Source: Bacteroidota bacterium (GTDB lineage Bacteria; Bacteroidota; Bacteroidia; Flavobacteriales_D; Crocinitomicaceae). Taken from it: a stretch of 44,807 bases of DNA. The translations under genes and the position numbers were made by a program. Below the pieces are notes generated by a model. It saw only the letters and a program-made list of their open reading frames with translations, was not told where the DNA came from and made no database searches. Below, piece after piece: positions 1 through 44,807 of this stretch (position 1 is its first letter; each line of letters starts with the position of its first letter). The stretch spans positions 1-44,807 of the forward strand of contig VGFL01000012.1 in assembly GCA_016868915.1 (NCBI GenBank), in the 5' to 3' direction.

Positions 1-421
1 CGTACATAACAACATCATCGTTTGGATCCGCGGTTAACGTGTCATAAATCTGAAGAAAAACAGCAGCTGAATCTCCTGCTTGTACTATATTTTTGTAGGC
101 AAAATTTAAGGTCCAAGAAGCAGGATTAGTAATTGCTCCGGGGACATATTGTTGAATGAAGCCTGGAATGGTATCAGAAGGCCATTGTAAAAGACCCGCA
201 GTTGCTGGATCAAAAATTGTTTTAATCTTTCCATATTGAGCACCAGCGTAGGCGCCAGATGTTTCAATGGTGTAAAGACCTTGTCCCCATCCAGGAGAAT
301 CATAGGCTATACCGGGAAGCAAAGGAGTTGCAGGTGATTCAAAATTACCGTTAACAACAATTTGAGCATTTGATGAAATAACGCAAATTAAAAAAGAGGC
401 AAATAGTAAGATTTTTTTCAT
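1..421 (-). CDS. N-terminal part of a secreted protein (runs off the window edge)
   Basis: Reverse strand from CAT at 419-421 reads MKKILLFASFLICVISSNAQIVVNGNFESPATPLLPGIAYDSPGWGQGLYTIETSGAYAGAQYGKIKTIFDPATAGLLQWPSDTIPGFIQQYVPGAITNPASWTLNFAYKN... with a clear signal peptide; open to base 1; missing from the ORF track. Confidence 0.8.
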   Translation of the reverse strand, partial: MKKILLFASFLICVISSNAQIVVNGNFESPATPLLPGIAYDSPGWGQGLYTIETSGAYAGAQYGKIKTIFDPATAGLLQWPSDTIPGFIQQYVPGAITNPASWTLNFAYKNIVQAGDSAAVFLQIYDTLTADPNDDVVMY

Positions 422-582
422 ATGATTAATTTTAAATTTAATACAAAACTAATAAATTCCTTAAATAAACAATAGAACTCAACCAAAAAGGTGTTTTTTT
501 CTTCTTGACTTATTGTTAAGAAATTTAAACTCTAAAAACTATAGTGCTCATGCTTTTCATGCAGGAAAAAAAATAAGTGTAC

Positions 583-3500
583 TCAGACACTCGTTGAACT
601 AATCACAATGTCATCGTCCGAATTGTTTTTTTTAAATTTTAATTTTTCCTTAAGTCGGTCAACAATATAATACATCATTGGGACAACGATAATTGTTAAG
701 AACATTGAACTCGTTAAACCACCAATTAAAATCCAAGCCAGGCCATTTTTCCACTCTGCACCGGATCCTTTTGCAATTGCAATTGGTATCATTCCGATTA
801 CCATTGCGATGGTTGTCATCAAAATAGGACGCATTCGTTCACGAACAGACTCAAGGAGAGCGTCGAACGTATTTTTTCCTTGAGCTTTGAGATGATTTGC
901 AAAATCCACAATCAAAATCGCATTTTTAGCAACCAATCCAAGTAGCATCAACATTCCAAGCATAGTAAAAATTCCCATACTTGAAGAGGTCAAGTTGAGT
1001 GCTAAAATTGCACCGATGAGCGAGACAAGAATTGAAAAAAGTACCACAAATGGATAAACAAAATTGTCATATAAAGCAACCATTATAAGATAAACCAATA
1101 TTAAACCCACTCCCATTGCAGTTCCCAACGCGCCTACGGACTCTTTCTGTCTTTTTACCTCTCCTCCCCATAACATCCGAATATTTTTATCTAACGGACT
1201 TTTTTCCAAGTATTTCTCAATTTCAGCCGCAACATTTCCTGAGGGTGTCCCCAAAACATAACTCCGAATAGTCGCACTTGATATTCTATTTTTTCTTTCC
1301 AAGGTAGCATTCCCATTATCTACAACTACTTTCGCAAAATCAGTCAAACGAATTTGTCTTCCATCTGAAGTAGAAAACATCATTTCCTCAATATCTTTGA
1401 CACTTCGTCGGTCGAATTTATCAAGCATTATTCGAATGTTGAATTCATCACCTTTTTCATCAAATTGAGTATCATCATTTCCCGTTAGCGCGTTTTGTAA
1501 TTGCAATCCAACAGAGGCAATTGGTAGACCAAGAGCTCCCATTTTGGTACGATCTAATTCTACGCGAATTTCTGGGGTAACATCATCCGTTGAGATACTT
1601 GGGTCTTTTGCTCCTTTGATTTCTTGAATTGCATTTTTTAAACGCCTTGCCTCTTTACGTAATAATTCACTATCATCTGATGACAAAAAAAGTTCAATTG
1701 GTGCCTCCTCTGATTGAACCATCCCAATATTTAATGCCTTAACCTCTATTCCCGGGTATTTATTTTCAATTTTTTCCCGTAATTTATTCATATATATTTC
1801 GGTTGGATACACATTTTGCATACCTTCCTTCATTTGGACAGTTATTTCTGACTTATTTTCAGCGCCGAATGAAGCCGCACCCATCCCCGAGCTTGGTCCA
1901 CCAACATTTGAAAATACGATGGCGACGACATCTTTCTGCGCCAAAATGAGCTGTTCAATTTCTAAAGTGGTCGCATTATTTTCTTGAAACGGCGTACTTT
2001 TATCGTACTTTAATTTAATCATAAACTTACCTTGATCCCCTTGAGCGACAAATTCTTGTCCAACAATCCCCAATCCCATAGTAGCCATACTAGCTACGAA
2101 TAATACCAAGATCCCAAGACCCATTATCATTTTATGACGCAGTGACCATGCAACTATAGCTACATAAGATTCTGTAAAAATTGAAACTCTACGTTCGAAC
2201 CATAATAAGATTGCTTGAAATGGATTTTTAGGATTTAATTCAACTATTTTAGCAAAACGAGATGCCAACCAAGGCGTTAAAGTAAAGCAGACCAAAAGAG
2301 ACATTAAAGTAGAAACGACAACAACAATCGAAAATTGACGAAGTATATCAGAGATAATACCTTCAATAAAAACAACAGGTGAGAAAACAACAACATCAAC
2401 AAGAGTAATGGCAAGTGCTGTGTAGCCAATCTCATTCCTACCATCCAAGGCAGCTTTCCGTCGACTTTTACCCATTTGAAGGTGTCTATATATATTTTCT
2501 AAAACCACGATTGAGTCATCTACAAGAATTCCAATTACTAAAGACATTGCGAGAAGGGTCATTAAGTTAAGTGTATACCCAAGCAGATACATTGCAATAA
2601 AAGTTGAAATAAGTGAGGCTGGAATTGAAATTAATACGATTAAGGCATTTCGTAAACTGTGTAAAAATAACAGCATCACAGCTGCAACGAGAATAATTGC
2701 CAATTCCAAGTCGTGAATAACGGCATCTACAGAGCTAATTGTTGGAATTGATGTATCCGTAGCGATCGTAAATTTCACTCCTTCTTTTTTATATTTTTCT
2801 TCAATTTCTTTAAATTTCTCTTTTGTCGCTTTCGACATATTCACAGCATTCGCATCGCTTTGCTTCATCATTCGAAGACCAATTCCATTTTCACCATTGT
2901 AACGACTTATGGCTATTTGATCTTCCTGTGAATCGGAGATACTTGCAACATCTTTTAATCTTACCAAAGAATTATTATTCGAAATCAAAACATGATCACC
3001 TAACTCCTGAATTGTTTTAAATTTTCCAGACAGTCGTACTTTTATTTGTTCACTTTCATTTTTAACCTTGCCAGTGGGAAAATCTACATTAGCAGCGGAA
3101 ATAGATTGATTCACATTTGCTAATGTTAACCCGAAAGATTTTAATTTGTCTCTGTCAATATCGACCTTAAATTCTCTTCGTTCACCGCCAATAACTTGAA
3201 TATCTGCAACACCTTTGGTTTGTTTAATTGAGGGTAAAATTTGCTTCTCCATCAACAGCATAAATTCTCGATCACTGATATTTGGAGCTATGGCACTTAC
3301 TTGTAATACGGGCGAAGCATTAGGTTCAATTTTAGCTAAGACAGGTTTTTGGGCAGCAGAAGGTAATTTATTTTGGGCATTATTTATCTTTCGTTGGGCA
3401 TCCTGTAATGCCTCGTCCATATCAGCAGAAGGATTAAACTCAATAAGAACAACAGAGGCGTTATCTAGAGAAAAAGAGGTCACTTCTGTAATATTCTCCA

Positions 3501-3720
3501 ATCCACTGAGTGCATCCTCCAATGGTTTTGAAACCTGATTTTCAACAGTCGCAGGGGAAGCTCCTGGATAGGTTGTTGTGACAGTTAAAATTGGTGGGGA
3601 AAAGTCTGGTAATAATTCATAACTCAGCTGATTGTAACTAATTAAACCACCACCAATAAGTATTGTAAACATTACAATAATGAAAGAGGGTCTTTTTATT
3701 GATAATTCGGTAAGTGTCAT
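583..3720 (-). CDS. Efflux RND transporter permease (AcrB/HAE1-like)
   Basis: 1045 aa; 'IKRPSFIIVMFTILIGGGLISY...LLPDFSPPILTVTTTYPGASPATVE', 'LVDDSIVVLENIYRH' and the TM layout are typical of RND pumps. Confidence 0.95.
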   Translation of the reverse strand: MTLTELSIKRPSFIIVMFTILIGGGLISYNQLSYELLPDFSPPILTVTTTYPGASPATVENQVSKPLEDALSGLENITEVTSFSLDNASVVLIEFNPSADMDEALQDAQRKINNAQNKLPSAAQKPVLAKIEPNASPVLQVSAIAPNISDREFMLLMEKQILPSIKQTKGVADIQVIGGERREFKVDIDRDKLKSFGLTLANVNQSISAANVDFPTGKVKNESEQIKVRLSGKFKTIQELGDHVLISNNNSLVRLKDVASISDSQEDQIAISRYNGENGIGLRMMKQSDANAVNMSKATKEKFKEIEEKYKKEGVKFTIATDTSIPTISSVDAVIHDLELAIILVAAVMLLFLHSLRNALIVLISIPASLISTFIAMYLLGYTLNLMTLLAMSLVIGILVDDSIVVLENIYRHLQMGKSRRKAALDGRNEIGYTALAITLVDVVVFSPVVFIEGIISDILRQFSIVVVVSTLMSLLVCFTLTPWLASRFAKIVELNPKNPFQAILLWFERRVSIFTESYVAIVAWSLRHKMIMGLGILVLFVASMATMGLGIVGQEFVAQGDQGKFMIKLKYDKSTPFQENNATTLEIEQLILAQKDVVAIVFSNVGGPSSGMGAASFGAENKSEITVQMKEGMQNVYPTEIYMNKLREKIENKYPGIEVKALNIGMVQSEEAPIELFLSSDDSELLRKEARRLKNAIQEIKGAKDPSISTDDVTPEIRVELDRTKMGALGLPIASVGLQLQNALTGNDDTQFDEKGDEFNIRIMLDKFDRRSVKDIEEMMFSTSDGRQIRLTDFAKVVVDNGNATLERKNRISSATIRSYVLGTPSGNVAAEIEKYLEKSPLDKNIRMLWGGEVKRQKESVGALGTAMGVGLILVYLIMVALYDNFVYPFVVLFSILVSLIGAILALNLTSSSMGIFTMLGMLMLLGLVAKNAILIVDFANHLKAQGKNTFDALLESVRERMRPILMTTIAMVIGMIPIAIAKGSGAEWKNGLAWILIGGLTSSMFLTIIVVPMMYYIVDRLKEKLKFKKNNSDDDIVISSTSV

Positions 3721-3731
3721 TTCAACTGTCT

Positions 3732-4805
3732 TTATTTTATTTTAACATTTGAATTATTCTTTAAATTCACTTGGCCTTTAATTACCACCTTATCATTTTC
3801 AGTTATCCCGGAAAAAACCTCAATGTAATCACCATCAGCTGTTCCCGAATTGAAGGATGTGAGTATCGCTTTGCCTTTTTTAACTAAATAAACCTGTGGA
3901 TTTTTTGTTGAACCAATAAGAGTTTTTCTTGGAATAGACAGCGCGCTATGACTGGTACCATTCGCCATTGTGGCAGTTGCGAACATTCCTGCTTTGTATT
4001 CATTTGAATTATTTTTGACTTCAATTAATACTTTTACATTATGTAGTTTATCGGCTTGAGGGGAAATCACCTTTATTAATCCCCCTCTAATTTGATCGGG
4101 TGTAATATCAGCCGATACGTCAACCTTTTGCCCTTCCCTAAATTTATTTATATCACGCTCAGGAATATTTATAGCGAGCTTCAAGATAGAAATATCGGTA
4201 ATTTCAGCCACGGGTGTTCCAATCCCAATAACGGTACCTAAATCAATCATTTTTTTTGTGATAAAACCATTGAAGGGTGAAATAATTAAACAACCCTTAA
4301 TTTGCCTTAAAATCTGAGCTTTTTGAATTTCTAATCCTTTGATGGCTAGTTGAACCTTCTCCAATTGAATATCAGGAGCTGCGTTTTGTTCGGCTAAAAT
4401 CCGATAGCGTTGTTCATCTTTGCGCTGACCTTCAAGATTTACTTCAATTGTTTGTAACTGAAGTTTCAGCATTTCATCGTCTAATTTTGCTAAAACGCTT
4501 CCTTTCTTCACATAATCTCCCTCCTCGAATTTAACTGTGAGTATTTTACCCTGTCCTTCTGAACTTACCATTACTTGTTTGTAAGGCTCGAATGTTCCTA
4601 AATAGGAAAATTGGCTGTCGAAAGTATGTAGCTCTGGTTTAATAGTTTCCACCAAAACTGAAGCATTTACATCGTGTATATAGAGCTTGGCGGCAGCTTT
4701 TTTCCTATTCCCTATTAATGTAACGATTGTAAGGACAATTAATCCTACACCAACCACACTCAGAACCAAAACTTTTTTCATTCCACTATTATTTAATATT
4801 ACCAA
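3732..4805 (-). CDS. Efflux RND transporter periplasmic adaptor (MFP); more likely start is the internal Met at about 4781 (MKKVLVLSVVGVG)
   Basis: Barrel-sandwich motif 'VSSEGQGKILTVKFEEGDYVKKGSVLAKLDD' and 'ISPFNGFITKKMIDLGTVIGIGTPVAEITD'; adjacent to RND and TolC genes. Confidence 0.9.
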   Translation of the reverse strand: MVILNNSGMKKVLVLSVVGVGLIVLTIVTLIGNRKKAAAKLYIHDVNASVLVETIKPELHTFDSQFSYLGTFEPYKQVMVSSEGQGKILTVKFEEGDYVKKGSVLAKLDDEMLKLQLQTIEVNLEGQRKDEQRYRILAEQNAAPDIQLEKVQLAIKGLEIQKAQILRQIKGCLIISPFNGFITKKMIDLGTVIGIGTPVAEITDISILKLAINIPERDINKFREGQKVDVSADITPDQIRGGLIKVISPQADKLHNVKVLIEVKNNSNEYKAGMFATATMANGTSHSALSIPRKTLIGSTKNPQVYLVKKGKAILTSFNSGTADGDYIEVFSGITENDKVVIKGQVNLKNNSNVKIK

Positions 4806-6102
4806 TTGATTTAAGGTATTGAATTTCCGTTTGTCTTAATTTTAAATACGCATTAATTACGTTATTTTGTGCCTGCTGAATTTGATTATTTGCTTGGATT
4901 ACATCATTTGCACTTACCGTTCCTTGTTTGAACAGATTTTCTATTTGGTTGTATACTTTCTGAGCTAAATCCAACTGATTTTTATTTAATTTCAGAGTAT
5001 TCGATTGACTTTCAATTTCTCTGCGTGCATTCTTTGTGATTTGCTCTAATTGCTGAGTCAAGTAAATCTCTTGGTTTTCAATTTTTTCAAGATTCAATAA
5101 GTTGATTTTTTGTTTATTTTGGCGTTCAAGACCGTCAAAAATTGTCCAATCGAGCCTTAAACCAAAAAAAGCAGATGGAATACCTACCCTAAAATTATCT
5201 TTTGGCATCAGACTATACGTGTAATTATACGCTGCATATAATGATATGCTCGGGAAATAGGACATTTTATTGCCTTTGTTTTCCGCTAAATTCATTTGTT
5301 TCTGCTCCACAAGCAATTCGTATTGAGGGCGATAAATGGTTGTCGTGTCGTATAAAATTGTTCTCTCAATTAATTCATCCGAGAGAATTGAAATGCGATT
5401 TTGAACAGGAATACCAGTGAGAATACATAGTGCATCCTCTACTTGTGCTTTTGCCGAATTTATGTTTTGAATAGTATTTTCAAGAGATAATTTATTTAAA
5501 GTCAATTTATCAACCTCTAAGGAAATTAGTACTCCTTGTTGGACCATTGCTGTCATATTCAAAATTAGCTTATTGAGATTGTGAATATTACTATCAATGA
5601 AAGATTTCTGTTTTATCAATGCTTGAAGATTAAAATATGCACTTGCTATTTGATACTTGATTTCATCTTGCGTTAACTTGTATTGAAGATTAACTATTTT
5701 TTTATTAATGTCAAGTACAGTGAGGCCATAATTTAATTGAGGATTGTATATTATTTGAGTTAGCTGGATAGTGTTTCCAAGGTTGAATGGGACTCCAAAT
5801 TTGACAGTTGCATACGTATCGGGTTCACCACCAAAAAATGCTGCGGGGACAACTTGCCCTGGAATCAGCGCATTGAATCTATAATCACCGGTTGCTGAAA
5901 TTTTTGGAAATCTCGCTGCTAGGTATGTATTCTTCTGTTTTCCATTTATTTCAATATCCAGTTTCGCATTTCGAATTGACTGGTTTGCCGTATCAGAAAT
6001 TTCTAAAAGCTGCTGTAAGCTATATACTTGGCAATTGATGCTAGACGAAGCAACTGCAAAAAAAATTATGAACCCTACATTCGATAAAGATAACTGTTTC
6101 AT
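4789..6102 (-). CDS. TolC family outer membrane efflux protein
   Basis: Signal peptide plus repeated coiled-coil TolC pattern ('VYNQIENLFKQGTVSANDVIQANNQIQQAQNNVINAYLKLRQTEIQYLKSIG'); operon context. Confidence 0.9.
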   Translation of the reverse strand: MKQLSLSNVGFIIFFAVASSSINCQVYSLQQLLEISDTANQSIRNAKLDIEINGKQKNTYLAARFPKISATGDYRFNALIPGQVVPAAFFGGEPDTYATVKFGVPFNLGNTIQLTQIIYNPQLNYGLTVLDINKKIVNLQYKLTQDEIKYQIASAYFNLQALIKQKSFIDSNIHNLNKLILNMTAMVQQGVLISLEVDKLTLNKLSLENTIQNINSAKAQVEDALCILTGIPVQNRISILSDELIERTILYDTTTIYRPQYELLVEQKQMNLAENKGNKMSYFPSISLYAAYNYTYSLMPKDNFRVGIPSAFFGLRLDWTIFDGLERQNKQKINLLNLEKIENQEIYLTQQLEQITKNARREIESQSNTLKLNKNQLDLAQKVYNQIENLFKQGTVSANDVIQANNQIQQAQNNVINAYLKLRQTEIQYLKSIGNIK

Positions 6103-6106
6103 TATA

Positions 6107-6721
6107 CTAATCTTTTTGAATGAATAAATAATTTAATAACATTTCTTTTACGACTTCTTTATATTTCACAAGGTGGGCACTGTACTCTTCATCAGATAAA
6201 TTATTCAATTGTTGATTGAGCAATCTTGCCATGAATGGGTGTTGACAATTTGCCATTACTAACATGATAATACTCGACAAATCTAATTTTCTCATAATTC
6301 CATTTTTCTGAGCCTCAAGAGTTTCTTCAAAGATCCCTGATCGACCAAGTTGAGATAATATTCCTTGTGGTTCAATCCCTGCATTCTTATTTCTGGACAT
6401 TTCATTGATAACAAACATTGGAATTTCGGGGTGCTTTGCCAGGAATTCAAACTCTCTATCAACGAGCTTATTAATTTTCTCTTTTAGCGTAATATTCGAA
6501 GAAAATACATCAACCATAGACAGCAGAAATTCTTCAGTAACACTTTGATAAATTAGAACGAAAAGTTGATTTTTTGATCGGAAATAATAATTTACCAAAG
6601 CTACATTTGTGCCTGCTTCCTTCGCAATTTCTCTTGATGTACATCCAGAAAATCCCTTTTGAATAAAAACACGCTTAGCGGCTATTTTTATTTTTTCTTC
6701 TGTATGTGAATCTTTTGACAT
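6107..6721 (-). CDS. TetR/AcrR family transcriptional regulator
   Basis: N-terminal HTH 'IKIAAKRVFIQKGFSGCTSREIAKEAGTNVALVNYYFRSKNQLF'; first gene of the efflux cluster. Confidence 0.93.
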   Translation of the reverse strand: MSKDSHTEEKIKIAAKRVFIQKGFSGCTSREIAKEAGTNVALVNYYFRSKNQLFVLIYQSVTEEFLLSMVDVFSSNITLKEKINKLVDREFEFLAKHPEIPMFVINEMSRNKNAGIEPQGILSQLGRSGIFEETLEAQKNGIMRKLDLSSIIMLVMANCQHPFMARLLNQQLNNLSDEEYSAHLVKYKEVVKEMLLNYLFIQKD

Positions 6722-6753
6722 AATTCAAAAATCAATATAAAGATAAACAGAGA

Positions 6754-6773
6754 TTTTAAACAATTGTTTAAAA
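6754..6773. promoter_or_regulatory. Perfect 20-bp palindrome TTTTAAACAATTGTTTAAAA, candidate TetR operator
   Basis: Read directly; 32 nt upstream of the tetR start codon (6721). Confidence 0.65.
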
Positions 6774-6851
6774 CAAAAAAATAAAACCGTTCTTATTTCA
6801 TATGAATGAAGGGAATCACCCTAATTTTAGTTGAAAAATGACAATTTTATT

Positions 6852-7382
6852 TTAGGAATTACGTAATCTTTTGTACCATTTTATGGCAATCATTAAGGTT
6901 ATTCCAACGGCAAAGAAGCCGAATACACCATTAATCCAATTTAAACTGTTTTTTAGAACGACAAGAAATACAATGCTTACTAAAAATAAGGTTGCCACTT
7001 CGTTCCAAATACGTAATTGAGTGGATGTCCATTTGAAATTATCTTTACTGAAATCAAAAAGAATTTTTTGGCAAATAAAATGGTATATAAGAAGTAAAAC
7101 AACAAATCCTAATTTAAGATGCATCCAGGTTGATACTTTATAATACTCCCAATTTAAAAATAACATCCAATTACCAAAAATAACAGTGAAGGCCATTGAT
7201 GGTGTTGTAATAATCCACCATAACTTTTTTTCCATAATAAGGAACTGCTTTGATAAAATTGACCTTTCTGTTGTTTCTTTCGTTTGAGCCTCAACATGGT
7301 AAATGAAAAGTCTAACCATATAAAACAGTCCAGCAAACCAACTGACCATAAAAATTATATGAAGCGCTTTAATTGTATCCAT
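6852..7382 (-). CDS. hemJ: HemJ/CopD-like membrane protein (putative protoporphyrinogen oxidase)
   Basis: 176 aa; 'IKALHIIFMVSWFAGLFYMVRLFIYHVEA' and 'WMHLKLGFVVLLLIYH' match the HemJ family pattern. Confidence 0.8.
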   Translation of the reverse strand: MDTIKALHIIFMVSWFAGLFYMVRLFIYHVEAQTKETTERSILSKQFLIMEKKLWWIITTPSMAFTVIFGNWMLFLNWEYYKVSTWMHLKLGFVVLLLIYHFICQKILFDFSKDNFKWTSTQLRIWNEVATLFLVSIVFLVVLKNSLNWINGVFGFFAVGITLMIAIKWYKRLRNS

Positions 7383-7434
7383 TGCAGTTTTAATTTTTAA
7401 TAAATGGTTTTCATAACGGACTAATTAAACAAAA

Positions 7435-7457
7435 AAGGCGAACAATTCGTTCGCCTT
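7435..7457 (-). terminator. Intrinsic terminator of the DUF5011-like lipoprotein gene
   Basis: Minus strand AAGGCGAAC-GAATT-GTTCGCCTT followed by TTTT; 9-bp perfect stem about 20 nt past the stop at 7478. Confidence 0.8.
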
Positions 7458-7477
7458 CAAAACACAAATTTTACTAT

Positions 7478-8179
7478 TTACTGTTTTGTATAGGTTGCTA
7501 TGCATTGTCCCTCTCCACCGATTAAAGGGGTAGAATTAACATATGTATAATTAATGGTTATTTGATTCCCCTGGCTATTCATAGTTCCAGACCCAGAAAA
7601 ATCAATGTTACCAATGGTTATATTAACGGACTGCTGTGGTATGGTAATAGTCGCTCCATTTATTGTTGCATTAGCAGAACCACCTACAAGCATAAACATA
7701 TTATCAATGACTAACTGATTTGCCGATGTACCAATACTAACTTCAGGTGTTCCAGCCAATGGAAATCCAGTTCCGCAATCACTTGATACGTCCCACGTTA
7801 CAGTCCAATTGTCTTGTCCAATAACTACGTCGACTACCCGTTGAGCTGTCGCTGTTCCATTTGCATTGGTTGCGCTGTAATTTACTTCGTAGGATCCCGT
7901 TGTTGAGGAGTTTACATTATTTTCTGTAACTACATCGACACTCGATCCATCTTTGTTTACTGCTGTTGCACCTGGGTCATTATACGTTGATCCAACTGAA
8001 ATAGAAGTGTCCGCCGAACCAATTAAAGTAAGAATAGGTGTATACAAACAACTGCCGTCGTCCTTTTTCGCTTTGCTGTTATAATTGGTTGCCACTGGAT
8101 CAGTACATCCTTTCTTTTTACACGATGTGATACCAACGCCAAAGACAGATAATAAAAATAAAACAATACATTTTTTCAT
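7478..8179 (-). CDS. Lipoprotein with DUF5011-type Ig-like domain
   Basis: Lipobox 'GITSCKKKGC', 'CTDPVATNYNSKAKKDDGSCLY' motif, and 'DTSISVGSTYNDPGATAVNKDGSSVDVVTENNVNSSTTGSYEVNYSATNANGTA' resembling DUF5011. Confidence 0.75.
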   Translation of the reverse strand: MKKCIVLFLLSVFGVGITSCKKKGCTDPVATNYNSKAKKDDGSCLYTPILTLIGSADTSISVGSTYNDPGATAVNKDGSSVDVVTENNVNSSTTGSYEVNYSATNANGTATAQRVVDVVIGQDNWTVTWDVSSDCGTGFPLAGTPEVSIGTSANQLVIDNMFMLVGGSANATINGATITIPQQSVNITIGNIDFSGSGTMNSQGNQITINYTYVNSTPLIGGEGQCIATYTKQ

Positions 8180-8292
8180 ATTTACAACATTAAATTTTTG
8201 AACGAATTTAGTAAAAAATCAATATAAAGCAAATAAAATATGAATTTCTTTTGGTTTAAAAAATGAAAATAAGATCAAGGTAGCAAGGTGCC

Positions 8293-10140
8293 TTACTCCA
8301 CCGTTACGCTTTTAGCCAAGTTTCTCGGCTGGTCAACATTACATTGACGCATTACTGCGATGTGATATGATAATAATTGAAGTGGAATTGTAGCCAGAAG
8401 TGGAACCAGACATTCATTTGTTTCGGGGATTTCAATTACTTCATCAGCAATTTCTCGAACATGAATATCTCCCTCTGTAACAATGGCAATAATTTTTCCT
8501 TTTCGAGCTTTGACCTCTTGAATATTAGAAACAACTTTTTCATAGGAATTTCCTTGTGTAGCAATAACAAAAACAGGCATGTTTTCATCAATTAAGGCAA
8601 TTGGTCCATGTTTCATTTCTGCTGCGGGATAACCTTCAGCGTGAATATATGAAATCTCTTTCAATTTTAATGCCCCCTCCAATGCAACTGGAAAAGAGTT
8701 CCCTCTTCCCAAATATAGTGCATTTGACACATCTTTATATTGAGCAGCAATTCGTTCAATATGCCCATTGCTTTCTAAAACTCGCTTTACTTTATTGGGA
8801 ATCGATTCAAGCTCGGCCAACATAGTATGAAGGGCAGACTGGGTTATTGTTCCTTTTTTCTGTGCTAAAGTTAATGCCATCAGAGCAAGAATTGTAACTT
8901 GGGCTGTAAAAGCTTTGGTTGATGCAACTCCAATTTCTGGTCCAGCATGAGTGTAAGATCCTGCATCTGTGATTCGAGAAATGGAGGACCCAACAACATT
9001 ACAAATACCAAGAATCGTTGCTCCCTTACTCTTTGCTAATTCAAGAGCTGCCAATGTATCGGCCGTTTCACCTGATTGAGAAATAGCAATAACAACATCC
9101 CTTTCATCAATAATTGGATTCCTGTATCTAAATTCACTTGCATATTCAACTTCAACATTGATTCTTGCAAGATCTTCAATAAGATATTCTCCAACTAAAC
9201 CTGCATGCCACGAGGTTCCACAAGCCACAATAACGAGGCGATTTGCCTGTATCATTTTATCTTCATACTCCCTGATTCCACGCAGAGAAACCCATCCTTC
9301 GTTAGTATTTAACCGACCTCTGAAACAATCAAGAATTGATCTTGGTTGCTCATATATTTCTTTCAACATAAAATGCTCATAACCTCCTTTTTCAAGCGCC
9401 TCTAACTCGAGCTCTAACTGTTGGATATATGGTGTTTTCTGCTGATCCCCAATGTTGTATAATTTGAGACCATCATTCTCAAGATCAATCACTGCAATTT
9501 CTTCATCATTCAAATAAACAACTTGTTTTGTGTATTCAACAATTGGCGAAGCGTCTGAAGCAAGGTAAAAGTCTCCTTCTGTTCCAATTCCAACTACCAG
9601 CGGACTACTTTTACGCGCAGCTACTAACCGATTGGGATAGTCTTTTGAAATGGCAACAATTGCGTAGGCACCAATAACGTAATGAAGAGCAATACGTAAA
9701 GCCTCTCCAAACCATACCTTTTCTTTTTTACTTATATTATCAATCAAATGAACCAATACTTCAGTATCTGTTTCGCTTTTAAAAACATAACCTTGATTAA
9801 TTAATTCTTTTCGAAGAGAGTCATAGTTTTCTATTATACCATTGTGAATCAATGCAATCGTACCATCCATTGAAACATGTGGATGAGCATTTATATCAGT
9901 TGGCAGTCCATGAGTTGCCCAACGGGTATGACCAATACCAATATGGCCGGAAATATCGAATTGATTGGCGTAATCCTCTAAATTTGATACTTTCCCCGCT
10001 TTTTTATAAACTAATAAATTACCTTTTGATAGTAAAGCCACTCCTGCACTATCATACCCTCTATATTCGAGTCTTTTTAAACCCTTCAGAACGACAGGGA
10101 AGGCATTTTTCTTACCAATATAAGCTACAATTCCACACAT
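8293..10140 (-). CDS. glmS: Glutamine--fructose-6-phosphate aminotransferase (isomerizing)
   Basis: N-terminal 'MCGIVAYIGKKNAFPVVLKGLKRLEYRGYDSAGVA', SIS-domain 'ACGTSWHAGLVGEYLIE', C-terminal 'DQPRNLAKSVTVE'. Confidence 0.98.
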   Translation of the reverse strand: MCGIVAYIGKKNAFPVVLKGLKRLEYRGYDSAGVALLSKGNLLVYKKAGKVSNLEDYANQFDISGHIGIGHTRWATHGLPTDINAHPHVSMDGTIALIHNGIIENYDSLRKELINQGYVFKSETDTEVLVHLIDNISKKEKVWFGEALRIALHYVIGAYAIVAISKDYPNRLVAARKSSPLVVGIGTEGDFYLASDASPIVEYTKQVVYLNDEEIAVIDLENDGLKLYNIGDQQKTPYIQQLELELEALEKGGYEHFMLKEIYEQPRSILDCFRGRLNTNEGWVSLRGIREYEDKMIQANRLVIVACGTSWHAGLVGEYLIEDLARINVEVEYASEFRYRNPIIDERDVVIAISQSGETADTLAALELAKSKGATILGICNVVGSSISRITDAGSYTHAGPEIGVASTKAFTAQVTILALMALTLAQKKGTITQSALHTMLAELESIPNKVKRVLESNGHIERIAAQYKDVSNALYLGRGNSFPVALEGALKLKEISYIHAEGYPAAEMKHGPIALIDENMPVFVIATQGNSYEKVVSNIQEVKARKGKIIAIVTEGDIHVREIADEVIEIPETNECLVPLLATIPLQLLSYHIAVMRQCNVDQPRNLAKSVTVE

Positions 10141-10143
10141 AAA

Positions 10144-11436
10144 TTAATAAGTAGTATAGGTAACGACTAATTTAGGTTTTACTTTATTTGATGTATGTAT
10201 ACCATTAAAAACAATTCTTTCAGCCGAATTTATGAAAAATCGAGGAGAAATTACTAAACCTGTATTCTCTTGACTATCAGTAACAATTGACTGAGCGTAA
10301 CTACGAATATCAACAAAAAATAATTTCTTGACCTCATTGTATTCGCCAATGGTAGGAAGGCTTGTGTAATAATTATCGGAGTCCTGGACCTTGGTGGCCA
10401 CTGAAACGCTAATACCAGGTTTGTACCTGTATCCAGTTTGGTATTGAATTGGAAGACTTAGTTCTGCTTTATGAATTATGGTTTTTTGCGGAAGATTACT
10501 CAATCCAGGTATTTTCACGATAGCTCGATGTTTAAACGCTTGAGCATAATATTCATTTTTTCCTAAGGTGGTATTTTGCAAGAGATTGCTAACTGGAGTT
10601 CCAGATGAATTAATATCTACGTGAGTGAAATCTGCACAACTTGCATTGAGCAACAGATCAAAAGTTTTAAAAATACCATTTTGACGAAAATATATTGTAA
10701 TTTTTGAAGAAGGATCATTCAGCTTAACATACAAGGCGGCACCAACTCCTGGGGCTTGCGAACCATTATTAGTTCTGACGTGAATTCCTTTAAAATAACT
10801 CACAAAATTTTCATTACTTGCAAAAGTAGAGCTCCCGCTTGAAATCAATGCCTTAAAGAAACTGGTATCTAATGGGATTCTTAATTGAGCATCAACCGTA
10901 TCTCCCCCGACAATTGTTTTTTCAGTGGGTTTCGGCGTTATAGTTCCTTTACCAAAGGGAACAAGATTTGTTTGTTTTATGGATTTAGTTGTAAAAGAAT
11001 AATAGGTAGAATCAATATGTAAATCTTCATCCAATTCATAAACTTCAAACGTTTGAGTGCTCTGATCACCGTAAAATCCAGCATATTCAAGAGAAAGAAC
11101 AACCGAATCCATGATTATAGTGGACATGTCTCCAAAATTTGGATTTATCGTTGTTAAACTAAGTTGCGTGTAAATTGAGGCATTAAATGTTCCAAATTTA
11201 GGATCGTAGTAACTTCCAAGCAATCCGTTTGGACCATTATCAGTTATTAATGAGTCCTCCTCTATGGTGTAGGTTTGAAGTTCAAAAGTGTCAACTGTTA
11301 TTCCATTTAAAATTTCGTCTTCATCAAGGGTTCCTATACCAACGGAAGAGTCTTTTTTCTTACACGAAAAAATCAGAAGAAATAAGCAATTGGCTAAAAT
11401 AAATTTTGTCAAAAAAGATGCATAGAATCTCTGCAT
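10144..11436 (-). CDS. DUF4270 family lipoprotein
   Basis: Lipobox 'LLIFSCKKKDSS' and 'NGITVDTFELQTYTIEEDSLITDNGPNGLLGSYYDPKFGTFNASIYTQLSL' typical of DUF4270; adjacent to glmS and a glgA-like gene. Confidence 0.8.
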   Translation of the reverse strand: MQRFYASFLTKFILANCLFLLIFSCKKKDSSVGIGTLDEDEILNGITVDTFELQTYTIEEDSLITDNGPNGLLGSYYDPKFGTFNASIYTQLSLTTINPNFGDMSTIIMDSVVLSLEYAGFYGDQSTQTFEVYELDEDLHIDSTYYSFTTKSIKQTNLVPFGKGTITPKPTEKTIVGGDTVDAQLRIPLDTSFFKALISSGSSTFASNENFVSYFKGIHVRTNNGSQAPGVGAALYVKLNDPSSKITIYFRQNGIFKTFDLLLNASCADFTHVDINSSGTPVSNLLQNTTLGKNEYYAQAFKHRAIVKIPGLSNLPQKTIIHKAELSLPIQYQTGYRYKPGISVSVATKVQDSDNYYTSLPTIGEYNEVKKLFFVDIRSYAQSIVTDSQENTGLVISPRFFINSAERIVFNGIHTSNKVKPKLVVTYTTY

Positions 11437-11441
11437 TTCTC

Positions 11442-12263
11442 CTAAACTAATACCGATTCATCGATAATTTTATCAAAAAAAGCAGAAAGTTCCTTGGCTT
11501 GGTTTTCTTCGGCAATATAGCCTAACTTCGGGCATTTAGAATTATTGAAAACATCAAGTAATTCCGCAGGAATAGATTCAGAACCGATACACAATCCATC
11601 GATGTATTGAGCAAGGGCTTTTGTAATTCCTACACACGAGGTGTCAGAAAATTTTGAGGCTACGTTAGATGGAATACCATCAAATAATAATTTTTCAGGT
11701 AGTCTCTTGTCCCATGGGGTAGTAAAAACTTGATCAAAAATGTTGTATACAACTTTTGTACTTGCAAAATGGGGATCCTTATCATACACAAACTTAATAT
11801 ACAATGCCATCATTGAAGATAACCACCCATTGCAATGAATAATGTCAGGCTGCCAACCTAATTTTTTAACTGTCTCGAGCACTCCTCTGCAGAAAAAAAT
11901 TGAACGCTCGTCATTATCATTATAAAATTGACCCTCAACATCACCTAAGGCTCCGTTTCTACGGAAAAGTTCATCATTATCAATGAAGTATACTTGCATA
12001 CGCGCAGGGGCCACAGACGCAACTTTAATTATCAACTGATGATCATCGTCATCAATTGTTAAATTCTGTCCTGAGAGTCTTATTACTTCGTGGAGTTGAT
12101 GTCTTCTTTCATTTATGCAACCAAATCGGGGCATAAATACTCTGATTTCTTTGCCGGCATCCTGAATTATTTCAGGAAGCCTTCTTGAGGTACTTGAAAT
12201 TTCAGATTTAGGTGAAAAAGGGAATATTTCCTGCGAAATAAAAAGAATTTTCTTTTTTTCCAT
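11442..12263 (-). CDS. Glycogen/starch synthase-like protein, N-terminal GT5 half only
   Basis: 273 aa; 'ILFISQEIFPFSPKSEISSTSRRLPEIIQDAGKEIRVFMPRFG' and 'PDIIHCNGWLSSMMALYIK' resemble the GT5 N-domain; no C-terminal Rossmann domain. Confidence 0.75.
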   Translation of the reverse strand: MEKKKILFISQEIFPFSPKSEISSTSRRLPEIIQDAGKEIRVFMPRFGCINERRHQLHEVIRLSGQNLTIDDDDHQLIIKVASVAPARMQVYFIDNDELFRRNGALGDVEGQFYNDNDERSIFFCRGVLETVKKLGWQPDIIHCNGWLSSMMALYIKFVYDKDPHFASTKVVYNIFDQVFTTPWDKRLPEKLLFDGIPSNVASKFSDTSCVGITKALAQYIDGLCIGSESIPAELLDVFNNSKCPKLGYIAEENQAKELSAFFDKIIDESVLV

Positions 12264-12324
12264 GCAATTGTAAGATGCTAATTAAGAATACAAAATTAAG
12301 AAAAAAATACCGATCTTCAAAAAA

Positions 12325-12340
12325 ACACATAGTTTTGTGT
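12325..12340 (+). promoter_or_regulatory. Possible Bacteroidota-type -7 element (TAGTTTTG, 12330-12337) for panC inside a short inverted repeat ACACA/TGTGT
   Basis: Exact TAnnTTTG match about 19 nt upstream of the TTG start; no convincing -33 element seen. Confidence 0.35.
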
Positions 12341-12355
12341 CCAATTTGAATTGAG

Positions 12356-13207
12356 TTGAAAAAGATTGCAATTTGCACAACGATAAAAAGTTTGAATAAT
12401 GAACTAACAAAAGTTTCAAAAAATAGAGACTATGACTTAGGGTTTGTTCCCACTATGGGGGCTTTACATAGGGGCCATCTTGAATTGGTTAAACGAGCAA
12501 GCACGGAGAATCAGTCTGTTGTCGTCAGTATTTTTGTTAATCCCAATCAGTTCAATAACAAGGAAGACCTCGAAAAATATCCGAGAACTATAGAAAATGA
12601 TATAAAAGTACTTGAAAATATTTCCAATTGTATTGTGTTCATTCCAAATAAACATGAGATTTATCCAGATGACGATAATTTCCAGAGCATTGATTTACAA
12701 GGAATGGACACTATTCTAGAGGGAAAATATAGGCCTGGACACTTTCAAGGAGTGGTTCATGTCATTCATAATTTCTTTAAGTTAATTCGACCGACACGTG
12801 CATATTTCGGTCAAAAAGACTTTCAACAACTTGCGATAATAAAAAAAAGCACTCATATTTTTAATTTTCCAACTCATATAATTACTTGCAAAACAGTAAG
12901 AGATAATTCGGGACTTGCTAAAAGTAGCCGAAATTTAAGACTAAGTGCAGCGGAAAAAAGAGATGCCGTAATTATATTTAAAACCTTGATTTTTATTAAA
13001 AAAAATCGAAAATATTGTAAAACCCCAAAAGAATTGAAAATCCAAGCGATGAACTTTTTTCTCAAAGGAAAATTGAAATTAGAATATATCGAAATTTGTG
13101 AATCAAAAAGTTTAGAAATTGTTGAAAACCAATGGGCTGAAAACATGACTGCATCAATTGCGGCTTACTGCGGTGAAGTACGCTTAATCGATAACATGGA
13201 AATTTAA
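12356..13207 (+). CDS. panC: Pantothenate--beta-alanine ligase (TTG start)
   Basis: 'VPTMGALHRGHLELVKRA', 'SIFVNPNQF', 'RPTRAYFGQKDFQQLAII', 'SGLAKSSRNLRLS' motifs of PanC. Confidence 0.95.
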   Translation: MKKIAICTTIKSLNNELTKVSKNRDYDLGFVPTMGALHRGHLELVKRASTENQSVVVSIFVNPNQFNNKEDLEKYPRTIENDIKVLENISNCIVFIPNKHEIYPDDDNFQSIDLQGMDTILEGKYRPGHFQGVVHVIHNFFKLIRPTRAYFGQKDFQQLAIIKKSTHIFNFPTHIITCKTVRDNSGLAKSSRNLRLSAAEKRDAVIIFKTLIFIKKNRKYCKTPKELKIQAMNFFLKGKLKLEYIEICESKSLEIVENQWAENMTASIAAYCGEVRLIDNMEI

Positions 13208-13208
13208 C

Positions 13209-13568
13209 TTACAGATTCTCTACATTAAAACAAGTTTGCATTTTTTTGGTAAGAGATTTTATTACTAATTCGTATGAATTATTAATACATTCTACTAAAA
13301 TTTCTTGTGGAATTTCTGCCCTTAAGCTTATGGTAATCCAATGCTTTTTGTTCATATGATATCCAGGTTGGATTCCTTCGAAACGCTCTCTTAACTCGAT
13401 ACTCCGTTCTGGACTGCACTTTACACTTATTGATATTGGATTATTAATATCAACCAACAAGAAAATTTTTCCACCGATTTTGAAAACAAGTGTTTGATCG
13501 TCAAAAGGAAAATCTTCATTCACATATGGTTTAGAGGCACATAGAGAATAAAGATCCTCAATGTTCAT
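13209..13568 (-). CDS. MmcQ/YjbR family protein
   Basis: 'SLCASKPYVNEDFPFDDQTLVFKIGGKIFLLVDI...KCSPERSIELRERFEGIQPGYHMNKKHWITI' matches the MmcQ/YjbR pattern. Confidence 0.88.
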   Translation of the reverse strand: MNIEDLYSLCASKPYVNEDFPFDDQTLVFKIGGKIFLLVDINNPISISVKCSPERSIELRERFEGIQPGYHMNKKHWITISLRAEIPQEILVECINNSYELVIKSLTKKMQTCFNVENL

Positions 13569-14678
13569 CTAGTGAATAGCAGGTGCATTGTCAAATTTAC
13601 CGAGATTGTAGAGCATTTTTGAATGCCCTAATAAAGCGCCTAAGAAGGAGTTGTAAGAATGATAGGGTAAGTTAAATTCGTTTGCAGTTTCTCGGACAAT
13701 CTTTGATAATTTTGGATAATGAACATGACAAATATTTGGAAACAAGTGATGTTCTACTTGATAATTCAAGCCACCAATATACCATGTAAGAATTGAGTCA
13801 CTTGGAGCAAAATTGGCCGTGTTGTACAACTGATTAATCGCCCAATCTGCATCAACATTACCAGATTCATCCGGCTTTAAATAATCTGAACTTGGAACCA
13901 CGTGAGCCGGTTGGAAAATTGCTGCCAAAATAAAACCACAAATAAATTGCATCGTTGCCCAACCCAGTAAGGACATGTACCATGGGGCATCGATTAGCAA
14001 TATAGGTAAGGCAAGAAATAGTGACATGTAAACTATTTTACTAACAATTAGATTTGTTAAATGTCTCGAAAAACTAATTTTTTGAGTTTGTATCAATCCT
14101 TTTTTCTTGTATCTAACGGCTTGTTGAAAATCTTTTGTTGTTGACCACATCATTGTCATTAACCCATAAAAAAACCACGCATAAATAAATTGAAAACGAT
14201 GGAGTTTATTTCTTTTTGTATGAGGGGAAAATCGTAAAATAAATGAAGGCGGTTTGATATCTTCATCCATATCAGCAACATTCGTGTACGTGTGGTGCAG
14301 AACATTGTGTTGTATTCGCCAATTAACATCACTACCACCCAAAAGAACCATCACCTTACCAACTATTTTATTGACCAATTCGTTTTTAGAATAAGCCCCA
14401 TGATTGGCATCGTGCATTACAGACAAACCAACTCCAGCCATTCCGATACCCGTTATACTCCACAGTGCAATAAACAACCATGGAGAATAGTCTACAAAAA
14501 ATAACATACTGAAAGGGAAAAGGTACAATGTAAGCATAAATATAGTTTTGACCACCATATTTGTGTTTGCGTGGCGAGAAATATTATTTTCTCTAAAATA
14601 GCTATTTACTCGTGATCTTAAAACTTTATAAAATTCGGTAGTGTCAACACCAGTAAATCGAACATTTTTATATTGCAT
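13569..14678 (-). CDS. Fatty acid desaturase (acyl-CoA/lipid desaturase)
   Basis: His-box motifs 'HDANHGAYS', 'QHNVLHHTYTN', 'NYQVEHHLFPNICHVHYPKL'. Confidence 0.93.
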   Translation of the reverse strand: MQYKNVRFTGVDTTEFYKVLRSRVNSYFRENNISRHANTNMVVKTIFMLTLYLFPFSMLFFVDYSPWLFIALWSITGIGMAGVGLSVMHDANHGAYSKNELVNKIVGKVMVLLGGSDVNWRIQHNVLHHTYTNVADMDEDIKPPSFILRFSPHTKRNKLHRFQFIYAWFFYGLMTMMWSTTKDFQQAVRYKKKGLIQTQKISFSRHLTNLIVSKIVYMSLFLALPILLIDAPWYMSLLGWATMQFICGFILAAIFQPAHVVPSSDYLKPDESGNVDADWAINQLYNTANFAPSDSILTWYIGGLNYQVEHHLFPNICHVHYPKLSKIVRETANEFNLPYHSYNSFLGALLGHSKMLYNLGKFDNAPAIH

Positions 14679-14749
14679 GATAAAATTTTAACAAATTTAA
14701 AAATTAATAAAATACATCAACATATGTGATGTGTAACTTTTGCATAAAC

Positions 14750-15361
14750 TCAAGTTGAAAAGTCGCATTTTTTACCTGTTAAGCATCGGACTAAGAGTAT
14801 GATGAAAACAAATATTAGATTCATATGTTCGCTCACAACGAAGAAATAGTTTAACCAAATGACTATGATCCAAATTGCGCATGAGATAAAAGAGTATTTT
14901 AATTTGGGTCGCAATTTATTTAACTCCTCAGGAGATTTCATTTTATGGATGAAAACCAGGACATCCTGATTCATTTTAATGCTTAATATAAAGTAGAGCA
15001 GAGGCAAAAGAATAATTACTTGAGGTATTCCAAAATCTTCGAAAAGAAGAAAATTAACCCACTCAGTCGTAATTGACTTATTTGGATTAAGGGTATAAAT
15101 AAAAAGATGAACAAAAACTAATTCTAGAAAAAAATCTACGAACAGAAAACCAACAGATTTTTTGTCTATTGGCTGGTCTTTTTTTAAAACCCGTTTATTT
15201 ATTTTTCTAAATGTTTCATTTCTGAAATAGTTCGTAAAAAGAATATCAATTAAATAGTACGCTAAAATAAAAAATAGAGACCAATTCCACAGAAAATAGC
15301 CGAGTAAAGGGATTGCTAATTCCCCAAGAAGCTGAATAATAATCGCCGTTTTTTTACTCAT
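14750..15361 (-). CDS. Hypothetical multi-pass membrane protein
   Basis: 203 aa with several hydrophobic helices; family not recognised. Confidence 0.6.
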   Translation of the reverse strand: MSKKTAIIIQLLGELAIPLLGYFLWNWSLFFILAYYLIDILFTNYFRNETFRKINKRVLKKDQPIDKKSVGFLFVDFFLELVFVHLFIYTLNPNKSITTEWVNFLLFEDFGIPQVIILLPLLYFILSIKMNQDVLVFIHKMKSPEELNKLRPKLKYSFISCAIWIIVIWLNYFFVVSEHMNLIFVFIILLVRCLTGKKCDFST

Positions 15362-16386
15362 TACTTTAGTGCGGCAACACGTTCTTTTGTTAACTCAAAT
15401 TGTGGATTGTATTTTAATGCTTTGGCATAAGCTTGTAAGGCTCTTGTTCTGTCATTTTTATCTTCGTAACATAGTCCGATATTATGCCACGCTTTGACAA
15501 ATTCGGGTTGAATATCTATGGCCATTTGGTAGTAAATAATTGCACTGTCTAATTGATTTTCGGTATGAAATTGTTTTATGTAACCCAAATTAAACCAGCC
15601 TAAATGATATTTATCATTTACCCGCATTAATTCATGATAACCTCTCTCTGCGTCATTGAACCTCTCTAACATTTGATCACAATAAGCAACGCCATATAAT
15701 GCCTCAGATAAATTGGGATTTATCGCAACGGCACTTCTAAATTTTTCAATGGCAATTTGATATTTTTCATCTTCAGTGTAAAGCTGGCCCAGTCGTAAAT
15801 AAGCCAATTCAAATGTTGGATCTTGTTGGACGGCTGTTTCGTAAGATGAAATAGCTAATTTTCTATTGTTTTGCATAAGAAAAATTGTTCCTTTCATAAT
15901 ATATGCATCACGGTATTTTGGATTAATCTTTAGCGCCTGATCCACATATTGTATGGCCGTTTGAAAGTCGGAAAAATAAGCATAAGTTGAAGATAGCCCA
16001 ACAAGTGCTTTTGTATTTTTTGGTTGTTTTTTAACGATGAATGAGTAATGAAATTGAGCGCGAGAAACATCGGTAACCGAGCGCTCAGGATCATTTGAAA
16101 GTACATCCGCATACAAAAGACGAGTATCAATACGGGAACTATCCAAACGAAAGGCTTTAGTAGCATCTGGTTTCGCAATATCAAAATACTTCTGGTTGTA
16201 TTTCGTTAGAAAGGAATCAAGCATTAAATTTCCTCGTTTCACGAGAAGTCCAACATTATTTGGATCCTTTGAAAGTAGGCTATCTAAATTTTCGTTTTTT
16301 ACAGTAACTTTTTCACCTTTTTCTTTACAGCTAAAGATTAGGAAAATTGAAAGAAATAAGAATAAACAACTAATTAAGTGTTTCAT
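15361..16386 (-). CDS. Tetratricopeptide-repeat lipoprotein
   Basis: Lipobox 'LIFSCKEKG' and many TPR units ('AYIMKGTIFLMQNNRKLAISSYETAVQQDPTFELAYLRLGQLY...'). Confidence 0.88.
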   Translation of the reverse strand: MKHLISCLFLFLSIFLIFSCKEKGEKVTVKNENLDSLLSKDPNNVGLLVKRGNLMLDSFLTKYNQKYFDIAKPDATKAFRLDSSRIDTRLLYADVLSNDPERSVTDVSRAQFHYSFIVKKQPKNTKALVGLSSTYAYFSDFQTAIQYVDQALKINPKYRDAYIMKGTIFLMQNNRKLAISSYETAVQQDPTFELAYLRLGQLYTEDEKYQIAIEKFRSAVAINPNLSEALYGVAYCDQMLERFNDAERGYHELMRVNDKYHLGWFNLGYIKQFHTENQLDSAIIYYQMAIDIQPEFVKAWHNIGLCYEDKNDRTRALQAYAKALKYNPQFELTKERVAALK

Positions 16387-16466
16387 TTGTTAAAAGATAA
16401 ACAAAAATACCTTTTTTGTTGATGATACTGTAATTTCTCGTTAATTTTGATACATAATTTCATCAA

Positions 16467-16709
16467 ATGAAAAATCGATATGCTCTTTTACTCACTGTTT
16501 CCTTCGTTCTTATAACGCTAGATTATTTTTCACAGGGGTGCTCACAATGTAAAATGTTAGCAGAACAAGGTTCAGAAGTGGATGAGGGATCTTTTGGCAG
16601 CACGATTAATTCGGGTATTTTGTACTTAATGGTAATCCCCTATTTGATTCTCATGTTTCTTTTTAGAGAACGTATATTTCGAATATTAAAAGGTTTATTG
16701 AAGAAATAA
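16467..16709 (+). CDS. Small membrane protein with CxxC motif
   Basis: 80 aa; signal/TM, 'GCSQCKMLAEQ', C-terminal TM 'INSGILYLMVIPYLILMFLFRERIFRILKGLLKK'. Confidence 0.7.
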   Translation: MKNRYALLLTVSFVLITLDYFSQGCSQCKMLAEQGSEVDEGSFGSTINSGILYLMVIPYLILMFLFRERIFRILKGLLKK

Positions 16710-16722
16710 ATCAACGAAGAAA

Positions 16723-16752
16723 GCCCCCCAGAATACTGCGATTCCAGAGAGC
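16723..16752 (-). terminator. Likely terminator of the downstream-ending minus-strand gene; stem depends on G-U pairs
   Basis: Minus strand GCTCTCTGGAAT-CGCAGT-ATTCTGGGGGGC, 12-bp stem with four G-U pairs, followed by TTTCTTCG; 3' of the gene ending at 16781. Confidence 0.45.
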
Positions 16753-16780
16753 CTCTCTACTGTTCTTTTAGTTTTCTGTT

Positions 16781-17998
16781 TTAAAGTTTATTGAGCCCTT
16801 TCTTACTCTTTAACACGTTGAATCCAACGTTGAATCCGGTGTAACCTCCCCCTTTTTGTGATGAATAGAAAACATTAACGGGAATATTTAAAGAGCCAGC
16901 TTTGAACGTTCTTCCTATTGCAAAGACAAAAGAAGTATTAAGTTTAGTTACTCCTCTTTTATCAAAATGTGATTCAGAAAAATCATAGGTTGAAACTCCC
17001 GAAGCTGCTGCCGGAGTAGGTGCAATAAAGTATCCGTTTGTATTGTATTGTGGATCATTTCCATAGGTCTCATAGGCATATGTATCCCAATCTGATCTTG
17101 AAAAATAACGACCATCTAAACTGAATTTATTTTCCTTGTCAAAAAATCCGTCTGAAACCTGTTTTAAACCGAATCCTGGTCCAAAAGCTAATTCCCAATT
17201 TCCTTTTCCAAATCTAAATCCGTTCATAAAGATAAAAGAGGGTATAAATTGACCTTGTTCCAAACCGGAAACGTTAAATATACCTTCAACAAGTGCTGAA
17301 AAATTTTCCGTTCCAACGTATTGTCCTTCCAATTGGTATCCAATCATACTTACAAATGGTGCAATTCCAATTCCACCCTGATCCTCAGGCCTAGTGGCAA
17401 ACTCATAAACAGATCCTACTAAACCAGCAGCACCAACACGTGGGCCTGAGTTATTAATTTTCCCTAGACTATTGGATGTAATCACATCATTTTTAAATGC
17501 TAATCGATCAACCACTACTTTATCTGTTGCAACACCATGCATTTCTTTTAAAAGAATTTCAATCATACGTTGAATTTCCAATTCTTGATTGTCAAATTCA
17601 CGAACGGCAGATTTAAAAATCGTTTTATTTTTAACATCAATTATTTTTAACGTAATGGCAATTTTATTTCCCAATAGATCTAGACTGCCGCACATTACAT
17701 AATCCGTATTCAAGGAATTTCCGAGTTTTATTAAACAATTTTGACCAAAACAATCTTGGGCATACTCAGGATTTGATTTAATTACATCAGCCATATCGAA
17801 CTCATCATATACTTTATATTTGTTGAGTTTAATTAATTCCAATCGCATCATTCGTGCAGCCGATTCGGTTTTTACTGTCAGAGAGGTTACATTCGGGTTT
17901 GCAACTGCGATTGTTTGATTTGCATCAGTAACTTGGGCGATAAAGGTCGAACTAATCAGAAATGTGAGTAGTACAAAAAAGAAACTTTGTGTTTTCAT
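16781..17998 (-). CDS. Secreted protein with TolB-N/CsgG-like N-terminal domain and probable outer-membrane beta-barrel C-terminus
   Basis: Signal peptide; 'AARMMRLELIKLNKYKVYDEFDMADVIKSN...NSLNTDYVMCGSLDLLGNKIAITLKIIDVKNKTI' resembles TolB-N/CsgG-like sensing domains; Gly/aromatic alternating C-terminus. Confidence 0.6.
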   Translation of the reverse strand: MKTQSFFFVLLTFLISSTFIAQVTDANQTIAVANPNVTSLTVKTESAARMMRLELIKLNKYKVYDEFDMADVIKSNPEYAQDCFGQNCLIKLGNSLNTDYVMCGSLDLLGNKIAITLKIIDVKNKTIFKSAVREFDNQELEIQRMIEILLKEMHGVATDKVVVDRLAFKNDVITSNSLGKINNSGPRVGAAGLVGSVYEFATRPEDQGGIGIAPFVSMIGYQLEGQYVGTENFSALVEGIFNVSGLEQGQFIPSFIFMNGFRFGKGNWELAFGPGFGLKQVSDGFFDKENKFSLDGRYFSRSDWDTYAYETYGNDPQYNTNGYFIAPTPAAASGVSTYDFSESHFDKRGVTKLNTSFVFAIGRTFKAGSLNIPVNVFYSSQKGGGYTGFNVGFNVLKSKKGLNKL

Positions 17999-18076
17999 CC
18001 TTATTAATTTTATTGATACAAAGTTGTTGCAAAAAATGAAAGTGTTAAAATTGTTTTTTGAAAGATTAAAAAATCA

Positions 18077-18095
18077 ATTTGCGAATATCGCAAAT
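18077..18095 (-). terminator. Inverted repeat ATTTGCGA-N3-TCGCAAAT, probable intrinsic terminator (or operator) after the HTH regulator
   Basis: Perfect 8-bp arms, 3-nt loop; minus strand continues TGATTTTTTAATC; 9 nt past the stop of the gene ending at 18105. Confidence 0.6.
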
Positions 18096-18104
18096 GATTA
18101 GTTT

Positions 18105-19118
18105 TTATTCAAATGCAATATCAGCCTCTATTTTTGTCTTAAAGGAGCGGATCATTTTTTCTAAATCAAAGAAATAACTGTTTCGTTCTTTTTCGTTTAC
18201 CTGGCTAATTAAACTTGAGTTCGCTAATTGTTTATCTAAAATCTGCTTGGTATCTTTAACATAGTTTACATCAGTGGTGTGAAGATAATTCATAATATTA
18301 TGAGAAATAAAAATACCTTTTGTCTCATTAGCTTCGTAATAAAAGGTAGCTTCCGCATTGATTGTTTCATTGATGTACATATCGAAATTGTTGCCTTGGG
18401 CAGGAGCTGATGTACCAAAAATAAATTTTTTACCAATGGAAGCTTGATTTTTAAGGTGTTCAACTAAAAGTATAGCTCTATCGCAAAGAAACAAAGCATA
18501 AGTTGGATTTTCGAATAGATGAGCTTTATAGTAATACCAAATTTGCCGCATGAAACCACGCATCAACTCTTGATCGTATATTTCTATCGTCGGAATCTGG
18601 TTATACAACTGTAAAATTTCTTTTCCTAAATCAAAAACTCCATCTGGTATTTTTTCATGGACAAATTTTTGGTTCGAATAATCGGAAATTTGTAAATGTG
18701 TTTTGGCCCAAAAGAATAAGCGAAAACGAATAAGTTGAGGAAAATTTAGTAATTGAAAAAATTGTACATTATTAATGGCTAATAATATCGTTGGATTTGA
18801 AAATGATTTTAAATGAGCGAAACGATCTCGTATACCCTCCAAATAACTAACTAAACTAAAATCATATGTATTTAACGGCGGGAAGTCAAACATTGCCTTG
18901 CCTGTTCCAATTTCGGCAAGCTTGTCAAATGAAATTTCAAAATGTTTACAAATTTTTTGAATCTCACTTGCACTTAATGGCGTTTCATTTCTATAACGCC
19001 TATAAACAGCATCAGGGCTAATATGCAGAACCTCCGATAAAGCATTACCAAGTGAATCTTGATTTCCAATTTTTGATTTTATCTCCTGAAAAATCAAACT
19101 TTGTATGGATATTTTCAT
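18105..19118 (-). CDS. HTH (XRE-like) transcriptional regulator with long C-terminal domain
   Basis: 'DSLGNALSEVLHISPDAVYRRYRNETPLSASEIQKICKHFEISFDKL' HTH; remainder helical and unassigned. Confidence 0.7.
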   Translation of the reverse strand: MKISIQSLIFQEIKSKIGNQDSLGNALSEVLHISPDAVYRRYRNETPLSASEIQKICKHFEISFDKLAEIGTGKAMFDFPPLNTYDFSLVSYLEGIRDRFAHLKSFSNPTILLAINNVQFFQLLNFPQLIRFRLFFWAKTHLQISDYSNQKFVHEKIPDGVFDLGKEILQLYNQIPTIEIYDQELMRGFMRQIWYYYKAHLFENPTYALFLCDRAILLVEHLKNQASIGKKFIFGTSAPAQGNNFDMYINETINAEATFYYEANETKGIFISHNIMNYLHTTDVNYVKDTKQILDKQLANSSLISQVNEKERNSYFFDLEKMIRSFKTKIEADIAFE

Positions 19119-19307
19119 TACTCTAAAGTTAGAGTAAATAAATTTATAAATGAGAATGACGTTTTAAAAATTGAAAAACATAGTAAAAAGCAAGAGTTTT
19201 ATCTAATTAAAATTGCTCCTCAATTGAAATATTTAGGCAACCATTAGGTAAAAAAGTAGTTTTTAAACTTATGTTGCAAAGTTGTATATTTACATTTTAG
19301 GTTAAAA

Positions 19308-22300
19308 TTGAAAAAAACTGGATTAATTTTCTATTTACTGATATCCCTCAGTATATTTGGGCAAGACATATGGATTACCCCAAACCGCGGTCAATGGGAT
19401 GACCGTATTCTTTACAATGTAGACATTAATCAAGGAAAATTGTATTTAGAAAAAAACCAAATGACCTTTTTCCTTACTGATGCCATGGCCCACAATCACG
19501 CTGAACATAAACATCACTCAGAGGAAAAAAATGGAACTGCTTATCATGTGATCAACCAGACTTTTTTAAATGCAAACCCAAATACCTACAAAGAGGAAAA
19601 AATACCATCAAATCATTACTCAAACTATATCTTAGGGTCTGACCAAACTAAATGGAAATCAGAGATTTATTCCTTTCAGGAAGTTCATTACAAGCAATTC
19701 TACACTGATATTGATCTTTTTTACTGTACTAAAGATAAGCAACTGAGCTATAACTTTTTTATCGCACCACATGCTGATCCCTCTCAAATACAATTCAAGC
19801 TTACCGGCGCAGAGTCGGTCAAAATAACGGCTGAAGGCACACTCGTTTTAAAACATCGGTTTGGTGAAATAATAGAATCCGCACCTATTGCCTGGACTGA
19901 AAATGAAAAAGGAATAAAAACCAAAGTGGCCTGTCGATTCCTCCAAATGCAAGATACAATACGATTTTATTTCCCCGACGGATACGCAAAAAATGAAAAA
20001 CTAATTATAGACCCCAGTCTGACATTTTCCACCTTTACAGGTTCAACAGCTGATAATTGGGGCTTCACTGCCACACCCGATATCAATGGGAATTTGTTTG
20101 GGGGGGGTATTGTTTTTGGGGCGGGCTATCCGCTCTCAACAGGCGCTTACGACCTAAGTTTTAATTCTGGAACTGGAACATTTCCTATCGATATCGGAAT
20201 AACAAAATATAATGCGGTTGGTACTAACATCTTATATTCAACGTATATCGGAGGAAGTGGGAATGAAACACCTCACTCTATTGTATCCGCCCAAAATGGT
20301 GAATTATACATTTATGGTGTAACGTCATCTACAAATTTCCCTATGGCAGGAACACCCTATGACAATACGCACAATGGGGGGCCTTATGAAATAGAAAACT
20401 CATTAGAATTTAACGGTGCTGATATTTATGTAGCACGCTTGAATCCGAATGGTACCACTTTATTGTCATCAACCTATATTGGAGGAGCAAATACAGATGG
20501 TCTAAATACGAATAGTTTAAATTACAATTATGGCGATCAATTTCGGGGCGAGATTATCCTCGATGGTAATCAAAATGTCTATATATCGAGTACGACAGCC
20601 TCATCAAATTTTCCAACTGTTTCAGCAAGTCAATCCACATTAAATGGAAGTCAAGATGCAGTTATTTTTAGATTAAATTCGTCACTTAGCACGCTCGCGT
20701 GGAGTACTTATTTTGGTGGTAGTGGGCTCGAAACAGGAAATGCAGTATCTATTTCAAGCAATGGATATATTTATGCCGCGGGAGGTACTTCTTCATCCAG
20801 CTTACCGCTTTCTCTCGGCAATGATTTATCATTCAATGGAGGTATTTCTGATGGTTATGTATTACGCTTAAATCAATCTAATGGCCAATTTGTTGCGGGA
20901 ACTTACATGGGAATGAATGAATATGATCAAACCTATTTTGTTGATACAGATATCGATAATTTTGTGTACGTGTATGGTCAGAGTGAATCAAATTGGGGTG
21001 TTTCGCCAGGGTGTTATGGAACCCCGAATTCTGGACAATTTGTGAGAAAATACTCGGCAGATTTACTTTCTATTTCTTGGTCAACGATGATTGGTGCTGC
21101 ACATGGACATGTTGAAATATCACCTACTGCTTTTCTCGTTTCAGATTGTTATGATATTTATTTGGCAGGATGGGGAGGTATTTTAAATCAAAGCGGACAG
21201 GCAACCTCTTCAACGAGTAATAATTTTCAATGTACCCCAGATGGGTATCAACTCATAACAAACGGAAATAATTTTTACATCGCAGTCCTTGATCAAGATG
21301 CCAGTGCACTGAAGTATGCAACATTCATGGGAGGAACCACCAGTAGCTCCAACCACGTGGATGGAGGAACGAGCCGTTTCGACAAATCGGGAAGGATTTA
21401 TCATGCGGTTTGTGGTGCATGTGGAGGAAACGATTATGGATTTACAAGCACTCCTGGAAGTTGGTCTCCAACGAATAACAGTCCAAATTGTAACATGGCA
21501 ACCTTCAAGTTTGAATTAAGTGCAATTCAGGCCATTGCAGCACAACCTGTACCCTTAATTTGTATACCGCAATCCGTTTATTTCCAAAATAATAGTATTA
21601 ATGGAAACGCTTATTTATGGTACTTCGGAGATGGCAACTCATCCACAGAATTTGAACCTATTTACCAATATACAACGCCAGGAGTTTATGATGTAACCCT
21701 CATTGTCACTGATACGAATGGCTGCTTTAGTCCAGATTCCAGTACGATAACAATTAATATAGGTTCATTTGAAGGAGGTGTGGTGGCTCCACCGTCACCC
21801 ATTTGTCCGGGTGATAACTTTCAATTTGAAGCATACGGCGGAGCAAATTACAGCTGGACACCTGCTCAATACTTGAATAATCCAAATGTATACAACCCAG
21901 TTGCGACAATAACTCAAACCACTACTTTCACTGTCACAATCTCGGACAGCTGCGGCTCTGTAGCGTTCCCCGTAACACTCGAAGTGTATGATAATTCCAT
22001 TTCGATTTCTCCGGATACAAGTATTTGTATTGGAAACAGCGTCCAGCTCAATGTAAACTCATCAGGATCCATCACATGGTCCCCACCAACCTATCTAAAT
22101 AATCCGACTTCTTTTTCACCAATATGTACGCCGCAACAATCCACTACGTATACAGCAAATGTTACCAATCAATATGGATGCGAAAATCAAGCTCAGGTCA
22201 CCATTAACGTTTTTCTCAATCCACCTATACCCATTTTAGAAGATACAGTTCAAGTATGTGAGGGAGGCAGTGTTGGTATTGTTGTTTCTGGTGGAAATAG

Positions 22301-23174
22301 CTACTCTTGGCAAAATAGTCCATACCTAAACACCACACAAGGAAGTGCTGTTATTGCCAATCCCCCGAATGATAATTGGTTTTATGTAACAGTAACAAAT
22401 ACATGTGGAAGCACTCAAGATTCCATTTTGGTTCAGACAATAGAAGCTCAAATTCAAGCCGGTAATGACACCATTATTTGTCCAAATGAAACGGCCATTC
22501 TATGGGCGTCAGGTGCTAGTTATTACCAATGGAATCCACCTGCTACGTTTTTTGAATTATCTGGGAATTTGGTTGAGGTAAGTCCCACACAATCGACAAA
22601 TTATCAAGTTATTGGAACGGATGCAAATGGTTGTAAGGACACTGCGTACGTTTTAGTCCAATTATTTCCATATCCTTCTTTAATCGTGACATCAGATATA
22701 TTTGCTTTTTATGGTGAAGAAATTCAACTTTCTGCTACCTCAAATACACCGGGTAATTTTACATGGTATCCTCCGACAGCTTTAAGTTGCAGTGATTGTT
22801 CAAACCCAGTAGCTGCGCCAAACCAAGACATTACCTATTTTGTCAACTTTGAAGATACGAATGGTTGCTACACAGGTGCCTGGGTAAATATCTATTACGA
22901 TGCCTTGGTATACGTTCCAAACACATTCATTCCGGATGATGATGCTAAGAATGATGTATTTCAGATTTATGGGTCAAATATTTATGAAATGGAATGTCTG
23001 ATATTTAATCGGTGGGGAGAGCTAATTTGCACATTAAATTCAATAACTGATTCTTGGGATGGAACCTATCAAGGAAAAAAATGCCCAGATGGAACTTACA
23101 CTTGGAAATTGACCATTACAGACTTTCAAAATAGACACAAACAAATCACCGGTCACATTAACCTACTTAGATAG
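19308..23174 (+). CDS. Large T9SS-type surface protein: DUF7948/SBBP-like propeller region, PKD domain, Ig-like repeats, gliding motility-associated (CHU_C) C-terminal domain; TTG start
   Basis: Signal peptide; 'WITPNRGQWDDRILYNVDINQGKLYLEKNQMTFFLTD', repeated 'YSTYIGGSGNE...' units, PKD 'WYFGDGNSSTEFEPIYQYTTPGVYDVTLIVTD', C-terminus 'VPNTFIPDDDAKNDVFQIYGSNIYEMECLIFNRWGELICTLNSITDSWDGTYQGKKCPDGTYTWKL'. Confidence 0.9.
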   Translation: MKKTGLIFYLLISLSIFGQDIWITPNRGQWDDRILYNVDINQGKLYLEKNQMTFFLTDAMAHNHAEHKHHSEEKNGTAYHVINQTFLNANPNTYKEEKIPSNHYSNYILGSDQTKWKSEIYSFQEVHYKQFYTDIDLFYCTKDKQLSYNFFIAPHADPSQIQFKLTGAESVKITAEGTLVLKHRFGEIIESAPIAWTENEKGIKTKVACRFLQMQDTIRFYFPDGYAKNEKLIIDPSLTFSTFTGSTADNWGFTATPDINGNLFGGGIVFGAGYPLSTGAYDLSFNSGTGTFPIDIGITKYNAVGTNILYSTYIGGSGNETPHSIVSAQNGELYIYGVTSSTNFPMAGTPYDNTHNGGPYEIENSLEFNGADIYVARLNPNGTTLLSSTYIGGANTDGLNTNSLNYNYGDQFRGEIILDGNQNVYISSTTASSNFPTVSASQSTLNGSQDAVIFRLNSSLSTLAWSTYFGGSGLETGNAVSISSNGYIYAAGGTSSSSLPLSLGNDLSFNGGISDGYVLRLNQSNGQFVAGTYMGMNEYDQTYFVDTDIDNFVYVYGQSESNWGVSPGCYGTPNSGQFVRKYSADLLSISWSTMIGAAHGHVEISPTAFLVSDCYDIYLAGWGGILNQSGQATSSTSNNFQCTPDGYQLITNGNNFYIAVLDQDASALKYATFMGGTTSSSNHVDGGTSRFDKSGRIYHAVCGACGGNDYGFTSTPGSWSPTNNSPNCNMATFKFELSAIQAIAAQPVPLICIPQSVYFQNNSINGNAYLWYFGDGNSSTEFEPIYQYTTPGVYDVTLIVTDTNGCFSPDSSTITINIGSFEGGVVAPPSPICPGDNFQFEAYGGANYSWTPAQYLNNPNVYNPVATITQTTTFTVTISDSCGSVAFPVTLEVYDNSISISPDTSICIGNSVQLNVNSSGSITWSPPTYLNNPTSFSPICTPQQSTTYTANVTNQYGCENQAQVTINVFLNPPIPILEDTVQVCEGGSVGIVVSGGNSYSWQNSPYLNTTQGSAVIANPPNDNWFYVTVTNTCGSTQDSILVQTIEAQIQAGNDTIICPNETAILWASGASYYQWNPPATFFELSGNLVEVSPTQSTNYQVIGTDANGCKDTAYVLVQLFPYPSLIVTSDIFAFYGEEIQLSATSNTPGNFTWYPPTALSCSDCSNPVAAPNQDITYFVNFEDTNGCYTGAWVNIYYDALVYVPNTFIPDDDAKNDVFQIYGSNIYEMECLIFNRWGELICTLNSITDSWDGTYQGKKCPDGTYTWKLTITDFQNRHKQITGHINLLR

Positions 23175-23218
23175 AGATGTGGAATATATCTTACCCTTTT
23201 TTGAAAAGAGATAAATAC

Positions 23219-23890
23219 CTAAAGCGTTAGCGACTTCAAGAATTCATTCTTTGTAGCTTCGTTTTCAAATTTTCCAGAATAATAACTTGTGACAGTTGAT
23301 GAAGACTCATCTTTAATTCCACGAGAAGAAACGCACAAGTGTTTTGCGTCGATCAACACCGCAATATCTTGTGTTCCTAAAACATGTTGTAGTTCTTTAG
23401 CAATCTGAACCGTTAAACGTTCCTGAACTTGAGGCCTTTTTGCAAAATACTGGACAATTCGATTTAGCTTTGACAAACCAATAACAGATCCATTGGATAT
23501 ATAAGCAACGTGAGCCTTTCCCATAATTGGAACGAAATGATGCTCGCAATTGCTGTAAAAGGAAATGTTTTTTTCAACCAACATTTGATTGTATTGGTAT
23601 TTGTTCTCAAAGAGGGCAATTTTTGGTTTATTTTCGGGATTCAATCCTGAAAAAATTTCTTGAACATACATTTTTGCAACTCTATAAGGAGTTCCTTTTA
23701 AACTGTCATCCGTTATGTCTAACCCTAATGTTTCCATTATTTTTTCGAAATGAATAGAAATCTCCTCAATTTTTTGAGCGTCTGATATAGAAAATGCATC
23801 CTTTCGCATGGGAGTTTCAATGGTTGTTAGAATATGCTCGTTACCTAATTGTTCGTATAATTCACTAAGTGAAATTGAATCTGTCTTCAT
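23219..23890 (-). CDS. folE: GTP cyclohydrolase I
   Basis: 'GTPYRVAKMYVQEIFSGL', 'FYSNCEHHFVPIMGKAHVAYI', 'GLSKLNRIVQYFAKRPQVQERLT', 'HLCVSSRGIKDESSSTVTSYYSG'. Confidence 0.97.
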   Translation of the reverse strand: MKTDSISLSELYEQLGNEHILTTIETPMRKDAFSISDAQKIEEISIHFEKIMETLGLDITDDSLKGTPYRVAKMYVQEIFSGLNPENKPKIALFENKYQYNQMLVEKNISFYSNCEHHFVPIMGKAHVAYISNGSVIGLSKLNRIVQYFAKRPQVQERLTVQIAKELQHVLGTQDIAVLIDAKHLCVSSRGIKDESSSTVTSYYSGKFENEATKNEFLKSLTL

Positions 23891-24043
23891 AGTCTTTTTT
23901 TTAGTTAGCTTAATGGATACATTAAATTAGTTATAAACCGTAAAAGTAGAAACATATGAATCTGAATTTTGTTTAATCTTTATTGCATAAAACTTAAACA
24001 AAATAAAAATCACCTATGGGAAGTAATACCCTATTAAGATTAG

Positions 24044-25162
24044 TTAATGGATTAAATTAAATTGGATTTCTGTCCAAACCTTTTCAGCCGCATAATCCCA
24101 CGAAAATAACTGAGCACGTTGAATTCCATTATTTCTCAAAGTATCTCGCAATTCTTGATCGTGAAACAGACGATTCATGCCTTTGAGAATCTCATTTTCG
24201 TTGAATGGGTCACAGTAAATTGCGGCATCTCCCGCAATTTCAGGCAAACTGGTTTTATTCCCGGATAAAATGGGAATACCACATTTCATCGCTTCAACCA
24301 ACGGAATTCCAAATCCTTCAAAATAAGGTACATATGCTAAAGCGAATGCAGAGGCCGTATATTGAACCAATTTTTTTTGTGTGAGATGTCCGGTAAATCG
24401 GATGTTTTTTTTAACCGTTTCTGGAATATCGATGGAATGCCCTTTCCACATGGGTTTTCCAACGATAACCAATTCCATATCTGGAAAGGAGTTTTTATCC
24501 ATGAAACGCTCAAAGGAATTTACCAAGCGTTGCACATTTTTGCGTGGATGAATAGACCCGACAAAAAGAAAATAGGGTTTCAGATTATTATCGTCTCTAA
24601 ATACTTGAATTTCCTCATTTGAAAAAACACGATATTTTTCTGAAGCGCCATTCCAAGCAACTACAATTTTTTGAGGGTCAATTTTATAAGTTGTTACAAT
24701 ATCTTGCTTCGAAGATTCCGATACAGTGATTATTTTCTGCGAGTGACGGGCAAATTTCGGAAAGTATTTTCGGTAATACCAACCCACTAATCCCGGTAAA
24801 TCTTCCGGATAATGTTCAAAATTTATATCGTGTATGACGTTTATTTGAGGAATACGTGAACCTAAAACTAACGAACCGTCTGGGGAGAAAAGTACGTCGA
24901 TTTTATATTTTTTTAGCGCTCGGTTCAAGCTCCATTCAAACCAAATTAGGTAGAGAAAGGGATGTCTGGCTTGAGGTTTTAGAACTATTTCTTTACAATT
25001 AGAACCGAATTTAAATTTCTTGTCCACTTTACGATCAAAAAACAACATAAATTCATGTTCGGGATGATTTTGTACAATTCGTCGAACAACTTCAAAAGTA
25101 TACCAGCCAAATCCTTCCATTTTATCGGATAGTAAAAAGCGGGTATTTATTCCTATACGCAA
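24044..25162 (-). CDS. Glycosyltransferase family 4 protein
   Basis: 'KPYFLFVGSIHPRKNVQRLVNSF', 'PYFEGFGIPLVEAMKCGIPILSGNKTSLPEIAGDAAIYCDP'. Confidence 0.93.
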   Translation of the reverse strand: MRIGINTRFLLSDKMEGFGWYTFEVVRRIVQNHPEHEFMLFFDRKVDKKFKFGSNCKEIVLKPQARHPFLYLIWFEWSLNRALKKYKIDVLFSPDGSLVLGSRIPQINVIHDINFEHYPEDLPGLVGWYYRKYFPKFARHSQKIITVSESSKQDIVTTYKIDPQKIVVAWNGASEKYRVFSNEEIQVFRDDNNLKPYFLFVGSIHPRKNVQRLVNSFERFMDKNSFPDMELVIVGKPMWKGHSIDIPETVKKNIRFTGHLTQKKLVQYTASAFALAYVPYFEGFGIPLVEAMKCGIPILSGNKTSLPEIAGDAAIYCDPFNENEILKGMNRLFHDQELRDTLRNNGIQRAQLFSWDYAAEKVWTEIQFNLIH

Positions 25163-25165
25163 AAT

Positions 25166-25948
25166 TTAGATTAAAACAGGAACGGATTTTATTTCTTTTA
25201 AAACTCCATTCCATAAATGCATTCTCATTTTTAACGCATCAATAGATACTTGTGTTGCTTCATACCATTTTAATTCATCATTTCCGCATAGCTCTTGTAT
25301 CATTTGCAGAGACATTGGTCCGTGTTCACCGCCATCTACTTCAATGTGTCTTTCAAGGTAATATATCAAATCAGAAAGAGAGTTACCAGTTTGTTTTTCA
25401 ACAGTTTTTACAATTTCAATAAACATATCTGGAATTAAATCTTCACGACCGAACGTAAATAATGCAGCCAATTCGTGAGGTTTATTTTCTTTTATTTTTT
25501 GAAAGGTGAATGAAACAAAATCAATTGTATTTTTTGAAATAGTAAGATGCTCTAAATCTGATTTTACCGTATTTAGGTCACTTCTTTGAACAAATGATAA
25601 AACCTCAGCGGTATCTAATCCAATTTGCTCCATTGCCTTCAGATATAATTCAAAGTGACTTACCGGGTTTCCACTTTTATCCAAATCACTTTCTTCGCCC
25701 AATACAATTTCATTTATCAATCTGCGAGTGGAGGCAGATCCACTTGGTCTCCAGGGTAATTCAACTGAAGTCAAATTGATTTGAAGTGCTTTTAGCAGAC
25801 TCATGAAATCCCAAACAGCGTAGATATGTTGTTTCATAAAAATCTGAATGGCCTCTAATGAGTTTAACTCCGAATACAACGGGTGGGCAAGAAGCTCCAT
25901 TCTAAATGGTTCAATATCAGATTTTAATTCATTAAGTTCTTTTGTCAT
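25166..25948 (-). CDS. DUF3050 domain-containing protein (heme-oxygenase-like fold)
   Basis: 'HPLYSELNSLEAIQIFMKQHIYAVWDFMSLLKALQ' and 'YLERHIEVDGGEHGPMSLQMIQELCG' match DUF3050. Confidence 0.85.
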   Translation of the reverse strand: MTKELNELKSDIEPFRMELLAHPLYSELNSLEAIQIFMKQHIYAVWDFMSLLKALQINLTSVELPWRPSGSASTRRLINEIVLGEESDLDKSGNPVSHFELYLKAMEQIGLDTAEVLSFVQRSDLNTVKSDLEHLTISKNTIDFVSFTFQKIKENKPHELAALFTFGREDLIPDMFIEIVKTVEKQTGNSLSDLIYYLERHIEVDGGEHGPMSLQMIQELCGNDELKWYEATQVSIDALKMRMHLWNGVLKEIKSVPVLI

Positions 25949-27694
25949 TTATTTCAATTTAATTCCTAATTCGTTCATTTGCTCATCCTCAAGAGGTGAA
26001 GGAGCGTCGATCATGGTGTCTCTTCCGCTGTTATTTTTTGGGAATGCGATATAATCCCTAATTGATTCTGAACCGCCCATGGTTGCAACCAATCGATCTA
26101 ATCCAAATGCCAATCCACCATGTGGAGGAGCCCCAAATTCAAAGGCATTCATCAGAAATCCAAATTGCGCTTGTGCTTGTTCAGGAGTGAATCCAAGTAG
26201 ATCAAACATCTTCGCTTGTAAGTCTTTATTATGAATTCGAATAGACCCTCCGCCCAATTCAACGCCATTCATAGCTAAATCGTATGCATTGGCGCGCACT
26301 TTACTCGGATCTACTTCCAACAAATGATCATCTTCTGGTTTTGGCGAAGTAAATGGGTGGTGCATGGCATGCCAACGATTAGCATTCTCATCCCATTCCA
26401 AAAGTGGGAAATCTACCACCCAAAGCGGCTTGAATTCATCCACTTTTCTCAATCCCAATTGATTTCCTAAATGCAAACGCAATTCACTTAATTGTTTACG
26501 GGTTTTATCCAAATCACCGCAAAGAATCAATAACAAATCTCCGGGTTTCATTCCTGTTTGACTTGCCCATTTTTCGAGTTCTACGGTATCATAAAATTTA
26601 TCCACAGAAGATTTAAATGTTCCATCTGAATTATAACGCATGTAAACGAGACCTTTTGCACCAATTTGTGGACGTTTTACCCAATCGGTAAGTTCGTCGA
26701 GTTGTTTTCTAGTAAATTCAGCAGCCCCTTCTACATTAATTGCCAATACAGACTCAGCGCTATCGAATACCACAAATCCTTTACCTTGCGTTCGAGAAGT
26801 CACATCTTGAAATTCCATTCCAAAGCGAATATCTGGTTTATCAGAACCGTACTTCTCCATTGCCTCTTTATAGGTCATTCGAGGAAATTCTCCCTCAAAT
26901 TCAACATTTTTAACAGTTTTAAATAGATGCTTAATCAATCCTTCAAAGGTTTGCAAAACATCTTCTTGTTCTACAAATGACATTTCACAATCGATTTGAG
27001 TAAACTCAGGTTGTCTATCGGCGCGTAAGTCTTCGTCTCTGAAGCACTTAACGATCTGGTAATAGCGATCGATACCAGAAACCATTAATAATTGCTTGAA
27101 GGTTTGAGGCGATTGAGGTAAGGCATAAAATTGTCCTTGATTCATTCGGCTAGGCACCACAAAATCACGAGCTCCCTCTGGAGTGGATTTAATTAGAACT
27201 GGTGTTTCAACATCCATAAAATTTTGAGAGTCCAAATATTTGCGCGTTTCGAGGGCAACTTGATTTCTCAAAAGTAATTTTTGATGAACTGGATTTCTTC
27301 TTAAATCCAAATAACGATATTGCATTCGCAATTCATCTCCACCGTCCGTATCGTCTTCAATTGTGAACGGAGGCGTTTTTGATTTATTTAAAATTTGCAG
27401 ATTTTCAACTGAAATTTCGACTTCTCCTGTAGGGATGTTTCGGTTTTTACTTGATCTTTCAATAACAACCCCAGATACTTGAATTACATATTCTCTACCC
27501 AGTTTTCTTGCGCTTTCGCACAACTCGGCATCTAAATCCATATTAAAAGCTAATTGAATAATTCCATATCGATCACGTAAATCAATAAAAGTCATTCCGC
27601 CTAAATCTCTGGATTTCTGGACCCAACCAGAAACAGTAACTTTTTGATTATTATTTATTAAACGAAGCTCACCACAGGTATGTGATCTGTACAT
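25949..27694 (-). CDS. aspS: Aspartate--tRNA ligase
   Basis: '[47 protein letters not shown]', '[26 protein letters not shown]', '[28 protein letters not shown]'. Confidence 0.98.
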
Positions 27695-27772
27695 ATTTCA
27701 GTTTTGTACTACAAAAATAAAAAAACAAAACTGAAGAGGAAAGGTTTGAGAAAAGTTGCTTGAATTTCAGTA

Positions 27773-28060
27773 TTATTTTTCTTTCTCCTTGAGTATTTGC
27801 TTCCTCATTGCCTCTACTACCCCATCAACAGCCTCCTCAAAAGACTTACACTGTTTTTTCGCGAATAATTCTTTACCAGGAAGATGAATTTTAAGTTCAA
27901 CAATTTTATTCTCTTTTTCTTTCACTTTATCCAAACGAAGAAAAACTTCAGATGATAATACCTTATAGTTAAAAAGTTCTAATTTATCCATTCTACCATG
28001 AATGAAATAAACCAATTTTTGATCAACCTTGAAGTGAATGGAGTGAATTTTCGTTTCCAT
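27773..28060 (-). CDS. hpf: HPF/RaiA family ribosome-associated protein
   Basis: 95 aa; 'HSIHFKVDQKLVYFIHGRMDKLELF...VFLRLDKVKEKENKIVELKIHLPGKELFAKKQCKSFEEAVDGVVEAMRKQI'. Confidence 0.85.
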   Translation of the reverse strand: METKIHSIHFKVDQKLVYFIHGRMDKLELFNYKVLSSEVFLRLDKVKEKENKIVELKIHLPGKELFAKKQCKSFEEAVDGVVEAMRKQILKEKEK

Positions 28061-28065
28061 AATAA

Positions 28066-28941
28066 TTATTTTTTTCCTCCACGAGGATGAGTCTGTGAAT
28101 AGATTGAGGTTAATTGGGCAAAAGAATTGTGCGTATATACTTGCGTTGCCGACAGATTTGCATGGCCTAGTAAATCTTTTAATGTTTCCAAGCCTGTTCC
28201 CCTATTCAACATGTGTGTTGCAAAAGTATGACGCAAAACATGAGGGCTTGTTTTATCAAGATTTGTTGCCAAACTGAGGTACCGGTTTATGATTCGATAA
28301 ACGAGCATAGCATATATTTTTTTTCCAAATTTCGTTGAAAACACAAATTGATTTTCTGTAATTTTTTCATTTTTGACTTGAACGTATGAATAAATTTGTT
28401 GATACAATTCTTTCGATATCGGGATAATACGTTCTTTATTTCTTTTTCCAATTACCTTAATCGAATCATCAGATACATTTTTAATCTTTAATTCGATAAG
28501 CTCACTCAAACGAATCCCTGTTTGATAGAAAAGTTCAAAAATAAGTTTGTCTCGCTTTCCTTCTAAGGAATCAGAATATAAATCTTCCATTTTTTGAGAT
28601 TGTATTTCAGATTCTTTCGCAAAAATAGGAAGTCGTTTTTCATTTTTTGGACCTTGAATTTTCGCCATTGGATTGACTGATACTATATCCTTTTTTCGCA
28701 ACCATTTATAAAAGGTTCTTAGAGCAGCTAATTTTCGATTGATTGATTTTGCCTTTTTTTTGTCCGCGAAAAGCAGTACAATCCAACCACGTATAAATGT
28801 TGAAGTTAGTTCATTAAACTCGTTGATTTTCTTTATTCCCGCAAAGTTTATGAACTGAGTCAAATCTCTTTCATACGCATCAATAGTATGTTGCGAATAG
28901 CGTTTTTCTGCCGTCAAATAAATAATAAAATCATGGAGCAT
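28066..28941 (-). CDS. Tyrosine recombinase (XerC/XerD family)
   Basis: 'TGIRLSELIELKI', 'SPHVLRHTFATHMLNRGTGLETLKDLLGHANLSATQVYTH' catalytic motifs. Confidence 0.93.
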   Translation of the reverse strand: MLHDFIIYLTAEKRYSQHTIDAYERDLTQFINFAGIKKINEFNELTSTFIRGWIVLLFADKKKAKSINRKLAALRTFYKWLRKKDIVSVNPMAKIQGPKNEKRLPIFAKESEIQSQKMEDLYSDSLEGKRDKLIFELFYQTGIRLSELIELKIKNVSDDSIKVIGKRNKERIIPISKELYQQIYSYVQVKNEKITENQFVFSTKFGKKIYAMLVYRIINRYLSLATNLDKTSPHVLRHTFATHMLNRGTGLETLKDLLGHANLSATQVYTHNSFAQLTSIYSQTHPRGGKK

Positions 28942-28945
28942 AAAA

Positions 28946-28967
28946 AAAGGAGCTTTTAGGCTCCTTT
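28946..28967 (-). terminator. Intrinsic terminator after rpsU
   Basis: Minus strand AAAGGAGC-CTAAAA-GCTCCTTT running into T7; directly abuts the xer start codon. Confidence 0.85.
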
Positions 28968-28990
28968 ATTACGTAAAATATACTATTTTG

Positions 28991-29182
28991 TTACTGTTCA
29001 GATGAGAATAAATGCTGTTTGTAAGCAGCACGGATGATTTGTTGTCTTTTTGTTACAGAAGGTTTTTCAAATTCCTTGCGAGCACGCAACTGTTTCATAA
29101 CGTTGGTTTTTTCAAATTTCTTCTTGTATTTTTTCAACGCTTTTTCAATATTTTCGCCTTCTTTAATAGGAATAATTAACAT
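28991..29182 (-). CDS. rpsU: 30S ribosomal protein S21
   Basis: 63 aa; 'MLIIPIKEGENIEKALKKYKKKFEKTNVMKQLRARKEFEKPSVTKRQQIIRAAYKQ'. Confidence 0.96.
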   Translation of the reverse strand: MLIIPIKEGENIEKALKKYKKKFEKTNVMKQLRARKEFEKPSVTKRQQIIRAAYKQHLFSSEQ

Positions 29183-29245
29183 GTACTATTTTATTTAATT
29201 GTTTAAAGGGGCACAAAGATAAGCATAAACAGAATAAAACACAAA

Positions 29246-30385
29246 TTATTTCAGAATTTCTCTTGATATAACTAGTTTCTGTATTTCGGAAGTGCCTTCA
29301 CCAATAGTCATTAGTTTCGAATCGCGTAAAAACTTTTCAGCTGGGTATTCCTTCGTGTAACCATACCCCCCCATAATTTGAACGGCTTCATTTCCGCATT
29401 TTACAGCTATCTCAGATGCAAAATATTTGGCATATGCTCCCTGTTTAGTCACCGGTTGTTTTTTATTTTTAAGATCCGCTGCTTGGAATGTAAGAAGCTC
29501 AGCTGCTTTAACTTCCGTTGCCATATCTGCTAATTTGAATCCGATGGCCTGAAAATTTGCAATTGGTTGACCAAACTGTTCTCTTTCTTTTGCATATTTT
29601 AAAGAGGCCTCATAAGCTCCGCGGGCAATACCACAACTTAATGCTGCAATAGAAATTCTCCCTCCATCCAATATTTGCATCGCCTGTTTGAATCCCGTTC
29701 CAACTTGTCCAATTACATTTGCTTCAGGAATCCGAACGTTATCAAAAATCAACTCAGCAGTTTCACTTGCCCTAACTCCCAACTTTTCTTTAATTTTTAC
29801 CGCTGAGTATCCGGGAGTTCCCTTTTCAATAATGAAAGCCGTGATTCCATTACTATCCAACAGGTCGCCTGTCCGAATTAAAATTACAGCAATATCACCT
29901 GTTAATCCGTGGGTTATCCAGTTTTTTGACCCATTAATGACCCATTCATTCCCCTCTTTAACAGCCGTGCATTTCATCCGCATCGCATCAGAACCCGTAT
30001 TGGCCTCGGTTAATCCCCAAGCTCCTATCCACTCACCAGATGCTAGTTTTGGTAAATATTTTTTCTTTTGTTCTTCGGAACCATGATAGTAAATATGACC
30101 TGCACATAATGAGTTGTGTGCAGCTACACTCAATCCAATTCCGCCACAAACTTTTCCTAATTCCATTAAAGCCGTTGCATATTCAAAATAACCAAAACCA
30201 GCGCCACCATATTCTTCTGGAATAAAAATACCAAGTAGACCAAGTTCACCCATTTTTTTCATAACATCTAGTGGAAAATGTTCTTCGGCATCCCATTTTT
30301 TGTAATTCGGCCTAATTTCCTTTTCCGCAAAATCTCTCACCATTTGGGCAATCATTTCTTGGTTTTCATTGTATTCAAAATGCAT
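29246..30385 (-). CDS. Acyl-CoA dehydrogenase
   Basis: 'LTEANTGSDAMRMKCTAVKEGNEWVINGSKNWITHG', 'YAKEREQFGQPIANFQAIGFKLADMATE', 'QIMGGYGYTKEYPAEKFLRDSKLMTIGEGTSEIQKLVISR'. Confidence 0.96.
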   Translation of the reverse strand: MHFEYNENQEMIAQMVRDFAEKEIRPNYKKWDAEEHFPLDVMKKMGELGLLGIFIPEEYGGAGFGYFEYATALMELGKVCGGIGLSVAAHNSLCAGHIYYHGSEEQKKKYLPKLASGEWIGAWGLTEANTGSDAMRMKCTAVKEGNEWVINGSKNWITHGLTGDIAVILIRTGDLLDSNGITAFIIEKGTPGYSAVKIKEKLGVRASETAELIFDNVRIPEANVIGQVGTGFKQAMQILDGGRISIAALSCGIARGAYEASLKYAKEREQFGQPIANFQAIGFKLADMATEVKAAELLTFQAADLKNKKQPVTKQGAYAKYFASEIAVKCGNEAVQIMGGYGYTKEYPAEKFLRDSKLMTIGEGTSEIQKLVISREILK

Positions 30386-30401
30386 TTTTCTTTCCTTCTT
30401 A

Positions 30402-30932
30402 TTAATATGTTACTAAACTATAAATTTGATTCGTTTGTTTTGTGAGCTTTTCAATTCCGTTGAGAAAACTCAGATTTACAAGAAAATTAAAACCCACAAC
30501 TTTTCCTCCACATTTTTGAATCAACTCGGCAGCTGCGGATGCAGAGCCTCCTGTTGCCAATAGATCATCGTGAATAAGAACACGTTGCCCTTGTTTGACC
30601 GCATCCGTATGCATTTCAATAACAGCACTGCCATATTCCAAATCATATGAATGACTGATTTTATTGTAGGGTAATTTTCCTTGCTTTCTTATTAAAATAA
30701 AAGGAATACCAAGACGAATAGCCATAGGATAACCAAATAAAAAACCCCTACTCTCAACACCTGCGATTGCCTCTATTCCGTGCGAAGAATAAAATTGCAC
30801 CAAATGATCTAATACTTCAGCGGATAGGGTTGGATCGAGCATTATGGTTGAGATGTCCTTGAAAAGAATTCCTGGTTTTGGGAAGTCTTTAACATCACGG
30901 ATAACCGCTTTTAACTTTTCTTCAATTGACAT
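30402..30932 (-). CDS. apt: Adenine phosphoribosyltransferase
   Basis: 'IRDVKDFPKPGILFKDISTIMLDP', 'GVESRGFLFGYPMAIRLGIPFILIRKQGKLP', 'VLIHDDLLATGGSASAAAELI'. Confidence 0.97.
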   Translation of the reverse strand: MSIEEKLKAVIRDVKDFPKPGILFKDISTIMLDPTLSAEVLDHLVQFYSSHGIEAIAGVESRGFLFGYPMAIRLGIPFILIRKQGKLPYNKISHSYDLEYGSAVIEMHTDAVKQGQRVLIHDDLLATGGSASAAAELIQKCGGKVVGFNFLVNLSFLNGIEKLTKQTNQIYSLVTY

Positions 30933-30933
30933 A

Positions 30934-31806
30934 CTACAAAGATAAGTAGGGTTTTAATTTTTCAAAACATTCTTCATCAATTAAAACAGATTCTTTTATC
31001 TCATCGATTGCGGTATAGCCTTGTTTTCTTTCACGTATTTTTATAATTGAATTTGCGATGTTCCAATTTAAATATGGATGCTTTTTCAAGTCTTCAATTG
31101 TAATTGAGTTTAATTTTAATTTGGAAATCTTCTCAATATTAACCATTACATATGGTTCTATTTGTAGAAATTTTTCCACGTCAATTTTCCAAACTTCCAA
31201 TAATTGTTCGGATTTCGTGAATCCCCCTAAGCGCGTTCTGTAATTAATAATCCATTTGGCAAAATACTCTCCGATACCAGGAATTTTTACCAAATCTTCT
31301 TGAGATGCAGTGTTTAATTCAACTAGAATCTTAGGTTTTTCAGTTTTGGTGTCTGATTTTTTAATAGGGTTTTCTGATTTTTCAAATATTGGATAGTAGG
31401 TAGAATCCTTTATCAGTTCGAATAGCTCATCAGATAGTACAAAAACGCGCTTAAGGTCTTCATTTGATTTAATCCCACGAGAGGTGAATTTCAATACAAC
31501 ATTTGCTTGTTTTTCGCTTAAGCCTAATTGCATCCAATCCTTCAACTCATATTGATTTGGGTCAAATTTTGAAGGAGGAACATTGTATCGACTCTTATTA
31601 CCGCCTTGGTCAAAAAAGCTTGATTTTTTATTCTTCTTATATTTTGCTATTTTATTTTTTAATTCGGTAATTTCTGATTCAGAAATTTTAATACTTGATT
31701 CTGTGCGATCCATTGCAAGTAATAGTCGTGGAATGTATACAATAATAATTGATACAATAATAACCCATACAAGCGCTTGTCTATTTCTTTTGGAGATGTA
31801 GGGCAT
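30934..31806 (-). CDS. Helix-hairpin-helix (ComEA-like) membrane-anchored protein
   Basis: N-terminal TM and HhH motifs 'VELNTASQEDLVKIPGIGEYFAKWIINYRTRLGGF'. Confidence 0.88.
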   Translation of the reverse strand: MPYISKRNRQALVWVIIVSIIIVYIPRLLLAMDRTESSIKISESEITELKNKIAKYKKNKKSSFFDQGGNKSRYNVPPSKFDPNQYELKDWMQLGLSEKQANVVLKFTSRGIKSNEDLKRVFVLSDELFELIKDSTYYPIFEKSENPIKKSDTKTEKPKILVELNTASQEDLVKIPGIGEYFAKWIINYRTRLGGFTKSEQLLEVWKIDVEKFLQIEPYVMVNIEKISKLKLNSITIEDLKKHPYLNWNIANSIIKIRERKQGYTAIDEIKESVLIDEECFEKLKPYLSL

Positions 31807-31811
31807 TGATC

Positions 31812-31949
31812 TTATTCAGCATCATTCTCCGAAAAGGAATCTGGTTCCTGCTTACTTGGAGTTTTTAAGATTTTCAAAAAGAAATAGACCGTTATAATCG
31901 TTACAAAAATTTCAGTAACGAGCATCATTATTAATCCCTCCGTGCTCAT
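31812..31949 (-). CDS. 45-aa single-TM microprotein, candidate MetS-like NSS transporter small subunit
   Basis: Not in ORF track; MSTEGLIMMLVTEIFVTIITVYFFLKILKTPSKQEPDSFSENDAE*; start codon overlaps the NSS stop codon (ATGA). Confidence 0.7.
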   Translation of the reverse strand: MSTEGLIMMLVTEIFVTIITVYFFLKILKTPSKQEPDSFSENDAE

Positions 31950-33718
31950 GATTTTTTTAATTTAATTTTTCGACTGGCTAGATATACTAGGTAAGCAATT
32001 CCAATCCATAGGATAAGTAAAAGACCCCTACTTATGTTTTTAAAAAGCATATTTTTATTTTCACTTTGAATTTTGGATATTCTGTAGTTATTATCTGTCA
32101 TTATTTTTGATAATTCGCGTTCTTTTTTAATCAAAAGATAGGTTGAAAATGAAATCAGTTTATTTGTGTCCAATTTTTCAATTGAAGTAGTACTACTTAA
32201 GTATTCTGGTTTAAAATCACTCTTTTTCAAGAGTAGCTTCTGCTGCTCTTCTGATTTCTTTTTCATTTCATTGGCATTTTCATAAAATGCTATATTCTCT
32301 TTTGATTTATCATGATTTATGGTGCTTACTATGTCTGGAATACTGTTGATGAATACCCAGCCCAAAAGAATAGGAGTAACATATTTAATTATATACTTAA
32401 AAATAACTGGCACTTTAATGTCGGCTCCTTGGTTGATTTCATTCCATCCGTCTTTCATTCCAAAAATCCAGGCGAATAAAATTATTTCGAAAAGAGCTAA
32501 AATCACGAGAGAAACAGTGCCTGCCCAATAGTCATATTCATCAAATACTCCGTTATTGAAAAAAAGTACAGTGGGTAAACCAAGTAAAAATACGGCTACT
32601 CCAAATGCCCAAGCAGCATTCTTTTCTTTCCAATTAAATTTGTCTTTTAAAAAATCCATAACAGGCATTCCCATCGCCAACGAAGATGTTATTCCTGCGA
32701 AAAATAATAACCCAAACCAAGCAACACCTGCAATTACTCCTAGAAGGCTACCCCATTGTTCGAAAAGATAGGGAAGTGTTTTAAATCCAAGACCAAGACC
32801 ACCACCTTCGCTTAGTAATTCTTTCATTCCATCAATTCCTAAATAACCAACTGCAATTGGAATGATAATAGCAGAACCAAGAACGATTTCTACAAAACCA
32901 TTCATCCAACCAGCACTCATTGCATTTAAGGCAATATCATCTTTTCTCTTTACAAAGGAGGAATAACACTGAATGGACCCCATTCCAATAGATAAGGTGA
33001 AAAATATTTGACCTGCAGCAGCTAGCCACACTTTGGCATCCCAAATTGTTGAGTAATCCGGTGTCCAGAGAAAGTTAAGTCCTAGTGTACCATCGTACAA
33101 TGCTCCATTTTCGCCTGCTCGTAAGGTTATTGCTTTAAATGCTAAGAAAGCTCCGAAAATAAGAAGTAAAGGCATACCGATTTTCGCTGCTTTTTCTACT
33201 CCACCGCTAAGACCTTTCGATAAAATCCATGTGTTCAATAAAAGACAAATCAACCAAAAAATTATCGGTTCAATAGTTCCAAGTGAAACATAATTCCCAA
33301 AGAAATTTGCTACTTCAGGTTGAGTTTTCCCTCCGAAAGAATCAGCAATTGAATGCCATACATAAGATAAAGTCCAAGATTCTAAATAACAATAGTAGGC
33401 AGCTACAGCTAAATTGGTGAAAATTCCAAAAACACCTACATATTTCCAGAGGGCTCTTTTATCCATGGAGTCAAAAATGAATGGAGTTGAATGATGGCCT
33501 TTACTTCCCCCAAATCGACCAATGGACCACTCAACAAATAAAAGTGGAATTCCCATGAGAAGAAAACAAACGAGATAAGGAATGATAAACGCACCACCAC
33601 CGTTTTCAATTGCTTGAACGGGGAAACGCAAAAAATTCCCTAAACCAACTGCATTTCCGGCCATTGCCAAAACGAGCCCCACTCGAGAACCCCAACCACT
33701 TGAATCTTTTAATGCCAT
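31946..33718 (-). CDS. Sodium-dependent transporter, NSS/SNF family
   Basis: 'WGSRVGLVLAMAGNAVGLGNFLRFPVQAIENGGGAFIIPYLVCFLLMGIPLLFVEWSIGRFGG' is diagnostic. Confidence 0.96.
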   Translation of the reverse strand: MALKDSSGWGSRVGLVLAMAGNAVGLGNFLRFPVQAIENGGGAFIIPYLVCFLLMGIPLLFVEWSIGRFGGSKGHHSTPFIFDSMDKRALWKYVGVFGIFTNLAVAAYYCYLESWTLSYVWHSIADSFGGKTQPEVANFFGNYVSLGTIEPIIFWLICLLLNTWILSKGLSGGVEKAAKIGMPLLLIFGAFLAFKAITLRAGENGALYDGTLGLNFLWTPDYSTIWDAKVWLAAAGQIFFTLSIGMGSIQCYSSFVKRKDDIALNAMSAGWMNGFVEIVLGSAIIIPIAVGYLGIDGMKELLSEGGGLGLGFKTLPYLFEQWGSLLGVIAGVAWFGLLFFAGITSSLAMGMPVMDFLKDKFNWKEKNAAWAFGVAVFLLGLPTVLFFNNGVFDEYDYWAGTVSLVILALFEIILFAWIFGMKDGWNEINQGADIKVPVIFKYIIKYVTPILLGWVFINSIPDIVSTINHDKSKENIAFYENANEMKKKSEEQQKLLLKKSDFKPEYLSSTTSIEKLDTNKLISFSTYLLIKKERELSKIMTDNNYRISKIQSENKNMLFKNISRGLLLILWIGIAYLVYLASRKIKLKKS

Positions 33719-33814
33719 ATTTTTTTATTTGTAAGCTTGGTAAAGATAACAAATCCAATTAATTTTCAATATTTGAAATGAAAAATACAAAATTCAGTTT
33801 TCAAACAAATAAGA

Positions 33815-34528
33815 TTAATCTTTGGAAATTTCGTCTATGGAAATTTGATTAATTAAGCTTTCTAATATGCCATCAATTCGCTTTCTTTCTTTTTCCCAAG
33901 TATTTTTAAAATTGTTCGAATTAATGGAAAATATAGCTACACCATTTTCTAATTCATAAAAGCCTGCTAGTGCAATTGTTCCATTTAAGGTACCTGTTTT
34001 TGCATAGATTTTTCCTTGATGATTTAGTAGCCGTTTTTGCAATGTTCCTGGTCTGCCAGGTTGCGCCATTAATGTTTTAAAAATGTTATAAAACTTATCA
34101 GTATAGATTTTTTCTAGTAAGCTCACCTGCAAATCACAAGTTGTCCGATTATTTTTATTTAATCCTGATCCATCGAAAATGATAAAGTTCTCATCAGTAA
34201 TTCCTTGAATTTGATTTTCAATAAGGTAGTTTTTTAACACCCCAGTGCCACCCGAAAGTATAAATAAACTGTCGGCCTTGTCATTATCACTTTTCATTAG
34301 AATAGTTCGGATACACTCATCTGTTGTATATCCTTGATTAAAACTCATCCATGAAACAAATAATTTCAATGTTGAGGCTGGCGCTAAAGGTAAATCTGAA
34401 AATTGTTTAGAAACAACTCTTGATGAATCATTATAAGGGAAATACTTCATTAAATAAGCTGTGGTTTGTGCAATGCCAACTTTTAAAAAAAGTGTAACAA
34501 ACAAAAAAATATAAACTAAACCCTTCAT
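33815..34528 (-). CDS. Minimal D-Ala-D-Ala carboxypeptidase/PBP4 (S13)-like protein
   Basis: Signal peptide; S52-TLK (SxxK), S80-D-N (SxN), 'FDGSGLN' and K177-T-G in only 237 aa. Confidence 0.78.
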   Translation of the reverse strand: MKGLVYIFLFVTLFLKVGIAQTTAYLMKYFPYNDSSRVVSKQFSDLPLAPASTLKLFVSWMSFNQGYTTDECIRTILMKSDNDKADSLFILSGGTGVLKNYLIENQIQGITDENFIIFDGSGLNKNNRTTCDLQVSLLEKIYTDKFYNIFKTLMAQPGRPGTLQKRLLNHQGKIYAKTGTLNGTIALAGFYELENGVAIFSINSNNFKNTWEKERKRIDGILESLINQISIDEISKD

Positions 34529-34630
34529 TTAAACTTTTCATTTAGAAAATAAAAGTAACAATCAATTAAAATGCTTTTTCGAGAACTAATTCTAGTTTCA
34601 AACAGGTAATTTTTGAAAAAAATATTATAC

Positions 34631-35797
34631 TTATTTTTTTCTCAAAACTCGTGGTAAAATCCAAGCACCAATAAATAGATATGGAAAATAAGATATCAAG
34701 CGCCAAATAATGGCCATACCTGCTAATAAAACCGTTGACCCCGAAAAAGATACAAGTAGTTCACCAAATGCATACTCAGCAACGCCACTTGCACCGGGAG
34801 TTGGGCTTACCAACATAAATAACCACAAAACGAATTGTTTGCCAAGAATTAATACGTGATCGTACAAACTCAAATCTAAAAATGCTTGAAGTATGGCATT
34901 TATAACTAGGTACCGAGAAATCCAACTACCACAAGTAATTAAAAAAACTTTTATCCAAGCTGTAAAAGTTTCTTTCTTCATTTCTTTTGAAGTTACTATA
35001 ATATCATCCCCTGTTTGAATAGCTTTTGTTTTCCATCTTTTTAAAAAGGGTAAACTAAACAAACCACTGAGTAACCTTTTTGAAAATGAGGGCCATATAA
35101 ATAAGGCCACAAAAAGTAAAAAGGCGGCAATTGCGATAAATGTATATCCCGTCCAAAAAACAACCTGCAACGCTTGAGAACCAAAATATGTGACAGGAAA
35201 TAAATCAGCTGAGGAAATAAAAAAAAATGTAATGGGAATCATCATTACATAGAATAGATTATCCATCATGGTCGATATAAAAACAATCGCAGTTGATCTA
35301 CCGAGTGCAATTTTTTCCTTGTTTAGAATAAACATGGCCACTGCAGCCCCGCCAACAACACCCGGTGAAAGAGAAGATGCAAATTCCCACAACATGATTA
35401 CCGAAAAACTCTTTCTCCAAGTTAATTGCTCATTGGTAAGTAGTCGAATTCGCCACATGTAGAAAAAATCTCGTCCTACCATGAAAAGCAAAGCCATAAA
35501 AATCCAGAAAAAAGTTTTTTCCGTCCAGCATATAGCTAATAAAACATCCGAAAGTGATTCTCTTTTGTAATCTCCCGATTCATCTAATTTAAAATCAATT
35601 GCTTGTGAAAGGTCTACAACTTTATTATGATTACCATCGATCCAACGATGTGTCCCATTCCCGCTTCCAACTTTTACAAAACGTATTTCACTTAAAGAAC
35701 GATAAAGCATAAAAGACGCAACAGATAAACCCAAAAAAATTGCGGTCCATATTTTCCATTTTTGGAATGAAGATTTTATAATATCTTGATTACTCAT
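34631..35797 (-). CDS. Lysylphosphatidylglycerol synthase TM-region family protein (UPF0104)
   Basis: 'EFASSLSPGVVGGAAVAMFILNKEKIALGRSTAIVFISTMMDNLFY', 'SPTPGASGVAEYAFGELL', 'IIWRLISYFPYLFIGAWILPRVLRK'. Confidence 0.88.
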   Translation of the reverse strand: MSNQDIIKSSFQKWKIWTAIFLGLSVASFMLYRSLSEIRFVKVGSGNGTHRWIDGNHNKVVDLSQAIDFKLDESGDYKRESLSDVLLAICWTEKTFFWIFMALLFMVGRDFFYMWRIRLLTNEQLTWRKSFSVIMLWEFASSLSPGVVGGAAVAMFILNKEKIALGRSTAIVFISTMMDNLFYVMMIPITFFFISSADLFPVTYFGSQALQVVFWTGYTFIAIAAFLLFVALFIWPSFSKRLLSGLFSLPFLKRWKTKAIQTGDDIIVTSKEMKKETFTAWIKVFLITCGSWISRYLVINAILQAFLDLSLYDHVLILGKQFVLWLFMLVSPTPGASGVAEYAFGELLVSFSGSTVLLAGMAIIWRLISYFPYLFIGAWILPRVLRKK

Positions 35798-37343
35798 CTT
35801 TGGGAACTAATTCTGTTTTAATGTCCCAATTTGCGCGAACTTTGATCGGAGTTGAAAACCATAGTACATTTTCTGGCTCATTTTTCATATCCGTATCCCA
35901 ACCATCCCATCGATTGTTTTGATTTTTATCACGAATAACCCGAAAGGTATATTCAGCTGGAACAAGTTCTGAAAAATCAATTGTCTGATTCAATTCTCGT
36001 CTTTTGCTTACCAGAATTCTCCCATTAAGTAAAAGTTGAATAATATCGTTCTGATCTAATTTTGAAACATCAACTTTTAAAACACCTAATTCTCGCGACG
36101 TGAAAACAGAGATAGCCGTTTTCAAACGATCAGATTTTAAATTTGTCTTTCCTGTTATTGCCTCCTTTAAAAATAAAATTTCCAATTCCTTAGCAGAATT
36201 TTTTTCAAATTTTAATAGTAATTGATTCCCTTTGACATCAATTGATTCAATTTTAATCGTGTCTTTTGAAGACTTGTCAATACAACTAATTTTCTTGTCA
36301 TCAATCACAGATATAAAATCAGTTAATTCAAAAGAAATGAAAGAATCAGGAGTGATCCAATTGGTAGTTGCTTTTATTTTTATCGAAGTGATTTCATTTC
36401 CTGATGTTTCCAATCTTGCTGAATCAAGAATGAGCGAATTTTGTTTTACATATAGTTTATTGGATGAATTTGTTTTCGTATTGTAGGCCAAAATTAAACT
36501 ATCATTTCCTTTCAATTCAATATCAGTTTCAGGGAGAATAGTATTTTCAGTAAAGAAAAACTTAAGGTCATTTTCTTTTTTATTCAGACCCACACCAATT
36601 AGTCCTGGTTCAACAACAACGGCATTTCGAAAGATTCGTTTGAATTCGGGCTGAGCCAATCTTAACGGAATAGTATCGATGATACTATCAGACAATTCAA
36701 GAACTTCTTTTCGGAATGCCACTCTCTCCATTGAATCGTATTTTCCATTTAAATTTTTATCCTCCCAACTTTTTACATTATATGAACCTGATTTAACATA
36801 AGAAAATCTTACCCAACCCTGCTCGTTTGTCTTTTGCAAATATTTTGGATCTCCATCAAGCGGATCAAACAATCCAACGAATATTTTTTTGAGTGGTTGT
36901 CCGTCGAAGGCATCTACTATTTTGGTTTGAAAATAAGCGGAGTCTAGTGAAGGTCCGGTTGAAAAAACAAGGACCATTAAGGAATCGTTTCCTTCATTTA
37001 TATCTTTGACCGTTGAATTTAATATAAGTTGGTAGGTTGTATTGGATTGTAACGTATCCAAAAATTCAATTTGTAATTTCTTCGCAGAGGAACTTATTTT
37101 TATTCGTGTGTGATTAGGAGTTATTGAAACTGTATTTTGAGGATTATTTAATGTAAAATACTCATCGAAAGTCAATTCAATCTTATTTTCTTTGAAATTT
37201 ACTGCCCCGTTCTCCACAGATGACTTTACCATCCTTGGAGGAATTTCGTCCTTCTTGCCACCATCAATGATTCCAACTTGAGCGCAAGATGAAACAAGAC
37301 CTAAAAAAAGCCCGATTATAAAATAGCTCCTAACCAAGCGCAT
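35790..37343 (-). CDS. Lipoprotein with N-terminal SbsA-type Ig-like domain
   Basis: Lipobox 'LVSSCAQVG', 'DGGKKDEIPPRMVKSSVENGAVNFKENKIELTFDEYFTLNNPQNTVSITP', 'YNVKSWEDKNLNGKYD'. Confidence 0.82.
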   Translation of the reverse strand: MRLVRSYFIIGLFLGLVSSCAQVGIIDGGKKDEIPPRMVKSSVENGAVNFKENKIELTFDEYFTLNNPQNTVSITPNHTRIKISSSAKKLQIEFLDTLQSNTTYQLILNSTVKDINEGNDSLMVLVFSTGPSLDSAYFQTKIVDAFDGQPLKKIFVGLFDPLDGDPKYLQKTNEQGWVRFSYVKSGSYNVKSWEDKNLNGKYDSMERVAFRKEVLELSDSIIDTIPLRLAQPEFKRIFRNAVVVEPGLIGVGLNKKENDLKFFFTENTILPETDIELKGNDSLILAYNTKTNSSNKLYVKQNSLILDSARLETSGNEITSIKIKATTNWITPDSFISFELTDFISVIDDKKISCIDKSSKDTIKIESIDVKGNQLLLKFEKNSAKELEILFLKEAITGKTNLKSDRLKTAISVFTSRELGVLKVDVSKLDQNDIIQLLLNGRILVSKRRELNQTIDFSELVPAEYTFRVIRDKNQNNRWDGWDTDMKNEPENVLWFSTPIKVRANWDIKTELVPKDE

Positions 37344-37795
37344 AATTCTTCTAAATATTTTTGATCAATCTCGTCAAAATCATTGAGCTTGTCGCTATCC
37401 ACATCTAAAACTCCAACTACTGTATTTTCTTTATGAATTGTCACCACAATTTCACTTTTAGATTGTGAGCTGCAAGCTATGTGACCGGGAAATTCATCTA
37501 CATTTGGTACTAGGATGGTTTCATTGTTTTTCCATGCTGTTCCGCAAACTCCTTTTCCGAAAGCAATTCGCGAACATGCAACAGGACCTTGGAATGGACC
37601 AAGTACCAATTCCTCATTTTCAACCAAGTAAAATCCCACCCAGAAAAAACCGAAGAATCCTTTCAATCCTGCAGTTACATTTGCCAAATTTGCAATTCTA
37701 TTTGTTTCATTCCCCACTAAATATTTTAGCTGAGTAAGAAGTTCTTCGTATTGTTCAGACTTCGTTGTTCCGTTTTTGATTAATGTTTCTGCCAT
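37316..37795 (-). CDS. GAF-domain free methionine-(R)-sulfoxide reductase (fRMsr/MsrC-like)
   Basis: 'NLANVTAGLKGFFGFFWVGFYLV' and three Cys in 'GPVACSRIAFGKGVCGTAWKNNETILVPNVDEFPGHIACSSQSKSEIVV'. Confidence 0.88.
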   Translation of the reverse strand: MAETLIKNGTTKSEQYEELLTQLKYLVGNETNRIANLANVTAGLKGFFGFFWVGFYLVENEELVLGPFQGPVACSRIAFGKGVCGTAWKNNETILVPNVDEFPGHIACSSQSKSEIVVTIHKENTVVGVLDVDSDKLNDFDEIDQKYLEELCAWLGAIL

Positions 37796-37796
37796 A

Positions 37797-38555
37797 TCAA
37801 ATCCAGGTTAGAAATTCAGATTCTCGCTCATTCGGAACAAAGAAATAATCACCTTCTTCTCTTTGATTGCCTACTTCCTTTATAAATTGATAATTGGCAA
37901 TGCCATATTGTTGGTAACTGTTTCTGGAAAAAAGATTTAGTATTTCTTCCCTGTTTTCAATACTAATTTCAAGTTGAATAAATGGTTTAAATTTTTGAAT
38001 AATGGGTTCTATTTCTTTAAAAACTACTCCCTCAAATCCCTCAATATCACATTTAATGTAATCTAGTTTGGTCAAATCTTTTAATAATTCTGATCCTCGA
38101 ACAATTGCCACTTCTTGGTTGTCGTATTTTTGTAATTCAGCGTCATTCTTCGCAATATGAGGAAGGCCGGTTCGAATCATTCCGTTATCCGATGGCAAAA
38201 CCATGACTGTTTTTCCTTCTTCCATGCCAAGTGCAACATTATACGTTTTAACGTGACTAAATTTAGATAAAAAACCGGTTAATACCTCGTAAAAAAGCGG
38301 AATTGGTTCAATGGAAATCACTTTGCCATGAGGTGTAAGTCGCGCAAAATTTTTAGAAAAATAACCGAGATTCGCACCAATATCCACTACAACAAAATCC
38401 GGTTGAATTACTTTTTTAATCACATAATGGTATTTGAAAGCTTGTTTTCCCTTCAATAGATTTAAGTCATACATCCAATAAAACACAATGTGCAGCAACT
38501 TCAAGTAGTTTTTTGGACTAAGGATTCGGTAGAGAAGTCGCTTTGCAAAATTCAT
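37797..38555 (-). CDS. FkbM family methyltransferase
   Basis: 'FVVVDIGANLGYFSKNFARLTPHGKVISIEPIP', 'LDYIKCDIEGFEGVVFKEIEPII'. Confidence 0.9.
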   Translation of the reverse strand: MNFAKRLLYRILSPKNYLKLLHIVFYWMYDLNLLKGKQAFKYHYVIKKVIQPDFVVVDIGANLGYFSKNFARLTPHGKVISIEPIPLFYEVLTGFLSKFSHVKTYNVALGMEEGKTVMVLPSDNGMIRTGLPHIAKNDAELQKYDNQEVAIVRGSELLKDLTKLDYIKCDIEGFEGVVFKEIEPIIQKFKPFIQLEISIENREEILNLFSRNSYQQYGIANYQFIKEVGNQREEGDYFFVPNERESEFLTWI

Positions 38556-38619
38556 GTGTAATTTTGAGAAACGAAGTTACGATTTTTGGTAGAATTTAGG
38601 TTTTATTTTAACCGCAAGT

Positions 38620-38973
38620 TTATTTTATTTGAAGTTCGATAGATGGATCCCAAAAGATTTTTTGAAAATGTAAAATTTGATCATTTTTCACCTGAATACC
38701 TTCTTTTACCAATCGTTCTTCCATTTCGGTGGGAGATGAAAAATGCATCTTGCCGGTAAGTAATCCATTTCTATTTACAACACGATGTGCGGGAATTTCT
38801 GGTTGAGTGTGACAGGCATTCATTGCCCAGCCTACCATTCTCGATGATTTTTTAGTTCCTAATGCTTGAGCAATTGCCCCATACGAAGTAACGCGGCCAA
38901 AAGGAATTTCCTTTACAATGGCATAAACCTGTTCAAAAAAGTCAAGATGAGTAGCTTGAGTATTCATTTGCAA
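38620..38973 (-). CDS. Alkyltransferase-like (ATL) protein, MGMT family
   Basis: '[53 protein letters not shown]'; PAHR in place of the PCHR active site. Confidence 0.88.
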
Positions 38974-39101
38974 AAGTAATTCTGCATAAATATAAATTGA
39001 ATTTTAAAGAGGATAATATTGTTTTCAATTTTCAAGTTAAATTCCCAAAAAATGCAATCCCAATTCTTTTTCAATTAAATTTGTCAATCAACGGAAAATT
39101 C

Positions 39102-40643
39102 ATGAATAAAAACGACATATTAATTCAGAAAAGAGAGGAAGCAAAGAAAGGCGGTGGACAGGCTCGAATTGATAAGCAACATAAGCAGGGGAAATTGACT
39201 GCTCGAGAGCGTATTGAAGTTTTGCTCGACGAAAATTCTTTTCAAGAAATTGGTGCTTTTGTTTCACACAGATCTCGTGATTTTGGATTGGACAAACAGA
39301 ATTTTCCGGGAGATGGTGTCGTAACGGGTTACGGAACTATTCATGGAAGATTAGTTTATGTTTTTTCTCAAGATTTTACGGTTCTAGGAGGATCACTATC
39401 TGAAAGTCACGCTTTGAAAATTTGTAAAATAATGGACATGGCTATGATCAATGGGGCTCCAGTAATTGGTTTGAACGATTCAGGAGGTGCTAGAATTCAA
39501 GAAGGAGTTGTTTCTTTGGCGGGATATGCAGATATTTTTTACCGCAATACCAGAGCTTCTGGGGTAATTCCCCAAATCTCTGTGGTGATGGGGCCTTGTG
39601 CCGGTGGTGCCGTATACTCACCTGCGCTGACGGATTTTATATTCATGGTTGAGGATACTTCGTATATGTTTGTTACTGGACCAAATGTGGTGAAAACCGT
39701 GACGCATGAGGAAGTTACCTCAGAAGATTTGGGAGGCGCAAGAGCACATGCTGAAAAATCAGGAGTAAACCATTTTACGGCACCAAATGACGTTGCTTGC
39801 TTGAAGCAAGTTAGAGATGTATTAACCTACATGCCACAGAATTATTCAGAAAAAGCGCCAACAGTTTCAACTTCAGCGTTTAGTGAAAAAAAGAATGATT
39901 TTATCAAGGCAATTTTACCCGATAATTCCAATTTGCCTTACGATATACGCAAAGTAATAGATTGTGTAATTGACGATGATACGTTTAGAGAGGTTCAGGC
40001 AGATTTTGCCAAAAACATTGTCGTTGGATTTGCTCGTTTGGATGGCAGAACCATTGGGATTGTTGCCAATCAACCGGCGAGTATGGCAGGTGTTCTAGAT
40101 ATAGATGCTTCGCGTAAAGGAGCTCGTTTTGTTCGTTTTTGTGATTCTTTCAATATTCCACTTCTCGTATTTGAGGATGTTCCTGGATTTTTACCTGGAA
40201 CAGATCAAGAATGGCGAGGAATCATAACGCACGGAGCGAAGCTGCTTTATGCCTTTTCGGAAGCAACAGTGCCAAGAATTACGGTGATTACTCGCAAGGC
40301 TTATGGTGGTGCGTTCGACGTAATGAACTCTAAAAATATTGGAGCAGATTTAAATTTTGCGTGGCCAACTGCTGAAATTGCAGTAATGGGTGCTAAAGGA
40401 GCAGCAGAAATTATCTTTAAACGAGAAATTGCGGAAGCTAAGAACTCAGAAGCAAAATGGTTGGAGAAAGAAGCGGAATATGCCAATTTATTTTCCAATC
40501 CTTACCGTGCTGCAGAAAGAGGTTTTGTGGATGAGGTAATTCTGCCTGAAGAGACGAGACAGCGTGTCATTCATGGATTCAAAATGCTTGAAAATAAATC
40601 GGAAGAATTGCCTCGTAAGAAGCACGGGAATATTCCGTTGTAG
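39102..40643 (+). CDS. Acyl-CoA carboxylase beta subunit (propionyl-CoA carboxylase-like); likely start at ATG 39102 rather than 38997
   Basis: '[25 protein letters not shown]', '[25 protein letters not shown]', '[46 protein letters not shown]'. Confidence 0.95.
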
Positions 40644-40799
40644 GAAACTGATTTCAAATAATCCATCTGATTTAGGTTGTTATTCATTAATCCGATTCTG
40701 AATTTCCCATTCGTTTCCTAACTATTTAATTGGTTAATTTAAATCATTCTTCAACTTTCTTTATTTGTTTTCACTTAACATAAATTCAAATAGTCAAAA

Positions 40800-40858
40800 G
40801 TTATAGTTATATCTATAAAAATAACTATTTTTTTATTAAGTTATAATTGTATCTATAA
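40800..40858 (+). repeat. Two 19-nt near-identical direct repeats 40 bp apart (GTTATAGTTATATCTATAA / GTTATAATTGTATCTATAA)
   Basis: 40800-40818 and 40840-40858, 17/19 identical; the first overlaps inverted repeat ATAGTTAT-N10-ATAACTAT (40803-40828). Confidence 0.75.
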
Positions 40859-40864
40859 TAATGG

Positions 40865-40872
40865 TATTTTTG
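40865..40872 (+). promoter_or_regulatory. Candidate Bacteroidota -7 element TATTTTTG for the AAA+/DUF4143 gene
   Basis: Exact TAnnTTTG match about 17 nt upstream of ATG 40889. Confidence 0.4.
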
Positions 40873-40888
40873 TATTAATTATTAAAGT

Positions 40889-42106
40889 ATGATGAAAACA
40901 ATACAAATACCTATAAATATAGTTAGGCGTGATTTTTATATCAATCGCGTAAAGCCATTTATAGGTAAACAAATTATTAAAGCTTTGACTGGCCAACGTC
41001 GTGTCGGTAAAAGTTATTTACTTTTTCAACTTATTGAATATATTAAACACGAAGATGCAAACGCTACGATTTTATATATTAACATGGAGGATTTGGCGTT
41101 TTCAACTATTCAAAATGCCATTGATTTAAGTAACTATGTGCTTTCAAATCAATCAGCGGATGGAAAAACCTATGTTTTTATAGATGAAATACAAGAAGTA
41201 GAAAGTTTTGAGAAAGCACTTCGTTCATTAGTTTTAAACCAAAATTTGGACATTTACTGTACAGGAAGTAATGCTAATCTGCTCTCGGGTGAATTGGCAA
41301 CGGTATTAAGTGGAAGATTTATTGAAATCACTGTTTACAGCCTTTCGTATCCTGAGTTTTTGATGTTCCACAAAGTTAAAGATACATTAGAGTCCCTTGA
41401 AATGTATATTAAATGGGGTGGTTTACCTTATTTGATGCATTTACCCAAAAGAGATGAGATTATTTATGAATATTTAAAAAACATATATTCAACAATTATT
41501 TATCGCGATATTGTTCAACGGTTTGCGTTGCGTAATGTCCGTTTTTTGGAACAATTAATACTTTTTTTGGCTGATAATACGGGAAGCTTATTTTCAGCAA
41601 AGAAAATAAGTGATTTCTTAAAGTCACAACGAATCAATATTGCACCTAATCAAGTTCAGGTTTACTTGAGTCATCTTGAAAGTGCCTTTATAATTCATCG
41701 AGTGGAACGATTTGATATTGCAGGAAAACGCATTTTTGAGGTTGGCGACAAGTATTATTTTGAAAATTTAGGGATACGTAATGCAATTTGGGGTTATCGA
41801 TTGGAAGATCGAGCAAAACTTGTAGAAAATAGTGTTTACAATCATTTGATTTTTAAAGGATACAAGGTAAAAGTTGGAGTAATTCCAATTGGAGAAATTG
41901 ATTTTGTGTGCGAACGTCAAGGAGAAAAATTATATGTTCAAGTGGCATTAACAATCAACGAAAAACAAACTATCGAACGAGAATTCGGCAACTTACTAAA
42001 AATCAAAGACAATCACCCAAAAATAGTGGTTACACTCGACGCATTCTCTGGGAATTCTTATCATGGAATCCAACATGTAACGCTTCAACAATTTTTAATG
42101 CAATAA
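40889..42106 (+). CDS. AAA+ superfamily ATPase with C-terminal DUF4143 domain
   Basis: Walker A-like 'LTGQRRVGKSYLLFQLIEYI', Walker B-like 'TYVFIDEIQEV', 'YCTGSNANLLSGELATVLSGRFIEITVYSLSYPEFL', C-terminal 'YYFENLGIRNAIWGY...GEIDFVCERQGEKLYVQVALTI'. Confidence 0.93.
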   Translation: MMKTIQIPINIVRRDFYINRVKPFIGKQIIKALTGQRRVGKSYLLFQLIEYIKHEDANATILYINMEDLAFSTIQNAIDLSNYVLSNQSADGKTYVFIDEIQEVESFEKALRSLVLNQNLDIYCTGSNANLLSGELATVLSGRFIEITVYSLSYPEFLMFHKVKDTLESLEMYIKWGGLPYLMHLPKRDEIIYEYLKNIYSTIIYRDIVQRFALRNVRFLEQLILFLADNTGSLFSAKKISDFLKSQRINIAPNQVQVYLSHLESAFIIHRVERFDIAGKRIFEVGDKYYFENLGIRNAIWGYRLEDRAKLVENSVYNHLIFKGYKVKVGVIPIGEIDFVCERQGEKLYVQVALTINEKQTIEREFGNLLKIKDNHPKIVVTLDAFSGNSYHGIQHVTLQQFLMQ

Positions 42107-42156
42107 TTTTTTGAAATTGTTAAATCGTTGAAACGATTGGTGAATCAGGGTTATCG

Positions 42157-42222
42157 CCTCCTAGCCTTGGGTTTCCACCTATACATTCGTTTCGGTCGAT
42201 GAATAAACCCGAGACTAGGTGG
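42157..42222. repeat. 18-bp imperfect inverted repeat (CCTCCTAGCCTTGGGTTT / AAACCCGAGACTAGGTGG), 30-nt loop
   Basis: 15/18 complementary positions, plus a further possible G-U pair in the transcript. Confidence 0.65.
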
Positions 42223-42251
42223 ACAACCACACATTCCGCAAACCATTTTAT

Positions 42252-42272
42252 TGCCTGTCTGCCGGACAGGCA
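42252..42272. repeat. GC-rich hairpin TGCCTGTC-TGCCG-GACAGGCA
   Basis: Perfect 8-bp arms with 5-nt loop; GC-rich against the AT-rich background. Confidence 0.75.
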
Positions 42273-42331
42273 GGGTTTACCTACATCTCCTTTGCTTCGC
42301 TGAAGCTACGCGAAAGCAAGAAAAACAAAAA

Positions 42332-42355
42332 AAAACACCCCGAATGAGGTGTTTT
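42332..42355. terminator. Bidirectional-type terminator hairpin AAAACACC-N8-GGTGTTTT
   Basis: Perfect 8-bp arms with A/T flanks between convergent genes. Confidence 0.65.
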
Positions 42356-42422
42356 CAAATAAATTAGGGCAAAAAAATCCCCCACGATGAAGCTTGTGAG
42401 GAATTATTAATTCATACAACAA

Positions 42423-42935
42423 TTATAACTTCTTAAGTTTAAATGATCCTGAAACAGCTCTAGATGAAAATGTTCCATCCTGATTTGATTCAGCAATTGT
42501 TCCTTCAATAGTTCCTTTAACAAAATTTGAAGTTTCTTCAGTAATTATTACCTTAGGATATGCAATAGTTCCATTTGTTGTTTGTTTTCCACTCACAAGT
42601 GGAATAGCCCACGGGCCACTAATTGTCATAATAAAACAGCTTTGAGAGGTATTCCCAATAATGAAAGTGCCCTCTCCATCTGGAACAAAAAATGAACAAT
42701 TAAAATTTGGAATAGAAGCAACACTTCCTTCAATCAATTGCACGGCATTATAACCACTGCAGGTTGAACCTGAATTTTTTAGGTAGAGGGCTTTTCCGTC
42801 CATACTAGTACTAGAGTTTCCAGACCAAACAAATGTTTGACCTTTAACAGTAACTGTAAAATATGAATTACCGCCATTTATAGCATTACAGCCGTATACA
42901 AGAGGAAATAACAAAAAAAATAATAAGTTTTTCAT
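42423..42935 (-). CDS. Hypothetical lipoprotein
   Basis: 170 aa; signal peptide with lipobox-like 'LFPLVYGCNAINGG', beta-rich C-terminus 'FVKGTIEGTIAESNQDGTFSSRAVSGSFKLKKL'. Confidence 0.65.
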   Translation of the reverse strand: MKNLLFFLLFPLVYGCNAINGGNSYFTVTVKGQTFVWSGNSSTSMDGKALYLKNSGSTCSGYNAVQLIEGSVASIPNFNCSFFVPDGEGTFIIGNTSQSCFIMTISGPWAIPLVSGKQTTNGTIAYPKVIITEETSNFVKGTIEGTIAESNQDGTFSSRAVSGSFKLKKL

Positions 42936-43032
42936 TTTGTTTAGTTTAATTTAAGAATAGTAAAATCTTAATTTTTAATCACCAGTATATTAAAAAGGCC
43001 TATCCAAAAAAGTAGCTACTTTACGATGTGAT

Positions 43033-43056
43033 TTTAATTTGGAAAACCAAATTAAA
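43033..43056. repeat. Perfect hairpin TTTAATTTGG-AAAA-CCAAATTAAA
   Basis: 10-bp perfect arms in the intergenic region between two minus-strand lipoprotein genes. Confidence 0.7.
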
Positions 43057-43154
43057 CTTAAAGCGGAAAATCCTTTATGGAAATCCCGCTTTTCAAAAAG
43101 TTTTATCGGACACAAGTGATTAGTATTATTAACTTTTTCATATTTAGCATTTTA

Positions 43155-43928
43155 TCATCGTAGTATCGATATCAATCCATGAATGAAAGAAATAAATAAT
43201 AGTAACCCACCTATTCCATATAGTGCTAAACCAAGAAAACTAACACTTCCGCCTGTTGCCATTAGAACAGCCGTTATAATTCCAATCAGTAAACATCCCC
43301 ATCCTGCTAACCAAATCATTAAGTTTGTTTTATACGCCGAACTATTTTTCCCTTTTGCGTAGCGGACACCAAATGGCGCCAATCCAAATAAGCAAAGAAG
43401 AATGCCTATTATCATTTCCTCATCACCACCATTTGATTTTTGTTTTAATTTATCCTTTACAAATTTTACTGGATTTTTCGTTACTTTAGAACTAATACTC
43501 TTTGATGTTTCCACATTAGATGAAGGTTTTTCAATCAAGTTTTGGCTATAGTTGTCTTTTGACATTTTCCTAACTGAAAAAGTGTTATCAGTATTCAAAG
43601 AGGCAAAGTCATTTTCTGATGTGTTAATATAACTTGTATATAATGTTTCCTCTTTATTCTCTGAAAAATTTCTTGTCAATGAAGGGTTCTTTTCAACTTC
43701 ATTAGCAACAGAATTAACTTCATTTTTGGTGATACTTTCTTTTTTATTAGACAACTCAACTGAGCTTTTTAATTTTTTAGTTTTTGATTTAGCATTCCAA
43801 ACAACCGTATAACCTGGGCTATAGCGTCTTTTTACGATTGAACATGAGTCTAAAAAAATAACAGTTAATAACAACAATACTAAGTAACTTAACTTTTTCA
43901 TAAAAATAAATTTAATATCCCTACTCAT
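43155..43928 (-). CDS. Lipoprotein-like hypothetical protein with C-terminal membrane helices; likely start at about 43901 (MKKLSYLVLL)
   Basis: 'LDSCSIVKRRYSPGYTVVWN' lipobox and KRRYxPGY motif; C-terminal hydrophobic 'MIIGILLCLFGLAPFGVRYAKG...LMIWLAGWGCLLIGIITAVLMATGG'. Confidence 0.65.
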   Translation of the reverse strand: MSRDIKFIFMKKLSYLVLLLLTVIFLDSCSIVKRRYSPGYTVVWNAKSKTKKLKSSVELSNKKESITKNEVNSVANEVEKNPSLTRNFSENKEETLYTSYINTSENDFASLNTDNTFSVRKMSKDNYSQNLIEKPSSNVETSKSISSKVTKNPVKFVKDKLKQKSNGGDEEMIIGILLCLFGLAPFGVRYAKGKNSSAYKTNLMIWLAGWGCLLIGIITAVLMATGGSVSFLGLALYGIGGLLLFISFIHGLISILR

Positions 43929-44174
43929 TTCGCTTTTCGGTTTCCGCGACTCAAAAAAAATTAATTATTTCTTTGAATACTTCTAATATAACTATTTTAT
44001 TTTTCAAACTACAATTGTAAGAAATTAAAAAAAAAATAATCCAGGTTAGGCAACCATAATAAAACAGTATGCGTCTTTGATTTGGTTTAGATTGACAATG
44101 GGTTAATCTTTTTGGTTTAAACAAACTTGTAGAATTCCTGAAAAGAACGAAAGCATTCATCTCTCTCGTTTTTT

Positions 44175-44546
44175 TCAGGATTTTTCTTTAAAAGTCACAA
44201 AGAATCCAAGGCACTGAAGGATAATAATACTACTTAGCACCCCTGCTGTATTTGCTACCAAATCCCAAAAACTTTCTTCCCTTCCTGGTACAAAACCTTG
44301 CAGCAATTCCAAAAAACCACTATACAATATAATCGTTACTACTACTATAAATTTCTTTGATTTAAATTGCTGAATTAATAAACCATTAAAAGTCACCACT
44401 GCATATGCAATAAAGTGTCCTAACTTATCTTTTTCAGATAAATTTACATTCGAAATTGGGGGAATTAGAGAAAGAACAGTTATTCCGACCACAACGCATA
44501 TAAAACTAAGCGATATAATTTTTTGATTATTCCTGATCCAGTTCAT
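44175..44546 (-). CDS. VanZ-like family protein
   Basis: 'EKDKLGHFIAYAVVTFNGLLIQ...GFLELLQGFVPGREESFWDLVANTAGVL' typical of VanZ-like proteins. Confidence 0.88.
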   Translation of the reverse strand: MNWIRNNQKIISLSFICVVVGITVLSLIPPISNVNLSEKDKLGHFIAYAVVTFNGLLIQQFKSKKFIVVVTIILYSGFLELLQGFVPGREESFWDLVANTAGVLSSIIILQCLGFFVTFKEKS

Positions 44547-44807
44547 AGTTCAATTTCTTTCCCTTATCAATTGCAGGCAAGCCTTCAATCATCCAAAGTG
44601 GAATAGGTTTATCCAATAAATAATGATCAAAAAACTGACGCATCCGAATACTTAAATCGATCTTATTGGCAAGCTTTGTCAAATTGTGATCATCCCCATT
44701 ATAATTCAACATCCAACAAGGTTTACTTAACCTCCGAAGTCCAGTGTAAATTTCTATTCCTTGGTACCATGGGACAGCACCATCTTGATCGTTATGCATG
44801 ATTAACA
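44527..44807 (-). CDS. C-terminal part of an S9 family peptidase (prolyl oligopeptidase domain), truncated by window edge
   Basis: 'MHNDQDGAVPWYQGIEIYTGLRRLSKPCWMLNYNGDDHNLTKLANKIDLSIRMRQFFDHYL' with Asp/His catalytic context; frame stays open to the edge (LIMHND...). Confidence 0.88.
   Translation of the reverse strand, partial: LIMHNDQDGAVPWYQGIEIYTGLRRLSKPCWMLNYNGDDHNLTKLANKIDLSIRMRQFFDHYLLDKPIPLWMIEGLPAIDKGKKLNYELDQE

Follow-up and report, generated by a model that had tools for sequence, protein, structure and literature searches.

A conserved MetS-like microprotein encoded behind a LeuT-type symporter in Bacteroidota is probably an accessory subunit

Does the very short open reading frame (ORF) that overlaps the end of a sodium symporter gene in a Bacteroidota genome encode a protein, and if so, is that protein a subunit of the transporter? 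We addressed this for a stretch of 44,807 nucleotides (hereafter, the window), which forms contig 12 of a draft genome of 2.2 Mb and carries the only NSS transporter gene of that genome. The original prediction, made from the letters of the DNA, was that the ORF encodes a MetS-type accessory subunit of the transporter. The features of the locus are listed in Table 1.

Table 1 Features of the NSS-microprotein locus, in window coordinates
Feature	Coordinates	Strand	Detail
Helix-hairpin-helix (ComEA-like repeat) gene	30934..31806	-	5 nt behind the microprotein stop
45-aa single-pass membrane microprotein, MetS-like	31812..31949	-	helix at ~residues 5-30
ATGA overlap of NSS stop (TGA) and microprotein start (ATG)	31946..31949	-	4 nt
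590-aa LeuT-type Na+ symporter (PF00209), 12 helices	31946..33718	-	PF00209 match, LeuT comparison
237-aa protein, possible penicillin-binding-type enzyme	33815..34528	-	partial match to S13 carboxypeptidase model

The small ORF is a conserved gene

The ORF reads from ATG to TAA and translates as MSTEGLIMMLVTEIFVTIITVYFFLKILKTPSKQEPDSFSENDAE. Hydropathy analysis found one transmembrane segment (best-scoring residues 6-24, mean 2.29), followed by a polar, acidic tail with the motif EPDSFSEND. This agrees with the hydrophobic helix and polar tail described originally, and the ATGA overlap with the transporter stop is present as claimed. We screened 40 relatives and found a small ORF behind the orthologous NSS gene in all same-genus genomes where both were readable and in one genome of another family. 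These ORFs are hydrophobic in their first half and carry a motif near EPDSFSEND. A similar protein recurs behind the orthologous NSS in same-genus genomes, so chance alone does not account for the ORF.

A homolog profile built from seven small ORFs and extended to 13 recovered 206 relatives in named genomes, of which 80 were kept. They belong to Flavobacteriales, Cytophagales, Chitinophagales, and other Bacteroidota. An NSS gene lies directly ahead on the same strand at all 80 loci (79 by script, and L108 by hand because its NSS alignment extends beyond the stop), and the frame is thereby conserved beside NSS genes in relatives, as had been predicted. The 4-nt ATGA overlap is the commonest arrangement (41/80 loci). 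The comparison of substitution rates proposed at the outset gave a median dN/dS of 0.31, with no value above 1 among 276 close pairs, which indicates purifying selection, and the differences between close pairs fell at codon positions 1, 2, and 3 in proportions of 26, 23, and 51%. Across 93 sequences, M1, F23, L28, D37, and N42 are invariant, and conservation tracks one face of the helix (permutation p 0.0026). The microprotein ORF is a real, conserved protein-coding gene.

The partner transporter groups with LeuT

By sequence comparison, the window NSS is assigned to the LeuT branch and not to the MetP branch. Its closest solved relative is Aquifex aeolicus LeuT (44% identity), which is also its best PDB match (~1e-113); the next solved bacterial relative, 4us3, matches at 4e-47. 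Both proteins have 12 helices and identical residues at the Na1 and Na2 sites. The window NSS differs from LeuT in the substrate site only at F259M and I359M (wild-type F259 and I359 were taken from the names of LeuT mutants), and also in a long charged insert before TM12. Its tail measures 152 residues from the start of TM11 and contains a hydrophobic segment at 562-580. An AlphaFold model of a homolog has the extra helix and matches LeuT. In a tree of 95 NSS rows, LeuT falls within the window-type clade beside L232, a placement that is likely rather than certain because support is 90 and the branch is long. The microprotein at L232 overlaps its NSS stop by 4 nt.

The insert between TM11 and TM12 covers residues ~465-555 of the window NSS and is hydrophilic as well as charged. 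It is shared by L002 and L131 and is missing from the shorter same-genus orthologs L005 and L006 (502 aa).

The microprotein is a distant relative of MetS

MetS is a one-helix protein of ~35-60 aa from the methionine/alanine importer MetPS of Corynebacterium glutamicum (PF16951, NF033493, and NF033494), and MetPS has been described as a two-subunit NSS (PMC3219685). The suggested HMM search against MetS families came back empty: the window protein had 0 matches to the curated models PF16951 and NF033493, even at E 10, and scans of the curated families in Pfam, NCBIfam, and PHROGs gave no match. Among ten divergent relatives, few match the MetS models, and those score only 12-18 bits against cut-offs of 25-26.2, aligning with the models in register from residue 1. 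For some relatives, the match to PsbN is about as good as that to the MetS models, or better. Given these PsbN matches and the failure of the curated MetS models to find the window protein, single-helix similarity carries little weight outside profile tests. Matches to PsbN, DUF3149, and similar sub-threshold hits among the relatives were set aside as single-helix noise.

Profiles were compared with hhalign, using 93 window-type sequences and 14 MetS sequences, one of them from Priestia. The window type aligned with Bacteroidota MetS at a probability of 94.5 and a score of 34.7, residues 1-31 on 1-31 without gaps. The null maxima were 16.0 for 100 column shuffles and 14.9 for 129 windows of the NSS alignment. 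KdpF, CcoS/FixS, and TIGR03647 (sodium/substrate symporter small subunit) are likewise tiny partners of larger membrane proteins; the CcoS and KdpF profiles aligned with the microprotein no better than unrelated helices (18.9 each), and of 13 members, one matched TIGR03647 weakly. At the level of profile comparison, the microprotein is shown to be remotely homologous to MetS. Because PF16951 and NF033493 miss the window protein, it is best described as a divergent branch and not as a MetS member by the curated definition.

The genes for MetS and the microprotein both come directly after an NSS gene and often overlap it, and the two proteins share the same register from residue 1. The window protein lacks the MetS signature W-G-G and, unlike MetS, has YFF-x-K-V/I-L and the acidic EPDSFSEND tail. 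The partners differ too, as MetS accompanies an NSS of the MetP clade, whereas the microprotein accompanies the LeuT clade. True MetS, as defined by the curated model, lies in Bacteroidota behind a second NSS clade that is ~30% identical to the window NSS. Both clades are present in Bacteroidota genomes, each with its own small-subunit type. The idea of a MetS-type accessory subunit thus holds for the linkage to an NSS gene and for remote homology but not for membership in the curated families, and the transporter itself is of the LeuT and not the MetP branch.

In L245, an NSS with true MetS and the sole MetS-clade Bacteroidota NSS that we compared at the LeuT sites, several site residues of LeuT are replaced (T254D, F253W, L25T, and N21I), and its ion or substrate use may therefore differ. 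Haloarchaeal NSS genes are followed by genes for proteins of ~90-105 aa annotated as "hypothetical proteins" (L067 2925-3242 and L263 1996-2268). In L067, this protein has a MetS-like helix at its start, and a longer soluble tail follows.

The microprotein and LeuT-type transporters occur together

We profiled co-occurrence in 396 genomes of the phylum Bacteroidota, counting an NSS as window type at ≥45% identity to the window NSS and detecting the microprotein with profiles A1 and A4, the latter built from the divergent TTxGxIF type. The microprotein was detected in 51 of 51 genomes with a window-type NSS. The same profiles found no convincing copy in the other 345 genomes, where the few leftover matches were partial, within long ORFs, or at E ~0.001-0.01. 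The Fisher p of ~1e-65 ignores relatedness and, because the genomes are related, overstates their independence. The co-occurrence covers 18 family labels, with patchy presence inside families. In seven genomes, the NSS is not followed by a copy (loci L218, L221, L223, L224, L226, L227, and L229), and six of these have an unlinked copy elsewhere (G301, G185, G403, G146, G253, and G340); in G110, the microprotein lies just upstream of the NSS. Since the genes of several relatives lie apart from that of the transporter, coupling, though common, is not essential. These data show that the association of the microprotein with 12-helix LeuT-type NSS is near-obligate, and they suggest that a small partner is a normal part of how LeuT-type transporters work. 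An NSS from Acetoanaerobium (Bacillota), on the same branch and with 39% identity, is likewise followed by a similar short protein, and the pairing may therefore reach outside Bacteroidota.

Five genomes have extra unlinked copies (G293, G411, G289, G261, and G111), which may serve other proteins. Family copies away from any NSS were seen at L044 2686-2790, L045 7204-7404, L046 2202-2312, L052 1972-2109, L058 2815-2943, and L060 2343-2495; in the genomes of these six, there is in addition an NSS that has its own microprotein. Unlinked copies in L283, L285, L264, and L047 lie near a gene resembling 6-phosphofructokinase, and in L047 such a gene is also found 3' of the NSS-microprotein pair. Possibly the NSS has left an ancestral cluster. 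A suspected natural fusion of NSS and microprotein in G334 turned out to be a chance match within a 622-aa protein.

The microprotein follows transporters with a twelfth helix

Helix counts were based on hydropathy and on the length of the tail. An NSS with a tail of ≤31 residues after TM11 was taken as an 11-helix protein, and for seven long tails, including that of the window NSS, the score was set by length because the script had overlooked a helix. The microprotein is absent behind 13 of 13 complete 11-helix NSS examined, from Bacteroidota, Pseudomonadota, Bacillota, Spirochaetota, and Fusobacteriota; among them are the NSS of Bacteroides and Parabacteroides, where the helix-hairpin-helix gene comes next. 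Where the tail is longer (12 helices), the microprotein adjoins the NSS at 146 of 158 loci, a few of which represent the same genome twice. This rule suggests that the microprotein docks at TM12. Since the microprotein is found with LeuT relatives and never with the 11-helix NSS examined, TM12 and the microprotein form a testable unit.

A two-chain model and its alternatives

We consider it probable that the product of the ORF serves the adjacent LeuT-type Na+:amino-acid symporter as a small accessory subunit and represents a divergent branch of the MetS superfamily. By analogy, we infer that the microprotein physically binds the NSS and functions with it. In the model that we propose, the ribosome translating the transporter would stop at the TGA and re-initiate on the overlapping ATG, so that both chains are synthesized together in the membrane. 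The microprotein would insert as one helix with its N-terminus outside and its C-terminus inside, and its conserved face (A5, M9, V16, T20, F23/F24, and V27 in the family consensus) would pack on the transporter, with TM12 or its vicinity as the likeliest site. Once docked, with the acidic tail predicted to face the cytoplasm, it could stabilize or activate the symporter and thereby affect the uptake of a hydrophobic amino acid. An AlphaFold model of a read-through tandem from L166, with the TGA read as W, has the LeuT fold plus a helix at pLDDT ~66-70 and is without a usable interface. Mutual information in the paired alignments exceeded that of shuffles, but the shuffles break relatedness and the signals are unclustered, so we gave this excess no weight.

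LeuT binds and transports alone in vitro, and it has been studied as a single chain, in which form it has often been crystallized. In the papers searched, we found no report of a small subunit of LeuT. Because LeuT crystallized, binds, and transports alone, the partner may be dispensable for the transport cycle itself. The same structures, in which LeuT-type proteins fold and bind substrate without the microprotein, fit a reading as a dedicated NSS assembly factor or regulator (acting in insertion, folding, turnover, or inhibition) and not a stoichiometric subunit. That reading accounts for the same co-occurrence data, and the unlinked copies in some genomes loosen the case for a fixed stoichiometry, but the frequent ATGA overlap and the two-subunit MetPS (PMC3219685) favor a subunit, and we regard a pure assembly or regulatory role as improbable.

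Two further readings have very little to recommend them. The helix-hairpin-helix gene lies behind the microprotein in the window and at 49 of 77 loci, so the microprotein could belong with that gene in DNA uptake, its adjacency to the NSS being accidental. At the other 28 of 77 loci, however, other or convergent genes stand behind the microprotein while the NSS and microprotein are still together. Bacteroides finegoldii and Parabacteroides distasonis have an 11-helix NSS followed by the helix-hairpin-helix gene with no microprotein between them, and unlinked microprotein copies track the NSS type. The helix-hairpin-helix gene is in the same operon in many relatives and is not part of the NSS-microprotein pair; a partnership in DNA uptake is extremely unlikely. 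We give just as little credence to a translated but unimportant by-product, either a re-initiation peptide or a decayed thirteenth helix. The small size and the many homologs that overlap the NSS stop would suit such an origin, but residues are conserved throughout the helix and tail (F23, L28, D37, and N42 are invariant in the 93 sequences), dN/dS is well below 1, and the protein is kept when unlinked from the NSS.

The accessory-subunit reading raises a broader and more tentative idea, which we think doubtful but worth stating: that every 12-helix LeuT-type NSS, Aquifex LeuT included, evolved with a second chain, a MetS-like helix docked near TM12. Among the sampled closest relatives of LeuT, none is without a MetS-like microprotein, even when the genes are unlinked. 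The whole neurotransmitter transporter family has LeuT as its structural model, and LeuT is regarded as a one-chain protein. If the idea were true, the structures and kinetics of LeuT would be those of an incomplete transporter, and TM12 and the subunit would be lost together. The microprotein profile also allows annotation, across Bacteroidota, of short genes that are too divergent for the current MetS models.

The match of the 237-aa protein (Table 1) to the S13 D-Ala-D-Ala carboxypeptidase model is confined to the C-terminal part of the model (278-438 of 444). Motifs resembling SxxK (PASTLK), SDN, and KTG can be recognized by eye, and the protein is possibly a compact enzyme of the penicillin-binding type.
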